64,000 nt of DNA from an uncultured beta proteobacterium (GTDB taxonomy: Bacteria > Pseudomonadota > Gammaproteobacteria > Burkholderiales > Burkholderiaceae_E). This document shows positions 1-64,000 of the stretch, piece by piece (the first letter of the stretch is position 1; each line of letters opens with the position of its first letter). The DNA lies in assembly GCA_903934295.1 (NCBI GenBank), contig CAIZNI010000066.1:62001-126000 (forward strand), in the 5' to 3' direction. Made by a program: the position numbers and the translations under genes. The notes under the pieces were generated by a model. That model saw nothing but the letters and a program-made list of their open reading frames with translations, did no database searches and was not told where the DNA came from.

Positions 1-632
1 AGGAGCCGTATGAGTCGCTGACCATGGACCTGGAAGACGGGCACCAGGGCTCGGTGATGGAAGTGCTGGGTCGTCGTCGCGGCGAACTGCAGAACATGGA
101 GTCCGACGGCAAGGGCCGCACCCGCCTGGAATACCGGGTGCCGGCGCGCGGCCTGATCGGCTTTCACAACGAGTTCCTGAACCTGACCCGCGGCACCGGC
201 ATCATGAGCCATGTGTTCGACGCCTACGACGTCTGGGCCGGCGACATCGAGGATCGGCGCAACGGCGTGCTGATCTCGCAGGACGACGGCGGTGCGGTGG
301 CCTACGCGCTGTGGAAGCTGCAGGAGCGCGGCCGGATGTTCGTGAAGCCCGGCGACCCTCTCTATGAGGGAATGATCATCGGCATCCACTCGCGCGACAA
401 CGATCTGGTGGTCAATCCGGTCAAGGAAAAGAAGCTGACCAATGTGCGCTCCTCGGGCAAGGACGAGCACATCGTCCTGACCCCGCCGATCGAGCTCACG
501 CTCGAGAAGGCGGTGGAGTTCATCGCCGACGATGAACTGGTGGAGCTCACCCCGAAGAGCATCCGGCTGCGCAAGCGTTTCCTGAAAGATCACGATCGCA
601 AGCGGGCGCAGCGCGAGACCGAGAACGCCTGA
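1..632 (+). CDS. typA: TypA/BipA ribosome-associated GTPase, C-terminal part (5' truncated by window)
   Basis: The reading frame is open from base 3 and continues from before the window, so only about 210 C-terminal residues are present and the GTPase domain is missing. Segments such as GHQGSVMEVLGRRRGELQNM, PARGLIGFHNEFLNLTRGTG and the Arg/Lys-rich tail match the EF-G-like domain V and unique C-terminal domain of TypA/BipA. This is a translational GTPase that binds the ribosome under stress and in the cold. The stop is followed by 165 bp before the next gene, and no terminator is obvious. The identification is secure although the N-terminus lies outside the window. Confidence 0.95.
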   Translation, partial: EPYESLTMDLEDGHQGSVMEVLGRRRGELQNMESDGKGRTRLEYRVPARGLIGFHNEFLNLTRGTGIMSHVFDAYDVWAGDIEDRRNGVLISQDDGGAVAYALWKLQERGRMFVKPGDPLYEGMIIGIHSRDNDLVVNPVKEKKLTNVRSSGKDEHIVLTPPIELTLEKAVEFIADDELVELTPKSIRLRKRFLKDHDRKRAQRETENA

Positions 633-797
633 GTCCCGGATACAACAACGGCTTGCATGACCCACGACATTTTGTTGTGAGCCTATTGGCGTTCGAGCCA
701 AGAAGCGTCATTCTTGCAATCGTGTGACGAGGGGCGCCCCAGGGCGCTTCTCTTTGTCGAATTTCGATCGTCTCAACCCACTGACGGAGGCAATCTG

Positions 798-1307
798 ATG
801 GCAACAGCCAAGGGCGGCGCGAAAAAAGCAGCCGAGAAACCTGCGAAGGCGCCGGCGAAAAAACCGGCGGCAGCGAAAGCGCCGGCGAAGGCACCGGCCA
901 AGAAGGCCGCTGCGCCGGCAAAGGCACCGGCCAAGAAGGCCGCTGCGCCGGCAAAGGCACCGGCCAAGAAGGCCGCTGCTCCCGCGAAGGCACCGGCCAA
1001 GAAGGCCGCGACGCCGGCCGCCAAGGCGCCCGCCAAGAAAGCCGCCGCCAAACCGGCGCGCAAGCCGAATGCGGCCTTCATGAAGCCGCTCACCCCCAGC
1101 GCCGCGCTGGCCTCGATCGTGGGCGACAAGCCGCTCCCGCGCACCGAGGTGGTCAAGCGGATGTGGGACTACATCAAGAAGGGTGGTCTGCAGGACGCCG
1201 TCAACAAGCGCATGATCAATGCCGACGCCAAGCTGAAGGAAGTCTTCGGCAAGGCCCAGGTCAGCATGTTCGAGATGACCGGTCTGGTGGGCAAGCACCT
1301 GAAGTGA
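798..1307 (+). CDS. Histone H1-like/SWIB-MDM2 domain protein (169 aa)
   Basis: The ATG at 798 follows a GGAGG at 786-790; an upstream in-frame start would add an unlikely leader. Residues 9-90 are a low-complexity Ala/Lys/Pro tail built from PAKAPAKKAAA units, like bacterial histone H1 homologues. Residues 95-169 form a SWIB/MDM2 fold (KPLTPSAALASIVGDKPLPR, then VVKRMWDYIKKG). Such fusions are common in betaproteobacteria and are thought to be nucleoid-associated, with the basic tail binding DNA. The function of the SWIB domain in bacteria is not established. The gene stands alone and is closed by a strong intrinsic terminator. Confidence 0.88.
   Translation: MATAKGGAKKAAEKPAKAPAKKPAAAKAPAKAPAKKAAAPAKAPAKKAAAPAKAPAKKAAAPAKAPAKKAATPAAKAPAKKAAAKPARKPNAAFMKPLTPSAALASIVGDKPLPRTEVVKRMWDYIKKGGLQDAVNKRMINADAKLKEVFGKAQVSMFEMTGLVGKHLK
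900..998 (+). repeat. Three tandem 33-bp repeats inside the H1-like tail
   Basis: Units start at 900, 933 and 966. The first two are identical and the third differs at a few positions. Each encodes one KKAAAPAKAPA unit. The array is likely to vary in copy number between strains, which changes the length of the basic tail. Confidence 0.9.
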
Positions 1308-1330
1308 TCCGGGCCTTCCCGGAAAGCTGA

Positions 1331-1358
1331 AAAGGCGGCCTTCGGGCCGTTTTTTTTT
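1331..1358 (+). terminator. Intrinsic terminator of the SWIB/H1-like gene
   Basis: CGGCC (1336-1340) pairs with GGCCG (1345-1349) around a UUCG tetraloop and is followed by a run of nine T. It lies 24 bases after the stop and just before the convergent LysR gene. Confidence 0.9.
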
Positions 1359-1363
1359 ACCCG

Positions 1364-2275
1364 TCAGGGGCGCGGCGCCCAATAGTCGGGGCTGCCATAA
1401 GCGAGCTTCAGGCAATCGATGAACATGCGCACGCGCAGCGCGAGGTGCCGGCGCTGGGTGAACACCGCATAGATCGCGTTGTCGGGGGCGGCGTAGTCGT
1501 CGAGCACGCTGACCAGCCGCCCGGCGGTCAGGTCCTCGGCGACCTCCCACATCGAACGCCAGGCCAGGCCCTGGCCGCTCAGCGCCCAGTCATGCAGCAC
1601 CGCCCCGTCGTTGCATTCGATGCTGCCCGGCACGCGCAGGGCCTCCAGCTTGCCGTTCAGGGTGAACAGCCAGCCCCGCGCCTGGTTGCCATAGCGCCCG
1701 AAGGTCAGGCACTGATGGCGGGCGAGATCGGCCGGTTCGCGGGGCGTGCCGCGACGCGCCAGGTAGTCCGGGCTCGCCACCACCACGCGGCGGTTGTCGG
1801 CCAGCTTCACCCCGACCAGACTCGAGTCGTCGAGGTGACCGATGCGGATCGCCAGGTCGATGCCTTCGTTGACGATGTCGGCCAGCCGATCGGCCAGTTC
1901 CAGCGACAGCGTGACTTCCGGGTTGGCCTGCAGGAATGCCGGGACGAGCGGCGCGACATGGCGCCGTCCGAATCCGGCCGGCGCCGTCACCCGCACATGG
2001 CCACTGGCCTTGACGCCGCCCAGCGACACCGAGCTCTCGGCGTTGTGCAGGTCATCAAGGATCTGCTGGCAATGCTCCAGGAAGGCGTTGCCCTCGAAGG
2101 TGAGGCTCACCTTGCGGGTGGTGCGCACCAGCAGCTTGACCCCGAGCCGGGTCTCCAGGGCATCGAGCCGTCGGCCGATGATGGCGGGCGCGACTCCCTC
2201 GAGCGCGGCCGCCGCCGACAGGCTCCCGCGCTGGGCGACGGCGACGAAGGTTTCGAGCTGCTTGAATCGGTCCAT
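1364..2275 (-). CDS. LysR-family transcriptional regulator (303 aa)
   Basis: The chosen start gives MDRFKQLETFVAVAQRGSLS, the usual N-terminus of the LysR winged helix-turn-helix. A longer frame upstream adds 69 low-complexity residues with no family match. Residues 1-60 are the DNA-binding domain and about 90-295 the substrate-binding domain (HVRVTAPAGFGRRHVAPLVP, then DLAIRIGHLDDSSLVG). It is divergent from the enoyl-CoA hydratase at 2621, so control of that gene is the natural inference. The inducer cannot be told from sequence. Confidence 0.88.
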   Translation of the reverse strand: MDRFKQLETFVAVAQRGSLSAAAALEGVAPAIIGRRLDALETRLGVKLLVRTTRKVSLTFEGNAFLEHCQQILDDLHNAESSVSLGGVKASGHVRVTAPAGFGRRHVAPLVPAFLQANPEVTLSLELADRLADIVNEGIDLAIRIGHLDDSSLVGVKLADNRRVVVASPDYLARRGTPREPADLARHQCLTFGRYGNQARGWLFTLNGKLEALRVPGSIECNDGAVLHDWALSGQGLAWRSMWEVAEDLTAGRLVSVLDDYAAPDNAIYAVFTQRRHLALRVRMFIDCLKLAYGSPDYWAPRP

Positions 2276-2620
2276 GGCTCTCGGGCCCGCCAGTGGGGCG
2301 GGCAGGGGGTGGCTGGGGGACGGGCCGGCCGGCAGCGGATCGACGGCGCACACGCCCGGGACGGATTCTCTCCCGAACCCGTCCCGGCGGGTGCGCCTGG
2401 CGCCACCTGGGAGGGCGGACCCGTGCCTGTGCGACCCCGAGGTTCCGATTGTTGGCGCCGCGGGCGGCCATCCCCTTGCCACCGGCGCTTGTGCCTCGAC
2501 AGGCGCACGCGAAAGTCGCGATACTCATGCGCTGCACTCGCTCGCGGTCGGCGTCGCCCACCGCGTGTGCAGGACCGGCGCGGCCCAGGGGCGGGCGCCA
2601 CTCACCGCAGGAGACTGGCA
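2276..2620. other. 345-bp divergent intergenic region (LysR / enoyl-CoA hydratase)
   Basis: Both flanking genes point away from this stretch, so it must hold two promoters and probably the LysR site. It is GC-rich, and I see neither a convincing -35/-10 pair nor a long palindrome. Open frames here are extensions of the flanking genes in GC-rich DNA. A Shine-Dalgarno for the hydratase lies at 2608-2614. Confidence 0.5.
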
Positions 2621-3376
2621 ATGTCCGAACTGGTCCTCAGAAGCGACCGGGAGGGTCTGGCGACGCTGACGCTGAACCGGCCCGACAAGCTCAATGCACT
2701 GACCGTGCCGATGTTTCTCGAACTGCGGGCCCATGTCGAGCGCATCGCCACCCAGACCGATACGGTCGGCCTGGTCATGGTGCGGGGCGCCGGCAAGTGT
2801 TTTTCGGCCGGCAACGACCTGGCCGGCATCGCCGGCGGAGTCGAGGCGCCCAAGCCCGGTTTCCAGTCCGAGACGCTGGAACTGCTCGCCGATCTGCCTC
2901 AGCCGGTCATCTGCGCGGTCCACGGGCATTGCTACACCGGCGCGCTGGAAGTCGCGCTGGCCGGTGATCTGATCATCGCCGCCGCGTCGGCGCGGTTCGC
3001 CGACACCCACGCCAAATGGGCGCTGACCCCGCGCTGGGGCATGAGCCAGCGGCTGCCGCGCCGCGTCGGCCGGGCCAAGGCCAGCGAGATGAGCTTCACC
3101 GGGCGCACCTACAGCGGCGAGCAGGCGCTGGCGATGGGGCTGGCCAACGAGTGCGTGGCCGATGCCGAGTTCGATGCCCACCTTCAGCGGCTGGCCGACC
3201 AGATCCTGGCCAATTCCTGGTTCAGCCATCGCGCCAACAAGCGGCTGATGCGCGAGACCGAGTCGCTGCCGCTGGCCGCCGGGCTCGCCCATGAAAGCCA
3301 TCGCAGCGAAGGCCGTGGCCCCGACATGCAGGCCCGCATCGCCGCGTTCACCAGCAAGGGTGCGGCGCGCGGCTGA
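2621..3376 (+). CDS. Enoyl-CoA hydratase/isomerase family protein (251 aa)
   Basis: The start at 2621 is preceded by CAGGAGA at 2608-2614 and gives MSELVLRSDREGLATLTLNR, the typical crotonase opening. The oxyanion-hole segments are present (CFSAGNDLAGI, then GHCYTGALEVALAGD). The first glutamate of the classical hydratase pair sits in ALEVAL, but the second region reads THAKWALTPRWGMSQRLPR. The enzyme may therefore not be a simple hydratase. It lies 61 bp upstream of the fadB-type gene and probably shares a transcript with it. The exact substrate is unknown. Confidence 0.85.
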   Translation: MSELVLRSDREGLATLTLNRPDKLNALTVPMFLELRAHVERIATQTDTVGLVMVRGAGKCFSAGNDLAGIAGGVEAPKPGFQSETLELLADLPQPVICAVHGHCYTGALEVALAGDLIIAAASARFADTHAKWALTPRWGMSQRLPRRVGRAKASEMSFTGRTYSGEQALAMGLANECVADAEFDAHLQRLADQILANSWFSHRANKRLMRETESLPLAAGLAHESHRSEGRGPDMQARIAAFTSKGAARG

Positions 3377-3437
3377 TCCGGCCCGGCGGCGACCCGATTC
3401 AACCGATCTTTCAGAACGACAACCGAGGAGATAGACG

Positions 3438-5508
<2,071 letters not shown>

Positions 5509-5516
<8 letters not shown>

Positions 5517-6066
5517 CGGGTGCCGCGTCCCGCGCCGGCGATCGTCGGCGCAGGGCGCGCAAGGGGTCGAAGCTGCCCTGCCGCTCGAAATCGAGCGGCA
5601 GCGGCCATTCTCCCCAGCGGGCTGAGCCCTTCAGCCGATAGTCGAGACCCTCGGCATTCGTCGCCGCCCCCGGCAGCCGGCGCAGCAGCGCCAGCAGGTC
5701 GGCGGTGCGCGCGCTCATCTCCAGGTTCACCGCGCTCGTCGCCTGGCGCGGCAACACCAGCTTCGTGTCGGCAGCCGCGCCCCGCGTCAGTTCCTGGCCG
5801 GCGATCTCGAGGCGAAAGACCAGTCCGCTGATCGGCAGGTCGATGGCGTTCGGATTCTGGGCATCGATGACCAGGGTGAACGCGATCTGCTGCAGGCCGG
5901 CCTCGCGCACCGCCAAGTCCCGAAACGACAGCACCGGCGGCTTCAGGCCCGGCCGGGGCAGGGTGTCGCAACCGGCCAGGGCCAGCGCCGCTGCCGCGCC
6001 CAGCCAGCGGCGCCGCGCGGGCGATGCGCCCAGCGCCTCAGAGCCGTGACAGGCGGGCCAGCGCAT
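5509..6066 (-). CDS. LEA14/WHy-type lipoprotein (185 aa)
   Basis: The N-terminus has an Arg cluster and a hydrophobic stretch ending in the lipobox LAGC, with C33 the predicted lipidated residue, so the protein should be membrane-anchored in the periplasm. Residues 40-160 resemble the LEA type 2 / water-stress-and-hypersensitivity fold (FTLVIDAQNPNAIDLPISGL). Its role is unknown. It overlaps the end of the aminotransferase gene by 29 bp and is last in a three-gene minus-strand operon. The start could lie a few codons downstream, because the residues before the signal peptide are unusual. Confidence 0.75.
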
Positions 6067-7207
6067 TGTTCAGGGTTTCATCGCGCTTGGCGAAGCAGAA
6101 GCGAATCTGGCGGCGGTCGACCGGCGAGTCGTGGAAGGCGGTCATCGGTATCGCGGTGACGCCGATCTCGCGGGTCAGCCACTGGGCGAATTCAGCCTCG
6201 GGTTCATCCGAGATCGCCTGATAGCCGGCGACCTGGAAATAGGTTCCCTCGCAGGGCAGCAGCTCGAACCGGGTCTGGGCCAGCCCCTGGCGAAACAGGT
6301 CGCGCTTGCGCTGGTAGAACGCGGGCAGTTCGAGATAGGGCGCCGGGTCGGCCATGAAGCGCGCCAGGCCCACCTGGGCGGGGGTGTTCACCGTGAAGAC
6401 GAGGAACTGGTGAACCTTGCGGAACTCGGCGGTCATCGCTGCCGGTGCCGCGCAGTAGGCGACCTTCCAGCCGGTGACATGGTAAGTCTTGCCGAACGAC
6501 GAGATCACGAAGCTGCGCGCCGCCAGGGCCGGGTAGCGGCTGGCCGAAGCGTGGGCGACGCCGTCGAACACCATGTGCTCGTAGACCTCGTCGGCGATGA
6601 CGAACAGGTCGTGGGCCAGCGCGATCGACTCCAGCGCGCGCAGGTCGGTGTCGCGCAGGATGCGTCCGCTCGGGTTGTGCGGCGTGTTGACCAGGATGGC
6701 CCGGGTTCGCGGGGTGACGGCCGCCTCGACCCGCGACCAGTCGATGGTGAAGTCATCGCTCATCGGCACGCAGACCGGGTGTCCGCCGGCCAGCAGGATG
6801 TTGGGGATGTAGCTGTCGTACATCGGCTCGATGACGATCACCTCGTCGCCCGGCTGCACCACCGCCATGATCGCGGTGAAGATCGCCTGGGTCGCGCCGG
6901 CGGTCACCGTGATCTCGGTATCGGGGTGATAGGTGGCCCCGTAAAGGGTTTCGATCTTGGCGGTGATCGCCCGGCGCAGCTCGGGCACACCGGCCATCGG
7001 CGGGTACTGGTTGTGGCCCTCGGCCATTGCCTGTGTCACCGCCGTCAGGAGCCGGGGGTCGCACTCGAAGTCGGGGAAGCCCTGTCCCAGGTTGACCGAC
7101 CCGTGCTGGTTGGCCAGCGCCGACATCACGGTGAAGATGGTGGTGCCGACCCGTGGCAGCTTGCTGTGGATGGCGGGCGAGGAGTGCGGTGTCGGGTTGT
7201 CGGTCAT
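6038..7207 (-). CDS. Class I/II PLP-dependent aminotransferase, methionine/kynurenine type (389 aa)
   Basis: The fold-type I aminotransferase signature is complete: NLGQGFPDFECDP near residue 40, NTPHNPSGR at about 174-182, DEVYEHMVFDG, and the PLP lysine K240 in SSFGKTYHVTGWK. The closest remembered family is YbdL-like methionine aminotransferase and kynurenine aminotransferase. It catalyses 2-oxoacid transamination in the cytoplasm. Its ATG overlaps the stop of the upstream PIN gene (ATGA), so translation is probably coupled. The amino donor is inferred from the family only. Confidence 0.88.
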   Translation of the reverse strand: MTDNPTPHSSPAIHSKLPRVGTTIFTVMSALANQHGSVNLGQGFPDFECDPRLLTAVTQAMAEGHNQYPPMAGVPELRRAITAKIETLYGATYHPDTEITVTAGATQAIFTAIMAVVQPGDEVIVIEPMYDSYIPNILLAGGHPVCVPMSDDFTIDWSRVEAAVTPRTRAILVNTPHNPSGRILRDTDLRALESIALAHDLFVIADEVYEHMVFDGVAHASASRYPALAARSFVISSFGKTYHVTGWKVAYCAAPAAMTAEFRKVHQFLVFTVNTPAQVGLARFMADPAPYLELPAFYQRKRDLFRQGLAQTRFELLPCEGTYFQVAGYQAISDEPEAEFAQWLTREIGVTAIPMTAFHDSPVDRRQIRFCFAKRDETLNNALARLSRL

Positions 7208-7653
7208 GGTTCGCGCGGATCGGGGAATGGGGGATTATAGGCAGCGGCGAAACCGGCGGGGGTGAGTACCGCCACCGCGTGACGCGCCCGCGCGGCGCGC
7301 GCCAGCCGCAGCAGCGCGCGGTCCTTGGTGATCAGCCAGCGCGCCCGGTGGTGGCAGGCCAGGTCGATGAAGGCCTGGTCCGCAGGATCGGTGCACACCA
7401 GGCGGCAGGGCGGTGCCGCGTCGCGGATCGAGACCAGCGAATCGAACAGGGCGATGCGGGCTGGCGCCTCGGGCAGGCGCGTGCGGATCAGCGGCCGCGC
7501 CAGCACCGACTCGAGCTCGTCGCGCATCCAGGGGCTGGCCAGCAGCGCGATGCTGCCGCGGGCGACCGCTGCGCGCAGACCGGTGATCCCCGGATCGTCG
7601 AACACCAGCCAGTCGAGCCAGATGTTGGTATCCAGCACTGCCGGGTCAGTCAT
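7204..7653 (-). CDS. PIN-domain protein, putative ribonuclease toxin (149 aa)
   Basis: The start gives MTDPAVLDTNIWLDWLVFDD, the beta-strand and first aspartate of a PIN nuclease, followed by acidic residues in the middle (MRDELESVL), TDPADQAFIDLA and TKDRALLRLA. These are the metal-binding carboxylates. It resembles the COG1569 family described as a putative toxin component. No antitoxin-sized gene with a DNA-binding motif lies next to it. It is instead translationally coupled to the aminotransferase, so a toxin role is doubtful. The longer frame upstream reads into the divergent yaaA leader. Confidence 0.75.
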   Translation of the reverse strand: MTDPAVLDTNIWLDWLVFDDPGITGLRAAVARGSIALLASPWMRDELESVLARPLIRTRLPEAPARIALFDSLVSIRDAAPPCRLVCTDPADQAFIDLACHHRARWLITKDRALLRLARAARARHAVAVLTPAGFAAAYNPPFPDPREP

Positions 7654-7665
7654 CGGCGCGCTCCC

Positions 7666-7671
7666 TATAAT
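7666..7671 (+). promoter_or_regulatory. Probable -10 box of yaaA
   Basis: A perfect TATAAT lies 88 bases before the yaaA start, in the short gap between the divergent PIN gene and yaaA. The -35 region is weak, with no clear TTGACA at 16-18 bp, so this is a candidate only. Confidence 0.4.
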
Positions 7672-7759
7672 CACGGCTCTGGGTTCCGGGCCGCTGGCCG
7701 GCCGCGAGCGCGCGGGCCGCGCGGGTCCGGGGCCGTGCAAGCGCCGACCGGAGTCGCCG

Positions 7760-8533
7760 ATGATCATCGTTCTTTCGCCCGCCAAGACCCTCGACTTCGA
7801 GTCGCCCCTGGTCACCGACCTCCACACCCAGCCGGCCCTGCTCGACGAGTCGGCGCGGCTGATCGAGCGGCTGCGTCAGTTCGCGCCCGCCGAGGTGTCC
7901 TCGCTGATGGACATCTCGAGCGCGCTGGCCGATCTGAACGTCGAGCGTTTCCAGCGCTGGCAGCCGCCGTTCACACCGGCCAACGCGCGCCAGGCGGTGC
8001 TGGCCTTCGCCGGCGATGTCTATGACGGTCTGGCGGCCGGCTCGCTCGATGCCGCGCAGCTCGACTGGGCGCAGCAGCACCTGCGCATCCTGTCGGGGCT
8101 CTATGGCGTGCTGCGTCCGCTCGACCTGATGCAGGCCTATCGCCTCGAGATGGGCACGCGCCTGCCCAATGCCCGCGGGCGCGACCTGTATGCGTTCTGG
8201 GGCGAGCGCATCGCCCGCGATCTGGCGGCGGCCTTCGAAGGGCATGCGCATCCGGTGCTGGTCAACCTGGCTTCCGAGGAGTACTTCAAGTCGGTCGACA
8301 CGAAGGTGCTGGGCTGCCCGGTGGTGCAGCCCGTCTTCCAGGAACGCCGGGCGGGCGCTTTCAAGATCGTCAGCTTCAGCGCGAAGCGGGCGCGCGGCAT
8401 GATGGCGCGTTTCGCGATTGACCAGCGGATCACCGATCCGCAGGACCTGAAGGCCTTCGACCGTGACCGTTATCGCTTCGATGCCGGGGCTTCCGACGAC
8501 CGGATGTGGTTCTTCCGGCGCGAGGCGGCCTGA
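7760..8533 (+). CDS. yaaA: Peroxide stress protein YaaA (DUF328), 257 aa
   Basis: The start gives MIIVLSPAKTLDFESPLVTD, the invariant opening of YaaA, and the length equals that of the E. coli protein to within one residue. The conserved block GVLRPLDLMQAYRLEMGTRL and the C-terminal RARGMMARFAI are present. In E. coli, YaaA lowers intracellular free iron and so protects DNA from Fenton damage during peroxide stress. A CGGAG precedes the ATG. It is convergent with murB across a short GC-rich gap. Confidence 0.93.
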   Translation: MIIVLSPAKTLDFESPLVTDLHTQPALLDESARLIERLRQFAPAEVSSLMDISSALADLNVERFQRWQPPFTPANARQAVLAFAGDVYDGLAAGSLDAAQLDWAQQHLRILSGLYGVLRPLDLMQAYRLEMGTRLPNARGRDLYAFWGERIARDLAAAFEGHAHPVLVNLASEEYFKSVDTKVLGCPVVQPVFQERRAGAFKIVSFSAKRARGMMARFAIDQRITDPQDLKAFDRDRYRFDAGASDDRMWFFRREAA

Positions 8534-8581
8534 GGCGGCGGGCGCTTCGTTACCCGAGGCGGGCGCGGCGCGGCTCGGTCC

Positions 8582-8596
8582 GGGCGCTTCGCGCCC
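8582..8596. other. Short GC hairpin between convergent yaaA and murB
   Basis: GGGCGC and GCGCCC flank a TTC loop, 49 bases after the yaaA stop and 12 bases from the murB stop. There is no T tract, so it is at best a weak bidirectional terminator. Confidence 0.3.
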
Positions 8597-8607
8597 TGCC
8601 GCGCGTC

Positions 8608-9654
8608 TCATGACCCGCCGATGATCGACGGCTCGGCCTCCAGCCAGACGCCATAGCGCTCATGGACGCTCTGCCGGATGCGCTCGGCCAGCGCGGCGAT
8701 CTCGCGCCCGCTCGCCTGGCCGTGGTTCACCAGCACCAGCGCGTGGGCCTGGTGGACGCCCGCGTCACCCTGGCGAAAGCCCTTCCAGCCGCAGCGCTCG
8801 ATCAGCCAGCCCGCTGACAGCTTCACCCGGTCCTCGCCCGCCGCCGTCACCGGATGCCCCGGCATCCCCGGTTCGCGCACCCGCAGCTCGCGCGCCGCCT
8901 CGGCGCTGACCACCGGGTTCTTGAAGAAGCTGCCGGCGTTGCCCAGCACCGTGGGATCGGGCAACTTGCGCGACCGGATCGCGCGCACCGCGGCGGCGAT
9001 CCGCGCCGCAACCGGCTCGCCGGGCGGACCGCCCTCCGCGGTCAGCGCCGAGGCGAGTTCGCCGTACTGCAGCACCGGGCGTTGGCCGGCGCCCACCCGC
9101 AGGCGCAGCGTCAGGATCAGCCAGTGGCGTCCGCCCGCCTGCTTGAACAGGCTGTCCCGGTAGTCGAAGCGACAGTCAGCCAAGCCGAATTCGCGGGCCT
9201 CGCCGCTGTCCATGTCGACCGCGCGCAGCGAGTCGAAACGGTCGCAGAGCTCCACGCCGTAGGCGCCGATGTTCTGGATCGCCGCGGCGCCGCAGGTGCC
9301 GGGGATCATCGCCAGGTTTTCCAGGCCGGCCAGACCCTCCTCGAGCGTCCAGGTGACGGTCTCGTCCCAGGATTCGCCTGCCGCCACCGCGATGCGGTTG
9401 AACGGTGCCCCGTGCCCGTCGCCGAGCACCTGGCGCCCGCGGGTACGCATCAGCAGGATCGTGCCGTCGAAATCGCCGGCGAACAGGACATTGCTGCCCG
9501 CGCCCAGCACCAGACGGGGGCCGTCGGCGAGGGCGGCCAGCGCCTGCGGCAGGTCGCGTTCATCCTCGAGCATCACCAGCCGGCGCGCCCGCGCGGCGAC
9601 TCCAAAGGTGTTCAGGCCGGCCAGCGGCGCGTTCTCGAGAAGGCGAAGGCTCAT
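8608..9654 (-). CDS. murB: UDP-N-acetylmuramate dehydrogenase MurB (348 aa)
   Basis: This FAD enzyme reduces UDP-GlcNAc-enolpyruvate to UDP-MurNAc in peptidoglycan synthesis. The opening NAPLAGLNTFGVAARARR, the FAD segment LVLGAGSNVLF at about 48-58, PGTCGAAAIQNIGAYGVEL, and the catalytic serine S242 in NAGSFFKNP are all present. The length of about 350 aa and the YRDSLFK segment fit the type I (E. coli-like) subgroup. It is downstream of scpA on the same strand with a 19-bp gap, so the two may be cotranscribed. Confidence 0.95.
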   Translation of the reverse strand: MSLRLLENAPLAGLNTFGVAARARRLVMLEDERDLPQALAALADGPRLVLGAGSNVLFAGDFDGTILLMRTRGRQVLGDGHGAPFNRIAVAAGESWDETVTWTLEEGLAGLENLAMIPGTCGAAAIQNIGAYGVELCDRFDSLRAVDMDSGEAREFGLADCRFDYRDSLFKQAGGRHWLILTLRLRVGAGQRPVLQYGELASALTAEGGPPGEPVAARIAAAVRAIRSRKLPDPTVLGNAGSFFKNPVVSAEAARELRVREPGMPGHPVTAAGEDRVKLSAGWLIERCGWKGFRQGDAGVHQAHALVLVNHGQASGREIAALAERIRQSVHERYGVWLEAEPSIIGGS

Positions 9655-9673
9655 GGCCGCAGTGCGTGACGGT

Positions 9674-10504
9674 TCAGCTCGGCTGGTAGGCCAGGCGCAC
9701 GTAGATCGGCGCGTAGGCCTGCGCCTGAGTGATCTCGACCAGCGATTCGCGGGCCAGTTCGAGCAGCGCCACGAAGGTCACCACCGCGACCGGCACGCTC
9801 GCATCGTCGGCGAAGAGTTCCTGGAATTCGGCGAATCGGCGGTTGCGCAGCTTGCGCAGCACGATGGTCATGTATTCGCGCACCGACAGCGCTTCGCGGG
9901 TGATGTGGTGGTGCTGGGTCAGGCGGGCGCGGCGCAGCACGTCGGCCCATGCGCCGCGCAGGTCGGCCAGGTGCACTTCCGGCAGCTGCTGATGCGCCTG
10001 GCTCTGATCGAGATGAACCTGGGCAGCCAGGAAGTCGCGGCCGATCAGCGGCAGGGCGTCGAGCCGCTGCGCGGCCAGCTTGATGCGCTCGTATTCGAGC
10101 AGCCGGCGGGCCAGCTCGGCACGCGGATCCTCGACTTCCTCGCCGGTGTCGGCCTTGCGCACCGGCAGCAGCATCCGCGACTTGATGTCGATCAGCATCG
10201 CCGCCATCAGCAGGTACTCGGCCGCCAGCTCGAGGTGGTGCTCGCGGATCTGCTCGACATAGACCAGATACTGCCGGGTCACATCGGCCATCGGGATGTC
10301 GAGGATGTTGAAGTTCTGCTTGCGGATCAGGTAGAGCAGCAGGTCGAGCGGCCCCTCGAAGGAGTCGAGGTAGATCTCCAGCGCATCCGGCGGGATGTAG
10401 AGATCGAGCGGCAGCTGCAGCATCGGCTCGCCGTACAGGCGAGCCAGCACCTTCAGTTCGAGCTGCTCGGCCTCATGCTCGGGCGGCTCGAGCAGCGGGG
10501 TCAT
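9674..10504 (-). CDS. scpA: Segregation and condensation protein A ScpA (276 aa)
   Basis: ScpA is the kleisin subunit bridging the SMC ATPase heads in the bacterial condensin. The diagnostic sequence FEGPLDLLLYLIRKQNFNILDIP begins near residue 49, followed by YLLMAAMLIDIKSRMLLP. The C-terminal winged helix (LRNRRFAEFQELF, then VVTFVALLELARE) is intact. The ATG overlaps the stop of the DUF3460 gene (ATGA), which fixes the start. A much longer frame upstream is a shadow across sulP. scpB is not in the window. Confidence 0.95.
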   Translation of the reverse strand: MTPLLEPPEHEAEQLELKVLARLYGEPMLQLPLDLYIPPDALEIYLDSFEGPLDLLLYLIRKQNFNILDIPMADVTRQYLVYVEQIREHHLELAAEYLLMAAMLIDIKSRMLLPVRKADTGEEVEDPRAELARRLLEYERIKLAAQRLDALPLIGRDFLAAQVHLDQSQAHQQLPEVHLADLRGAWADVLRRARLTQHHHITREALSVREYMTIVLRKLRNRRFAEFQELFADDASVPVAVVTFVALLELARESLVEITQAQAYAPIYVRLAYQPS

Positions 10505-10689
10505 TCCTTCGTCTGATAGACGTAGGCCTTTTGCGCCACGCGCGACTGGCGGTTGCGCTCGGTGGTGTCGACGTCCTGCTGGTGGTCCCACCAGATCGCC
10601 CGGCCCTTGCGCTGCTCGTCTTCGAGCTGCGGCCTGGCCTGCTTGAGCTGTTTCAGGAACTGGGTGATCTCGGATTCGTACATGGCCAT
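10501..10689 (-). CDS. DUF3460 family small protein (62 aa)
   Basis: The sequence MYESEITQFLKQLKQARP and the segment QRKGRAIWWDHQ match the DUF3460 family, a small protein of unknown function found beside scpA in Burkholderiales. I place the start at the ATG at 10689 because GGGAG lies eight bases before it; a TTG at 10704 is also in frame, and a second ATG is two codons downstream. Overlap with scpA by four bases implies coupled translation. Confidence 0.85.
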   Translation of the reverse strand: MAMYESEITQFLKQLKQARPQLEDEQRKGRAIWWDHQQDVDTTERNRQSRVAQKAYVYQTKE

Positions 10690-10710
10690 GTCGTGTGCTC
10701 CCAACCCGGT

Positions 10711-10716
10711 ATTTTA
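10711..10716 (-). promoter_or_regulatory. Possible -10 box for DUF3460-scpA
   Basis: TAAAAT on the minus strand lies 21 bases before the DUF3460 start and overlaps the end of the sulP gene. No good -35 is seen, so support is limited. Confidence 0.3.
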
Positions 10717-12390
10717 CGACACATCGCCTGCCGGACGGCGGCGCGCGTCGGCCAGCGCCGATTCGAAGTCGGAGAACAGGTTCTCGGGGCCCAGTTCCTC
10801 CAGGAAACCCGAGCGGCCGAGCAGCGAGAGCGGCTGTTCGGTCGGCTCGGCCAGGATCAGCCGTCCACCGCGCTTTTGCAGCATCTTCAGCAGCGCTTGC
10901 AGCGCCTCCAGGCCGGTGGTGTCGAGGTTGATCACCTGATGCAGTTCCAGGATCACGATCTGGCCCGGCGGCATCGCCGGATCCATCAGCGCCTCGAGCT
11001 TGGTGACCGACCCGAAGAACAGCGATCCGAAGACGCGATAGGCCCGTATCCGGCGTCCGTCGGACAGCTTCGACAGGTCCGATGGCAGCCGGATCGGCTC
11101 GACCCGGGTCAGCGTCGAGATCCGGTAGATGAAGAACAGGCTGGCCAGCACCAGACCGACCTCGATGGCCACCGTGAGATCCAGAATGACCGTGAGCAGG
11201 AAGGTCGCGAGCATGATGGTGCGGTACATCAGCGAGAACTGGCGCAGCCGCAGGAAGGCCTTCCAATCGCCCATGTTGTAGGCGACGAAGAGCAGGATCG
11301 CCGCCAGCACCGCCAGCGGAATGTCGCGCGCCAGCGGGGCGAACACCAGCACGATCGCGGCCAGCGTGATCGCGTGGATGATGCCGGCCACCGGCGTGCG
11401 GGCGCCGCTGCGCACGTTGGTGACCGTCCGGGCGATGGTGCCGGTGGCGGCGATGCCGCCGAAGAACGGCGCCACCACGTTGGCGATGCCCTGCGCCATC
11501 AGTTCCTGATTGGGGTCGTGGCGATCCTCGATCATGCCGTCGGCCACCCGCGCGCACAGCAGCGATTCGATGGCGCCCAGCAGCGCGATCGAGAGGATCG
11601 GACCGGCCAGGTTGCGCACCACCTCCCAGTCGAAGGCCGGCACGCCGAAGGGCGGCAGCGTGCGGGGAATGCCGCCGAACCGGCTGCCGATGGTCTCGAC
11701 ATTCAGACCGAACACGCTCACCGCCAGGGTGCCCAGGACGATCACCACCACCGTGCCCGGGATGCGGGCCAGCCATCGCCGCCAGCGCGCGTCGTTGTCC
11801 TTGTAGGATTTCGGCCAGACGACCACCAGGAGCAGCGCCGCCAGCGCCAGGCCCAGCGCGCTCGGGTTCAGGGTCCGGGCATGGTTGGCGATGGCCTCGA
11901 TCTGGCCAAAGAAGTGCGCCGGCATCCGGGGAATCGCCAGGCCGAAGAAGTCCTTCACCTGCTGCAGGGCGATGATGACCGCGATGCCATTGGTGAACCC
12001 GATCACGATCGACACCGGGATGAACCGGATCAGGCTGCCCAGCCGCAGCGCACCCATGGCGAACAGCAGCACGCCGGCGCCGATGGTCGCGATCAGCAGG
12101 CTGGGCACGCCGTAGCGCTCGACGATGCCGTAGAGCAGGGCGACGAAGGCGCCGGCCGGGCCGCCGATCTGCACGCGCGATCCGCCGAACACCGAGATCA
12201 GCAGTCCGGCGACGATGGCGGTGAAGATGCCGGCCTCGGGCTTGACGCCGCTGGCGATGCCGAAGGCCATGGCCAGCGGCAGGGCGACCACCCCGACGGT
12301 GACGCCGGCCGCGAGGTCGGCGGAAAAATCCTGTCGGGTGTAGGTGCGAAGCGCGTCGACCAGGCGCGGGCGGAACGGGAAAGAGATCAT
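10714..12390 (-). CDS. SulP-family inorganic anion transporter with STAS domain (558 aa)
   Basis: The N-terminal 420 residues are a succession of hydrophobic helices with the SulP motifs (AAGVTVGVVALPLAMAFGIA near residue 27, IGFTNGIAVIIALQQVKDFFG, and QELMAQGIANVVAPFFGG). A cytoplasmic STAS domain follows at about 448-548 with NLDTTGLEALQ, the loop that in related anti-sigma-factor antagonists carries the phosphorylatable residue. Proteins of this type carry sulfate, bicarbonate or dicarboxylates across the inner membrane. The substrate cannot be read from sequence. No carbonic anhydrase or sulfur gene is adjacent. Confidence 0.9.
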   Translation of the reverse strand: MISFPFRPRLVDALRTYTRQDFSADLAAGVTVGVVALPLAMAFGIASGVKPEAGIFTAIVAGLLISVFGGSRVQIGGPAGAFVALLYGIVERYGVPSLLIATIGAGVLLFAMGALRLGSLIRFIPVSIVIGFTNGIAVIIALQQVKDFFGLAIPRMPAHFFGQIEAIANHARTLNPSALGLALAALLLVVVWPKSYKDNDARWRRWLARIPGTVVVIVLGTLAVSVFGLNVETIGSRFGGIPRTLPPFGVPAFDWEVVRNLAGPILSIALLGAIESLLCARVADGMIEDRHDPNQELMAQGIANVVAPFFGGIAATGTIARTVTNVRSGARTPVAGIIHAITLAAIVLVFAPLARDIPLAVLAAILLFVAYNMGDWKAFLRLRQFSLMYRTIMLATFLLTVILDLTVAIEVGLVLASLFFIYRISTLTRVEPIRLPSDLSKLSDGRRIRAYRVFGSLFFGSVTKLEALMDPAMPPGQIVILELHQVINLDTTGLEALQALLKMLQKRGGRLILAEPTEQPLSLLGRSGFLEELGPENLFSDFESALADARRRPAGDVS

Positions 12391-12453
12391 GGCGGGCAGC
12401 CGGCGGCGATTATTCGCGGTTCCCGCGATGTCGGCCGCCCGCGCCGCGCCGCA

Positions 12454-14586
12454 TCACCGGACCTTCATGCCCGGTTGCGCGCCCTGGTCCGGGTCGAGCA
12501 GGAAGATGCCTGTGCCGCGCGCCGGATCGTCCCAGCCGGCCGCCAGCACCATGCCTTCGGAGAGCCCGAACTTCATCTTGCGGGGAGCCAGGTTGGCGAT
12601 CATCACGGTGTGTCGACCGATCAGTTGCTCGGGCGAGTATGCCGAGCGAATACCGGAGAATACCGTGCGCGGCGTTTCCTCACCGCAGTCGAGCGTCAGG
12701 CGCAGCAGCTTTTCCGAGCCGGCAACCGTCTCGGCGTTGACGATGAGCGCAATTCGCAGGTCGAGCCGGGCGAAGTCGTCGATGGAGATCGTGGCCGGCG
12801 CCGACGCGGCCGCGTCGCCGGCCTTGTGGTCTGCCGCCTTGGGGTTTGCCGCCTTGACGGCGCCCGCCGCCTTCGCGACCGCCTTCGCCGCCGGCACCGC
12901 GGCGTCGGGCGCCGGCGCCGAACCGGCGGGCGGCTCGAACAGCGAGTCCAGCAGCTTCGGATCGACGCGGGTCATCAGGTGCTCGTAGCGGCTCACCTGG
13001 CGGGGCAGGCGCAGGCAGTCGGCCCAGCCGAGCGGCCCGGTCTGCAGGAAGGCTTCCGCCTTCAGGGCGAGCGCCGGCAGCACCGGTTTCAGCCAGACGG
13101 TCAGGGCATGGAACCCGGCCAGGCACACCGAGCAGATCGCCTGCAGTTCCTCGCGCCGCGCCGGGTCCTTGGCCAGGTCCCAGGGTTTGGCGGTGTCGAA
13201 GGTCTGATTGACGCGGTCGGCGAACTCCATCGCGATGCGCAGCGCCCGGCCGAAGTCGCGGCCCTCGTAGCACTGGGCGATGTCGGCACTCGCCGCGCCG
13301 ACATCGAGCGCCGTCCAGGCGGGGTGCTGCGCGACATCGGCGAGCTGGCCCTCGAACAGGCGGGTGAGGAAGTTCGAGGCGCGGCTGGCGATGTTCACAT
13401 ACTTGCCGACCAGGTCGGCATTGACGCGGGCCACGAAGTCATCGGGATTGAAGTCGAGGTCTTCGACATGCGAATTGAGCTTGGCGGCGATGTAGTAGCG
13501 CAGCCACTCGGGGTTCATCCCGATGTCCAGGTAGCGCAGCGGCGAGATCCCGGTGCCGCGGCTCTTGCTCATCTTGTCGCCGCTGACGGTGATGAAGCCG
13601 TGCACGAAGATGTTGTCGGGCACCTTGCGTCCCGAGAATCGCAGCATCGCCGGCCAGAACAGCGTGTGGAAGTAGATGATGTCCTTGCCGATGAAGTGGA
13701 ACTGCTCGACCCCCGGATCGGCGATGAATTCCTCGAAGCGCTGGGCGGTCTGGCGGGCCGCCCCGCCGGTGTCGAAGTGGTGCTTCAGGCTGGCGAGATA
13801 GCCGATCGGCGCGTCGAGCCAGACGTAGAAGTACTTGCCCGGCGCATCCGGGATCGGGATGCCGAAATAGGGCTCGTCGCGCGAGATGTCCCAGTCGCCC
13901 AGGCCCTGGTCGCCCTCGAGCCATTCGCGGGCCTTGTTGGCCACCTCGGACTGCAGCCGCCCGCCCAGGCTCCACTCGCGCAGGAAGTCCACGCAGCGCG
14001 GGTCCGACAGCCGGAAGAAGAAGTGTTCCGATGAGCGCAGCACCGGCGTGGCACCCGACAGCGTCGAGCGCGGATCCGTCAGATCGGTGGGCGAGTAGAC
14101 CGCGCCGCAGACCTCGCAGGCATCGCCGTACTGGTCCGCCGCGCCGCACTTCGGACACCCGCCCTTGATGTAGCGGTCGGGCAGGAACATGCCCTTGACC
14201 GGGTCGTAGAACTGCTCGATGGTCCGGGTGTCGATCAGGCCGGCGGCCTTCAGCGCCCGGTAGATCGACTGCGACAGCTCGGTGTTTTCCGGCGAATGGG
14301 TCGAGTGCCAGTGGTCGAATGAGATGTGAAAGCCCTGGAGGTAGCGCGGCCGCTCGGCCGCGATGCGCGCCACCAGTGCCTCGGGCGTGAGCCCCTCGGC
14401 CTGGGCCTTGAGCATGATCGGCGCGCCGTGCGCGTCGTCGGCGCACACGAAATGGACTTCGTGACCCTGCATCCGCTGGAACCGCACCCAGATGTCGGCC
14501 TGGATGTACTCCATGAAATGGCCGATGTGGAACGAGCCATTGGCGTACGGCAGGGCGGTGGTGACGAACAGGCGGCGCGCAGCCAT
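12454..14586 (-). CDS. metG: Methionyl-tRNA synthetase MetG (710 aa)
   Basis: The class I signatures are FHIGH at residues 19-23 and KMSKS at 338-342. Zinc-binding cysteines are at 144, 147, 157 and 160 ([18 protein letters not shown]). The anticodon-binding helical domain follows, then an Ala/Lys/Pro-rich linker at about 555-605, and a C-terminal EMAP/tRNA-binding domain ([15 protein letters not shown]) that mediates dimerisation in the long MetRS form. The enzyme charges tRNA-Met. It is divergent from apbC, the arrangement also seen in enterobacteria. Confidence 0.97.
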
Positions 14587-14710
14587 TCGGGATCCCAGTC
14601 AAGGAGGACAATGTGGAGAACCCTCGATGGTAACAAACGCCCTTGCTAAACTGGGCACCCAGCGCACCCTGGTCTGACACTGTTCCGCCGCGATCTCAGG
14701 AGTTTCTCGA

Positions 14711-15799
14711 ATGGCCCTATCCGAATCCGATGTCCGTGACGTTCTCGCTGCGGTTGTCGACCCCAACACCGGCAAGGACCTGATCGCCGGCAAGTCGGCC
14801 AAGAACATCCGCGTCGATCAGGGCAGCGTCAGTGTCGACATCGAGCTCGGCTATCCGGCGCGCACCCAGATCGAACCGATTCGCCGGCAGGTGATCGCGG
14901 CCCTGCAAGCGCTGCCCGGTGCGGGCAATGTGACCGCCAACGTGTATCAGCGCATCATCGCCCATGCGGTCCAGCGCGGCGTGAAGCTGATGCCCAACGT
15001 CAAGAACATCATCGCGGTCGCCTCCGGCAAGGGTGGCGTCGGCAAGAGCACCACCGCGGTGAACCTGGCGCTGGCGCTCGCCTCCGAAGGCGCGTCGGTG
15101 GGCATGCTCGATGCCGACATCTACGGCCCCTCGCAGCCCATGATGCTGGGGATCACCGGTCGTCCCGAGACCCGCGATGGCAAGACGCTGGAACCCATGG
15201 AAGGTCACGGCATCCAGGCCAGCTCGATCGGCTTCATGATCGACATGGACACCCCGATGGTCTGGCGCGGGCCGATGGTCACCCAGGCGCTCGAGCAGCT
15301 GCTGCGCGACACCAACTGGCGCGACCTGGACTATCTGGTGATCGACATGCCCCCGGGCACCGGCGACATCCACCTGACGCTGTCGCAGAAGATCCCGGTC
15401 ACCGGGGCCATCATCGTCACCACCCCGCAGGACATCGCCCTGCTCGACGCACGCAAGGGCCTGAAGATGTTCGAGAAGGTCGGTGTACCGATCCTGGGCG
15501 TCGTCGAGAACATGGCCACCCACATCTGCTCGCAGTGCGGGCATGCCGAGCACATCTTCGGCCAGGGCGGTGGCGAGCGGATGGCCGCGCAGCACGAGGT
15601 CGAATACCTGGGCGGGCTGCCGCTGGACATCCGGATCCGCGAGCAGGCCGACTCCGGCTGCCCGACAGTGGTGGCCGATCCCGATGGCGAACTGGCCGAG
15701 ATCTATCGCGCCATCGCGCGCAAGGTGGCGGTGCGCATCGCTGACCGGGCGAGCGACATGTCGCTGAAATTCCCGAGCATCGTGGTGCAGAACACCTGA
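14711..15799 (+). CDS. apbC: Iron-sulfur cluster carrier ApbC/Mrp (362 aa)
   Basis: An N-terminal MIP18/DUF59 domain (residues 4-85) precedes a ParA/MinD-type ATPase with the deviant Walker A GKGGVGKST near 106-114 and LDADIYGPSQP. The CxxC used for cluster binding and dimerisation is in ICSQCGHAEHIF. The protein binds and transfers Fe-S clusters in an ATP-dependent way. AGGAG lies just before the ATG at 14698-14702. The neighbouring ABC permease starts 63 bp downstream and may be on the same mRNA. Confidence 0.95.
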   Translation: MALSESDVRDVLAAVVDPNTGKDLIAGKSAKNIRVDQGSVSVDIELGYPARTQIEPIRRQVIAALQALPGAGNVTANVYQRIIAHAVQRGVKLMPNVKNIIAVASGKGGVGKSTTAVNLALALASEGASVGMLDADIYGPSQPMMLGITGRPETRDGKTLEPMEGHGIQASSIGFMIDMDTPMVWRGPMVTQALEQLLRDTNWRDLDYLVIDMPPGTGDIHLTLSQKIPVTGAIIVTTPQDIALLDARKGLKMFEKVGVPILGVVENMATHICSQCGHAEHIFGQGGGERMAAQHEVEYLGGLPLDIRIREQADSGCPTVVADPDGELAEIYRAIARKVAVRIADRASDMSLKFPSIVVQNT

Positions 15800-15862
15800 T
15801 CGCGGGGTGGGCCGGATGGCGCCCGGCGGATCCCCTTGCCGGTATCGGCGCGGAGCAACCCC

Positions 15863-16912
15863 TTGAGCGCAGCATCGGCGAAACGGCAGAAGGCGCTGCC
15901 CCTGGGCCCCTGGTCGAGGGCGTCGGTGCTGCCTCTGATCGCGATCTTGCTGATCGCGGTCGTTTTCGCCGCCCTGTCGGTCGGGCAATTCCCGATCGGA
16001 CCCACGCAGGTGCTGAGCCTGTTCTGGTCCGCGCTGGCCGGTACACCCCCCTCCCTGAGCGACACCGCCGCGAGCCTCTTCTGGCAGGTTCGGGTGCCGC
16101 GGGTTTTTTGCGCGCTGCTGGTGGGTTGCGCGCTGGCCGCTGCGGGCGCCAGCCTGCAGTCGGTGTTTCGAAATCCGCTGGCTGCGCCCGACCTGCTGGG
16201 GGTGTCGGCCGGCGCTGCGCTCGGGGCGGTGATCGGCATTTTCCTGGAATGGGGTCCGCTGGCGATCCAGCTGGCGGCCTTTGGCGGGGGCCTTGGCGCG
16301 GTGGCGTTGGTGATGCTGGTCGGTCGCTGGCTGCCGATCCACGACCGCAGCCTGGGCCTGGTGCTCAGCGGTATTGCGGTGGGCAGCATGCTGGGTGCCC
16401 TGGTGGCCCTGGTCAAGACGCTGGCCGATCCGTATCGCCAGCTGCCGGCGATCACTTTCTGGCTGATGGGCAGCTTCGGTTCGGTCACGCTGAACGACCT
16501 GCGGATGCTCGCGATCGGGCTGGTGCTGTCGGTGGCGCCGCTGATCGTGCTGCGCTGGCGCGCCGATGCGCTGGTGCTCTCCGACGATGAGATCCGCTCG
16601 ATCGGCATCGATGCCGTCCGCCTTCGGCTTCTGCTGATCGCCTGCGCCACCCTGGCGGCCGCACTGACGGTGGCTGCTGCCGGGATCATCGGCTGGATCG
16701 GGCTGGTGGTGCCGCACGCGGCCAGGCTGCTGGTGGGCGCGCGGTTTTCCCGCCTGCTGCCGGTGGCGATGCTGATCGGCGGTCTGCTGATGCTGTTCAT
16801 CGATACCCTGGCGCGCAGCCTGACCGCTGCCGAGGTACCTCCAGGCGTCCTGACCGCACTCATCGGCGGGCCGGTCCTGTTCGCGCTCATGGTCCGGGGC
16901 GGGCGGCGATGA
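15863..16912 (+). CDS. FecCD/BtuC-family ABC transporter permease (349 aa)
   Basis: I choose a TTG start at 15863 because CGGAG sits seven bases upstream; an in-frame TTG at 15836 has no such site. The protein has about nine or ten hydrophobic helices with the family motifs RVPRVFCALLVGCALAAAG, FRNPLAAPDLLGVSAGAALG and, near the end, GLVVPHAARLLVG, which is the coupling helix region. The family imports iron-siderophores, heme or vitamin B12. The ATPase gene overlaps its stop. No substrate-binding protein or TonB receptor is nearby and there is no room for a long riboswitch, so the ligand is unknown. Confidence 0.9.
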   Translation: MSAASAKRQKALPLGPWSRASVLPLIAILLIAVVFAALSVGQFPIGPTQVLSLFWSALAGTPPSLSDTAASLFWQVRVPRVFCALLVGCALAAAGASLQSVFRNPLAAPDLLGVSAGAALGAVIGIFLEWGPLAIQLAAFGGGLGAVALVMLVGRWLPIHDRSLGLVLSGIAVGSMLGALVALVKTLADPYRQLPAITFWLMGSFGSVTLNDLRMLAIGLVLSVAPLIVLRWRADALVLSDDEIRSIGIDAVRLRLLLIACATLAAALTVAAAGIIGWIGLVVPHAARLLVGARFSRLLPVAMLIGGLLMLFIDTLARSLTAAEVPPGVLTALIGGPVLFALMVRGGRR

Positions 16913-17748
16913 AGGGCCCGTTCGATCCGCCGCGCGCGAGGATGCCGGATCCCGGCTCAAACGGTGTCGATTCCGGACTGCTGAGGACCCGGAGCCTGGT
17001 GATCGGCCACGCCCGCGCGCTGGCGCGCCTGCCGGACTTGCGCCTTGATGCGGGCGATGTGCTGGTGGTTCTCGGACCCAACGGGGTGGGCAAGACGACC
17101 CTGTTTCGCACCCTGCTGGGCGCGCTCGATCCGCTCGCCGGAGAGGTCCGCTGGTCGGGCTCGGCGGTCGGCGATTTCGACCCACGACGCTTGTCGCGGG
17201 TGCTGTCCTATGTGCCGCAGGCGGCCGAGTCGGCCTTCGAGATGCCGGCGGGCGACTATGTGCTGCTGGGACGGGTTGGCCGGCTGTCGGCGTTCGGTGC
17301 GCCCGGCCCCGAGGACATCGAGGCGGCGCGCGCCGCGATCGAGTCAGTCGGTCTGGGTGCGCTGGCCGATCGGCCACTGTCCCGGCTTTCGGGAGGCGAG
17401 CGACAGCTGGCAGCGATTGCCCGGGCGCTGGCCCAGGGCGCGGCGGCCCTGCTGCTCGATGAACCCACCGCCAGCCTGGATGCGGCGAATCAGCTGCGGG
17501 TGCTGCAGGCGCTCTCGCGGCTGGCCTTGGCCGGGCAGGCGATCCTCTACTCGACCCACGACCCGAATCACGCCCTGCTGCTGGGCTCGGCCGCGCTCGT
17601 GCTGGCGCCTGGCGGCGAATGCGCTTATGGACCGGTCGCCGATGTGGTGAGCGCGTCAGCGCTCTCGCACGCCTATGGGACCGTGATTGAAGAAGCCTCG
17701 ACCACCGCCGGCCGGCGCCTGTTCGCCTGGGGTGTGCCGCCTGTCTGA
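16909..17748 (+). CDS. ABC transporter ATP-binding protein, FecE/BtuD/HmuV type (279 aa)
   Basis: Walker A GPNGVGKTT is at residues 56-64, the Q-loop in YVPQAAES, the signature LSGGE at 160-164, Walker B LLLDE at 181-185 and the switch histidine in STHD. The ATG overlaps the permease stop (ATGA). About 25 extra N-terminal residues rich in Pro and Arg precede the domain, so the true start might be internal. It energises the adjacent FecCD-type permease. It ends facing xdhC with almost no gap. Confidence 0.9.
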   Translation: MKGPFDPPRARMPDPGSNGVDSGLLRTRSLVIGHARALARLPDLRLDAGDVLVVLGPNGVGKTTLFRTLLGALDPLAGEVRWSGSAVGDFDPRRLSRVLSYVPQAAESAFEMPAGDYVLLGRVGRLSAFGAPGPEDIEAARAAIESVGLGALADRPLSRLSGGERQLAAIARALAQGAAALLLDEPTASLDAANQLRVLQALSRLALAGQAILYSTHDPNHALLLGSAALVLAPGGECAYGPVADVVSASALSHAYGTVIEEASTTAGRRLFAWGVPPV

Positions 17749-17749
17749 C

Positions 17750-18739
17750 CTAGGTCGCGCAGGCTGGCCCGGCCGTCTCGAGCGGTTTCTTCTGGCGGAT
17801 TTCAACCGAATTCCTGACCGCGATGATCTCGGCGAGAATCGATACCGCGATCTCGCCCGGCGTCCGGCTGCCGATGTCTAGCCCGATCGGCCCGTGCAGC
17901 CGGCTGATCTCGTCGGCCGACAAGTCGAACAGGGCCATCCGCTCCTTGCGCTTGGCGGTGTTGGCCCGCGATCCCAGCGCCCCCACATAGAAGGCCGGCG
18001 ATTTCAGTGCTTCCAGCAGCACCATGTCATCGAGCTTCGGGTCATGGGTCAGGGCAACCACCGCACTGTGCGGGTCAAGATTGAGCTCCAGCGCGACATC
18101 GTCGGGCATCCCGGGCGCGAAGCGGCTGCCGGGCACGTCCCAGGTCAGGTTGAACTCCTCGCGGGGGTCGCAGCAGATCACCTCGAAGTCCAGCGCCAGT
18201 GCCATCTGGGCCAGCGCCCGTGACAATTGTCCCGCGCCGACCATGAGCAGGCGCCAGCGCGGTCCGAAGATCGCCCGCATCGTCGACCCATCGAAGGAGA
18301 AGGCCTCGCCCCGGTGTGCCGATTCCAGCACGACCTGGCCGCTGGACAGTTCGAGCCGGCGCGCCACGAGTTCATGGCGGGCAGTGCGGGCCAGTATCTC
18401 GTCGATCCAGCTCGCGTCGATCAGCGGCTCCTGGACGAGGCGCAGGTTACCGCCGCAGGGCAGGCCGAAGCGCGCCGCCTCGTCCTTGCTCACGCCGTAG
18501 CGAATCTCGGAGGGGCTGCTCACGCGTTCGCCGGTGCGGATCCGCTCGATCAGGTCGTCCTCGACGCAGCCGCCGGATACCGATCCCACCACCAGCCCGT
18601 CATCGCGCAGGGCGAGCAGCGCGCCGGGCGGTCGCGGGGCCGAGCCCCACGTCTCGACCACCGTGACGAGCCAGACTGCGCGGCCCGAGCGATGCCAGTC
18701 GCGGGCCTGTTGAAGTACCTGAAGGTCGAGGCTGTCCAT
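17750..18739 (-). CDS. xdhC: XdhC/CoxI-family molybdenum cofactor maturation protein (329 aa)
   Basis: The N-terminal XdhC/CoxI domain contains ETWGSAPRPPGALLALR and VGSVSGGCVEDDL, and the C-terminal Rossmann domain begins with RWRLLMVGAGQLSRALAQMA near residue 160. XdhC proteins bind the molybdenum cofactor, help install its terminal sulfur and insert it into xanthine dehydrogenase-type enzymes. It is last in the coxS-coxM-coxD-coxE-coxG-xdhC series, which supports that role here. The target large subunit is not in this cluster. Confidence 0.9.
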   Translation of the reverse strand: MDSLDLQVLQQARDWHRSGRAVWLVTVVETWGSAPRPPGALLALRDDGLVVGSVSGGCVEDDLIERIRTGERVSSPSEIRYGVSKDEAARFGLPCGGNLRLVQEPLIDASWIDEILARTARHELVARRLELSSGQVVLESAHRGEAFSFDGSTMRAIFGPRWRLLMVGAGQLSRALAQMALALDFEVICCDPREEFNLTWDVPGSRFAPGMPDDVALELNLDPHSAVVALTHDPKLDDMVLLEALKSPAFYVGALGSRANTAKRKERMALFDLSADEISRLHGPIGLDIGSRTPGEIAVSILAEIIAVRNSVEIRQKKPLETAGPACAT

Positions 18740-18785
18740 GTGTTTTCTCCTGCGCTGTGGCGGGGATACCGGTCCGCTGCGGGCT

Positions 18786-19451
18786 CTATCGGGTCAGCAG
18801 CCAGGTGATGAGCGAACCGGCGGCTGCGCCGATCGCGACCCAGCCCCAGGGGATGCCGCCGGCGGCAGTTGCCGGCCCGACCCCAGCCGTTGCGGGCGCG
18901 GCGGGTCGGGCCGCCGGTGCTGCGCGCTCGGGCTGCCCCTCGGCCGCCGTTGCCGCAACCCCTTCGGCCGTCACACCGACCGCCGCTTCGGTCACCGGTT
19001 GGGTGGTGGCCAGGTCGAGCAGGTATTTCTCGAAAGCGGTGAAGAACTCGCCGGCAACCTTGTTGGCCGCCGAGTCCACCAGCCGGGAGCCGATCTGCGC
19101 GATCTTGCCCCCGACCTGCGCCTTGGCGGTGTAACGCAGCACCGTCTGCTCGCCTTCGGCCGTCAGGACGACATCGGCCGAGCCCTTGCCAAAGCCGGCC
19201 ACACCGCCCTGACCGTCAAAATCGATGGTGTACGACGATGGCGGCTGCACATTGAGCAGGCGCAGCCGCCCCTTGAATCGGGCGTTGACGGGGCCGATCC
19301 GGACCGCCATCACCACGGTGTATTCATCCTCGCCGGTGAGCTCCATTGACTCGCAGCCGGTGATGCAGGCCTTGAGCGCCTGCGGATCGTTGAGCGCAGC
19401 CCACGCTTGCTCGATGCGGGCTGGCAGACGTCGTTCTCCCTCGAGATTCAT
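18786..19451 (-). CDS. coxG: CoxG-like SRPBCC protein with C-terminal membrane anchor (221 aa)
   Basis: Residues 1-150 match the carbon monoxide dehydrogenase subunit G family in the SRPBCC/START fold (MNLEGERRLPARIEQAWAAL, then DPQALKACITGCESMELTGED). An Ala/Pro-rich linker leads to a terminal hydrophobic helix IPWGWVAIGAAAGSLITWLL, probably a membrane anchor. In Oligotropha, CoxG is linked to membrane recruitment of CO dehydrogenase. The start overlaps the coxE stop by four bases. Confidence 0.88.
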   Translation of the reverse strand: MNLEGERRLPARIEQAWAALNDPQALKACITGCESMELTGEDEYTVVMAVRIGPVNARFKGRLRLLNVQPPSSYTIDFDGQGGVAGFGKGSADVVLTAEGEQTVLRYTAKAQVGGKIAQIGSRLVDSAANKVAGEFFTAFEKYLLDLATTQPVTEAAVGVTAEGVAATAAEGQPERAAPAARPAAPATAGVGPATAAGGIPWGWVAIGAAAGSLITWLLTR

Positions 19452-20689
19452 GTCGCGTTCGTCCTTGTCGGTGTGGCGTGTCCGGCGGTGCCGGGTGTCT
19501 TGCGTGCGCCATGGTAGCCGACTGCGCGCTGTCGTTCGATGGCGTTCGCGATGTCGGCCAGGCTGCGCAGGTCGTGGACCGGGATCATCATCGAGACATG
19601 GGGCAGCAGTGCGCGGATGCCGGACGCCTTCGGTTCGAATCCGGCATAGCGCAGCAGCGGATTGAGCCAGATGATCTCGCGTGCCCAGCGGGCCAGCGTG
19701 GCGGCTGCCGGTCCGAGCGCGCCGGCCTCGTTTCGGTCAAGGCCATCGGTGACCAGCATCAGCGAGGCATTGCGGGTCAGGACCTGGCGTGCCCATTGCC
19801 GGTTGAACTGGGCCAGGCTGGCGGCGATCAGGGTCCCGCCTTGCCAGTCCCGGGCCGCCTGGCCTGCCAGCGCCAGTGCCTGATCCGGGTCGCGGTGCCG
19901 CAGGCAGCGCGAGATGTCGGTGAGGCGCGTCCCGAACACGAAGGTTCGGGTATCGCGATGGCGCCGTGACAGCCCGTGGGCGAAATGCAGGAAGGCGCGC
20001 GAATACCGCTCCATCGATCCCGAAATGTCGATCAGCATCACCAGGGGCGGGCGGCGCTGCTGGCGCTGCCCGAAGGCAAGCCTGGGCGCGTCGGGCTGGC
20101 GCGCCATCGTGCGCAGCGAGCCGCGCAGATCGACATGGCCCCGCGCGGCCGGCGAACGCCGGCGGCTGATCAGCGGGCGCAGCGGCAGTTCGATGCGCTC
20201 GGCCAGGCGCCGGGCCTGGGTGAACTCGGCCGCGCTCATCGACTCGAAATCGGTCACCCGCAGGCGTTCCTGTGCTGAATGGGTGCCGGTCGCCGCGTCA
20301 GGCGGTCCCTCCCGATCGTTGTCCGGTGCCGGGGGCGGCGAAGCGTTCCCGCGCGTGGCCTGCAGGGCATCGCTGACCCGTCGGGGCGGCCTCTCATCGC
20401 CGGGCTTGGCATCGAATTCCCCCGTCTGCGGCAAGCTGAGCAGCATCAGACGTTCGAGCAGATTTGGATCGCGCCAGAAGGCGTCGAAGGCGGCGTCGAA
20501 GACGGCCTGCTGGTCGTGCGACTCGAGCATCACCGATGACAGCGCCGCCCGCACGTCATCGCGTCGCGCCAGGCCCACCGCCTCGACGGCGCGAACCGCA
20601 AACAGCGCCCGATCGGTGCCCACCGGCAGGCCGGCCGCGCGCAGCACCCGCGCGAAGTGCAGGATGTTTTCGGCCAGGTGATGGGCCAT
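19448..20689 (-). CDS. coxE: CoxE-like VWA-domain protein (413 aa)
   Basis: The C-terminal half is a von Willebrand factor A domain with the MIDAS motif DISGSM at 221-226. The N-terminal half is helical with a polar low-complexity stretch at about 90-140. CoxE acts with the MoxR-type AAA ATPase CoxD in maturing the metal centre of molybdenum hydroxylases, where the pair is thought to remodel the apo-enzyme. The gene follows coxD by 15 bp and overlaps coxG, forming one translational unit. Confidence 0.9.
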   Translation of the reverse strand: MAHHLAENILHFARVLRAAGLPVGTDRALFAVRAVEAVGLARRDDVRAALSSVMLESHDQQAVFDAAFDAFWRDPNLLERLMLLSLPQTGEFDAKPGDERPPRRVSDALQATRGNASPPPAPDNDREGPPDAATGTHSAQERLRVTDFESMSAAEFTQARRLAERIELPLRPLISRRRSPAARGHVDLRGSLRTMARQPDAPRLAFGQRQQRRPPLVMLIDISGSMERYSRAFLHFAHGLSRRHRDTRTFVFGTRLTDISRCLRHRDPDQALALAGQAARDWQGGTLIAASLAQFNRQWARQVLTRNASLMLVTDGLDRNEAGALGPAAATLARWAREIIWLNPLLRYAGFEPKASGIRALLPHVSMMIPVHDLRSLADIANAIERQRAVGYHGARKTPGTAGHATPTRTNAT

Positions 20690-20704
20690 GAAACCGGCGA
20701 TCGA

Positions 20705-21610
<906 letters not shown>

Positions 21611-21724
21611 GGAGCGACTCGCTTCAAAGGAGGAGCCGGGCGCAGCCCGATCGATCCGGGCCCGGTTGCCGCCCGGATCGATGCCGTGCATCGGAACGAT
21701 CGGCGCGCACACCGGCCCCGGCGT

Positions 21725-21755
21725 GCGCGCGCCCCCCGGGACGGGGGGTGCGCGC
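21725..21755 (-). other. Strong GC hairpin between coxM and coxD
   Basis: A 13-bp stem (21725-21737 with 21743-21755) has one G-U pair and a five-base loop. No T tract follows on the minus strand, so it is not a classical terminator. It could attenuate, process or stabilise the mRNA between the structural and maturation genes. The surrounding 153 bp hold no gene. Confidence 0.6.
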
Positions 21756-21763
21756 CGGCGGGG

Positions 21764-22561
21764 TCAGCGCGCCTGTGCGGCCGTCACCGCGCGCGCGGTC
21801 ATCACCACGATCATCGCGGCCCGGTATTGCGCCGAGCAATGGATGTCGGCATTCAGATCGTCGGCCGGCAGGGTGACCGACGAGGCGGCTGCGGCCGAGA
21901 AGTCGGCGCTCAGCGCCTGCTCGAGTTCGGGCACCCGGAAGACGGCCGAACGGGCGCCGGTGACCGCGACCCGCACGCCGGCAGCGGTCTGGCTGACCAT
22001 CACTCCGACCATCGCGAAGCGCGATGCCGGCTGCTTGTACTTCGCGTAGGCGGCTTTCAGCGGGATCGGGAAGGTCACCGAGACGATGAGTTCGCCGGCG
22101 CGCAGCACGGTCTCGTAGAGCCCGGTGAAGAAGTCGTCGGCGGCGATCTCGCGCTGAGTGGTCTTGACGCGGGCGCCCAGCGCGACGAGCGCTGCCGGGT
22201 AACAGGCTGCCGGGTCGGCGGTGGCCAGCGAGCCGCCCAGCGTACCCAGGTTGCGCACCATCGCGTCACCGATACCGGCGGCCAGTTCCGCCAGGCCCGG
22301 GATGGCCTGGCGCACCGTGGCCGATGCGGCCACTTCGGCGTGGCGCACCATCGCGCCGATGGTCACTTCGGTGGCCGATGCGCTGATGCCGCGCAGGGCG
22401 GTCACGCCGGCCAGGTCGACCAGACGTTCGGCGCTGGACAGGCGCAGTTTCATGGCCTGCACCAGGCTCTGGCCGCCGGCCAGGAAGCGGGCTTCGGCCC
22501 CCTGGGCCGCCAGGGTGGCCGCCTCGATCGTGTCCGGTCGCTGGTATTCGAATGCGTACAT
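21764..22561 (-). CDS. coxM: CoxM-like FAD-binding medium subunit of a molybdenum hydroxylase (265 aa)
   Basis: The two FAD pyrophosphate-binding motifs of the family are present: AGGQSLV at residues 28-34 and TLGGSLA at 107-113. The length fits the roughly 280-residue medium subunits of CO dehydrogenase and related xanthine dehydrogenase-type enzymes. It passes electrons from the 2Fe-2S clusters to FAD. It follows coxS by 11 bp. No gene for the molybdopterin-binding large subunit follows, so this subunit has no catalytic partner in the window. Confidence 0.92.
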   Translation of the reverse strand: MYAFEYQRPDTIEAATLAAQGAEARFLAGGQSLVQAMKLRLSSAERLVDLAGVTALRGISASATEVTIGAMVRHAEVAASATVRQAIPGLAELAAGIGDAMVRNLGTLGGSLATADPAACYPAALVALGARVKTTQREIAADDFFTGLYETVLRAGELIVSVTFPIPLKAAYAKYKQPASRFAMVGVMVSQTAAGVRVAVTGARSAVFRVPELEQALSADFSAAAASSVTLPADDLNADIHCSAQYRAAMIVVMTARAVTAAQAR

Positions 22562-22572
22562 GTTTGTCCTCG

Positions 22573-23034
22573 TCAGCCTGCCGCGACCACTGACTCGATC
22601 GCGCGCACGATGTTGTGGTAACCGGTGCAGCGGCACAGGTTGCCTTCCAGCCCGTCGCGGATCTCGTGCTCGTTCGCCTTGGGGTTGTCCTTGAGCAGCG
22701 CCACTGCCGACATCACCATGCCGGGCGTGCAGAACCCGCACTGCAAGGCGTGGCACTCCCGGAAGGCCTGCTGCATCGGGTGGCTGCCGTCGGTCGACAG
22801 GCCCTCGATGGTGGTGACCTCGCCCCCTTCGGCCTGAACGGCCAGGATCGAACAGGCCTTTACCGCACGCCCGTTCAGGTGAATGGTGCAGGCGCCGCAC
22901 TGCGCGGTATCGCAGCCGACATGGGTGCCGGTCAGCTCGAGGTTTTCCCGGATGAAGTGCACCAGCAGGGTTCGAGGGTCGATGCTCTTCGAAACGCGCC
23001 TGCCGTTGACCGTCAGGCTGACGGTTTGATCCAT
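22573..23034 (-). CDS. coxS: CoxS-like 2Fe-2S small subunit of a molybdenum hydroxylase (153 aa)
   Basis: Eight cysteines for two clusters are all present: C41, C46, C49 and C61 in the plant-ferredoxin-type domain ([15 protein letters not shown]) and C99, C102, C134 and C136 in the helical domain (CGFCTPGM, then CRCTGYHN). The start ATG follows AGGAG, which rules out the 11-residue extension. It is first in the minus-strand cox-like operon. It should transfer electrons between the molybdenum site and FAD in the complete enzyme. Confidence 0.94.
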
Positions 23035-23408
23035 GTGGTAGCTCCTGTGTCGATCCGTGATGGGCAATGGAGTATCGGTGCGGACCGGCGGGCCTGAGCC
23101 GCCGGTGCCCTGATGTCGTGATTATGCGGGTTCGCCGCGATCCGCGCCCCACGACCGCCCCGGTTGTGTGCCAAGGATCGATGCTGCGCTGCGGCATTCG
23201 TCTGTTTTCGACATCTTTGTGCGAACGGATTCCCCGGCACGCCGCGGCGCGGTTGATCGCGTTGCGGCGCCGCGATGCTCACGGACCCGATCCCGGCGCG
23301 TCGCATTCCATGCCTGGCGAGGCGGCCGATGAAGGCGGTCAAGCTGGCCTCAGGCTAAAATCGGTCCCCCGTCGCCTCCGTGACCGCATTGCCCCGCAGA
23401 CTGACATC
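23035..23408. other. 374-bp divergent intergenic region (coxS / dcd)
   Basis: This stretch separates the minus-strand cox-like operon from dcd and must carry both promoters. A TAAAAT at 23356-23361 is a possible -10 for dcd, 48 bases before its ATG, but no matching -35 is evident. I see no ORF with family resemblance, no tRNA and no strong palindrome. Confidence 0.45.
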
Positions 23409-23972
23409 ATGACCATCAAGTCCGACAAGTGGATCCGCCGAATGGCCCCCCAGGGCATGATCGAGCCCTTCGAGCCCGGGCAGGTACGCGAGATCAACGG
23501 TCGGCGGATCGTCTCGTACGGAACCTCGAGCTACGGCTACGACGTCCGCTGCGCCGATGAGTTCAAGATCTTCACCAACATCAACAGCACCATCGTCGAC
23601 CCCAAGGATTTCGATGAGAAGTCGTTCGTCGACTTCAAGGGCGATGTCTGCATCATCCCGCCCAATTCCTTCGCGCTGGCGCGCACCGTCGAGTTCTTCC
23701 GCATCCCGCGCAGTGTGCTCACCATCTGCCTGGGCAAGTCCACCTACGCGCGCTGCGGCATCATCGTCAATGTGACGCCGCTGGAGCCGGAATGGGAGGG
23801 CCATGTGACCCTCGAGTTCAGCAACACCACGCCGCTGCCGGCGCGCATCTATGCCGGCGAAGGCTGCGCGCAGGTGCTTTTTCTGGAGTCCGACGAGGTC
23901 TGCGAGACCTCGTACAAGGACCGCGGGGGCAAGTATCAGGGCCAGCTCGGCGTTACCTTGCCGCGCACCTGA
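23409..23972 (+). CDS. dcd: dCTP deaminase Dcd (187 aa)
   Basis: The protein [20 protein letters not shown] continues with [13 protein letters not shown], the nucleotide-binding SKSTYARCG-type loop (here [25 protein letters not shown] with its catalytic glutamate) and the C-terminal [12 protein letters not shown]. The length matches Dcd. It converts dCTP to dUTP, feeding dTMP synthesis together with the thyA gene further along the window. The preceding in-frame sequence from 23067 is not part of the protein. Confidence 0.96.
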
Positions 23973-24005
23973 CGATCCTGTCGACCCGTCTGGCGCTGGT
24001 GCCGG

Positions 24006-24034
24006 TTGGCGCTCTGGCGTTTATTGCCTATAAT
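24006..24034 (+). promoter_or_regulatory. Sigma-70 promoter of rpsO
   Basis: TTGGCG (24006-24011) and a perfect TATAAT (24029-24034) are spaced 17 bp apart. Transcription should start near 24041, leaving a leader of about 92 bases before rpsO, long enough for the S15 autoregulatory structure known in other bacteria. Confidence 0.75.
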
Positions 24035-24132
24035 CCAAAGGCTTTGCCCATTGTTGGCAGGGCAACCAGCCGATTTCGGCTCAACAGCACGGCCCGCGTT
24101 CCCTGCGGTGCCGCAAGTCGCAAAGGGAAACC

Positions 24133-24402
24133 ATGACTGTCGCAACTCTCGACAAGGCGAAGATCGTCGCCGACTTCCAGCGTTCCAAGAACGACACCGG
24201 CTCCTCCGAGGTCCAGGTCGCTCTGCTGACCGCCCGGATCAACGACCTCACCGGCCACTTCAAGGCCCACACCAAAGACCACCATTCGCGTCGCGGCCTG
24301 CTCAAGATGGTCAGCCGTCGCCGCAAACTGCTGGACTACCTCAAGTCAACCAATCAGGCCAGCTACAAGGCGCTGATCGAGAAACTCGGGCTGCGCGGCT
24401 GA
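24133..24402 (+). CDS. rpsO: 30S ribosomal protein S15 (89 aa)
   Basis: The sequence carries the full S15 signature (residues 9-89), including [34 protein letters not shown]-type sequence, and [10 protein letters not shown] near the C-terminus. It binds the central domain of 16S rRNA early in 30S assembly. AAAGGGAAACC precedes the ATG. It is followed by a strong terminator and then pnp, the conserved order. Confidence 0.98.
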
Positions 24403-24448
24403 ACCAGGCCGTTCACCGTTGCAACGGGTCGATTGAAAGCATTCCGAA

Positions 24449-24479
24449 GCCCGCAAGTGATTCGCTTGCGGGCTTTTTT
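24449..24479 (+). terminator. Intrinsic terminator after rpsO
   Basis: A nine-base-pair stem (GCCCGCAAG with CTTGCGGGC) with a seven-base loop is followed by six T. It lies 46 bases after rpsO and before pnp, so pnp is expressed by read-through or its own promoter. Confidence 0.9.
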
Positions 24480-24551
24480 GCGTTTGAAAGATCAAAGGCG
24501 AACCGCGCCGCCGGCCAACCGCGCGGGTAATGTCTGAAAAGGAAAACAACA

Positions 24552-26672
24552 GTGTTTGATATCGCACGCAAGACCTTCAAATGGGGTCAGAACACCGTCA
24601 CCCTGGAAACCGGCGAAGTGGCTCGCCAGGCGTCCGGCGCGGTCCTGGTCACCATGGACGACACCGTCGTGCTGGCCACCGTGGTGGGCGCCAAGAGCGC
24701 CAAGCCCGGCCAGGACTTCTTCCCCCTTACCGTCGACTACGTCGAAAAGTTCTATGCGGCCGGCCGCATCCCGGGCGGTTTCTTCAAGCGCGAAGGTCGC
24801 CCCACCGAGCGTGAAATCCTCATCTGCCGTCTGATCGACCGGCCGATCCGCCCGCTCTTCCCCGAGGGCTACTACAACGAGGTCCAGGTCATCATCCAGG
24901 TGATGTCCAGCAACCCGGAAGTCGACAGCGACATCCCCGCGATGATCGGTGCATCGGCCGCGCTGGCCGTGTCGGGCATCCCCTTCAGTGGCCCGATCGG
25001 CGCCGCGCGCGTGGGCTACATCAACGGCGAATACGTGCTCAATCCCAGCACCAGCCAGATGAGCTCGAGCCTGCTCGACCTGGTGGTCGCCGGCACCGAC
25101 GCCGCGGTGCTCATGGTGGAATCGGAAGCCCACCAGCTGGCCGAGGACGTGATGCTGGGTGCGGTGGTCTTCGGCCACGAGCAGATGCAGACCGCGATCG
25201 CCGCCATCGACGAACTGGTCGAACTCGGCGGCAAGCCCGAGTGGGACTGGGCGCCGCCGGCCCGCAACGAAGCGCTGATCGCCCGCATCAATGCGCTGGC
25301 CGAGGCCGACATGCGCGCGGCCTACGGTACCCGCAACAAGCAGGAGCGCACCGCGCTCGTGCGCGGCATCGAGAAGAGCACCGCTGCCAAGGTTGCCGAA
25401 GAGGCGAAGGCAGCCGGTCAGCCGGCGCCCGACTCCAATGAAGTCGGCAACATCCTGTTCGAAGTCCAGTCGCGCATCGTGCGTCACCAGATCCTGTCTG
25501 GCGAGGCCCGGATCGACGGCCGTGACACCCGGACGGTGCGCCCGATCGCGATCCGTTCGAGCGTGCTCCCGCGGGCGCACGGCTCGTCGCTGTTCACGCG
25601 CGGCGAGACCCAGGCGCTGGTGGCCGCGACCCTGGGCACCGCGCGCGACGAGCAGATCATCGACGCCATCACGGGCGAGTACCGTGAGCGCTTCATGTTC
25701 AACTACAACATGCCCCCCTTCGCCACCGGTGAAGCCGGTCGTTTCGGTTCGCCCAAGCGGCGCGAAGTGGGCCACGGCAACCTGGCCAAGCGCGCGCTGC
25801 GCCCGCTGCTGCCCAGCTCGGCCGAGTTCGGCTACTCGCTGCGTGTCGTCTCCGAGATCACCGAGTCCAACGGCTCCTCGTCGATGGCATCGGTCTGCGG
25901 CGGCTGTCTGGCGCTGATGGACGCGGGTGTGCCGATGAAGGCGCACGTGGCGGGTGTCGCGATGGGTCTGATCAAGGAAGGCGCGCGCTTCGCGGTGCTG
26001 ACCGACATCCTGGGCGATGAGGATCACCTGGGCGACATGGACTTCAAGGTGGCCGGTACCGAGCAGGGCATCACCGCACTGCAGATGGACATCAAGATCC
26101 AGGGCATCACCAAGGAGATCATGCAGGTGGCGATGGCGCAGGCCCGCGAAGGCCGCCTGCACATCCTCAACCACATGAAGAACGCCGTCGGCGGCGCTCG
26201 TGAAGAGCTCTCCGACTTCGCGCCGCGCATGTACAAGATGAAGATCAATCCCGAGCGCATCCGTGACGTGATCGGCAAGGGCGGCGCCACCATCCGCCAG
26301 ATCACCGAGCAGACGGGCACCACCATCGACATCCAGGACGACGGCACCATCACCATCGCCGCGGTTGATGTCGGCGCGGCCAAGAAGGCCCAGGGCATCA
26401 TCGAGGGCCTGACCGCCGAAGTTGAAATCGGCCGGATCTACGAAGGCACCGTGCTCAAGATCCTCGACTTCGGTGCGATCGTCCAGGTCCTGCCGGGTCG
26501 CGACGGCCTGCTGCATGTGTCGCAGATCGCCAATGAGCGGGTGAACCAGGTCTCCGATTACCTCAAGGAAGGCCAGCAGGTTCGTGTGAAGGCCATCGAG
26601 GCCGACGACAAGGGTCGTCTGCGTCTGTCGATGAAGGCTGCCGCCGCGGACGACGCCGTCAAGACCGACTGA
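24552..26672 (+). CDS. pnp: Polynucleotide phosphorylase (706 aa)
   Basis: The start is a GTG at 24552 after AAAGGAAAA; it gives [21 protein letters not shown]-type family opening. Two RNase PH domains (about 1-230 and 310-540, with [22 protein letters not shown] and [15 protein letters not shown]), a KH domain near 555-615 ([17 protein letters not shown]) and a C-terminal S1 domain ([21 protein letters not shown]) are complete. PNPase degrades RNA 3'-5' by phosphorolysis and is a degradosome component. Confidence 0.98.
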
Positions 26673-26705
26673 TCAACGCAATCCTCGACCCTTCACCGGG
26701 TCGCG

Positions 26706-26746
26706 AACCCCCAGACGGCCGTCGGTGCCGTCTGGGGGTTTTTTTT
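26706..26746 (+). terminator. Intrinsic terminator after pnp
   Basis: A perfect 14-bp stem (26706-26719 with 26727-26740) encloses a seven-base loop and is followed by further T residues to 26746. Because the stem begins with AA on the other strand it may also act for the convergent gene at 26791. Confidence 0.93.
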
Positions 26747-26790
26747 ATGGTGTCAGCGAGGCGGACGCCGCGTCAGCGGCGCGCCTGCCT

Positions 26791-28440
26791 TCAGTGGGTT
26801 GCCTGCCAATGGCCCGCGCTGGAGACGGTGACCTGGTTGTCCAGCGCCAGCTTCTCCAGGTGCGCCAGCAGCGAGCGCTTGGCGACCGGGTGCATGATCG
26901 CATCGACATCGTCGTAGACGGCCCGAACCAGCTCGTCGATCGTGCCGCCGCCGGTGCGCTTCACCGACGAGAGCACTTTGGCCTCGCGCTTGAGCCGGTG
27001 AGCGATGAGCTGGCGGATCGACTCATGGGCAAAGCCCAGCACCCAGCCGTGCGCCGGCAGGATGTACTCGATGGGCTCCTGCAGCAGGCCTTGCAGCGCC
27101 TGCAGGTAGTCGCGCATGTTGCCGTCCGGCGGGTCGATGACCACGGTCGAGCCGTTGTTGATGTGATCGCCGGAGATCAGCAGGGCGTCTTCCTCCAGCA
27201 GGAAGCACAGGTGGTTGGACGCATGCCCGGGCGTGTGGATCACTTTCAGGGTCGAACCCGCAACGCCGATCCGCTCGCCATGGGCAAGGGTCCGGTCGGG
27301 GGTGAACTGCCACTCGCTGCGGAAGTTCGGGCCTGACGGCGCCCCGAAGATCGGCGCGCCGGTCAGCGCCTTCAGTTCAACCGAGCCGGGCGAGTGGTCC
27401 GGATGCGCATGGGTGCAAAGAATCGCCTTCAGGCGGTTCCCCACGATCGCTGCGATGCGCTGCACATGGATCGACAGATCGGGCCCGGGATCGATCACCA
27501 GGTAGCCCGCCTCGGGCTCGCCGATGATGTAGGTGTTGGTCCCCGGTCCGGTCATGCGGCCCGGATTCGGCGCGGTCAGCCGCATCACGTTGCGCAGCAG
27601 CGCGACCGGCTTCTCGTGCTGCCAGTCGAGCGAGTGCAGCAGGCGGCCGTCGGGCACGATCAGTTCGAGTTCGCCATACGGCGGCTCATGCTCGGAGAAA
27701 CGCTCGATCTGGTCGCGCAGCATCGCGCCCCGGGGCGAGGAGGTCCACAGGGGTTTCTCGGAGACACACTGATCAAGCACCGACTGGACATCAGCGAACT
27801 GAGCCAGGCGCCGCAGCGTGCGGATCGTCGGGAAGATCATCGAGAAGCTGCCCTGCTCATGGCGCTGCAAGGCATCCCGGGGCGAGATCCAGACCGGTTC
27901 GAAGGTTTCGCCTTCATCGGCCACCGGCTCCTGATCGGCCGGCATCCGGGCGACGAAAAAGCGGGCGTCGAAGCGCTTGGGCAGGTCCCGGTCGGTGATC
28001 CAGTGGCACAGCCAATACACATCCTCCACCGCGAGGTTCATGCCGTGGTGGCCGATCTGCTCGAGGAAGTCGGCATCGCGCTCGCGCGACATCCGGTCCA
28101 GGTGGGCTTGCCCGGCGGACGAGCCATCGGGCAGGCGGGCCAGCAGGACGCCCAGTTCCTCGAAGGCTTCGCGGATCGCGGCGACGGTGAACGCCTGCTG
28201 CTCATGCGATTGGGTCTCGCGGGACCGGGACAGCGAGCGGGCGGTGTCGCCGCGGTCGTCGGCATCCACTGCGCCGCCCGGAAACACGAAGACGCCGGGC
28301 GCGAAGCTCGCCTGCATCGAGCGCCGGGTCATCAACACTTCGATGCCGTCACTGGTGTCGCGCAGCAGCAGGATGGTCGCCGCGGGGCGGGGCTCGACGG
28401 GCGGGCGGTAGTCGTGGACTCGGTATTCATGGCGGGGCAT
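26791..28440 (-). CDS. Nudix hydrolase-metallo-beta-lactamase fusion protein (549 aa)
   Basis: The start at 28440 follows GGAGA and gives MPRHEYRVHDYRPPVEPRPA. The N-terminal part (about 15-230) is a Nudix domain with REAFEELGV at 90-98 after FPGGAVDADD. The C-terminal part (about 270-549) is a metallo-beta-lactamase fold: THAHPDH at 343-349, H406 in HTPGHASNH, GDH at 424-426 and LPAHG near 461-465. It ends in a helical region resembling the LACTB2 winged helix. The Nudix half may hydrolyse CoA or nucleotide derivatives; LACTB2 relatives act on RNA. The actual substrate is unknown. It lies downstream of the fadB-type gene by 127 bp on the same strand. Confidence 0.88.
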   Translation of the reverse strand: MPRHEYRVHDYRPPVEPRPAATILLLRDTSDGIEVLMTRRSMQASFAPGVFVFPGGAVDADDRGDTARSLSRSRETQSHEQQAFTVAAIREAFEELGVLLARLPDGSSAGQAHLDRMSRERDADFLEQIGHHGMNLAVEDVYWLCHWITDRDLPKRFDARFFVARMPADQEPVADEGETFEPVWISPRDALQRHEQGSFSMIFPTIRTLRRLAQFADVQSVLDQCVSEKPLWTSSPRGAMLRDQIERFSEHEPPYGELELIVPDGRLLHSLDWQHEKPVALLRNVMRLTAPNPGRMTGPGTNTYIIGEPEAGYLVIDPGPDLSIHVQRIAAIVGNRLKAILCTHAHPDHSPGSVELKALTGAPIFGAPSGPNFRSEWQFTPDRTLAHGERIGVAGSTLKVIHTPGHASNHLCFLLEEDALLISGDHINNGSTVVIDPPDGNMRDYLQALQGLLQEPIEYILPAHGWVLGFAHESIRQLIAHRLKREAKVLSSVKRTGGGTIDELVRAVYDDVDAIMHPVAKRSLLAHLEKLALDNQVTVSSAGHWQATH

Positions 28441-28567
28441 CTGTGGTCTCCAGTGGTCCGGGCGCCCGGTGAGCGGGCAGCACGCGAATGGGAATGAAGT
28501 GGGTCGGCGCTCAGAAGGGGGCAGGGCCTGCGGCAGCGAAAGCGCCGCAGACCCGGCTGCCCGCGGA

Positions 28568-31087
28568 TCAGAGCGGGCGGCCTTCTGCGGCGAGTTGGAC
28601 CAGCAGCGCGGGCGGCTCGAAACGCTCGCCGTAACGAGCGGCCAGTTCGCGGGCTCGCTCGACGAAGCGCGCGACGCCGACATGGTTGACGAACTGGGCG
28701 GTGCCGCCGGTGTACGCCGGGAAGCCCCAGCCGAAGATCGAGCCGATGTTGGCGTCCCGGGTCGATGCCAGCACGCCTTCCTGAAGGCAGCGAACGGTTT
28801 CGATGGCCTGGGCGTACAGCAGCCGATCGCCGATGTCTTCCGGGTTCACTGCCTTGCCGCCCTTGGCAAACGCGCTCAGTCCCGGCCAGAGGTGTTTCGG
28901 ACCGTCGGCCGGGTAGTCGTAGAACCCCCCGCCGTGGGCGCGACCCATCCGCCGGTAGCCGTGCGACATTTTCTCCAGGACATAGACGGCCGATTCCGCC
29001 ATCAACCGGGACTTCACCTTGTGGTTGTGCTTGTGGGGCTTGGCCGCAGCGATCGGGATCGTCTTGCGGCTGCCGGCGTCGGGCTTGTGCGCGGCCTTGC
29101 CGTGCGCTTGATGATCGTGTGCGTGGGGGGCGTGGTCGTGTTTGTGATCGTGGTCGTGGTCGTGGTGCTCATGAGCCTGATGCCCATGTCCATGTCCGTG
29201 TTCATCGTGCCCGTGATCGTCATGCGCGTGATGCTCGTGGCCGTGATCGTCATGCGCATGATGCTCGTGCCCGTGATGCGCATGATCGGCATGGTCGCAG
29301 TGCTCGCCATGGGCATGGTCGTGATGTGCATGGTCGTGATGTGCATGGTCGTGTCCATGTGCATGCCCGTCGTGACCCTCTTGCGCGGCGCGGGCGGCGC
29401 GCTCCAGATCAGCCAGTTCCTGATGCAGGACATCGTCCGCCAGTTTCAGCGAGACTTCATCGAGAACCGCAAGCGGTCCCACCGGCATGCCGGCCTGGAC
29501 CGCGATGTTTTCGATCATCGCGGGGGGGACGCCTTCACCGAGCAGCGCCATCCCCTCATTGACGAAGCTGCCGAAGACGCGACTGGTGTAGAAGCCGCGC
29601 GAGTCGTTGACCACGATCGGCGTTTTGCCGAGTTGAAGGACGAAGTCGTAGGCGCGTGCCAGCGTCTCATCCGATGTGAGCCGGCCGCGGATGATTTCGA
29701 CCAGCTGCATCTTGTCCACCGGTGAAAAGAAGTGCAGACCGACGAACTTGTCGGGCCTGGCGCAGGCCTGGGCCAGTCCGGTGATCGGCAGCGTCGAGGT
29801 GTTCGATGCGAACACCGCGTCGGGCGACAGCAGCGCTTCGGTCTCGCGGGTGACGGTCGCCTTCAATTCGCGATTCTCGAAGACCGCTTCGATCACCAGG
29901 TCGCATCCCGCGAGGTCTTGCAGGCTGGCGGTTGCGTGAATGCGCGCCAGCGTTTCCTGGGCTGCAGTCGTTGTCATCGTCGCCTTCTTGACTCGCCGGG
30001 CCAGCAGTGCCTCGGTGTGAGCCTTTCCCTTGTCCGCGGCCTCCTGGCTGACGTCCTTCAGGACGCAGTCGATACCGCGCGAAGCACAGGCCCAGGCAAT
30101 GCCGGCCCCCATCATGCCGGCGCCGATCACGCCGACCCGGGTGCTGGAGAAGCGCGCCGGCACGGGCGGACGGCTTTTGCCCGCCCTGACCTCGTTCATC
30201 TGGAAGAAGAAGGTGCCGATCATGTTCTTGGCCACCTGTCCGGTGGCCAGCTTGGTCAGGTAGCGCGACTCGATGCGCATCGCGGTGTCGAAGTCGACCT
30301 GCGCGCCCTCGACCGCAGCCGCCAGGATCGCTTCGGGCGCCGGCAGGTTGCCGTGCGTCTTGTCGATCAGCATTGCCGGCGCGACAGCCAGCATCCCGGC
30401 GATCGCCGGGTTCGCAGGCGTGCCGCCGGGGATGCGGTGGCGGGGATCGTCCCAGGGCTGAATGGGGGACGGGTTGGCGGCGATCCAGGCGCGAGCCGCC
30501 GGCATCAGCGCGGCTGCATCGGGGACGAGTTTTCCCAGATAACCGGTCTCCAGGGCTTCCTTCGGCGTGAACCGCTTGCCTTCGGAAAGATAGGGCAGGG
30601 CGCGCTGCAGGCCGAGCAGCCGCACCGACTTCACCACCCCCCCGGCACCAGGCAGAAGGCCCAGCGTCACTTCCGGAAAACCGAGCTGGATCGCCGGGTT
30701 GTCGATCGCGATCCGATGATGGCAGGCGAGTGTCAATTCGAAACCGCCACCCAGCGCATGACCGTTGATCGCCGCCACCACCGGCTTGCCGAGTTTCTCC
30801 AGCCGGCGCAGAACGCCCTTCATGTGCTCGATGCCGCGGAAGAAGTCTTCTGCGTCTTGCGGGCGCACCGCGATCAAGGCGCGAAGGTCGCCTCCTGCAA
30901 AAAAGGAGGACTTGGCCGATGCAATGATGACGCCTGTTATCTGGTCGCGTTCGGCTTCCAGTCGGTCAACGGTGGTCGCCAGATCTGCCTTGAATCCGGT
31001 GCTCATGGTGTTGACAGGCTCGCCGGGCGCATCCAGCGTCAGCACGACGATGCCGTCTTCGCCCTTGTGATAACCAATACTGCTCAT
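28568..31087 (-). CDS. FadB/FadJ-type multifunctional beta-oxidation protein with histidine-rich insert (839 aa)
   Basis: The crotonase domain (1-200) has both catalytic glutamates, E117 in GGGFELTL and E139 in FPEVTLGLLPG. The NAD-binding domain has GAGMMG at 322-327 and LHFFSPVDKMQLVE with H452. The first 3HCDH domain begins near 495 and is interrupted at about 572-690 by a segment with 45 histidines in residues 571-670, mixed with Asp, Gly and Ala; it resumes with VYVLEKMSHGYRRMGRAHGG at 701. The family normally has only a short loop there. The catalytic sites look intact, so the enzyme is probably active. The insert may bind zinc, nickel or copper; this is inference. Confidence 0.93.
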   Translation of the reverse strand: MSSIGYHKGEDGIVVLTLDAPGEPVNTMSTGFKADLATTVDRLEAERDQITGVIIASAKSSFFAGGDLRALIAVRPQDAEDFFRGIEHMKGVLRRLEKLGKPVVAAINGHALGGGFELTLACHHRIAIDNPAIQLGFPEVTLGLLPGAGGVVKSVRLLGLQRALPYLSEGKRFTPKEALETGYLGKLVPDAAALMPAARAWIAANPSPIQPWDDPRHRIPGGTPANPAIAGMLAVAPAMLIDKTHGNLPAPEAILAAAVEGAQVDFDTAMRIESRYLTKLATGQVAKNMIGTFFFQMNEVRAGKSRPPVPARFSSTRVGVIGAGMMGAGIAWACASRGIDCVLKDVSQEAADKGKAHTEALLARRVKKATMTTTAAQETLARIHATASLQDLAGCDLVIEAVFENRELKATVTRETEALLSPDAVFASNTSTLPITGLAQACARPDKFVGLHFFSPVDKMQLVEIIRGRLTSDETLARAYDFVLQLGKTPIVVNDSRGFYTSRVFGSFVNEGMALLGEGVPPAMIENIAVQAGMPVGPLAVLDEVSLKLADDVLHQELADLERAARAAQEGHDGHAHGHDHAHHDHAHHDHAHGEHCDHADHAHHGHEHHAHDDHGHEHHAHDDHGHDEHGHGHGHQAHEHHDHDHDHKHDHAPHAHDHQAHGKAAHKPDAGSRKTIPIAAAKPHKHNHKVKSRLMAESAVYVLEKMSHGYRRMGRAHGGGFYDYPADGPKHLWPGLSAFAKGGKAVNPEDIGDRLLYAQAIETVRCLQEGVLASTRDANIGSIFGWGFPAYTGGTAQFVNHVGVARFVERARELAARYGERFEPPALLVQLAAEGRPL
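29211..29270 (-). repeat. Two tandem 30-bp repeats in the histidine-rich coding segment
   Basis: Units at 29211-29240 and 29241-29270 differ at two positions. Each encodes ten residues of the HHAHDDHGHE type. The array suggests that the insert expanded by repeat duplication. Confidence 0.85.
29314..29353 (-). repeat. 15-bp tandem repeats in the histidine-rich coding segment
   Basis: Two exact copies of a 15-base unit (29314-29328 and 29329-29343) and a 10-base partial copy encode HDHAH-type units. Confidence 0.85.
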
Positions 31088-31215
31088 CGGATCTCCAGCC
31101 AGACGATTGCGGGCAGGGCCGTTGCTCGACCCTTCCGTGGAGGTCCAATGATAATGGAAGGCGTGACAGGCCTATCGAGCGTTCCCGCTGACGCACCGCC
31201 TATCGGAACGAAGGC

Positions 31216-34164
31216 TCAGCGAAGCCGCAGGATCGGACCCCTGGGCGGGCGTTGTTGGCTGCTGCCCGAGTAAAGCACCTGCAGGACCTTCTGGTCGCGG
31301 ATGAGCTCGGCGCAGGAGTTGGCCTCGGTCACCAGGACCTTGTCCATTGGCCTGGCCAGCGCAAAACCCTGCCCGTAATCGACCTGCAGGTCGACCAGCG
31401 AGGCCACCGTGTCGGCCGTCTCGGCCCACTCGGCGATGCTGCGCATGCCGAGTTCATGGGTCAGCTCGACGATCGTTCGAGTGATCGCGTAGTTGGCGGG
31501 ATTGCTGTTGATGTCGCGGATGAAGGAGCCGTCGATCTTGATGAAATCGGCCGGAATTTCCTTCAGGTAGTTGAACGAGGTGTAGCCGGCGCCGAAATCA
31601 TCCAGCGCCAGCTTGCTGCCATACATGCGCACACGGTCGATGAACCGGCGCGTCGAGCCGATGTCGTTGAGCGCAACGCTTTCGGTGATCTCGAAGCACA
31701 GCTTGGGCATCGCCATCGGGTGATCGGCGATCATCGAGAACGCATCGTCAACAAAGCGCGAGTCATTGAGCGAAGCGCCACTGATGTTGATCGTCGCGAA
31801 CGCCAGCCGGTCCCGATGCCCCGGGTGCGTGTCGAGCCACTCCAGCGTGCTGCGCAGCACCCAGCGGTCGATGTCCGACATCAGGCCGTTGCGCTCCGCC
31901 GCGCCGATGAAACGATCCGGCGGTACGACGCCGCCTCGCTCGTCTCGCATCCGCAGAAGCACTTCATAACTGAGCGTCTCGTTGGGGGCGTGAAGCGAAA
32001 CAATCGGCTGGAAATCGAGGAAGTAGCGATCGGACGTCACCTTCTGTTGAAGGTCGGCGACCACCTTCAACTCCTCCAGGTGACTGCGCAAACGCTTGTC
32101 GCGCTCGCCCATGAGAACGACACAGTTGCGTCCTCTCGATTTGGCTTCTGCGCAGGCCCTACCGGCCGAGGCAATGATGTCGACTGCCCGTATGTTCTTG
32201 TCGAACGCGACAACGCCGATACTGGCGGTCACGATGAGTCGCTTGCCGGCCGGCTCGAACGGCAGTGAGTCGATGGATTCCCGCAGGCGCTCGCTGAACC
32301 CCATGATGGCGAACTCCGGGCAGTCCTGGAGCACGACCACGAAGGAGTCGGCCATGCGAGCGATGTGGTCGCCGGTCCGGACGGTATTGCTCAGCCGCAC
32401 AGCAACCTGTTGAAGGATCGCGTCGCCAATGCCGTGTCCATAGAGATCGTTGATCAACTTGAATCGATCCATGGCGACATAGGCAACCGCGCAGGGCGTA
32501 CCGGCGAGCACCAGCTGTTCCGCCTCTGCCATCGCCTGCTCCAAGCCCCGCCGGTTGCGCAGTCCGGTCAGCGAGTCGTGATCAACCAGGTGGCGAAGCT
32601 GCGACTCGGCGATCTTGCGAGAGGTGATTTCCTGGATCGACCCCTCGATCGAGTCTCCCTTCGCAGTGACTCGGGCCTGAAACCACCGTTCCGGTTGGGT
32701 GTCGGTGGCGGGTGTATGGAATTCAAGGTCGGGGGAGTCGGAGTTGGCGGCCTCGATTATCGTCTGAATACAATTTGCGCCTAGAATTGAATCGATTCTA
32801 ATAAGACCAGGTGCTCGGGCTGTCTTTTCAAAAAAGAGGCAATCAAAAGCCGGGTTCTTGAGCGTTACATAACCAGCATTGTCTAGGCTAAACAAGCCGA
32901 TGGGCATCGAGTTGTAATTGGCTTTAAATCTCTCAAGTGTATCAAGGCTTTCGCGTTGCGCTGACAATCGTGCGACGCGTTCTACCCTGAGTTTCTCGGC
33001 CAAGGCGATGGCCGTTGCAAGGGCTGACGCTACGGATGCGGTTTGGGAGTTTAGGCCGGGGATTACAGTCGAAATAAATCCTGATGCATACCCAACTTCC
33101 AGAAGCGTGCCGACAAAGGTGACGCACCAAGAGGCTGCGTACCAAACGGAAGCGCTTGTCCGTGACTTATATGTTATTACTCCGAGATTAATTAAGACTA
33201 AAAGTATTCCGAGTGTCGATGAGGTCCAGATTATAGGCAGGAAAATTGAGTGATCCAAGAATGGCGATGCAATAAACACTACTGCACAGACTGTCTTGGC
33301 ACCATTCATCCATTTCATTAACCCGAGTTTCTCGAGATCGGCCTTCAAGAGCGCGATAAAGAGAGCTGCGGTAAGTAATGGATGTGCGGCAAGAGTCATC
33401 CGGAGGATCACGAGTAACATCTCGGGGTCCGGGTTGATGCCAAGCCAAAACAAATCCCATCCATCATTGATGGACGCCACTCTTAGACTTGTAATCAGCC
33501 ATCCAGAAAACAAGAAGAAAGAGCGATCGTTGTTAAGTAAGCCAACGCAGCATCCGAAGAAGGCCAATAATATCAATGACCCAACGAGCGCACCTCCGCC
33601 CCTTTCGAACAACCGTTGTGAAGATCCGTAAGCTTCGCTGTCCCATAGAAATATCTTTGGTCGGCTGACACCCAAAGGTGCAATCTTTCCCAGGAGATAA
33701 GCGCTTTCGTTCTCGGCCAAATCGAGCCTCACCGAAATGCCGCCTTTCTCATTTGCAGCGTACACTTTTTCGGGATCTCTAGTCTTTCCACCTCTGTAAA
33801 GCCAAAAGTCTACGTTAGTAGACCGCAACATCCGTAATTCGACAACTTTGGCGCTATTTTTATCAGGGTTGAATATCGGGACGCCGATCCAGAAAGGTTC
33901 GTCTGGTTGGCTCCTTGCCGTGTAGCCTTTCGGAAGGCTTGGCGAAAGGGCGTCGCTGATTATCTTGTCAGGAGAGTTGGTGTCGGCGCCAGCGGTCAGC
34001 AATGATACTGAGCGTTGGGAGATGGCGGTGCTGTGAACTTCTTGTTCGCTTGTTTTCCAAACAACGGCGACCGCGCACGCGAGCAATACGAGCACGATAA
34101 CGGAGAGAAGGCCGTTAGTTGCTCGAGAAAAGAAACGGTATTTTTTCGCAGTTGTCGCGGGCAT
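31216..34164 (-). CDS. 7TM-DISM / PAS / degenerate GGDEF / EAL signalling protein (982 aa)
   Basis: Residue 17-36 is a membrane helix, 40-188 a periplasmic DISM-like sensor, and 190-395 about seven membrane helices. A PAS-like domain (410-520) and GGDEF and EAL domains follow. The GGDEF domain keeps DSLTGLRNRRGL and MDRFKLIND, but the signature loop reads RMADSF at 603-608, so cyclase activity is unlikely. The EAL domain retains SYEVLLR, the NIS asparagine, EITES, DDFGAGYTSF, FIKIDGS, AEWAE and GQGFALARP, so c-di-GMP phosphodiesterase activity is plausible. The first 475 codons are AT-rich and the rest GC-rich. Confidence 0.9.
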   Translation of the reverse strand: MPATTAKKYRFFSRATNGLLSVIVLVLLACAVAVVWKTSEQEVHSTAISQRSVSLLTAGADTNSPDKIISDALSPSLPKGYTARSQPDEPFWIGVPIFNPDKNSAKVVELRMLRSTNVDFWLYRGGKTRDPEKVYAANEKGGISVRLDLAENESAYLLGKIAPLGVSRPKIFLWDSEAYGSSQRLFERGGGALVGSLILLAFFGCCVGLLNNDRSFFLFSGWLITSLRVASINDGWDLFWLGINPDPEMLLVILRMTLAAHPLLTAALFIALLKADLEKLGLMKWMNGAKTVCAVVFIASPFLDHSIFLPIIWTSSTLGILLVLINLGVITYKSRTSASVWYAASWCVTFVGTLLEVGYASGFISTVIPGLNSQTASVASALATAIALAEKLRVERVARLSAQRESLDTLERFKANYNSMPIGLFSLDNAGYVTLKNPAFDCLFFEKTARAPGLIRIDSILGANCIQTIIEAANSDSPDLEFHTPATDTQPERWFQARVTAKGDSIEGSIQEITSRKIAESQLRHLVDHDSLTGLRNRRGLEQAMAEAEQLVLAGTPCAVAYVAMDRFKLINDLYGHGIGDAILQQVAVRLSNTVRTGDHIARMADSFVVVLQDCPEFAIMGFSERLRESIDSLPFEPAGKRLIVTASIGVVAFDKNIRAVDIIASAGRACAEAKSRGRNCVVLMGERDKRLRSHLEELKVVADLQQKVTSDRYFLDFQPIVSLHAPNETLSYEVLLRMRDERGGVVPPDRFIGAAERNGLMSDIDRWVLRSTLEWLDTHPGHRDRLAFATINISGASLNDSRFVDDAFSMIADHPMAMPKLCFEITESVALNDIGSTRRFIDRVRMYGSKLALDDFGAGYTSFNYLKEIPADFIKIDGSFIRDINSNPANYAITRTIVELTHELGMRSIAEWAETADTVASLVDLQVDYGQGFALARPMDKVLVTEANSCAELIRDQKVLQVLYSGSSQQRPPRGPILRLR

Positions 34165-34210
34165 TGCCTTGAGCGCCTGATCTCACCGGTGGCTTATTCC
34201 TCGATGAGTG

Positions 34211-34255
34211 TGCCCGATCGGCAGCTGCTCAGGTGGGTCGGCCGATCAGCGGGCA
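34211..34255. repeat. Imperfect inverted repeat between the FeeM-like and EAL genes
   Basis: Arms 34211-34222 and 34241-34255 pair around an 18-base loop with a bulge of a few bases. It lies in the 197-bp gap upstream of the EAL gene. No T tract follows, so it may be a regulatory hairpin or a protein site rather than a terminator. Confidence 0.35.
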
Positions 34256-34361
34256 AACAGGCAGTGCGAACGGTAGCTCATGCCGTGATGGGCGCAAAGT
34301 AGTCCGGGAGTATGCGTAACTGTTCTGTCCCGGAGCGGTTCCAGCGAACTAAGACGTAAAT

Positions 34362-35207
34362 TTAGAGAATCGGAATTCCAAACGCTTCGCCCAGGCTGTT
34401 TGATGTGGTCGATTTGGCGTTCTCGCGTCGAGGCTGACTCCACATTCCGTTCACTGACGAAAAAATCTCGATCTCTGGGTGAAATCGTTTTACCATGAAG
34501 TCGTAAAGTGGGTTTTTCGATTCAAACCAATGCCGCTCTGCGCTCACAGTTTCGAGGGCCATTACTCTGACGGGTATGCCGCCGGAGGAGGTGATTGGAA
34601 GGAGTCCAGCATTCGGTAAGATATCGTGAAACCCCAGTCGAACATAATCTCTATCATTGGGGGGCCTCACACCAACCAAAATCCAGGATAACTGTTTTGC
34701 AAGGCAATAGCGATGTAGTGATTTGAAAAGAGCTATCTTTACGAGCGGGCCAATGGCTCCCTGTTTTACTCCAAGTCGCGTGACATAGGCAAAGGGTTGG
34801 TTGGAAATCGAACGCGGAAGTTGCACATCTCTCATTATCGGCAGCGCCGAAACAAGATTGGTGTCTATTCTTAGTGTGCCGAGAGGGTTGCTATTATTTT
34901 TATGTTCTGCAAGAAATACTATCGAGTTTGGGTTTCGATCTTGCGTTTCGGCTGTTTGCAGTTCATCGGAAAGGTTTGGCCAATGCCTTTTGTATGCTTC
35001 TGATCGAATTACTACAGCCTTGTTGAGCTGATCCTCGTTTCGGACAATTCTAATTCGAAATGGAAGCGTTTCGCGTTTCTCGCTGGCGTTACTGTTAAGC
35101 ATCTCAGGCGAGCCTAAAAGAGATTGTTGGAGCTGGTGCGAAAGTTGGTCGAGTCGTCTTGCAAGTCTGTGGAGTTCTTCCAGATCGACTGAGGCGCACT
35201 TGGGCAT
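34362..35207 (-). CDS. FeeM-like N-acyl amino acid synthase / GNAT-fold protein (281 aa)
   Basis: Residues 1-35 are a polar helical leader. From about 50 the sequence follows the pattern of the FeeM catalytic core, a long-chain N-acyl amino acid synthase related to LuxI and GNAT folds: IRIVRNEDQLNKAVVIRSEAYK-type opening, NPLGTLRIDTN, then AYVTRLGVKQGA, PLVKIALFKSLHRYCL and DYVRLGFHDI. Such enzymes use acyl carrier protein-bound fatty acids to acylate an amino acid. The gene is AT-rich and divergent from a membrane histidine kinase. The product is not known. LuxI itself is less likely because its conserved RF/W and D-R residues are not seen. Confidence 0.72.
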   Translation of the reverse strand: MPKCASVDLEELHRLARRLDQLSHQLQQSLLGSPEMLNSNASEKRETLPFRIRIVRNEDQLNKAVVIRSEAYKRHWPNLSDELQTAETQDRNPNSIVFLAEHKNNSNPLGTLRIDTNLVSALPIMRDVQLPRSISNQPFAYVTRLGVKQGAIGPLVKIALFKSLHRYCLAKQLSWILVGVRPPNDRDYVRLGFHDILPNAGLLPITSSGGIPVRVMALETVSAERHWFESKNPLYDFMVKRFHPEIEIFSSVNGMWSQPRRENAKSTTSNSLGEAFGIPIL

Positions 35208-35265
35208 CTGGTACTTCTCGGCAAAGTCTATCCGAATGCTTCTGCGAGCTCAGTCTCCGGTCCTG

Positions 35266-35271
35266 ATTTTA
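35266..35271 (-). promoter_or_regulatory. Possible -10 box of the FeeM-like gene
   Basis: TAAAAT on the minus strand lies 58 bases before the start. A TCGGCT 17 bp upstream is a poor -35, so an activator may be needed if this is a real promoter. Confidence 0.3.
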
Positions 35272-35348
35272 TGCGAAGTGTCGCCGCGAGCCGACAGTTT
35301 CCCCGCTTGATGATGTGTTTTTCAGCCCAACCATGTTGCCAGCTTCGA

Positions 35349-35375
35349 AATTGGTTGTCAGGCTAATTGGTCAAT
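35349..35375 (+). promoter_or_regulatory. Direct repeats upstream of the histidine kinase
   Basis: AATTGGT occurs at 35349-35355 and again at 35365-35371, 16 bp apart, and the second copy extends into ATTGGTCAAT, a small palindrome. The position, about 50-70 bases before the kinase start, suits an activator or repressor site. This is a candidate only. Confidence 0.3.
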
Positions 35376-35421
35376 CGGGGCAAATCGAGCTCCCGTGGGC
35401 CCATCTTGCGTTGGAGGGCAT

Positions 35422-37281
35422 ATGAAGGCTGGAGATGACGGGTCTCTACGTGGTTGGCGGCGTACGCCCCCTGCCGACTCGCCTGTCGTGAGGTTTTCGC
35501 CCGCGGATGAGGCTTTGTTCCTTCAAGACTATCGATTAGAGGGACTTCGTTGGTCGTCCTATGCGTGCCTTGCGGGGATCATAGTCTTGGTTTTGTTTGT
35601 CGCGTTTCCTGGTCTTTCAAATCGCTATACGGCGGAAGCGACGTTGCTTCGAATACTTTTGATATTCGTTCTCGTTGCTATTCAATTTGTATTGTTGCGT
35701 TTTCGATCCTGGGCGGTGCGGCATTATTTTTGGTTGGTTGGTGGCGGATGCTTTGCTGTGTTATCGGGACTGTTATGGCTTATTCTGGATCCTCAGTTTG
35801 AGTCTGTCTCTTCGGGTTTTTCCGTTTTGCCTGTTGCGATGTTTTTTATTTTTTTGTTATATGGATTTCTTAGATTGCCAATTGTTTTTGCACTTTTCCT
35901 GGGGTGTATTTTTTCCGCTGTGATTTCTTTTGTTGTCTATGCTGAAACTCCCGGCGATGGCTGGTATAGAGTCGTATTGTATTTGGGGTTGGAGAATGTG
36001 CTAGGTGGTCTGTTGCTGGTGTCGATCGAGAATAGGGAGCGGCAGGTGTTTCGGCAGTCGATTGCGTTGACGGCAGCCAAGGCGGCCGCCCTAGTTAGGG
36101 CGGAGTCAGCAGAGCGAGCGTATGAGGACAAGATCCGTCTGATATCTGCTATTAATCATGATTTGCGGCAGCCTTTATTGGCAATTAATGCCCATGCGGG
36201 TTTGATTGAGAGGAGGATGGTTGGGCTGCAGCCTGATAGTGTTGGGTCGTCTGTTCGTAATCTTGGCGAGGCTGTACAGTTTCTAAACATCGCGTTGGAT
36301 AACTTGCTTGCGGCTGCACGGTATGAGTCGGGTGACGAGCCTGTGCATGTTGAGCGGGTGCTGGTCTCTGACCTTGTAAATGCTGCGGTTGATATTATTT
36401 CCGTAGATGCTCTTTCCCGTGGGCTGGAGGTCAGGGTTAGGCTGCCAAGCTTTCGGGTGGAGCTTAGCACTGATCGCGCTTCGATGATTCGAGTTCTTAT
36501 TAATTTAATTTCTAATGCGTTGAAATTTACCGAAGTAAAAGTAGGGCGTGCTAGCGGTGTCGTGATTTTTGTTGGTTTTCGCAATGGAGTTTGTAAGATT
36601 GCTGTTGCCGATACTGGGATTGGGATTCCAAAAGAGCATTTGTCAGTTATATTTGAGCCTTACAGCAAGGCCGGACGGGCGGTTCTTGGGCGCGATAGTG
36701 GCCTCGGATTGGGATTGTTTCTAGTCAGGGCTGCCTTAAATAGATTGCACAGTCATTCGGTCGACGTGCGTTCGCGTGTGAGTCATGGCTCACGGTTCAC
36801 CGTAAGCGTTCCTGGAAAGATTTTTCTTGGTGCGTCGAATCGAGAGATATGTAACGCTGACTTGGACGAGGGCTTGGAGCAGGCGTTGGACGGATCGTAT
36901 GTCCTGCTGCTGGAGCAATCGGATACCAAGCGTCAGGCCATGATTGACGTGTTAGAGGATTGGGGCGTTATTGTCTCGCCTGCGGCTAGCGTTAAAGAGT
37001 TGATTGCTAACGAGACTGAGTCTGAGCGAACCGTTGATTCTTTATTGGTTGGGCTCGACGGGCTGGACGCTCAAGCGCAAGACGATCTCTTGCACTTGAG
37101 AGGATTACTTCCGGTGGGCGTTAATCCAATCTTTACTTCAGACTCCGGTGCGGTGTTCCGTGGTCAATTTCTTCCGGACTGGAATTCAAAGATCCTAAGA
37201 GTACCGTTTTCCCCTCAAGATTTAGCCTTGGCGATTCTTGCCGGGGTGGAGGAGAACCGGAGGAGGGAGACAGAGGAGTAG
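35422..37281 (+). CDS. Six-TM sensor histidine kinase with degenerate receiver domain (619 aa)
   Basis: The ATG at 35422 follows GGAGGG; a GTG nine codons upstream has no such site. Six hydrophobic helices span about 43-202. The HisKA domain has H246 in INHDLRQPL, and the ATPase domain has NLISNALKF (361-369), DTGIGIP and GLGLGLF. Residues 492-610 look like a receiver, but the acidic pocket reads LLLEQSD and the phosphoacceptor strand reads SLLVGLDG, with Gly where Asp is expected. The kinase has no linked response regulator. It is strongly AT-rich: the 60 bases from 35821 are about 32% GC. Its divergence from the FeeM-like gene suggests a synthase-sensor pair. Confidence 0.85.
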   Translation: MKAGDDGSLRGWRRTPPADSPVVRFSPADEALFLQDYRLEGLRWSSYACLAGIIVLVLFVAFPGLSNRYTAEATLLRILLIFVLVAIQFVLLRFRSWAVRHYFWLVGGGCFAVLSGLLWLILDPQFESVSSGFSVLPVAMFFIFLLYGFLRLPIVFALFLGCIFSAVISFVVYAETPGDGWYRVVLYLGLENVLGGLLLVSIENRERQVFRQSIALTAAKAAALVRAESAERAYEDKIRLISAINHDLRQPLLAINAHAGLIERRMVGLQPDSVGSSVRNLGEAVQFLNIALDNLLAAARYESGDEPVHVERVLVSDLVNAAVDIISVDALSRGLEVRVRLPSFRVELSTDRASMIRVLINLISNALKFTEVKVGRASGVVIFVGFRNGVCKIAVADTGIGIPKEHLSVIFEPYSKAGRAVLGRDSGLGLGLFLVRAALNRLHSHSVDVRSRVSHGSRFTVSVPGKIFLGASNREICNADLDEGLEQALDGSYVLLLEQSDTKRQAMIDVLEDWGVIVSPAASVKELIANETESERTVDSLLVGLDGLDAQAQDDLLHLRGLLPVGVNPIFTSDSGAVFRGQFLPDWNSKILRVPFSPQDLALAILAGVEENRRRETEE

Positions 37282-37311
37282 AGCCCTTCTCCTCCGCCGC
37301 CAATCACCACC

Positions 37312-38517
37312 TCAAACCCGCTCCACAATCGTAGCAATCCCCATTCCGCCGCCCACGCACAGCGTGATCAGTCCCCGTTTCAGTTGCCGCCTTTCCAGTT
37401 CGTCCAGCACGGTCCCCAGCAGCATCGCCCCGGTAGCGCCCAGTGGATGGCCCATGGCGATGGAGCCACCGTTGACGTTGACCTTTTCCGGCGGAACGCC
37501 GAGTTCATTCATGAAGCGCATCACCACGGCAGCGAAAGCTTCATTGACTTCGAACAGGTCGATGTCGTCGATACCGAGACCTGCTTTCGCCAGGGCTTTT
37601 CGGGTTGCGGGTACGGGTCCGGTCAGCATGATCGTGGGATCGGTACCGGTGAGTGCGGTGGCCAGTATCCGGCCGCGAGGGGTCAGTCCCAGCCGCTTGC
37701 CGGCGGCTTCATTGCCGATCAGGACGAGTGCGGCACCATCGACGATTCCGGATGAGTTGCCGGCGTGATGGACATGGTTGATCCGTTCGACCTGCGGGTA
37801 CTTCCGCAGCGCAACCGCGTCGAAGCCCATGGCGCCCAACTTGTCGAACGAGGGTTTCAACTGAGCGAGCGAGTCGGCCGATGTGTCGGGTCGAATTGTC
37901 TCGTCGCGCTGCAGGATGGCGATGCCCAGATCGTCGAGCACCGGCACCAGCGATCGGTCGAAGTGTCCGGCGCTTCGGGCCGCAGCGGCCTTGCGATGCG
38001 AGTTCGCGCCGAACTCATCCACCATCTCGCGGCTGTAGTCGTCGAGCGTGGCGATCAGGTCTGCGCCGATGCCTTGAGGCACGAAGCCGGTGGTCAGATT
38101 CGTTTCCGGGTCCTGCGCCCAGGCGCCGCCGTCCGACCCCATGGGGACTCGCGACATCGACTCGACGCCGCCGGCTACAATCAGATCTTCCCATCCGGAT
38201 CGCACCTTCTGGGCGGCCAGGTTGACGGCCTCCAGTCCCGATGCGCAGAAGCGGTTGATCTGCATCCCGGCCACTTTCAGGTCCCAGCCCGCGGCGAGAG
38301 CAGCGGTCTTGGCGATGACGGCCCCCTGGTCTCCGACCGGGGTCACCACGCCAAGCACCACGTCTTCCACCTGCGAGGTGTCCAGATCGTGCCGACGTTG
38401 CATCTCATGCATCAGCGTGGTCACCAGTTTCACCGGTTTGACCTCGTGCAGAGAGCCGCTGGACTTGCCCCGGCCGCGGGGGGTGCGGATGGCATCGAAA
38501 ACGTATGCTTCTGACAT
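37312..38517 (-). CDS. Acetyl-CoA C-acyltransferase / thiolase (401 aa)
   Basis: The thiolase triad is complete: nucleophile C91 in [13 protein letters not shown], histidine in [10 protein letters not shown] and the second cysteine in [10 protein letters not shown]. The enzyme cleaves 3-ketoacyl-CoA to acetyl-CoA in the last step of beta-oxidation, or runs in reverse. In related bacteria this gene normally precedes the fadB-type gene directly; here the signalling block lies between them. AGGAG precedes the ATG. It is divergent from the acyl-CoA dehydrogenase at 38619. Confidence 0.93.
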
Positions 38518-38618
38518 TTGGAACTCCTTATTTGCGCGGTGAACCTCGAGACCGCATCGACAAGGCAGTCTAAAGGAAGTTCTGGTAGCTTTGAGACGAC
38601 TCAGTGACAGGAATGAAT

Positions 38619-39770
38619 ATGATCGAACGCACCTTGTTTTCAGAAGACCACGATCGGTTCCGGGATTCGATTCGCCGATTCCTCGAGACCGAAGTGGTGC
38701 CGAACCACAGCGCCTGGGAAGACCAGGGTTATGTCGACCGTGACGTCTGGTTGAAGGCGGGGGCCAACGGCTTTCTCTGCTCGTCCATGCCCGAGGAGTA
38801 CGGCGGCGCAGCGGCCGACAAGCTCTACTCCGTTGTGCTGATGGAGGAGGTGGCGCGCGTCAATGCCACCGGGCTGGGATTCGGGCTGCACTCCGAGATC
38901 GTCGCCCCCTATCTCGCGCGTTACGGCACCGAAGAGCAGAAGCAGCGCCTGCTGCCGCCGATGGCGCGCGGTGAACTGATCGGTGCGATCGCGATGAGCG
39001 AGCCGGCGGCCGGCTCGGATCTGCAGGGTGTTCGCACCACCGCGATTCGCGACGGCGATCATTACGTGCTCAATGGCTCCAAGACCTTCATCACCAACGG
39101 CTATCTGGCCGATGTGGTGATCGTGGTGGCCAAGACGAATCCGACCGCCGGGGCCAAGGGCACCAGCCTGCTGCTCGTCGAGCGCGGCATGCCCGGCTTC
39201 GAGAAGGGCAAGCGGCTGAAGAAGATCGGCATGAAGGCGCAGGACACCTCCGAACTCTTCTTCGACAACGTCAAGGTGCCGGTGGCCAACCTGCTGGGCG
39301 GCGAGAACCAGGGTTTCATCGCGCTGATGCAGGAGCTCCCCTGGGAGCGGCTGCAGATTGCGATCACGGCGATCGCGTCAGCGCAGGCGGCCATCGACTG
39401 GACAGTGGCGTATGTGAAAGAGCGCAAGGTCTTTGGCAACACCGTCGCCAGCTACCAGAACACCCGGTTCACCCTGGCCGAGGCGCAGACCGAAGTGCAG
39501 GTGGCGCGGGTGTTCGTCGACAAGTGCACCGAGCTGCTGATGGTGGGCAAGCTCGACACCGCGACCGCGTCGATGGCCAAGTACTGGTGTTCGGACCTGC
39601 AGTGCAAGGTCATCGATGAATGCCTGCAACTGCATGGCGGGTATGGCTACATGTGGGAGTACCCGATCGCACGCGCCTATGCCGATGCGCGCGTCCAGCG
39701 CATCTACGGCGGGACCAACGAGATCATGAAGGAACTGATCACGCGCTCGATGGGTCTCGGGGCGAAATAG
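38619..39770 (+). CDS. Acyl-CoA dehydrogenase (383 aa)
   Basis: I choose the ATG at 38619, six bases after AGGA; an ATG two codons upstream and a GTG further up are also in frame. The protein has the two family signatures ([20 protein letters not shown] and, near the end, [20 protein letters not shown] with [14 protein letters not shown]). It oxidises acyl-CoA to enoyl-CoA with FAD and passes electrons to ETF. It sits back to back with the thiolase and probably shares its control. Chain-length preference is not clear. Confidence 0.93.
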
Positions 39771-39897
39771 CCGGGGTGGCCCCGGGGTGGTCCCGGGGCA
39801 GTCGCGGAGCACTCGATATCCGGGGCTTTCGATCGCCCGGATATTCGATCGCCGGCAGGGTCGACCTCAGCGGGCGCGGCTGTTCAGGCCGTCGCCC

Positions 39898-40299
39898 TCA
39901 GCGCGGCGCCAGAAACAAACCCACCAGAACGGGACCGGCGATGCTCAGCCAGGCCAGCGCGGTCAGGGCGAGGGCCAACATCACCGCCGCGCTGCCCAGG
40001 TCCTTCGCCTGCCCGGCCATCGGGTGGTTCTCGGTGGAGATGCGGTCGACCACCGCCTCGACGGCCGAGTTCAGCAATTCCACGATCAGCACCAGCAGCA
40101 GGGATCCGAGCAGCAGCAGACGTTCGACCGCGCTGAACGGAAAGAACACCGCGACCGGCGCAAGTACTGCCGTCAGCGCCAGTTCCTGGCGAAAGGCGGC
40201 CTCGCGGCGGAAGGCATCGGCCAGCCCCTGGCGCGAGTAACGGATGGCATGGCGGATTCTCGCGATGCCGCCGTGGCTCTTGAAGGGGCTGGGCTGCAC
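39898..40299 (-). CDS. dgkA: Diacylglycerol kinase DgkA (133 aa)
   Basis: This small integral membrane enzyme phosphorylates diacylglycerol and recycles lipid from periplasmic glucan synthesis. Three membrane helices follow an N-terminal amphipathic segment, and the signature ELLNSAVEAVVDRI with the following KDLGSAAVMLALA is exact. It starts three bases after the stop of the enoyl-CoA hydratase, so the two are cotranscribed. An N-terminal leader of about 15 residues precedes the usual start. Confidence 0.93.
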   Translation of the reverse strand: MQPSPFKSHGGIARIRHAIRYSRQGLADAFRREAAFRQELALTAVLAPVAVFFPFSAVERLLLLGSLLLVLIVELLNSAVEAVVDRISTENHPMAGQAKDLGSAAVMLALALTALAWLSIAGPVLVGLFLAPR

Positions 40300-40302
40300 T
40301 GT

Positions 40303-41085
40303 TCAGCGGCCCTTGAACTGCGGGGGGCGCTTTTGCAGGAAAGCCGCAACACCCTCGCGGAAGTCTTCGGTCTTGGCGGCCTTCATCTGCAGTTCGGCCT
40401 CGAGCTCGAGTTGTGTGGGCAGGTCACGCTGGTGGCTGTCGTTCAGCGCTTCCTTGATCATCGCGTAGGCGCGGGTGGGCATCGATGCCAGCTTGGCGGC
40501 CATCTCGCGTGCCTGGGTCTGCAGCGCGTCGTCCTCGCAGACCTGCCAGACCAGCCCGAAACTCTTGGCGTCCTCGGCGCTGATGCGATCGGCCAGGATC
40601 GCCATCGCACGGGCGCGCACATCGCCGACGTAGCGCGGCAGGAACCAGGTGCTGCCCGCATCGGGCACCAGGCCGATCTTGGAGAAGGCCTGCAGGAAGC
40701 TGGCCGAACGGCCCGCCAGGATGATGTCGCCCGCCATCGCGATGCTCATGCCCGCGCCGGCGGCCACGCCGTTGACGGCGCTGATGATGGGCTTGGGCAT
40801 GGACCGCATCAGGGTGATGACCGGGTGATAACGGTCGCGCAGCGTCGAGCCGGGGTCACTGCCACCGCCCGGCGATGAGCTCGCGAGATCGGCGCCGGCG
40901 GAAAAGCCGCGGCCCGCGCCGGTGACGATGACCGCGCGCACCGCTTCGTCGGTCTGGGCCTGGGTGAGCGCTTCACGAAGCGCCAGCATCAGGGGGGTGT
41001 TCAGGGCGTTGAGCACGTCGGGGCGGTTCAGGGTGATGGTCGCCACGGCGCCGTCGACCTGGTAGAGCACGGGAGAGTCGGACAT
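40303..41085 (-). CDS. Enoyl-CoA hydratase/isomerase, PaaG-like (260 aa)
   Basis: The crotonase fold is clear: ATITLNRPDVLNALNTPL, GRGFSAGADL for the first oxyanion region, NGVAAGAGMSIAMAGD for the second, and FSKIGLVPDAGSTWFLPR. An alanine replaces the usual first catalytic glutamate region (GAGMSIA), and an aspartate in LVPDAGS is the position used by PaaG-type isomerases. A ring-opening isomerase or 2,3-enoyl isomerase is therefore as likely as a hydratase. No phenylacetate genes are adjacent. Confidence 0.87.
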   Translation of the reverse strand: MSDSPVLYQVDGAVATITLNRPDVLNALNTPLMLALREALTQAQTDEAVRAVIVTGAGRGFSAGADLASSSPGGGSDPGSTLRDRYHPVITLMRSMPKPIISAVNGVAAGAGMSIAMAGDIILAGRSASFLQAFSKIGLVPDAGSTWFLPRYVGDVRARAMAILADRISAEDAKSFGLVWQVCEDDALQTQAREMAAKLASMPTRAYAMIKEALNDSHQRDLPTQLELEAELQMKAAKTEDFREGVAAFLQKRPPQFKGR

Positions 41086-41209
41086 CGGATGATCTTTCGG
41101 GTGGGGTCAGCAAAAAGAAAGGGTGTTCGAAACAGGGAGGCTCGAAGCAGGGATGTTCGAGATGCCTGCCGCAGCCGGCGTGCGCTGCGGTTCGTCAGAA
41201 ACGGATGCT

Positions 41210-42358
41210 TCAGCCGCGCGGCACGATGCCCATGGTCTTGGCGATGATGCCCATCATGACCTCGTCGGCGCCACCACCGATCGAGCCGAGCCGCGAGTCG
41301 CGCCAGAAGCGGTTGACCCGCGTCTCTTCCATGTAGCCCATGCCGCCCCAGAACTGCACGCACCAGTCGGCCACCTCGCGCGCGACGCGGGCGCACTTGA
41401 GCTTGCACATCGAGGCGAGCTGGGTCACGTCGGTGCCACCGACATACAGCTCCACCGCCCGGTGCAGCATGCAGCGGACCGCCTCGACTTCGGTCTGCAG
41501 TTCGGCCAGCTTGTAGTAGATGTACTGGTTGTGCAGCAACGGCTTGCCGAAGGCTTCGCGCGAGCGCAGGTAGTCGATGGTTTCCTGGATGATCAGTGAG
41601 TTCTTGAGCCAGCCGGCGGCGGCCCACAGGCGCTCTTCCTGGAACTGCATCATCTGGTAGGTAAAGCCCATGCCTTCCTCGCCGATGCGATAGCGCTGCG
41701 GCACCCGCACGTCGTCGAAATGGATCTGCGCGGTGTCCGAGGCGTTCATGCCCACCTTCTTGAGCTTGCGGGCGATCTCGACCCCGGGCGTCTTCATCGG
41801 CACGCAGATCAGGGTCTTGTTGCGGTGCGAGTTCCCCTCGCCGGTGTTGGCCAGCAGGCAGATCCAGTCGGCCTGGGTGCCGTTGGTGGTCCACATCTTG
41901 CCGCCGTTGATGATGTAGTCGTCGCCATCCTTGCGCGCGCTGGTCTTGATCGAGGCGACGTCGGATCCGGCGCCGACCTCGGAGACGCCCAGGCAGGCGA
42001 CGTATTCGCCGCTGATCGAAGGCTCGAGGAATTCGCGGCGCAATTCATCGGAACCGAAGCGCGCCAGTGCCGGCGTGGCCATGTCGGTCTGCACGCCGAT
42101 GGCCATCGGAATGGCGCCGCAGTGGATGTGGCTGAGTGCTTCGGCGGTGGCGATCGAGTAGGAATAGTCCAGCCCCAGGCCGCCGTATTCGACCGGTTTG
42201 CTCACGCCCAGAAAGCCGAGCTTGCCCATCTTGCGGAACACCTCATGCGCCGGGAAGATGCCGGCGGCTTCCCATTCATCGACATGCGGGTTGATCTCGC
42301 TGTCGATGAAGCGCTTGAGGGAGTCCTGCATCTGGGTGTGCTGTTCGGTGAAGATCAT
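41210..42358 (-). CDS. Acyl-CoA dehydrogenase (382 aa)
   Basis: The start MIFTEQHTQMQDSLKRFIDS is a typical ACAD opening; a 25-residue extension is possible but unconserved. Motifs ACLGVSEVGAGSDVASIKTS, DYIINGGKMWTTNGTQADW and the C-terminal QFWGGMGYMEETRVNRFWRD are present. The terminal GGADEVMMGIIAKTMG places it near the citronellyl/branched-chain or short-chain subgroup, only tentatively. It is divergent from the TetR regulator of the AtuA operon, with a 59-bp shared promoter region. Confidence 0.9.
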   Translation of the reverse strand: MIFTEQHTQMQDSLKRFIDSEINPHVDEWEAAGIFPAHEVFRKMGKLGFLGVSKPVEYGGLGLDYSYSIATAEALSHIHCGAIPMAIGVQTDMATPALARFGSDELRREFLEPSISGEYVACLGVSEVGAGSDVASIKTSARKDGDDYIINGGKMWTTNGTQADWICLLANTGEGNSHRNKTLICVPMKTPGVEIARKLKKVGMNASDTAQIHFDDVRVPQRYRIGEEGMGFTYQMMQFQEERLWAAAGWLKNSLIIQETIDYLRSREAFGKPLLHNQYIYYKLAELQTEVEAVRCMLHRAVELYVGGTDVTQLASMCKLKCARVAREVADWCVQFWGGMGYMEETRVNRFWRDSRLGSIGGGADEVMMGIIAKTMGIVPRG

Positions 42359-42405
42359 CTGGCGTTTCCGATATTGAATTCTGTTCATTAAGATGCTGTA
42401 ATCAA

Positions 42406-42417
42406 TGACGGCAGTCA
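42406..42417. promoter_or_regulatory. Small palindrome in the ACAD/TetR divergent promoter
   Basis: TGAC and GTCA flank four bases immediately before the TetR ATG, inside the 59-bp divergent gap. It is short and is only a candidate TetR half-site pair. Confidence 0.25.
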
Positions 42418-43179
42418 ATGTGCAGTGCAGCAATTCGCCCGTTTCGGAGCGTGAGCGTCATTCCTGAATCCCATTCAAATCAGTCACCGCCCGAGGTTCG
42501 CGAACGGCTGCCGCGGCGCCGCAAGTCGGCGCGCCGCTCGGAGATCCTGGCGGCGGCGCGCGAGGTGTTCGCCGCGCATCCCTACGACGAAGCCGCGATC
42601 AGCGACATCGCGGCGCGGGCCGATTGCGTCGAAGGAACCATCTACACCTACTTCCGGAACAAGCGCGAGCTGTTCGATGCGGTGCTCGCGACGTTCTACG
42701 ACTCGCTCATCGAAGACATCGCGCCGCGCTTTGCCGCCATCCACGGCACGCGCGACCGGCTGCGCTTCCTGGTGACACGGCATCTGCTGATCTCGGTCGA
42801 GGATCCGGGGCTGGGCGCGATCATCGTGCGCGAGTCGCGAACCCGCAGCGGCTATTTCGGCTCCAAGCTGCACGCGCTGAACCGGCGTTACAGCCGCTTC
42901 CTGCTGCAGACCCTCACCGACGGCGTGGCGCGCGGCGAACTGCGCGCCGACCTGGACACCGCGCTGGCGCGCGATCTGCTGTTCGGGGGGATGGAGCACT
43001 GGACTTTCAATGAACGGGGACGCCATCGCAGCTTCGATCCGGCGCTGGCAGCCGATGCCATCGTCGGCATGCTGCTCGACGGCTGGAGCGCCGTCGCACC
43101 GGGTTCTCCGCTCGAGCGGCTGAGCCAGCGAATCGACCGGCTCGAGACGAGCCTCAAACAGACAGGGAGACGAAAATGA
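42418..43179 (+). CDS. TetR/AcrR-family transcriptional regulator (253 aa)
   Basis: Residues 36-85 form the TetR helix-turn-helix (RRSEILAAAREVFAAHPYDEA, AISDIAARADCVEGTIYTYFRNKRELFDAV), followed by a helical ligand-binding domain. The N-terminal 35 residues are unusual, and a GTG at 42451 is an alternative start, though with poor spacing to its Shine-Dalgarno. The stop overlaps the ATG of the AtuA gene. It probably represses both this operon and the divergent acyl-CoA dehydrogenase, with an acyl-CoA as the likely inducer. Confidence 0.88.
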   Translation: MCSAAIRPFRSVSVIPESHSNQSPPEVRERLPRRRKSARRSEILAAAREVFAAHPYDEAAISDIAARADCVEGTIYTYFRNKRELFDAVLATFYDSLIEDIAPRFAAIHGTRDRLRFLVTRHLLISVEDPGLGAIIVRESRTRSGYFGSKLHALNRRYSRFLLQTLTDGVARGELRADLDTALARDLLFGGMEHWTFNERGRHRSFDPALAADAIVGMLLDGWSAVAPGSPLERLSQRIDRLETSLKQTGRRK

Positions 43180-44975
43180 GTGAACAGGCGGGCAATGAGC
43201 GGGTGGTGCGAATCGGCGGTGCTTCCGGGTTCTGGGGCGACACCGCGATGTCGGCGCCGCAACTGGTGCGTGGCGCCGACATCGATTACCTGGTCTTCGA
43301 CTACCTCGCCGAGGTCACCATGTCGATCCTGGCCAGCCAGCGGCTGAAGGATCCGGCGGCCGGCTATGCGACCGATTTCGTGCAGATCACCATGAAGGCA
43401 CTGCTGCCTGACCTGGTCGCGAAAAAGATCCGCGTCGTCGCCAATGCGGGCGGCGTCAATCCGCTGGCCTGTCGCGACGCGCTGGCCCGGGTGGCGCAGT
43501 CGCTGGGGCTCACGCTGCGCATCGGCGTGGTGACCGGCGATGAGATCTCGGCGGCCGTGCCCGCGCTGCGCGAGCGCGACACCCGCGAGATGTTCAGCGG
43601 CGAGGCGATGCCGCCGGCGTTCGTGAGCGTCAACGCCTATCTGGGCGCCATTCCGATCGCCCGCGCGCTCGACCAGGGGTGCGATGTGGTCATCACCGGA
43701 CGCTGCGTCGATTCGGCGGTGACGCTGGGTGTGCTGATGCACGAGTTCGGCTGGCGCGACGACGAGCACGACCGGCTGGCCCAGGGCACGCTGGCGGGCC
43801 ACCTGATCGAGTGCGGCGCGCAGTGCACCGGCGGGCTGTTCACCGACTGGGACCAGGTGCCCGACTGGGAAAACATCGGCTTTCCGATCGTCGAGGCGCG
43901 CGCGGACGGCAGCTTCACCATCACCAAGCCCGAGGGCACCGGCGGGCTGGTGACGCCGGCCACCGTGTCCGAGCAACTGGTCTACGAGATCGGTGATCCG
44001 CGGGCCTATCAGGTGCCCGACGTGTGCTGCGATTTCACGCAGGTGCGGTTCGAGCAGACCGGCGAGCACCGGGTCCGGGTGTCGGGCGCGCGCGGTCGCG
44101 CACCGACCAGCACCTACAAGGTCAGCGCCACCTTCGCCGACGGCTATCGCAACATGGCGGTGCTGGTGATCGGCGGTCAGGATGCGCCGGCCAAGGCCCG
44201 CCGCACCGGCGAGGCGATCCTGACTCGCACCTCGCGCATGCTGGCCGCGCTCGGTCTGCCCGCCTATTCGGAGACCCGCATCGAACTGCTGGGCGCCGAG
44301 GACATGTTTGGCGCGTCGGCGCGTCCCGACACCCGCGAGGTGGTGCTCAAGATCGCGGTGCGCTGTCCGTCCAAGGCGAGTCTCGATCTGTTCGCGCGCG
44401 AGTTCGCGCCCGCCGGCACCTCGATGGCGCCCGGTACCACCGGACTCATGGGCGGGCGGCCGTCGCCCACGCCGGTGATCCGGCTGTTCTCTTTCCTGGT
44501 CGACAAGCGTGAGGTGCCGATCGCGCTTGAGGTCGACGGCACGCGCACCCTGATCGAGGTCCCGCATGGAAGCGCGGCTGCGCCCACCGATCTGCCACCG
44601 GCGCGTGCGCTGCCCACCGCCGCGCCGGCACCCGGGGTGGCGCTGCGCACCGTGCCGCTGATCCGGCTGGCCCACGGCCGCTCGGGCGACAAGGGCAACA
44701 AGGCGAACATCGGGGTGATCGCGCGCCGTCCGGCGTATGTGCCGGTGCTGTCGGCCTGGCTCACGCCCGAGCGGGTTGCCGCGCACTTCGCGCACAACCA
44801 GCCGAGCAGCGTCGAACGCTTCGATCTGCCCGGATTCGACGCGATGAATTTCCTGCTGCACGACGTGCTGGGCGGCGGCGGCATGGCGTCGCTGCGCACC
44901 GACAGTCTGGCCAAGGCCTTCGCCCAGGTGCTGCTGACCCTGCCGGTCGATGTGCCGGCCGACCTCGTCGACTGA
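43176..44975 (+). CDS. AtuA-family protein (DUF1446 plus AtuA-like domain, 599 aa)
   Basis: Residues 8-450 match the acyclic terpene utilisation AtuA / DUF1446 family (VRIGGASGFWGDTAMSAPQL, then DYLVFDYLAEVTMSILASQR, and CVDSAVTLGVLMHEFGW). The C-terminal AtuA-like domain at about 490-595 contains RLAHGRSGDKGNKANIGVIA. The biochemical role is not established, although the gene is needed for citronellol/geraniol use in Pseudomonas. ATGA overlaps with the TetR gene and a one-base TGATG overlap with the flavodoxin gene form a tight operon. Geranyl-CoA carboxylase genes are absent. Confidence 0.88.
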   Translation: MSEQAGNERVVRIGGASGFWGDTAMSAPQLVRGADIDYLVFDYLAEVTMSILASQRLKDPAAGYATDFVQITMKALLPDLVAKKIRVVANAGGVNPLACRDALARVAQSLGLTLRIGVVTGDEISAAVPALRERDTREMFSGEAMPPAFVSVNAYLGAIPIARALDQGCDVVITGRCVDSAVTLGVLMHEFGWRDDEHDRLAQGTLAGHLIECGAQCTGGLFTDWDQVPDWENIGFPIVEARADGSFTITKPEGTGGLVTPATVSEQLVYEIGDPRAYQVPDVCCDFTQVRFEQTGEHRVRVSGARGRAPTSTYKVSATFADGYRNMAVLVIGGQDAPAKARRTGEAILTRTSRMLAALGLPAYSETRIELLGAEDMFGASARPDTREVVLKIAVRCPSKASLDLFAREFAPAGTSMAPGTTGLMGGRPSPTPVIRLFSFLVDKREVPIALEVDGTRTLIEVPHGSAAAPTDLPPARALPTAAPAPGVALRTVPLIRLAHGRSGDKGNKANIGVIARRPAYVPVLSAWLTPERVAAHFAHNQPSSVERFDLPGFDAMNFLLHDVLGGGGMASLRTDSLAKAFAQVLLTLPVDVPADLVD

Positions 44976-45520
44976 TGACGCAGCAGCCCGCGCCGCTCGC
45001 GGCGCCGCAGTCGGCCCGGCGCCTGCTGATCGTCTGGTGGAGTGTCACCGGCGCCAGCCGTGCGATGGCGCTGGCGGCGCACCGGGCGGCCTGCGACGCG
45101 CAGGAGTGCGAGGTGCAGGCGTGCGAGGTGCACTTGCGGCAGGCGGGCGAGGCGAGCGTCGATGACCTGCTTCAGGCGAACGCCTTCCTGTTCGTGATGC
45201 CCGAGATGCTGGGGTCCATGGCGGGCGCGATGAAGGACCTGTTCGACCGGACCTACTACCCGCTGCTGGGCCGCCTCGAGGGCCGGCCTTACGCGCTGGT
45301 TGTGTGTGCCGGATCGGACGGCAGCGGGGCGGTGCGCCAGCTCGAGCGCATCGTCACCGGCTGGCGCCTGCGCCGGGTGGCCGAGCCGCTGATCGTGTGC
45401 ACGCACGCCCAGACCCCCGAAGCGATCGCGGCGCCCAAGGTGATGACGCCCGAGGCACTGGAAGCCGCCGCCGTGCTCGGCCAGAGCCTGGCCACCGGGG
45501 TGGCGCTCGGCATCTGGTGA
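44975..45520 (+). CDS. Flavodoxin-fold NAD(P)H-dependent reductase-like protein (181 aa)
   Basis: The N-terminal strand and FMN phosphate loop read RRLLIVWWSVTGASRAMALA, and the middle strand reads FLFVMPEMLGSMAGAMKDLFDRTYY, typical of flavodoxin-like NADPH-dependent FMN reductases. The C-terminal part is Ala-rich and regular. The start overlaps the AtuA stop by one base, so it is translationally coupled and presumably supplies reducing power or acts in the same pathway. The electron acceptor is unknown. Confidence 0.78.
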   Translation: MTQQPAPLAAPQSARRLLIVWWSVTGASRAMALAAHRAACDAQECEVQACEVHLRQAGEASVDDLLQANAFLFVMPEMLGSMAGAMKDLFDRTYYPLLGRLEGRPYALVVCAGSDGSGAVRQLERIVTGWRLRRVAEPLIVCTHAQTPEAIAAPKVMTPEALEAAAVLGQSLATGVALGIW

Positions 45521-45536
45521 GTTCGCAACGGCCGGG

Positions 45537-46904
45537 TCAGCGCTCCATCCCGGGAATCCAGTTCGTGCCGGCCAGCGGCACGCGGGCCATCGCGGCAGCC
45601 TCGATGGTGAGCGCCACCAGGTCTTCGGGCTCGAGGTGGTGGACATCCTGCTTGCCGCAGGCGCGCGCCAGCGTGGTCAGCTCCATCGTCAGTGTCTTCA
45701 GATAGTTCTTGAGCTGACGCGCGCCCCAGTCTGGCTCCAGGCGCTGTTCGAGCACCTCGTCCTGGGTGGTGATGCCCACCGGGCAGCGACCGGTGTGGCA
45801 GTGATGGCAAAAGCCCGCCTGAGTGCCCAGCGCCGCATAGTCGGCCTCGGCGCTGATCGGCTGACCCTGCTGGAAGTAGACCTCGCGGTTGCAGCCCAGC
45901 GCCATCAGTGTGGCCTGGCCGATCGAAACCGCGTCGGCGCCCAGCGCGATCGCTTTCGCGACATCGGCGCCGCTGCGGATGCCGCCCGAGACGATCAGCT
46001 GGACCTTGCCCTTCATGTCGAGCTCTTCCAGCGCCTGCACCGCCTGGCCGACCGCGGCCAGGGTCGGGATGCCGACGTTCTCGATGAAGCAGGTCTGGGT
46101 GGCGGCGGTGCCGCCCTGCATGCCGTCGACCACCACCACATCGGCGCCGGCATGCACCGCGAGCTTCACATCGTTGAACACCCGGGTGGCACCGACCTTC
46201 ACATAGATCGGCTTTTCCCAGTCGGTGATCTCGCGCAGTTCCTTGATCTTGATGGCCAGGTCATCGGGCCCGGTCCAGTCGGGATGGCGCGAGGCCGAAC
46301 GCTGGTCGACGCCTTCGGGCAGCGTGCGCATGCCGGCGACGCGGGGATTGACCTTCTGGCCGAGCAGCATGCCACCGCCGCCCGGCTTGGCGCCCTGGCC
46401 GATCACCACTTCGATCGCATCGGCGCGTCGCACGTCGTCGGGCTTGAAGCCGTAGCGCGAGGGCAGGCACTGGTAGACCAGGATCCGTGAGGCGTCGCGC
46501 TCCTCGCTGGTCATGCCGCCGTCGCCGGTGGTGGTCGAGGTGCCGGCAGCGGTCGCCGCGCGGCCGATCGCCTCCTTCACCCGGGCCGACAGCGCGCCGA
46601 AGCTCATGCCGGCGATGGTGATCGGGATGTCGAGTTCGATCGGCTTGCTGGCGAAGCGGGTGCCCAGCACCGTGCGCGTGGTGCAGCGTTCGCGGTAGCC
46701 CTCCAGGGGATAGCGCGACAGCGACGCGGCCAGGAACACCAGGTCGTCGAAGTGCGGCAGCTTGCGCTTGGCGCCCAGCCCGCGAATCTCGTAGAGGCCG
46801 GTCGCACAGGCCCGGTGGATGTAGTCGAGCGTGGCGCGGTCGAAGGTGGCGGACTCTTCGCGCTGCAGGCGCTTGAGCGGGATCGGCTGTTCGTTGCTGC
46901 TCAT
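45537..46904 (-). CDS. glxD: FMN-binding glutamate synthase-like protein, GlxD/MgsC type (455 aa)
   Basis: This corresponds to the central and FMN domains of the glutamate synthase large subunit (VKVGATRVFNDVKLAVHAGAD, DGMQGGTAATQTCF, LIVSGGIRSGADVAKAIALGAD), with the Fe-S cluster region CHHCHTGRCPVGITTQD near residue 385. In methylotrophs the GlxB/C/D set, called MgsABC, forms N-methylglutamate synthase. I prefer the ATG at 46904 over a TTG one codon upstream. It is last in a glnT-glxB-glxC-glxD series. Confidence 0.9.
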   Translation of the reverse strand: MSSNEQPIPLKRLQREESATFDRATLDYIHRACATGLYEIRGLGAKRKLPHFDDLVFLAASLSRYPLEGYRERCTTRTVLGTRFASKPIELDIPITIAGMSFGALSARVKEAIGRAATAAGTSTTTGDGGMTSEERDASRILVYQCLPSRYGFKPDDVRRADAIEVVIGQGAKPGGGGMLLGQKVNPRVAGMRTLPEGVDQRSASRHPDWTGPDDLAIKIKELREITDWEKPIYVKVGATRVFNDVKLAVHAGADVVVVDGMQGGTAATQTCFIENVGIPTLAAVGQAVQALEELDMKGKVQLIVSGGIRSGADVAKAIALGADAVSIGQATLMALGCNREVYFQQGQPISAEADYAALGTQAGFCHHCHTGRCPVGITTQDEVLEQRLEPDWGARQLKNYLKTLTMELTTLARACGKQDVHHLEPEDLVALTIEAAAMARVPLAGTNWIPGMER

Positions 46905-46907
46905 CAA

Positions 46908-47597
46908 TCAATACTCCTGATCGGCGTCTGAATTCCAGTGGTACAGGGAGCGCGCCGAGGCGACGCGCCGGAACTGCGCCGGGTCATGGGCGAGACCCGC
47001 GGCCGCCAGCAGTTCGGTCACGCTGGCCAGGTCGCTGTCGGTCATCGGTTCGAGCTGGGCATCGGCGCCCAGCGAGGCGATTTTTCCGCGCACATAGATC
47101 ACCGCCTCGTACAGCGAGTCGCCCAGCGCATCGCCGGCGTTGCCGCAGACCACCATCCGGCCGGCCTGCGCCATGAAGCCGGAGAAGCTGCCGACCGAGC
47201 CGCCAACCACGATGTCGGCGCCCTTGAGCGAGATGCCGCAGCGCAGGCCGGCGTCGCCGTCGATGACCAGCAGGCCGCCGTGTGCCGATGCACCCGCGGC
47301 GTTGGAGGCGAAGCCCTTCACATGCACCCGCCCGCTCATCATGTTTTCGGCCACACCGGTGGAGGCGCTGCCCTCGATGGTGATGTCGGCGAGCTGGTTC
47401 ATGCCGCCGGCGTAGTAGCCCGCGTGGCCGTCCACCGTGACCTTGACCGGCGCGTTCAGGCCGACGGCGATGTTGTGCGCGCCGTCCGGGTTGGCGATCA
47501 GCACGTGGCGGTCCTGCAGTCCGGCCGCCGGGCCGTGCAGGAAGCGGTTGACCTCGCGCAGCGGCGTCGCGGCCAGGTCGAAGCTCAGGCTTTCCAT
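46908..47597 (-). CDS. glxC: GXGXG-repeat glutamate synthase-like protein, GlxC/MgsB type (229 aa)
   Basis: The protein is a right-handed beta helix of the GltB C-terminal (GXGXG) type, with glycine-rich turns throughout residues 50-190 (HAGYYAGGMNQLADITIEGS, HVKGFASNAAGASAHGG, and VVGGSVGSFSGFMAQAG). In glutamate synthase this domain shapes the ammonia tunnel. It starts 13 bases before the stop of glxB and ends three bases before glxD. The longer frame upstream is a shadow of glxB. Confidence 0.9.
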   Translation of the reverse strand: MESLSFDLAATPLREVNRFLHGPAAGLQDRHVLIANPDGAHNIAVGLNAPVKVTVDGHAGYYAGGMNQLADITIEGSASTGVAENMMSGRVHVKGFASNAAGASAHGGLLVIDGDAGLRCGISLKGADIVVGGSVGSFSGFMAQAGRMVVCGNAGDALGDSLYEAVIYVRGKIASLGADAQLEPMTDSDLASVTELLAAAGLAHDPAQFRRVASARSLYHWNSDADQEY

Positions 47598-48493
47598 ACG
47601 TACATTTCCTCGGGAGCGGGTTCGAAGACGTGGGCGTGCTTGATGTCGGGCAGATGGGCCAGGGATCGGAACTCGCTGGCGATCGCGACGTAGTCGTCGG
47701 TCTCGGCGACCACCGCCGGCTTGCAGGCGAAGGGGTCGCGGATCAGCGCCAGCTCGGTGGGCGTGCCCATCAGGAAGGTGTAGAAGCCGTCGAGCGCCTC
47801 GAAGCCCTTGCGCAGCGCCTCGTGCAGGGTGTCGCCCTCGCGCAGCCGCCACTCCAGGAAACGGCACGCGGCCTCGGTGTCGTTGTCGGTCTCGAAACGG
47901 ATGCCGCGCGGCTCGAGCATGCGGCGGATCCCGTTCGGGTTGGACAGCGAGCCGTTGTGCACCAGGCAGAAGTCTTCGCCGGCGGTGAACGGATGCGCCC
48001 GGTCGGGCGTCACCGCCGACTCGGTCGCCATCCGGGTGTGGCCGACCAGATGGCTGCCCGTCAGTTCGCCGAATCCATAACGGGCGGCGACGTCGGAGGG
48101 CGTGCCGATGTCCTTGTAGAGCTCGATGCTGCGGCCGGCCGACAGCAGGTGCAGCCTCGGGTCATGCGCCTTGATCCAGGCATTGACCGATGCACTGCTG
48201 CCTTCGAAGTGGATCACCGCGTGGTTGCCCTGCGCGCTGGCCTGCGCCTGGATCGGCATCGCGGCGTTGAGCGCCTCGACCAGTGCCGCCCAGTCATAGG
48301 CATCGGCCTGCGCGGTCAGCCCGGCGTAGACGCTGATCTTGCGCCGGCTCTGGGGCAGCGTTTCGGTGAACACCGCGAGCCCGGCGGAATCCGGGCCGCG
48401 CTCGGTCATGCCGATCAGCATCGGCACCATCAGTTCGCCGAGCTGGCCGCGCAGCGCTGAATTTTTCAACAGCAATCCGACAATGCCGCACAT
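47585..48493 (-). CDS. glxB: Class II glutamine amidotransferase, GlxB/MgsA type (302 aa)
   Basis: The protein begins MCGIVGLLLK, so C2 becomes the N-terminal nucleophile after Met removal. The family residues GHTRMATESAVTPDRAHPF and LVHNGSLSN are intact, as in the glutaminase domain of glutamate synthase. It would release ammonia or methylamine from glutamine or gamma-glutamylmethylamide made by the adjacent GlnT. The gap of 39 bp to glnT and the overlap with glxC imply one transcript. Confidence 0.92.
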   Translation of the reverse strand: MCGIVGLLLKNSALRGQLGELMVPMLIGMTERGPDSAGLAVFTETLPQSRRKISVYAGLTAQADAYDWAALVEALNAAMPIQAQASAQGNHAVIHFEGSSASVNAWIKAHDPRLHLLSAGRSIELYKDIGTPSDVAARYGFGELTGSHLVGHTRMATESAVTPDRAHPFTAGEDFCLVHNGSLSNPNGIRRMLEPRGIRFETDNDTEAACRFLEWRLREGDTLHEALRKGFEALDGFYTFLMGTPTELALIRDPFACKPAVVAETDDYVAIASEFRSLAHLPDIKHAHVFEPAPEEMYVWKA

Positions 48494-48532
48494 CGGTTGT
48501 CTTGCCTTTCGAAAGGGGGGTGGATGGCTCGT

Positions 48533-49915
48533 TCAGAAGAACTCGAGGTAGGTCTTGATCTCCCACTCGGAGACATGGCGCATGTACTCCACCCACTCGC
48601 GTCGCTTCAGTTGCAGGAATTCGCCGGCGACCGGGCCCAGCGCGTCGGTGATCACGGTGTCGGCCTGCAGCGCAGTGAGTGCGGCGTCCAGGTTCTGCGG
48701 CAGCACCGCGATGCCGGCCTCGCGCAGCTGCGCCTCGTTCCATTCGTAGAGATTGACGTTGCGCGGCGGGCCCGGGTGCAGTTCGCGCTCGATGCCGTCC
48801 AGGCCGGCCGCGATGACCGCGGCGGTGGCCAGGTAGGGGTTGGCCGAACCGTCGGGCAGGCGCAACTCGAGCCGGCCCTTGGGCACCCGAACCATGCTCG
48901 AGCGGTTGTTGTCGCCATAGCTGATGTAGGCCGGCGCCCAGGTCGCGCCGGTGAGCGAACGGCCCACCACGAGACGTTTGTAGGAGTTCACCGTTGGCGC
49001 GCAGATCGCGGTCAGCGCCGGCGCGTGGGCCAGCAGGCCGCCCAGGAAATGGTAGGCGAGCGTCGAGAGCTGCAGCCCGTTCGGATCGCTCTTGTCCTCG
49101 AACAGGTTGCGTTTGCCGTCGCCGATCGACAGGTGCATGTGCATGCCGTTGCCCGGCAGATGGGCGAAGGGCTTGGGCATGAACGAGCAGATCAGGCCCA
49201 TCTCGTTGGCGATCTCGCTGGCGGCCATCTTGAAGAAGATGAAGTGGTCGCAGGAGGTCAGGCAGTCGGTGTAGGTGTAGTTGAGTTCGAACTGCCCGTT
49301 GGCGTCCTCATGGTCGATCTGATAGACGTCGATGCCGACCGCACGCAGCGAATTCGAGAGTTTCTCCAGGTAGGCGCGGGTGCGCGACAGGCCCTTGTAG
49401 TCGTAGCACGGCTTGGCCAGGGTGTCGCTCGCGTCGCAAGGCTCGATGCGGCCCTCGACCCGGCGCAGCAGCGAGAACTCGGGCTCCAGGCCGGTGAACA
49501 AGGTCCAGCCGCGGGCACTGAGCCGCTCGATCTGACGGCGCAGGGTCACCCGGCTGTCGAAGGGCCAGGGCTTGCCGTCGACGTGGCCTTCGCAGACCAC
49601 GCGCGCCAGTCCCGGTTGCCAGGGCACCAGACTGACCGCGTTCAGATCGCCGACCGCCATGAAGTCGGGACCGTGCGGCTCGATGCCCACGCCCCAGATG
49701 GCAAAGCCGGCGAAACCGGCGCCGTCGGTGAAGAGGGAATTCAGGTGCGACACCGGCACCGACTTGGCCTTGGCCACGCCGTGGATGTCGACGAACTGTG
49801 CCAGCACATAGGTCACGCCGCGCGCACTCAGTTCGGCCTGGGCCGAACGCACGTCATGGAATCGCAGCGGATCCGTTGATTGGGCGGCAGCGAGGGCGAG
49901 GTCGGGCGAGTTCAT
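48533..49915 (-). CDS. glnT: Type III glutamine synthetase / gamma-glutamylmethylamide synthetase-like (460 aa)
   Basis: The beta-grasp N-terminus (about 20-120) and the catalytic domain carry [62 protein letters not shown] and [16 protein letters not shown], the glutamine-synthetase glutamates and arginines. It is shorter than GlnA and resembles GlnT/GmaS, which ligates glutamate to ammonia or methylamine using ATP. Linkage to GlxB/C/D supports an amine-assimilation role. The promoter region contains an inverted repeat shared with an XRE-cupin regulator. Confidence 0.9.
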
Positions 49916-49971
49916 GGCGGGTGTGATCCTTCGCGGTTCAATGAATGTCGCCGGCGAAGACCGCCAGCATA

Positions 49972-50014
49972 AACGTTTCTCTTAAAGCAAATAAGGTGCC
50001 TGCAGAGAAACTTT
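49972..50014. promoter_or_regulatory. Inverted repeat in the glnT/XRE-cupin divergent promoter
   Basis: AACGTTTCTC at 49972-49981 and GAGAAACTTT at 50005-50014 are inverted copies of AAMGTTTCTC with a 23-base gap of AT-rich sequence. The location between the divergent regulator and glnT suits an operator for the XRE-cupin protein. This is a candidate from sequence only. Confidence 0.5.
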
Positions 50015-50069
50015 CATTGGAGCGCAAGGCCGGTAAACTCGTGCCATTGACCCAAACTCAGGACCGCGC

Positions 50070-50672
50070 ATGGACAAGGACCCCTTACCGGACAGTCTCT
50101 CGCTCGAAGCGTCGGTGGGCGCGGCGATTCGAGAGCTGCGTCTGAGAGACGGGCTGACCATCGCGCAGGTGTCCGAGCGGGCGGCGATCAGTCGCGGCAT
50201 GCTCTCGAAGATCGAGAACGGCCAGACCACCGCCGGTCTGGACACGCTGTCGCGGATCGCCCGCGCGCTGGGGGTGTCGATGTCGATGCTCTTCAGCCGC
50301 TATGACGCGGCAGGCACCAGCGCGCAGCATGTGCGCCGGGGGCAGGGCATGGAGACGGTGCGTCGCGGCACCAAAAGCGGGCACACCTACCACCTGCTGG
50401 CTTACGACCAGGGGCCGACCAAGCTGTTCGAACCGTTCCTGATCTCGATCGATGACGACTCGCAGCGTTACCCGACCTTCCATCACCCGGGGACCGAGTT
50501 CATCTACATGCTGGAAGGCGAGATCGAATACCGCTGCGGTCAGCAGACCTATCGGCTGGAGCCGGGCGATGCGCTGAGCTTTCCCGGTTCGGTTCCGCAC
50601 GGGCCGGAACGTCTGCTCCAGTGCCCGATCCGCTTTCTGTCGGTGATCGTCTATCCGAAAACGGTCGAGTAG
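50070..50672 (+). CDS. XRE-type HTH regulator with cupin domain (200 aa)
   Basis: Residues 14-72 are an HTH of the XRE/Cro type (LRLRDGLTIAQVSERAAISRG, then LSKIENGQTTAGLDTLSRIA). Residues 125-195 are a cupin with HHPGTEFIYMLEGEIEYR and LEPGDALSFPGSVPHGP, as in PuuR-like regulators of amine and amino-acid pathways. CAGGA precedes the ATG. Divergence from glnT and the shared inverted repeat suggest it controls glnT-glxBCD and itself. The ligand bound by the cupin is unknown. Confidence 0.9.
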   Translation: MDKDPLPDSLSLEASVGAAIRELRLRDGLTIAQVSERAAISRGMLSKIENGQTTAGLDTLSRIARALGVSMSMLFSRYDAAGTSAQHVRRGQGMETVRRGTKSGHTYHLLAYDQGPTKLFEPFLISIDDDSQRYPTFHHPGTEFIYMLEGEIEYRCGQQTYRLEPGDALSFPGSVPHGPERLLQCPIRFLSVIVYPKTVE

Positions 50673-50684
50673 CGGTGCGCCGGT

Positions 50685-51509
50685 TCAGCGACCCTGCAGA
50701 TGGGCGAGCGCGCCGCCCAGCATCGCGCGCAGCAGCGGCTGCACGCGCTGCGCGAGATCGGGCCGATAGGCGAAGGGCGCCGTTTCATTCATGTAGACCG
50801 ACTGGCACATCTCGAGCTGGATGGCATGCACGCCGGTGGCCGGCTGGCCGTAGCGTCGGGTGATGTAGCCGCCCTTGAAGCGGCCATTGGTCACATGGGT
50901 CATCCCATCGGGCGCGAGCCCGGGCAGGGGCGCCAGCGCCGCCTCGAGCAGGGCGGGGGCGCAGGCCAGCCCGTCGTTGGTGCCGAAGTTCAGGTCCGCC
51001 AGCTTGCCCTCGAACAGCCGCGGCAGCACGCTGGCGATCGAGTGCGCCTCCCACAGCAGCACCTGCCCGTGCAGCGCCCGCAGGCGCTCGAGTTCGGCCT
51101 GCAGCACCTGGTGGTAGGGCTGCCAGTAGGTGGCGATGCGATCGCTGCGCTGCGCTTCGTCCGGCTCGGCGCCGGGCCGGTAGAGCGGGACGCCGCGGAA
51201 GGTTTCGCCGGGAAACAGGCCGGTGGTCGTCTGGCCCGGGTACAGGCTCTCGCCACCGGGCGGACGGTTCAGGTCGACCACATAGCGCGACACCCGCGCG
51301 CCCAGCACGGTGGCGCCCAGATCCGCCGCGAAGTCGTACAGCTGATCCAGGTGCCAGTCGGTGTCGGCCAGGATCGCCGCCTCGGGGCTGTAGGCGGGGC
51401 GCAGCGCCTCGGGCAGCGCGGTACCGAGGTGAGGGATGGAGACCAGCAGCGGCGCCGTGCCGCGGCGCAGGTGGTAGACCGGGTGTTCGATGCGTTCGGG
51501 TGTCGTCAT
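50685..51509 (-). CDS. hutG: N-formylglutamate amidohydrolase (HutG-like, 274 aa)
   Basis: The family residues ready to read are LLVSIPHLGTALPEA, DTDWHLDQLYDFAADLGATV, SRYVVDLNRPPGG and the C-terminal HAIQLEMCQSVYMNE. The enzyme hydrolyses N-formyl-L-glutamate to formate and glutamate, normally the last step of histidine use by the five-step Hut pathway. No hutU, hutH, hutI or hutF genes are in the window, so it may serve another pathway here, such as the adjacent amine module. The stop is 12 bases from the stop of the XRE gene. Confidence 0.92.
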   Translation of the reverse strand: MTTPERIEHPVYHLRRGTAPLLVSIPHLGTALPEALRPAYSPEAAILADTDWHLDQLYDFAADLGATVLGARVSRYVVDLNRPPGGESLYPGQTTTGLFPGETFRGVPLYRPGAEPDEAQRSDRIATYWQPYHQVLQAELERLRALHGQVLLWEAHSIASVLPRLFEGKLADLNFGTNDGLACAPALLEAALAPLPGLAPDGMTHVTNGRFKGGYITRRYGQPATGVHAIQLEMCQSVYMNETAPFAYRPDLAQRVQPLLRAMLGGALAHLQGR

Positions 51510-51522
51510 GGTGGAGGGCGGT

Positions 51523-52569
51523 TCAGGCAGCGGGTTTATCGGGAATGCGGATGATGTCGGCGGGCAGGGCGGGCATCAGGCGGCGCAGGGCCGGCAGCGT
51601 GTCCTGCATGAGCACCTGTCGGCTCACCCGCACCACTTCGTCGTCCAGGCCGGTCCATTCGTTGTCACGGCACAGCACGAAGAAGTCGCGCTGCCCGAGC
51701 CGCGAGGCCGGCAGCGGCAGGACCTGGACCTGGTCCAGCCAGCTGCGCGACTGCCACAGGCAAAGCGGGGTGCTGATCGCCCATCCGAGGCCCGCGGCGA
51801 CCAGGCTGAGCAGCGGGTCGGTGGCGTCGAACTCGAAGCGGCGCGGCATCGGCAGCCCCAGGTGGGTCAGGTAGCGATCGATCTGCTGGCCGATCACCGA
51901 TCGCTGGCTGTAGCGGACCAGCGGCAGCTCGCCAAGATGGCGGACAAGCGTCTTCAGGCTCTGGGGGCGGGCAGGCGACGGCAGCGGCCGCCCCGGTGAT
52001 CGGGCCGGCATCACCACCACCCACTCTTCGGAGAACAGCAGGCGCTGGGTGATGCGGGGATCGTCCAGTGCCGTCTCGGTGCAGATCGCCAGGTCGAGTT
52101 CGCGCGCCTGCAGCTGGGCGCTCAGCCCCGGGGTGAGTCCGGACCACAGCTGCAGTTCCCGCGCGCTGCCCGACAGGGCGCGCACCAGTTCCGGTCCGAC
52201 GGTGGCGGCGAACGAGTCGACGCAGCCCAGCCGGATCCGGGTGTAGTCCTGGCGGGCGCTGGCGCGCAGCTGTCCGGTGACCTCGCGCGCGTGCTCGAGC
52301 AGCGACCGGGCGAGCCCGAGGAGCGAACCGCCGGCGCGCGTGGGCCGGGCCGGGCGCATCTCGCGGTCGAACAACTGCAGGTCGTATTGCTGCTCGAGCG
52401 CGCGGATCATCTGGCTGACCGCGCTCTGGCTCACGCCGAGCCGCTGCGCGGCGTGCGACATCGAGCCGGCCTCGCAGACGGTGACGAAGGCTTCGAGCGA
52501 ACGCAGCTCCGGCAGGGCGTTCGAGCGGCGGGCGGGCGCGGCAGAGGGGGCGAGCGTGTCGTTCGTCAT
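51523..52569 (-). CDS. LysR-family transcriptional regulator (348 aa)
   Basis: The winged helix lies at about 22-82 (LRSLEAFVTVCEAGSMSHAA, QRLGVSQSAVSQMIRALEQQ), slightly offset from the N-terminus, and the effector domain follows (IRLGCVDSFAATVGPELVRA, DLAICTETALDDPRI). It starts 13 bases upstream of hutG on the same strand and is divergent from the FAD oxidoreductase at 52734, which it probably regulates. The 164-bp gap holds a candidate LysR site. Confidence 0.9.
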   Translation of the reverse strand: MTNDTLAPSAAPARRSNALPELRSLEAFVTVCEAGSMSHAAQRLGVSQSAVSQMIRALEQQYDLQLFDREMRPARPTRAGGSLLGLARSLLEHAREVTGQLRASARQDYTRIRLGCVDSFAATVGPELVRALSGSARELQLWSGLTPGLSAQLQARELDLAICTETALDDPRITQRLLFSEEWVVVMPARSPGRPLPSPARPQSLKTLVRHLGELPLVRYSQRSVIGQQIDRYLTHLGLPMPRRFEFDATDPLLSLVAAGLGWAISTPLCLWQSRSWLDQVQVLPLPASRLGQRDFFVLCRDNEWTGLDDEVVRVSRQVLMQDTLPALRRLMPALPADIIRIPDKPAA

Positions 52570-52636
52570 GAAAGGCGTCGATGGTCGGATGCTCGGCCGA
52601 CGGCGGCCGAATCCGGATAGTCGCACCAAAACTAAT

Positions 52637-52665
52637 TCAATGAATAAGCTTTACTTCATCATTGA
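52637..52665. promoter_or_regulatory. Interrupted palindrome in the LysR / FAD oxidoreductase promoter region
   Basis: TCAATGA (52637-52643) and TCATTGA (52659-52665) are exact reverse complements separated by 15 bases that themselves contain TAAGCTTTA. The AT-rich site lies 68 bases before the oxidoreductase start, as expected for a LysR-type recognition site. Confidence 0.5.
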
Positions 52666-52733
52666 GTGGCGATCGAGACCCCTCCTAAGCTGATCGGCGT
52701 TGAATCCGTCCTGTTGGAAAGCCTGGAGTTGCC

Positions 52734-53918
52734 ATGGAAAACTATGACGCAATCGTGATCGGGGCCGGCGTGATTGGCTCGTCGGTCGCCTATCACCTGG
52801 CCCGCTTCGGCGCGGGTCGGGTACTGGTTCTCGACCGCGCCCAGATCGGTGCGGGGACGACCTCGCAATCCAGCGGCATCCTGCGCACGCATTACTCGGT
52901 GATCGAGAATGTCGAACTGGCCCTGAGCTCCTGGCAGGTCTTCAAGGACTTTGCCGGCTACCTGGGCGACGAGGAGGCCTCGGCCGGCATGGTGAAGTGC
53001 GGTTACCTGATCGCCGCCCCCGACGGCCCGAAGCTCGAGCCGCTGCGCGCCGCGCTGGCCGGCCAGCAGGCCAAGGGCATCGAGGTCCGCCTGCTCGACC
53101 GGGGCGAGGCCGCCAGCCTGCTGCCGATCGCGCATTTCGATGATGCCGCGCTGATCGGCTTCGAGCCCGAGGCGGGCTTTGCCGACGCGTATCTGGTGGC
53201 CACCGGATTTGCCCGGGCCGCGCGGCGCCTGGGTGTGCGGATCATCGAGGGCGTCGAGGTCCATGCGCTGCTGCGCGAGGATGGCCGGGTGGTGGGTGTC
53301 GACACTTCGCAGGGCCGTTTCGCCAGCACCACCGTGATCAGCACCCAGAACATCTGGGCCACCGACATCGAGCGCTGGACCGGCATCGCCACGCCCGTCA
53401 GTGCCGAGCGGCACACCGTGCTGGCGCTGGAAGGCCCCGAGCCCTATTCGTTCGCGATGCCGGTCTACAAGGACCTGGCCTCCAGCGGCATGCTTTATTA
53501 CCGAAGCTACGGCGGGCGCCAGATGCTGGTGAGCGAAGGCGTGGTCGGCGAGACGCTGCCGGCGCCCGACAACCAGCCGGGCGACATTCCGATGGACTAT
53601 GTCGCGGAAGTGGGGGCGCAGGTCGCCGAGCGCTTTGCCTCGTTCGAGACCGCCGGCCTCGCGTCTGCCTGGACCGGTGTCTATGACGTGACGCCCGACT
53701 GGAATCCGGTGCTGGGGCGGCTGCCTGACGTGCCCGGGCTGGTGGTGGGTTACGGCTTCTCGGGGCACGGCTTCAAGCTGTCGCCCGGCGTGGGCCGGAT
53801 CCTGGCGCAGGAAGCGCTGGGTCTGCCCACCGATGTGCCGCTGGCGCCCTATGCGCTGGAGCGTTTTCGCAGCGGCCGTTTCCTGACCGGCCGCTACGGG
53901 CTGGGCGCGGTGTCCTGA
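52734..53918 (+). CDS. FAD-dependent oxidoreductase of the glycine/D-amino acid oxidase (DAO) family (394 aa)
   Basis: The Rossmann FAD motif is GAGVIG at residues 10-15 in MENYDAIVIGAGVIGSSVAY, and the C-terminal signature YGFSGHGFKLSPGVG closes the DAO fold. The protein resembles sarcosine oxidase beta and N-methylamine oxidases in size and domain order. It could oxidise an N-methyl or D-amino acid; N-methylglutamate is an attractive but unproven candidate given the GlxBCD/GlnT cluster nearby. HutD follows three bases after the stop. Confidence 0.85.
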   Translation: MENYDAIVIGAGVIGSSVAYHLARFGAGRVLVLDRAQIGAGTTSQSSGILRTHYSVIENVELALSSWQVFKDFAGYLGDEEASAGMVKCGYLIAAPDGPKLEPLRAALAGQQAKGIEVRLLDRGEAASLLPIAHFDDAALIGFEPEAGFADAYLVATGFARAARRLGVRIIEGVEVHALLREDGRVVGVDTSQGRFASTTVISTQNIWATDIERWTGIATPVSAERHTVLALEGPEPYSFAMPVYKDLASSGMLYYRSYGGRQMLVSEGVVGETLPAPDNQPGDIPMDYVAEVGAQVAERFASFETAGLASAWTGVYDVTPDWNPVLGRLPDVPGLVVGYGFSGHGFKLSPGVGRILAQEALGLPTDVPLAPYALERFRSGRFLTGRYGLGAVS

Positions 53919-53921
53919 GAC

Positions 53922-54593
53922 ATGCTGTCCGATGCCGGCGTGGCTGAGCCGCCCCTGCCGTCGGGGGTGCGCCTGTTCACGCTCGAGGAGATCGATTCCG
54001 AGCCGTGGCGCAATGGGGGCGGGCGCACCCGGACGGTGGCGGCATCGCGTCTGCGCGGCGAACTGGTGTGGCGGATCAGTGCCGCCGACATCGACGCCGA
54101 TGGCGATTTCTCGGCCTTCGATGGGATGGACCGCACCGCGGTGCTGATGCGCGGCGAGGGGCTGGCGCTGCGACTCAGCGACCAGACGCTGCGTCTGCCG
54201 CGGGTGGGCACCGTCGTGCGATTTCCCGGCGAGGTGCCGGTGCGGGCCTGCCTGGCGGGCGCGCCGGCGCGGCTCTGGAACGTGATGGTGCGCCGGGGCC
54301 TGGCGCAAGTCGACACGCAGGTGCTCGGGGTGGGGTCGATGCCGGTGCTGCCGGGCGAGACGGTGTTGGTGGTGCTCTCGGGCCGGGTTCAGGTCCGCGC
54401 GCCGGGGTCGGGTGAACTGCTGGGCGTGCTGTCGGCCGGGCAGGGACTGATCTGCAGTGGCTCGCGTGCGTGTCTGATGCTGGTCGGCCTGGCGGCGATC
54501 GATGCGCTGGATGAGGCGCCCTGCTGGGTGCGCTCGGCGTTGCAGACGGGAGGTGACCGACCGCCTCAGTCCACGCTCTCGTCCGAGAAGTAA
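53922..54593 (+). CDS. HutD/Ves family protein (223 aa)
   Basis: The start has no strong Shine-Dalgarno and may be read by reinitiation from the gene upstream. The HutD core begins with LEEIDSEPWRNGGGRTRTVA near residue 20 and continues with WRISAADIDADGDFSAFDGM and a bicupin-like second half. HutD is often encoded with histidine-utilisation genes and its function is uncertain, though a role in limiting Hut flux was proposed in Pseudomonas. Its end overlaps the convergent HD-GYP gene by 28 bp. Confidence 0.87.
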   Translation: MLSDAGVAEPPLPSGVRLFTLEEIDSEPWRNGGGRTRTVAASRLRGELVWRISAADIDADGDFSAFDGMDRTAVLMRGEGLALRLSDQTLRLPRVGTVVRFPGEVPVRACLAGAPARLWNVMVRRGLAQVDTQVLGVGSMPVLPGETVLVVLSGRVQVRAPGSGELLGVLSAGQGLICSGSRACLMLVGLAAIDALDEAPCWVRSALQTGGDRPPQSTLSSEK

Positions 54594-55840
54594 TAGGTCA
54601 GGCTTTCGCGCGGATTGAGCCACGCCAGCGCGTCCTCGGGCATTTCATCCGGGTGCAGCGACTTCTCCACCGACAACTGGCCCGCGGTGTCGGCAAGATC
54701 GACCAGCAGCGCTTCGCTCTTGTCGATGTCCGGATCATGGATGAGCACCTTGGGCAGCAGGCTGCTCTTGCCTGGCGACACCGAGAGCGCCAGTGAGCCA
54801 TCGCTCAGCTTGACCAGGGTGCCCGGCGGGTAGACCCCGAGCAGGCGCACCAGCGCGGCCAGCAGCGACGGATCGAGCCGGGCCTGTTCGTCGCGCCACA
54901 TTGTCTTGAGGGCCTCGGCCGGCAGCAGTGCCCGCGACCGGGCCTTGGGCGATTCGGGGCTGCACAGGCGGTCATAGCGGTTGGCGATGGCGACGATCCG
55001 CGCGGCAACCCCGATCTGCGGCCCCAGTTTTCCGGCGGGAAAACCGCTGCCGTCCAGTGCCTCATGATGGTCGCGGATCGCAGCGATCGCGTGCTCGGAA
55101 AAAGCGCCGCTGTCGGTGGCCAGTTCGACGCCGAGCCGGCAGTGCTCCCGGTACCAGCTTTCCTGGACGCTGGAGCGGTTCTCGGCGCGCAGCACATGGG
55201 CGGGAATCAGCAACTTGCCGATGTCGTGGGCCAGGGCACCCAGGCCGATGGCGCCGACGGTGGTGGACGAGAGGTTCATCGAACGGGCCAGCAGCATCGA
55301 CAGCGTCATGCAGTTGAGCGCATGGTGCTGCAGGCCTTCGCCCGGCTGCTTGCCCAGCAGTTGCAGCAGCACCGGCCCCTGGTTCATCGCGCTGGCCAGC
55401 CGGGCGGCCAGGTCGCGCATGCCGGCGCCGGCCTGCTTGGGGTTGTCGCGCATGCCCAGCAGCGACTCCCGCACCTGCTGGCTCGAGGCATCCCATTCGC
55501 GCTGGATGCGCGCGGCGATCAGACGCTGGCGCCGCAGTCGCTGCTCTCCGGTCGCCACGGCCACGGGCGCCGCCGGCGGCGGTGGCGGTGACGGCGGTGT
55601 TGCCGCGCTGGTCACCGGCGGCAGCGGTGCCGCGTCGCTGAGGGCGGGAATCCAGTAGAGGCTCTTCGGACCCAGTTCCCGCAGCGTCTTCAGCTGCTTG
55701 TCGGAACTGATCCGGAAGCGGTTGCGCAGGAACGGATGGGCGGTCCAGGGCAGGTCGATCCAGACATAGACGCCCAGTCGCAGCTGCTGCTCGCCCAATG
55801 GCTGCGGCCCCTCGGGGTGGTTGGTCTGGACGTCTGGCAT
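54566..55840 (-). CDS. HD-GYP-type c-di-GMP phosphodiesterase-like protein (424 aa)
   Basis: An N-terminal DUF3391-like segment (1-65) is followed by a Pro-rich linker (70-95) and an HD-GYP domain (about 160-300). The HD dyad is H205-D206 in AHDIGK, and the second motif reads HHEALDGSGFP at about 258-268, with Phe instead of Tyr in the GYP triplet. Metal-binding histidines appear intact, so activity on c-di-GMP is plausible. The C-terminal 100 residues are less conserved. It is a stand-alone gene. Confidence 0.88.
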   Translation of the reverse strand: MPDVQTNHPEGPQPLGEQQLRLGVYVWIDLPWTAHPFLRNRFRISSDKQLKTLRELGPKSLYWIPALSDAAPLPPVTSAATPPSPPPPPAAPVAVATGEQRLRRQRLIAARIQREWDASSQQVRESLLGMRDNPKQAGAGMRDLAARLASAMNQGPVLLQLLGKQPGEGLQHHALNCMTLSMLLARSMNLSSTTVGAIGLGALAHDIGKLLIPAHVLRAENRSSVQESWYREHCRLGVELATDSGAFSEHAIAAIRDHHEALDGSGFPAGKLGPQIGVAARIVAIANRYDRLCSPESPKARSRALLPAEALKTMWRDEQARLDPSLLAALVRLLGVYPPGTLVKLSDGSLALSVSPGKSSLLPKVLIHDPDIDKSEALLVDLADTAGQLSVEKSLHPDEMPEDALAWLNPRESLTYYFSDESVD

Positions 55841-55976
55841 GCGTTCTCGGGCGTTCCGGTGGAATCGGTGCGATGGGTCATCGCCCGTCCGGGCGAGACC
55901 CGCGCTGGCGCGCAGGGCCCACCCCCGCTCCAGGGCATCCCCGCGCTTGCGCGCAAGGCATCTTAACCGAGTGCGT

Positions 55977-57578
55977 TCAGCCCTCGAGCACCATCGCCGC
56001 GCCCTTTTCGCCGATCATGATCGCGGCGGCATTGGTGTTCGTCGACACCATGGTGGGCATCACCGATGCGTCGATGACCCGCAATCCCTCGATGCCGCGC
56101 ACGCGCAATTTCGCATCGACCACCGACGTCGCGTCGCTGCCCATCCGGCAGGTGCCGCTGGGGTGAAACACCGTGCCGCCCTTGTGTCGAGCGAACTGCG
56201 CCAGCTCCGCATCGGAGCGCGCCGCGTTGCCGGGCATGTATTCGTCGTCGGTGATCAGGCCCCGGAACGCCGGCTGGTGGTAGATGTCGCGCAGGATCTT
56301 CAGGCCATCGACCAGCACGGCGATGTCGTGCGGATCGGTCAGGTAGTTCGAGACGATTCGCGGCGGCGCAAGCGGGTCGGCCGACCGGATGCCGACGGTG
56401 CCGCGCGAGCGCGGGCGGCATTGGGCGGCCGAGGCCGAGAACCCGGAAAACCGGTGCAGCGGATCGCCCGGCTTGTCCACCGAGAGCGGCATGACGTTGA
56501 AGAGCACGTCGGGGCGCCCGTTGTCGGCGTGGCGGCTGCAGACCATGCCGCCGACCTGGCCGGCACCCACGGTGAGCGGACCGCGCTGGCCGAACAGCCA
56601 CTGGGCGCCCATGCGCGCCAGCCCCAGCGGGCTGCGGACCTGGTCGTTCAGCGAGATCCGCTCGCGCAGCTTGACGATCACCCGCGCCTGGTAATGGTCC
56701 TGAAGATTGGCCCCGACCTCGGGTGCGTCGGCATGCACCGCGATGCCGTGGCTGCGCAGCAGGTCGGCCGGGCCGACGCCCGAGAGCTGGAGCAGGTGGG
56801 GCGACTGCAGGGCGCCGGCGGCCATCAGCACCTCCGAATCGGCCCGGGCGGACTGCAGCGCGCCATCGGCCAGCCATTCGACGCCCACCGCCCGGCCCTG
56901 CTCGATCAGCACCCGGGTCACCTGCACCCCGGTCATCACCGTCAGATTGGGCCGCCGGCGCACCGGCGCGAGAAAGGCCATCGCGGCATCACAGCGCCAG
57001 TGCCCGCGCAGGGTCAGCTGATACGCACCCACGCCCTCGGTGAGGGAACCGTTGAAATCGGGGTTGCGCCCGTACCCGGCCTGCACGCCGGCCTCGATCC
57101 AGGCCCGGCAGGCGGGGTGATCGTTGCGCAGGTCCGAGACATCGAGTTCGCCGGAACCGCCGTGGTAGTCATTCTCGCCGCCCTGGTAGCGCTCGGATTG
57201 CCGAAAGACGGGCAGCACTTCGCGATAGCCCCAGCCGGTTGCGCCGAGCCGGTGCCAGTCGTCGAAGTCGGCCGGCTGCCCGCGGATGTAGAGCAGGCCG
57301 TTGATGGCGCTGGAGCCGCCGAGCACCCGCCCGCGTGGCCACACCAGCGCGCGGTTGCCGGTGGCCTCTTGGGGCTCGACGGCGAACTGCCAGGAAAAGC
57401 GCCGGTCCTGCATGCTGCGGAAATAACCCACCGGCAGGCGCAGCCAGAAGTGACCACCCTCGCCACCGGCCTCCAGCAGCAGCACGCGGCGGCTCGGATC
57501 GGCGCTGAGCCGGTTGGCCAGCACGCAGCCGGCCGAGCCGGCGCCCACGATGATGGTGTCGTAACCTGAAGGGCTCAT
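55977..57578 (-). CDS. GMC-family FAD oxidoreductase, choline/alcohol dehydrogenase-like (533 aa)
   Basis: The start at 57578 gives MSPSGYDTIIVGAGSAGCVL, with the FAD-binding GAGSAG near residues 12-17; the 20-residue extension upstream does not resemble the family. The GMC signatures PRGRVLGGSSAINGLLYIRG and, near the C-terminus, HPSGTCRMGSDATSVVD with its catalytic histidine and NTNAAAIMIGEKGA are complete. It oxidises an alcohol or choline-like substrate. It is divergent from a GntR regulator across a 98-bp region with a strong palindrome. Confidence 0.9.
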   Translation of the reverse strand: MSPSGYDTIIVGAGSAGCVLANRLSADPSRRVLLLEAGGEGGHFWLRLPVGYFRSMQDRRFSWQFAVEPQEATGNRALVWPRGRVLGGSSAINGLLYIRGQPADFDDWHRLGATGWGYREVLPVFRQSERYQGGENDYHGGSGELDVSDLRNDHPACRAWIEAGVQAGYGRNPDFNGSLTEGVGAYQLTLRGHWRCDAAMAFLAPVRRRPNLTVMTGVQVTRVLIEQGRAVGVEWLADGALQSARADSEVLMAAGALQSPHLLQLSGVGPADLLRSHGIAVHADAPEVGANLQDHYQARVIVKLRERISLNDQVRSPLGLARMGAQWLFGQRGPLTVGAGQVGGMVCSRHADNGRPDVLFNVMPLSVDKPGDPLHRFSGFSASAAQCRPRSRGTVGIRSADPLAPPRIVSNYLTDPHDIAVLVDGLKILRDIYHQPAFRGLITDDEYMPGNAARSDAELAQFARHKGGTVFHPSGTCRMGSDATSVVDAKLRVRGIEGLRVIDASVMPTMVSTNTNAAAIMIGEKGAAMVLEG

Positions 57579-57643
57579 GGCGTCTCTGGAAGGGGACCGG
57601 TTTGCGGACGGGACACGCCAGCGGGCATCGGAAAACATAAAGT

Positions 57644-57661
57644 CATCCGGTAGACCGGATG
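57644..57661. promoter_or_regulatory. Palindromic operator, probably of the GntR regulator
   Basis: CATCCGGTAGACCGGATG has 8-bp perfect arms around AG. It lies in the divergent gap between the GMC oxidoreductase and the gntR gene, five bases before a TATAAT, so bound protein would block RNA polymerase. The fit to GntR-type operators is by position and symmetry. Confidence 0.65.
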
Positions 57662-57665
57662 TTTA

Positions 57666-57671
57666 TATAAT
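57666..57671 (+). promoter_or_regulatory. TATAAT just upstream of the gntR start
   Basis: A perfect -10 hexamer ends five bases before the ATG at 57677. If it is the promoter, transcription would begin at or beside the ATG and the message would be leaderless; no Shine-Dalgarno is seen before this start. Confidence 0.45.
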
Positions 57672-57676
57672 AACGG

Positions 57677-58402
57677 ATGTCATCGACATTCCTGAACAGC
57701 CCGGTGCCGCGCTATCTGCAGCTCGCCGACCTGATGCGTCAGCGGATTGCGCGCGGCGTCTGGCCGCGCCAGTACCGCCTGCCGTCGCTCGATGCGCTGG
57801 TGCAGGAGTTCGGCGTGTCGCGCGCGACGGTGCGCCAGGCGATCGAACTCCTTGCGCGCGAGCAGCTGCTCTCGCCCCAGCAAGGACGGGGCACCTTCGT
57901 CACCGGGCTGCCGGCGCCCGACCGCTTCATCAGCGTCAAGGGCAGCCTCGCGGAACTCTCGCGTGCCTACGAAGACACCCAGCCGCGGATCATGAACATC
58001 GACGAGTCCGCCAGCGCGCCGCCGCTGCGCAAGGACGAGGGCGATCCGGCGCCGGCCTATGTCTTCATGCGCCGGGTGCACTTTCGCGACGGGCATCCCT
58101 ATTGCGTCATCAATATCTATCTCGATGAACGGATCTTTCGCCAGGCGCCCGACGCGTTCCGCGGCCGCACCGTCATTCCGCTGCTGACCTCGATGCCGAC
58201 AGTGATCATTGCCCAGGCCCATCAAGTGCTGACCATCGCCAGTGCGGATCTCGAAGTGGCGCGTCTGCTGGAATTGCCGATGAATGCGCCGGTGGCCGAG
58301 GTCCGCCGCCTGTTCCGCGATCCGGCCGGCACCGTCATCTATCTGGCCGAGGCCACCTACCGGGGCGACGCCATCCACGTTCAAATGGACCTCAAGCCGT
58401 GA
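57677..58402 (+). CDS. GntR-family regulator with UTRA effector domain (241 aa)
   Basis: Residues 8-75 are the winged helix (VPRYLQLADLMRQRIARGVW, YRLPSLDALVQEFGVSRATVRQAIELL), and 90-238 are the UTRA effector domain of the HutC/FarR subfamily (YVFMRRVHFRDGHPYCVIN, then VIYLAEATYRGD). The stop overlaps the GTG start of the enolase-superfamily gene. It likely represses this operon and the divergent GMC oxidoreductase through the palindrome at 57644-57661. Confidence 0.9.
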   Translation: MSSTFLNSPVPRYLQLADLMRQRIARGVWPRQYRLPSLDALVQEFGVSRATVRQAIELLAREQLLSPQQGRGTFVTGLPAPDRFISVKGSLAELSRAYEDTQPRIMNIDESASAPPLRKDEGDPAPAYVFMRRVHFRDGHPYCVINIYLDERIFRQAPDAFRGRTVIPLLTSMPTVIIAQAHQVLTIASADLEVARLLELPMNAPVAEVRRLFRDPAGTVIYLAEATYRGDAIHVQMDLKP

Positions 58403-59529
58403 ACCCTCTGCCGCTCTCTGCCGTCTGCTGCGCGCGAATCGACGCCTTCGTCTTTCGGGCGCCGATCGCCACGCCGGTGCGAACCTCGTTTGGCACCATG
58501 CATGACCGGCCCGCGGTCTTCGTGCGGGTCGAAGACACCGACGGCGCGGTGGGCTGGGGCGAGATCTGGTGCAACTTTCCGGCCTGTGGCGCCGAGCACC
58601 GAGCCCGGCTGCTGGAAACAGTGATGGCGCCGCTGCTGATCGGGCAGCGCTTCGACAGTCCGGCCGCCGCCTTCCAGTGGATCAGCGAGCGCACCGATGT
58701 GCTGGCGATCCAGTCGGGCGAGGCCGGGCCGATGGCCCAGACGATCGCCGGCATCGATCTGGCGCTGTGGGACCTGTGCGCGCGCCGCGCCGGGCAGCCG
58801 CTGTGGCGCTACCTGGGCGGGCGCCAGGACCGCGTCGGGGTGTATGCCAGCGGCATCAATCCGGATGCGCCGCAGCGGGTTGCCGCGGCCCGTCTCGCCG
58901 ACGGCTATCGCGCCTTCAAGCTCAAGATCGGTTTCGGCGAGGAGCGCGATCTGGCCAACCTGGCCGCGATGCGCGAGGTGATCGGCCCCGACCTGCCGCT
59001 GATGGTCGACGCCAACCAGGCCTGGTCGCTGGCGCAGGCCTGCCGGATCGCGCCGGCCCTGGCCCCCTTCGGTCTGGGTTGGCTGGAGGAGCCCTTGCGC
59101 GCCGACACGCCCTGGGCCGACTGGCGCACGCTGGCCGGCGTCACCGGCATCCCCCTGGCCGCCGGCGAGAACATCGCCGGCACCGCGGCGTTTCGCACCG
59201 CGATCGGTGAATCGCCATTAAAGGTGCTGCAACCCGACGTGGCGAAATGGGGCGGTATCTCCGCCTGCTGGCCGGTGATCGCGCAGGCGCGCCAGGCGGG
59301 CCTGCGCTATTGCCCGCACTGGCTGGGCGGCGGGATCGGCCTGCTGGCCTCGGCGCATCTGCTGGCGGCGGTGGGCGGCGAGGGCCTGCTCGAGGTCGAT
59401 GCCAATCCGAATCCGCTGCGCACGCTGCTGGCGCCGCGGCTGTCGACGGTGATCGACGGGGTGGTGCAACTCGGCAACGATCCCGGAATCGGTGTGGAAC
59501 CTGATCTGGCGCAACTCGCAGCGGTCTGA
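58399..59529 (+). CDS. Mandelate racemase / muconate lactonizing family enzyme (376 aa)
   Basis: The start is a GTG overlapping the gntR stop. The catalytic set matches the mandelate racemase subgroup: K174 and K176 in FKLKIG, metal ligands D204, E230 and E257 in VDANQAW, WLEEP and AGEN, and the D280-H307 dyad (QPDVAKWGG and CPHWLGGG). Such enzymes abstract the alpha-proton of a carboxylate, commonly dehydrating a sugar acid. The substrate is unknown. The GntR-enzyme-LacI-like order suggests a sugar-acid pathway. Confidence 0.88.
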   Translation: MNPLPLSAVCCARIDAFVFRAPIATPVRTSFGTMHDRPAVFVRVEDTDGAVGWGEIWCNFPACGAEHRARLLETVMAPLLIGQRFDSPAAAFQWISERTDVLAIQSGEAGPMAQTIAGIDLALWDLCARRAGQPLWRYLGGRQDRVGVYASGINPDAPQRVAAARLADGYRAFKLKIGFGEERDLANLAAMREVIGPDLPLMVDANQAWSLAQACRIAPALAPFGLGWLEEPLRADTPWADWRTLAGVTGIPLAAGENIAGTAAFRTAIGESPLKVLQPDVAKWGGISACWPVIAQARQAGLRYCPHWLGGGIGLLASAHLLAAVGGEGLLEVDANPNPLRTLLAPRLSTVIDGVVQLGNDPGIGVEPDLAQLAAV

Positions 59530-59537
59530 TTTAGACT

Positions 59538-59557
59538 CGCTTTCATGAATGAAAGCG
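59538..59557. promoter_or_regulatory. Perfect 20-bp palindrome over the start codon of the LacI-like gene
   Basis: CGCTTTCATGAATGAAAGCG has 9-bp arms around GA and contains the ATG at 59545. It may be an operator or a hairpin that hides the start. Confidence 0.55.
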
Positions 59558-60465
59558 ACGACAGGACAGAGCGATCGGGCGCAGCGCAGAACCGGATCAC
59601 GGCCCGCCCGCCGGCGCCGGCGGGCGGTGTGCCGCGCACCATCGGTCTGGTGATTCCGCACCTTGCCCACTCGTCCTTCGCCGATCCGGTGCGGGGCATG
59701 ACCGATGTGCTGGCCGGCGAGGGCTATGAACTGCTGCTGGGCCTGAGCGGCGATTCGCCCCAGAGCGAATTCGCCCAGGTCACCGCGCTCCTCGAGCAGC
59801 GGGTGAGCGGGCTGTCGCTCACCGGCGCCATCCGCGATGCGCGCACGACGGAGGCGATCCGTCGGGCGGGCATTCCGGTGGTCGAGACCTCGACCCTGAA
59901 GGGGCCGTGCAACGACATGGTGGTCGGTTTCTCGAACGAGGCCGCCGCGGGCGCGATGGTCCGCCATCTGGCGGACTGCGGGTACCGCAAGATCGGCCTG
60001 ATCTCGCCGGGGGCGAGCAACGATGACCGCAGCGCCGATCGCCAGGCCGGCTATCGGCAGGCGATCGAGGCGCTCGAACTGGCGAGTGATCCGGGTCTGA
60101 TCGTCGAGTCCGGGATCGACCTGGCGGCAGGCGCGCGCGCCTTCCTCGAACTGGTCGGCGCGCACCCCGATGTCGAGGCGATCTTCTGCACCAGCGATGT
60201 CCTGGCGGTGGGGGCGATGCTGGAGGCTGTGCGCTGCGGCATCCGGGTGCCGGGTGACCTGGGCATTGCCGGTTTCGACGACCTGGAACTGGCGCAGCAG
60301 TTCGTGCCGGCGCTCACCACGGTGCGTCTGCGCCGCTACGAGATCGGGCGCGTGTCGGCGCGGCTGCTGCTGCAGCGCATCCGCGGTGAGACGCCCGCAC
60401 AGGCGGTGGTCGACCTGGGCTTCGAGATCATGCCCAGGGACTCGACCCGCCGGACGCCGGCCTGA
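59545..60465 (+). CDS. LacI-family ligand-binding protein without helix-turn-helix (306 aa)
   Basis: From about residue 30 the sequence is a complete periplasmic-binding-protein-like domain of LacI regulators (RTIGLVIPHLAHSSFADPVR, NEAAAGAMVRHLADCGYRKIG, TSDVLAVGAMLEAVRCGIRVPGDLGIAGFDD). The 30 residues before it are polar and contain no LacI HTH or hinge, and no HTH is encoded upstream, where the enolase-superfamily gene ends. It could sense a ligand and act on another protein, or be a remnant. The position downstream suggests it serves the same pathway. Confidence 0.82.
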   Translation: MNESDDRTERSGAAQNRITARPPAPAGGVPRTIGLVIPHLAHSSFADPVRGMTDVLAGEGYELLLGLSGDSPQSEFAQVTALLEQRVSGLSLTGAIRDARTTEAIRRAGIPVVETSTLKGPCNDMVVGFSNEAAAGAMVRHLADCGYRKIGLISPGASNDDRSADRQAGYRQAIEALELASDPGLIVESGIDLAAGARAFLELVGAHPDVEAIFCTSDVLAVGAMLEAVRCGIRVPGDLGIAGFDDLELAQQFVPALTTVRLRRYEIGRVSARLLLQRIRGETPAQAVVDLGFEIMPRDSTRRTPA

Positions 60466-60501
60466 TCCGGGGCGCGGCGCGAGGCCGGCCCCGGGGCGGA
60501 C

Positions 60502-61977
60502 TCAGTCCATCTGGGTGACGAACTTGGTGTTCAGGTAGCCGTCGAAGGTCTCGGTGCCGCCTTCGCTGCCGATGCCGCTGTCCTTCACGCCGCCGAACGG
60601 CGACTCGGCCAGCGCCTGCCCGAAGTGATTGATGTTGACCATGCCGGACTCGAGACCGTTCTGGGTGGCCAGCGCGTTCTTGGTCGAGGTGGTGAACACG
60701 TACGACGACAGGCCGAAGGGCAGTGAGTTGGCCCGCCGCAGAACCTCGTCGAGGTCCTTGAAGGTCACGAACGGAGCGATCGGTCCGAAGGGCTCGGCGG
60801 TCATCACCAGGCTGTCGTCGGGCACGTTGGTCAGCACGGTGGGCGCGAAGAAACTGCCGATCTCGCCGATCCGCTGGCCGCCGGTTTCCACCTTGGCGCC
60901 ACGACGGGTCGCGTCATCGATGAACTGGGCCATCGAGGGCAGCCGGCGGGCATGCGCCAGCGGTCCCATCCGGGTGTCGGCCTCCAGGCCCGAACCGACC
61001 TTCAGGTTGTGGGTCTTGTCGATGAAGCGAGCGACGAAACGGTCGTAGGCCTTTTCATGGATGTAGAAGCGGGTCGGCGACACGCAGACCTGGCCGGCGT
61101 TGCGGAACTTGAAGCCGTGCAGCATGTCGGCGGCGCGATCGATGTCGGCGTCGTCGAACACGATCACCGGCGAGTGCCCGCCGAGCTCCATGGTGACGCG
61201 CTTCATGTGGGCGCCGGCCAGCGAGGCCAGGTGCTTGCCCACCGGCACCGAGCCGGTGAACGAGATCTTGCGCACGATCGGCGACTTGATCAGGTGCTCG
61301 GAGACTTCCGAGGGCACGCCCCAGACCAGGTTCAGCACGCCGGGCGGCAGACCGGCCTCGTGGAACATGCGGGCGATCGCGACGACCGCGCTGGGCGCGT
61401 CCTCGGGGCCCTTGATGATCACGGTGCAGCCGGCGCCGATCGCCGCGGCGATCTTGCGGATCGCCTGGTTGTAGGGGAAGTTCCAGGGCGTGAAGACCGC
61501 GCACACGCCGACCGGCTCGCGCAGCACCATCTGGCGCACATTGGGCAGCCGCGGCGGGATCACCCGGCCATAGATGCGCCGGCACTCTTCGGCATGCCAG
61601 TCGCAGTGCTCGGAGCAGGACATGACCTCGGTGATCGCCTCGGCGACCGGCTTGCCCATGTCCAGCGTGATGTTGCGGCCGATGTCGGCGGCGCGCTCGC
61701 GCGAGAGCTCGCCCACCTTGCGCAGGATGCGCGAGCGCTCCATCGGGGAGCTGTGCTTCCAGGTGCCGAAGGCGCGCTGGGCAGCGGCCAGCGCACGGTC
61801 GAGGTCGGCCCGGCTGGCGTGCGGCAGGCGCGCGAAGGCCTTGCCGGTGGCCGGGTTCACCACATCCTGTTCCTGGCGCCCGCCGCCGGCGATGAATTCG
61901 CCGTCGATGTACAGGCTGAGCGTCTCGTAGGCGGCCTGCTCGAGCACGGATTGTTCCGACGTCGCTGCGGTGTTCAT
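60502..61977 (-). CDS. NAD(P)-dependent aldehyde dehydrogenase, succinate-semialdehyde/betaine type (491 aa)
   Basis: The ALDH catalytic residues are N166 in TPWNF, E264 in MELGGHSP and nucleophile C298 in NAGQVCVSP. The usual cofactor-binding KPS motif is altered to KGPEDAPS. The C-terminal segment [16 protein letters not shown] fits the GabD/succinate-semialdehyde group of class 3 ALDHs. AGGAG lies seven bases before the ATG. It lies 25 bp downstream of the tRNA-Arg gene on the same strand. Substrate is uncertain. Confidence 0.9.
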
Positions 61978-62002
61978 GGTCTCGCTCCTGGGTGGTTTTT
62001 TC

Positions 62003-62078
62003 TGGCGCCCCCGGCACGAATCGAACGTGCGACCCTCCCCTTAGGAGGGGGATGCTCTATCCACTGAGCTACGGAGGC
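62003..62078 (-). tRNA. tRNA-Arg (anticodon CCT)
   Basis: The 76-base gene folds into a standard cloverleaf: acceptor stem GCCTCCG with CGGGGGC (one U-G pair), D arm GCTCAGTGGATAGAGC, anticodon loop CTCCTAA, T loop TTCGATT and encoded CCA. It reads AGG codons. It sits between folA and the aldehyde dehydrogenase. tRNA genes are common integration sites, but no integrase is nearby. Confidence 0.96.
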
Positions 62079-62111
62079 TGTGCGCCGGATTCTACCGGAG
62101 CAGGCGGTGCG

Positions 62112-62621
62112 CTAGCGGCGCCGGTAGTCGACGATCGCGAAGCGGGTGCCGTCGGCGCCGGTCTGCGGCTGGCGCGACGTTTCCTGCCACTGGCCGGCGG
62201 GCAGCGGCCCGAAATGGGCGTCCCCCGGCACGTCGAGTTCGATCTCGGTGACCAGCACCCGGGCCGCGATCGGCAGGGCCTGGCGGTAGATCTGTTCGCC
62301 TCCGACCACGAAGACCTCGCCCTGGCCCTGCGCATGGGCCGTCGCCAGGGCTTCATCGAGGCTGGCGGCGAGCAGGCAGCCCGGCGCGCGCCAGTCGGGG
62401 TTGCGGGTCAGCACGAGGGTGGTCCGTCCGGGCAGCGGTCGCCCGATCGATTCGAAGGTGAGCCGGCCCATGATGAGCACATGCCCCAGGGTGGTGGCCT
62501 TGAAGTGGCGCAGGTCCTCGGGCAGCCGCCAGGGCAGCTGGTTGTCGCGTCCGATGACCCCGTTGCGCGCGCGCGCAACGAGCACGGTCAGCTGCGGATC
62601 GATGCCGGTGGGGACGCTCAT
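62112..62621 (-). CDS. folA: Dihydrofolate reductase FolA (169 aa)
   Basis: The sequence has the DHFR signature (VARARNGVIGRDNQLPWRLPEDLRHF, GHVLIMGRLTFESIGRPLPGR, and EVFVVGGEQIYRQALP). It regenerates tetrahydrofolate consumed by thymidylate synthase. It follows thyA by 64 bp on the same strand, the usual thyA-folA order. The N-terminal ten residues before LTVLVARAR are slightly long. Confidence 0.96.
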   Translation of the reverse strand: MSVPTGIDPQLTVLVARARNGVIGRDNQLPWRLPEDLRHFKATTLGHVLIMGRLTFESIGRPLPGRTTLVLTRNPDWRAPGCLLAASLDEALATAHAQGQGEVFVVGGEQIYRQALPIAARVLVTEIELDVPGDAHFGPLPAGQWQETSRQPQTGADGTRFAIVDYRRR

Positions 62622-62685
62622 CGTGCCGGGCCCGTCGGCAGCGCCGTGAGGCAGGCACTCGCGCCGCAGCGGACCGGTGCGATCA

Positions 62686-63476
<791 letters not shown>

Positions 63477-63480
<4 letters not shown>

Positions 63481-64000
63481 GCGCGAGCCTCCTGCGACGC
63501 GGCAGGGGCGGCTGCGCCGATGCCGTTGAAGCAGGCCGCGACCATCTGGTCGACGATCCGGGCGTCGGGGATCGAGCCGCCCTGGCGCAGGAAGTCGAGC
63601 GTCGGGTCGCAGGAGCGGGCGTAGAAGGTGTAGAGGATGAATTCGTCGTCGAGATCGGCGTTCAGCGAGCCCTCGCGCTTGGCGTCGCGGATCAGCGCGC
63701 TGACGTCGTCGGAGAGCTGCAGCAGTTCGTCCACGTAGAGACGGTGGCCGAGCAGGCTGTCGCGCAAGGCCTGGCTGGTGGAGGGCAGGTGCGGCACCGC
63801 GCCGGCGAGCCGTTCCTGCAATGTCCAGCGCAGCAGCCCCTCGAGGCGTTCCCGGGCGGTCGCGAGCGTGGCCAGTTCGGCCAGCGCCAGGCGGGTTCGC
63901 TGGAGCAGGCGCACCATGACCGCGGACACGAGCGCGTCCTTGGATTCGAAGTGCTTGTAGAGGCTGCCTTTGGCGACGCCCACCTCGGCGGCGATGTCGT
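63477..64000 (-). CDS. TetR-family regulator (5' truncated by window edge)
   Basis: The frame stays open to the end of the window. The visible part begins in the helix-turn-helix ([26 protein letters not shown]) and continues with a helical effector domain of about 150 residues, so only the first 20-30 residues are missing. The stop overlaps the thyA start. The ligand and targets are unknown. Confidence 0.9.

Follow-up and report, generated by a model that had tools for sequence, protein, structure and literature searches.

A candidate FeeM-type acyltransferase and its near-obligate membrane c-di-GMP partner in Burkholderiales

Described synthase–receptor systems

RpfF is a crotonase-type enzyme that makes cis-2 fatty acids, and RpfC is a hybrid kinase with receiver and HPt domains. 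In CqsA/CqsS and LqsA/LqsS, the synthase adjoins a hybrid kinase with six transmembrane (TM) segments, as at the locus described here, but CqsA is a PLP enzyme, unlike our synthase. In RpfF/RpfR, known from Burkholderia and other bacteria, a fatty-acid signal (BDSF) is read by a phosphodiesterase (PDE) of the PAS-GGDEF-EAL order (PMC8846402, PMC6361424), and RpfR carries an FI domain (PMC6361424). RgsP of Sinorhizobium meliloti, a DISMED2-7TM-PAS-GGDEF-EAL protein with active PDE, plays a role in polar growth with RgsM; the available part of the paper names no synthase partner (PMC6107284). DISMED2 domains are predicted to bind carbohydrates (PMC8846402), and DISMED2 ligand binding is described in Pseudomonas aeruginosa (PMC6107284). 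Our literature search, which covered openly licensed papers, mostly through their listing entries, found no description of a pair formed by a FeeM-type synthase and a 7TMR-DISM PDE. To our knowledge, receptors for FeeM products have not been identified, and the near-obligate pair reported here offers a testable partner for both sides, in culturable species, among whose carriers are Paraburkholderia phymatum STM815 and Quisquiliibacterium transsilvanicum DSM 29781.

The locus lies in a window of 64,000 nucleotides (the whole stretch of DNA analysed) from an uncultured beta proteobacterium of the Burkholderiales, and combines a candidate FeeM-type N-acyltransferase, a putative N-acyl amino acid synthase, with a membrane c-di-GMP enzyme (hereafter the EAL protein) and a hybrid histidine kinase. 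The first-pass annotation had likened the locus to pairs such as RpfF/RpfC; RpfF/RpfR is closer. The constant partner of the synthase is the EAL protein, and the kinase in the window departs from RpfC in its degenerate receiver, no receiver or HPt model matching it at E up to 1. As in RpfF/RpfR, where an acyl-signal synthase adjoins a c-di-GMP PDE, the synthase gene here adjoins a GGDEF-EAL gene. Nevertheless, because the synthase fold is predicted to be of the FeeM rather than the crotonase type, and a 7TMR-DISM membrane sensor is present where RpfR has its FI domain, the locus would be RpfF/RpfR-like in its working, not a member of that system. RgsP shares the predicted architecture of the EAL protein. 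FeeM and the PEP-CTERM-associated N-acyl amino acid synthases share the predicted fold of our synthase and its relation to Pfam FeeM, but the window's family forms a clade apart from other FeeM proteins (tree support 100/99).

Synthase, EAL protein and kinase

The synthase gene (34362–35207, minus strand; an ORF of 281 aa with an ATG start) and the kinase gene (35422–37281, plus strand; 619 aa from the ATG at 35422, or alternatively 35395–37281, 628 aa from a GTG) are back to back, and the EAL gene (31216–34164, minus strand; 982 aa) follows 197 nt downstream of the synthase on the same strand, an arrangement that the first-pass annotation had described correctly. The genes are also AT-rich, as had been remarked of synthase and kinase, with a GC content of 0.478 (synthase), 0.499 (kinase) and 0.559 (EAL gene), compared with 0.657 in the rest of the surrounding 20 kb; the synthase has the lowest GC among the called module genes in 21 of 24 host-family loci (exceptions L053, L055 and L060). 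No sigma-70-like promoter was found in the synthase/kinase intergenic region (35208–35421), where two short palindromes, one of them at 35339–35354, are not informative, and no terminator-like site was found in the gap between the synthase stop and the EAL-gene start (34165–34361, minus strand).

Searches of Pfam, NCBIfam and the PDB with the window synthase as a single sequence gave nothing useful, no Pfam or NCBIfam model matching it, and 2g0b was missed when the PDB was searched with profile A1. The protein has a FeeM/GNAT-like core (residues about 47–241), a predicted N-terminal helix (9–30) and a low-confidence C-terminus. Comparison of the modelled structure placed FeeM more than 3 Z units ahead of plain GNAT, and the Pfam FeeM model (PF21926) matched 29 of the 31 aligned family members at E up to 1, bearing out the FeeM-type assignment made at first pass; plain GNAT was rejected, GNAT Pfam models matching at most 3 of the 31 (best E 0.04). 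Measured against the curated PF21926 cut-off of 27 bits, L032 lies above (35.0), whereas L137 (24.9) and L129 (23.1), which come from elsewhere in the order, lie below. LuxI was likewise rejected as the closest relative: LuxI-type AHL synthases match more weakly than FeeM, and Autoind_synth is absent from the 13 families matched by the 31 aligned members (E up to 1). We regard the 281-aa protein as almost certainly a FeeM-type acyltransferase, and an N-acyl amino acid or ester as its fairly likely product. A canonical FeeM is encoded elsewhere in the host genome (L141, 8028–8897, contig C47; 182.5 bits), beside an EryCIII-like protein and LolA-like and ABC genes.

The EAL protein comprises an N-terminal TM and DISMED2-like region (residues about 1–190), a 7TMR-DISM_7TM domain (191–390; PF07695, 50.2 bits, cut-off 29), a PAS-like region (about 405–520), a GGDEF domain (528–680) with the degenerate signature ADSF and an EAL domain (704–939). 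DISMED2 gave no match in the window protein and, among three relatives scanned, only a weak one in L032 (19.5 bits, cut-off 22); PAS models also gave no match in the window protein, and PAS_8 matched weakly in L032, L137 and L167 (17.8, 20.9 and 21.1 bits, cut-off 21.8). The Glu of the EAL motif and the Asp pair of DDFG, which we take to be catalytic, are present in all 38 aligned rows, so that the EAL protein should be a PDE. An intact GG(D/E)EF motif, absent from the window protein, is kept in at least 29 of the 38 rows and lost in at least six, both lower bounds taken from the 12 commonest forms. Given this loss in the window's lineage, the output there is probably PDE only, as judged from the signature.

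The kinase combines a TM sensor, which bears the YGF.RLP-like motif YGFLRLP, with HisKA carrying an HDLRQP box, HATPase_c and the degenerate receiver. Hydropathy fits the six TM segments proposed at first pass, with five hydrophobic blocks at residues 41–202, of which block 127–177 is long enough for two helices. The lack of a regulator, raised at first pass, is a local feature: the window's copy has lost the receiver phosphoacceptor region, which 20 of 25 relatives keep (a contig end truncates one of the remaining five); Pfam receiver models match two relatives.

Distribution and co-inheritance

The sensor region of the EAL protein, recognisable by its own profile, served as the 'sensor' in our co-occurrence searches. 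In the host's family, it lies within 1.5 kb of the synthase in 28 of 30 synthase loci, downstream on the same strand in 27 and upstream on the other strand in one, and the two loci without it (G028 and G023) lie at contig ends. In the rest of the order, it lies downstream on the same strand in 12 of 12 synthase loci. A search of 72,556 plasmid records placed the synthase (E up to 1e-3) in 13 of them, which are also the 13 that have the sensor (E up to 1e-20); all come from Paraburkholderia or Caballeronia, and in each the coordinates put the two genes next to one another on a single strand. Genome searches of the order, class and family, in which the best prefiltered candidates per genome were scored, gave counts over related genomes, for which Fisher values are not true probabilities: 19 of 399 order genomes have both, none the synthase only, two the sensor only and 378 neither, and the corresponding counts in 74 family genomes are 27, 1, 3 and 43. 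A synthase match was obtained in 33 family genomes, 28 of which are of the trio type (27 by E < 1e-45, G044 by its neighbours), while G004, G059, G061, G063 and G073 hold distant relatives only and were counted as lacking the synthase; the partners of L034, L037, L043, L050, L056 and others were located by profile searches of the genomes. A wider range in the class was rejected: among the candidates scored, our profile search picked out a single one of 274 class genomes, that of the host. The distances of synthase and EAL protein show correlations of 0.75 within the family and 0.89 beyond it, such as shared descent alone would also lead one to expect.

Whether the three genes co-occur in relatives had been singled out in advance as decisive, and in the host's family they do; with the EAL sensor at 28 and the kinase at 27 of 30 loci, the trio arrangement is not chance. 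Synthase and EAL receptor are near-obligately co-inherited and adjacent, and the synthase is very probably functionally coupled to the EAL protein. The receptor occurs without the synthase in G442, in G415 and in three incomplete genomes, G010 (83% complete), G013 (78%) and G048 (75%), the genes concerned including L167 in G442 and L259 and L260 in G010. In G335, the synthase stands between the EAL and PhzF-like genes; its congener G442 lacks it at that place. The EAL gene of G001 lies on the other strand, with the kinase on a different contig, and the EAL gene of G072 is broken (open frame of 463 aa). None of twelve synthase paralogues was seen with a 7TMR-DISM EAL receptor, which, together with the receptor-only genomes, indicates that synthase and receptor can exist apart. 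A paralogous FeeM-like clade lacking the DISM-EAL partner (L062–L067, L143 and related) includes L062, whose next gene is ftsY-like (SRP54 GTPase), and same-size genes (297–298 aa) lie near other clade members. L075, L082, L092, L094 and L101, relatives of the synthase from bins labelled Pirellula, Thiocapsa, Deltaproteobacteria, Actinomycetes and an archaeon, are perhaps misbinned Burkholderiales contigs.

The kinase is distributed differently. It was rejected as the core partner because of this distribution: the EAL protein is constant across the order and the megaplasmids, whereas the kinase is an addition specific to the host's family. The pairing seen at first pass is real, but its emphasis has to be reversed.

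As a control, we considered FeeM-family genes at large, present in 65 of the 274 class genomes. Their listing outside the host gives 79 places, of which 40 were sampled, mostly the best-scoring and some cut by contig ends; 37 of these, unlike the window's locus, have no GGDEF/EAL gene directly beside FeeM. The three that do are L204, L205 and L224, a GGDEF-EAL gene lies farther off in the sampled DNA in L199, L201 and L235, and a kinase match is also nearby in L201 and L235. In L204 and L205, which come from two different families of the class and fall in one FeeM clade, FeeM is preceded on its own strand by a gene for a dCache_3-PAS-GGDEF-EAL protein; they represent a second FeeM lineage with the same kind of pairing and a different sensor. 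Distant members of the window's synthase family (L144, L145 and L058) have EAL- or GGDEF-type neighbours without a DISM match.

Possible workings of the module

On balance, we favour a synthase–receptor module, of which the predicted FeeM-type fold, the conserved EAL catalytic residues and the near-obligate adjacency of synthase and receptor are the established part. The FeeM-type enzyme would link an amino acid or a related amine to a fatty acyl group, probably donated by acyl-ACP as in FeeM. Its product, whether extracellular, within the membrane or intracellular, would bind the 7TMR-DISM or PAS region of the EAL protein and alter its PDE activity, shifting c-di-GMP. In the host's family, the divergent six-TM hybrid kinase may have joined the pair, either to sense the product as well or to regulate the two. 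That the product is the ligand of the EAL receptor is the reading towards which we lean, and the occurrence of the pair across many Burkholderiales suggests hitherto undescribed signalling with a self-made lipid.

Three other explanations deserve consideration. The enzyme might make a membrane aminolipid resembling lyso-ornithine lipid, with the EAL protein sensing the state of the envelope and no signal being released. OlsB-type enzymes are related acyltransferases, and the NCBIfam OlsB-type model matches 9 of the 31 aligned synthases (best 1e-4), but FeeM is matched more strongly and more widely, and no OlsA-type O-acyltransferase was found among the few neighbours with identified domains; although RgsP, whose architecture is predicted for the EAL protein too, has a part in cell-wall growth (PMC6107284), we consider this explanation unlikely. 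A reversed direction of control, whereby the EAL protein, through c-di-GMP turnover or contact, governs an acyltransferase whose product (a surfactant or antibiotic) is used elsewhere, has a precedent in RpfR, which binds and inhibits RpfF (PMC6361424). Such control could do without a dedicated sensor, yet the synthase is accompanied by a sensor region with its own profile, and of the three explanations we find this one the most improbable.

The product might instead feed the kinase, leaving the EAL protein as an output or co-regulated effector only, in a circuit like RpfF/RpfC or CqsA/CqsS. The 6-TM-kinase-receiver layout recalls CqsS. Of 30 family loci, 27 have the kinase next to the synthase, 26 of them with the two genes divergent. 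In the 74 family genomes, synthase and kinase occur together in 26, one without the other in 2 and 2, and neither in 44, counting kinase matches at E < 1e-45 and so leaving out the weaker ones of G009 and G011. The distances of EAL protein and kinase show a correlation of 0.88 over 18 loci. However, the synthase–kinase correlation, at 0.59, is the weakest of the three pairs, the receiver in the window is degenerate, and outside the family none of 12 order loci, nor any of the four plasmid loci read, has a kinase match up to three genes away from the synthase. We consider a kinase-centred circuit unlikely, a little more so than the aminolipid and less so than reversed control.

A clue to the product in the favoured synthase–receptor module comes from a supported clade of four loci (G045, G031, G028 and G011), in which an ICMT/PEMT-type membrane methyltransferase gene adjoins the synthase on the other strand (L032 9672–10307, L033 7666–8400, L036 9024–9749 and L034 1–585). 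It lies between synthase and EAL gene in the three loci with both ends seen, the G028 copy being cut by a contig end, and Pfam PEMT scores above its cut-off in two of three methyltransferases scanned. ICMT enzymes methylate carboxyl groups, and N-acyl amino acids carry a free carboxyl. The compounds of PMC11580390 are AHL-like and have no part in AHL signalling; we infer a link between them and the locus described here. Tentatively, and with more doubt than we attach to the module itself, N-acyl amino acids (methyl esters in one clade) could be first messengers acting directly on 7TMR-DISM/PDE receptors, a new class of cell–cell signalling that would embrace the spread across Burkholderiales and megaplasmids, the kinase of one family, receptor-only eavesdroppers and the dCache parallel in the second FeeM lineage.

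Outside the module, the window trio is flanked by thiolase (37312–38517, minus strand) and acyl-CoA dehydrogenase genes on one side and a gene for a FadB-type enoyl-CoA hydratase/3-hydroxyacyl-CoA dehydrogenase (28568–31087, minus strand) on the other. Pfam confirms the same setting in L040 and a flanking acyl-CoA dehydrogenase in L032, L034 and L039, the flanks of other host-family loci being judged from gene size and FadB match only; this setting fits vertical inheritance in the host's family. The FadB-type protein carries a long histidine-rich insert (residues about 571–675, with 30 His in 60 residues), and, four matches of other lengths being left out, the corresponding 60 residues hold 11 or more His in 10 of 11 relatives of 733–874 aa and three in L038.
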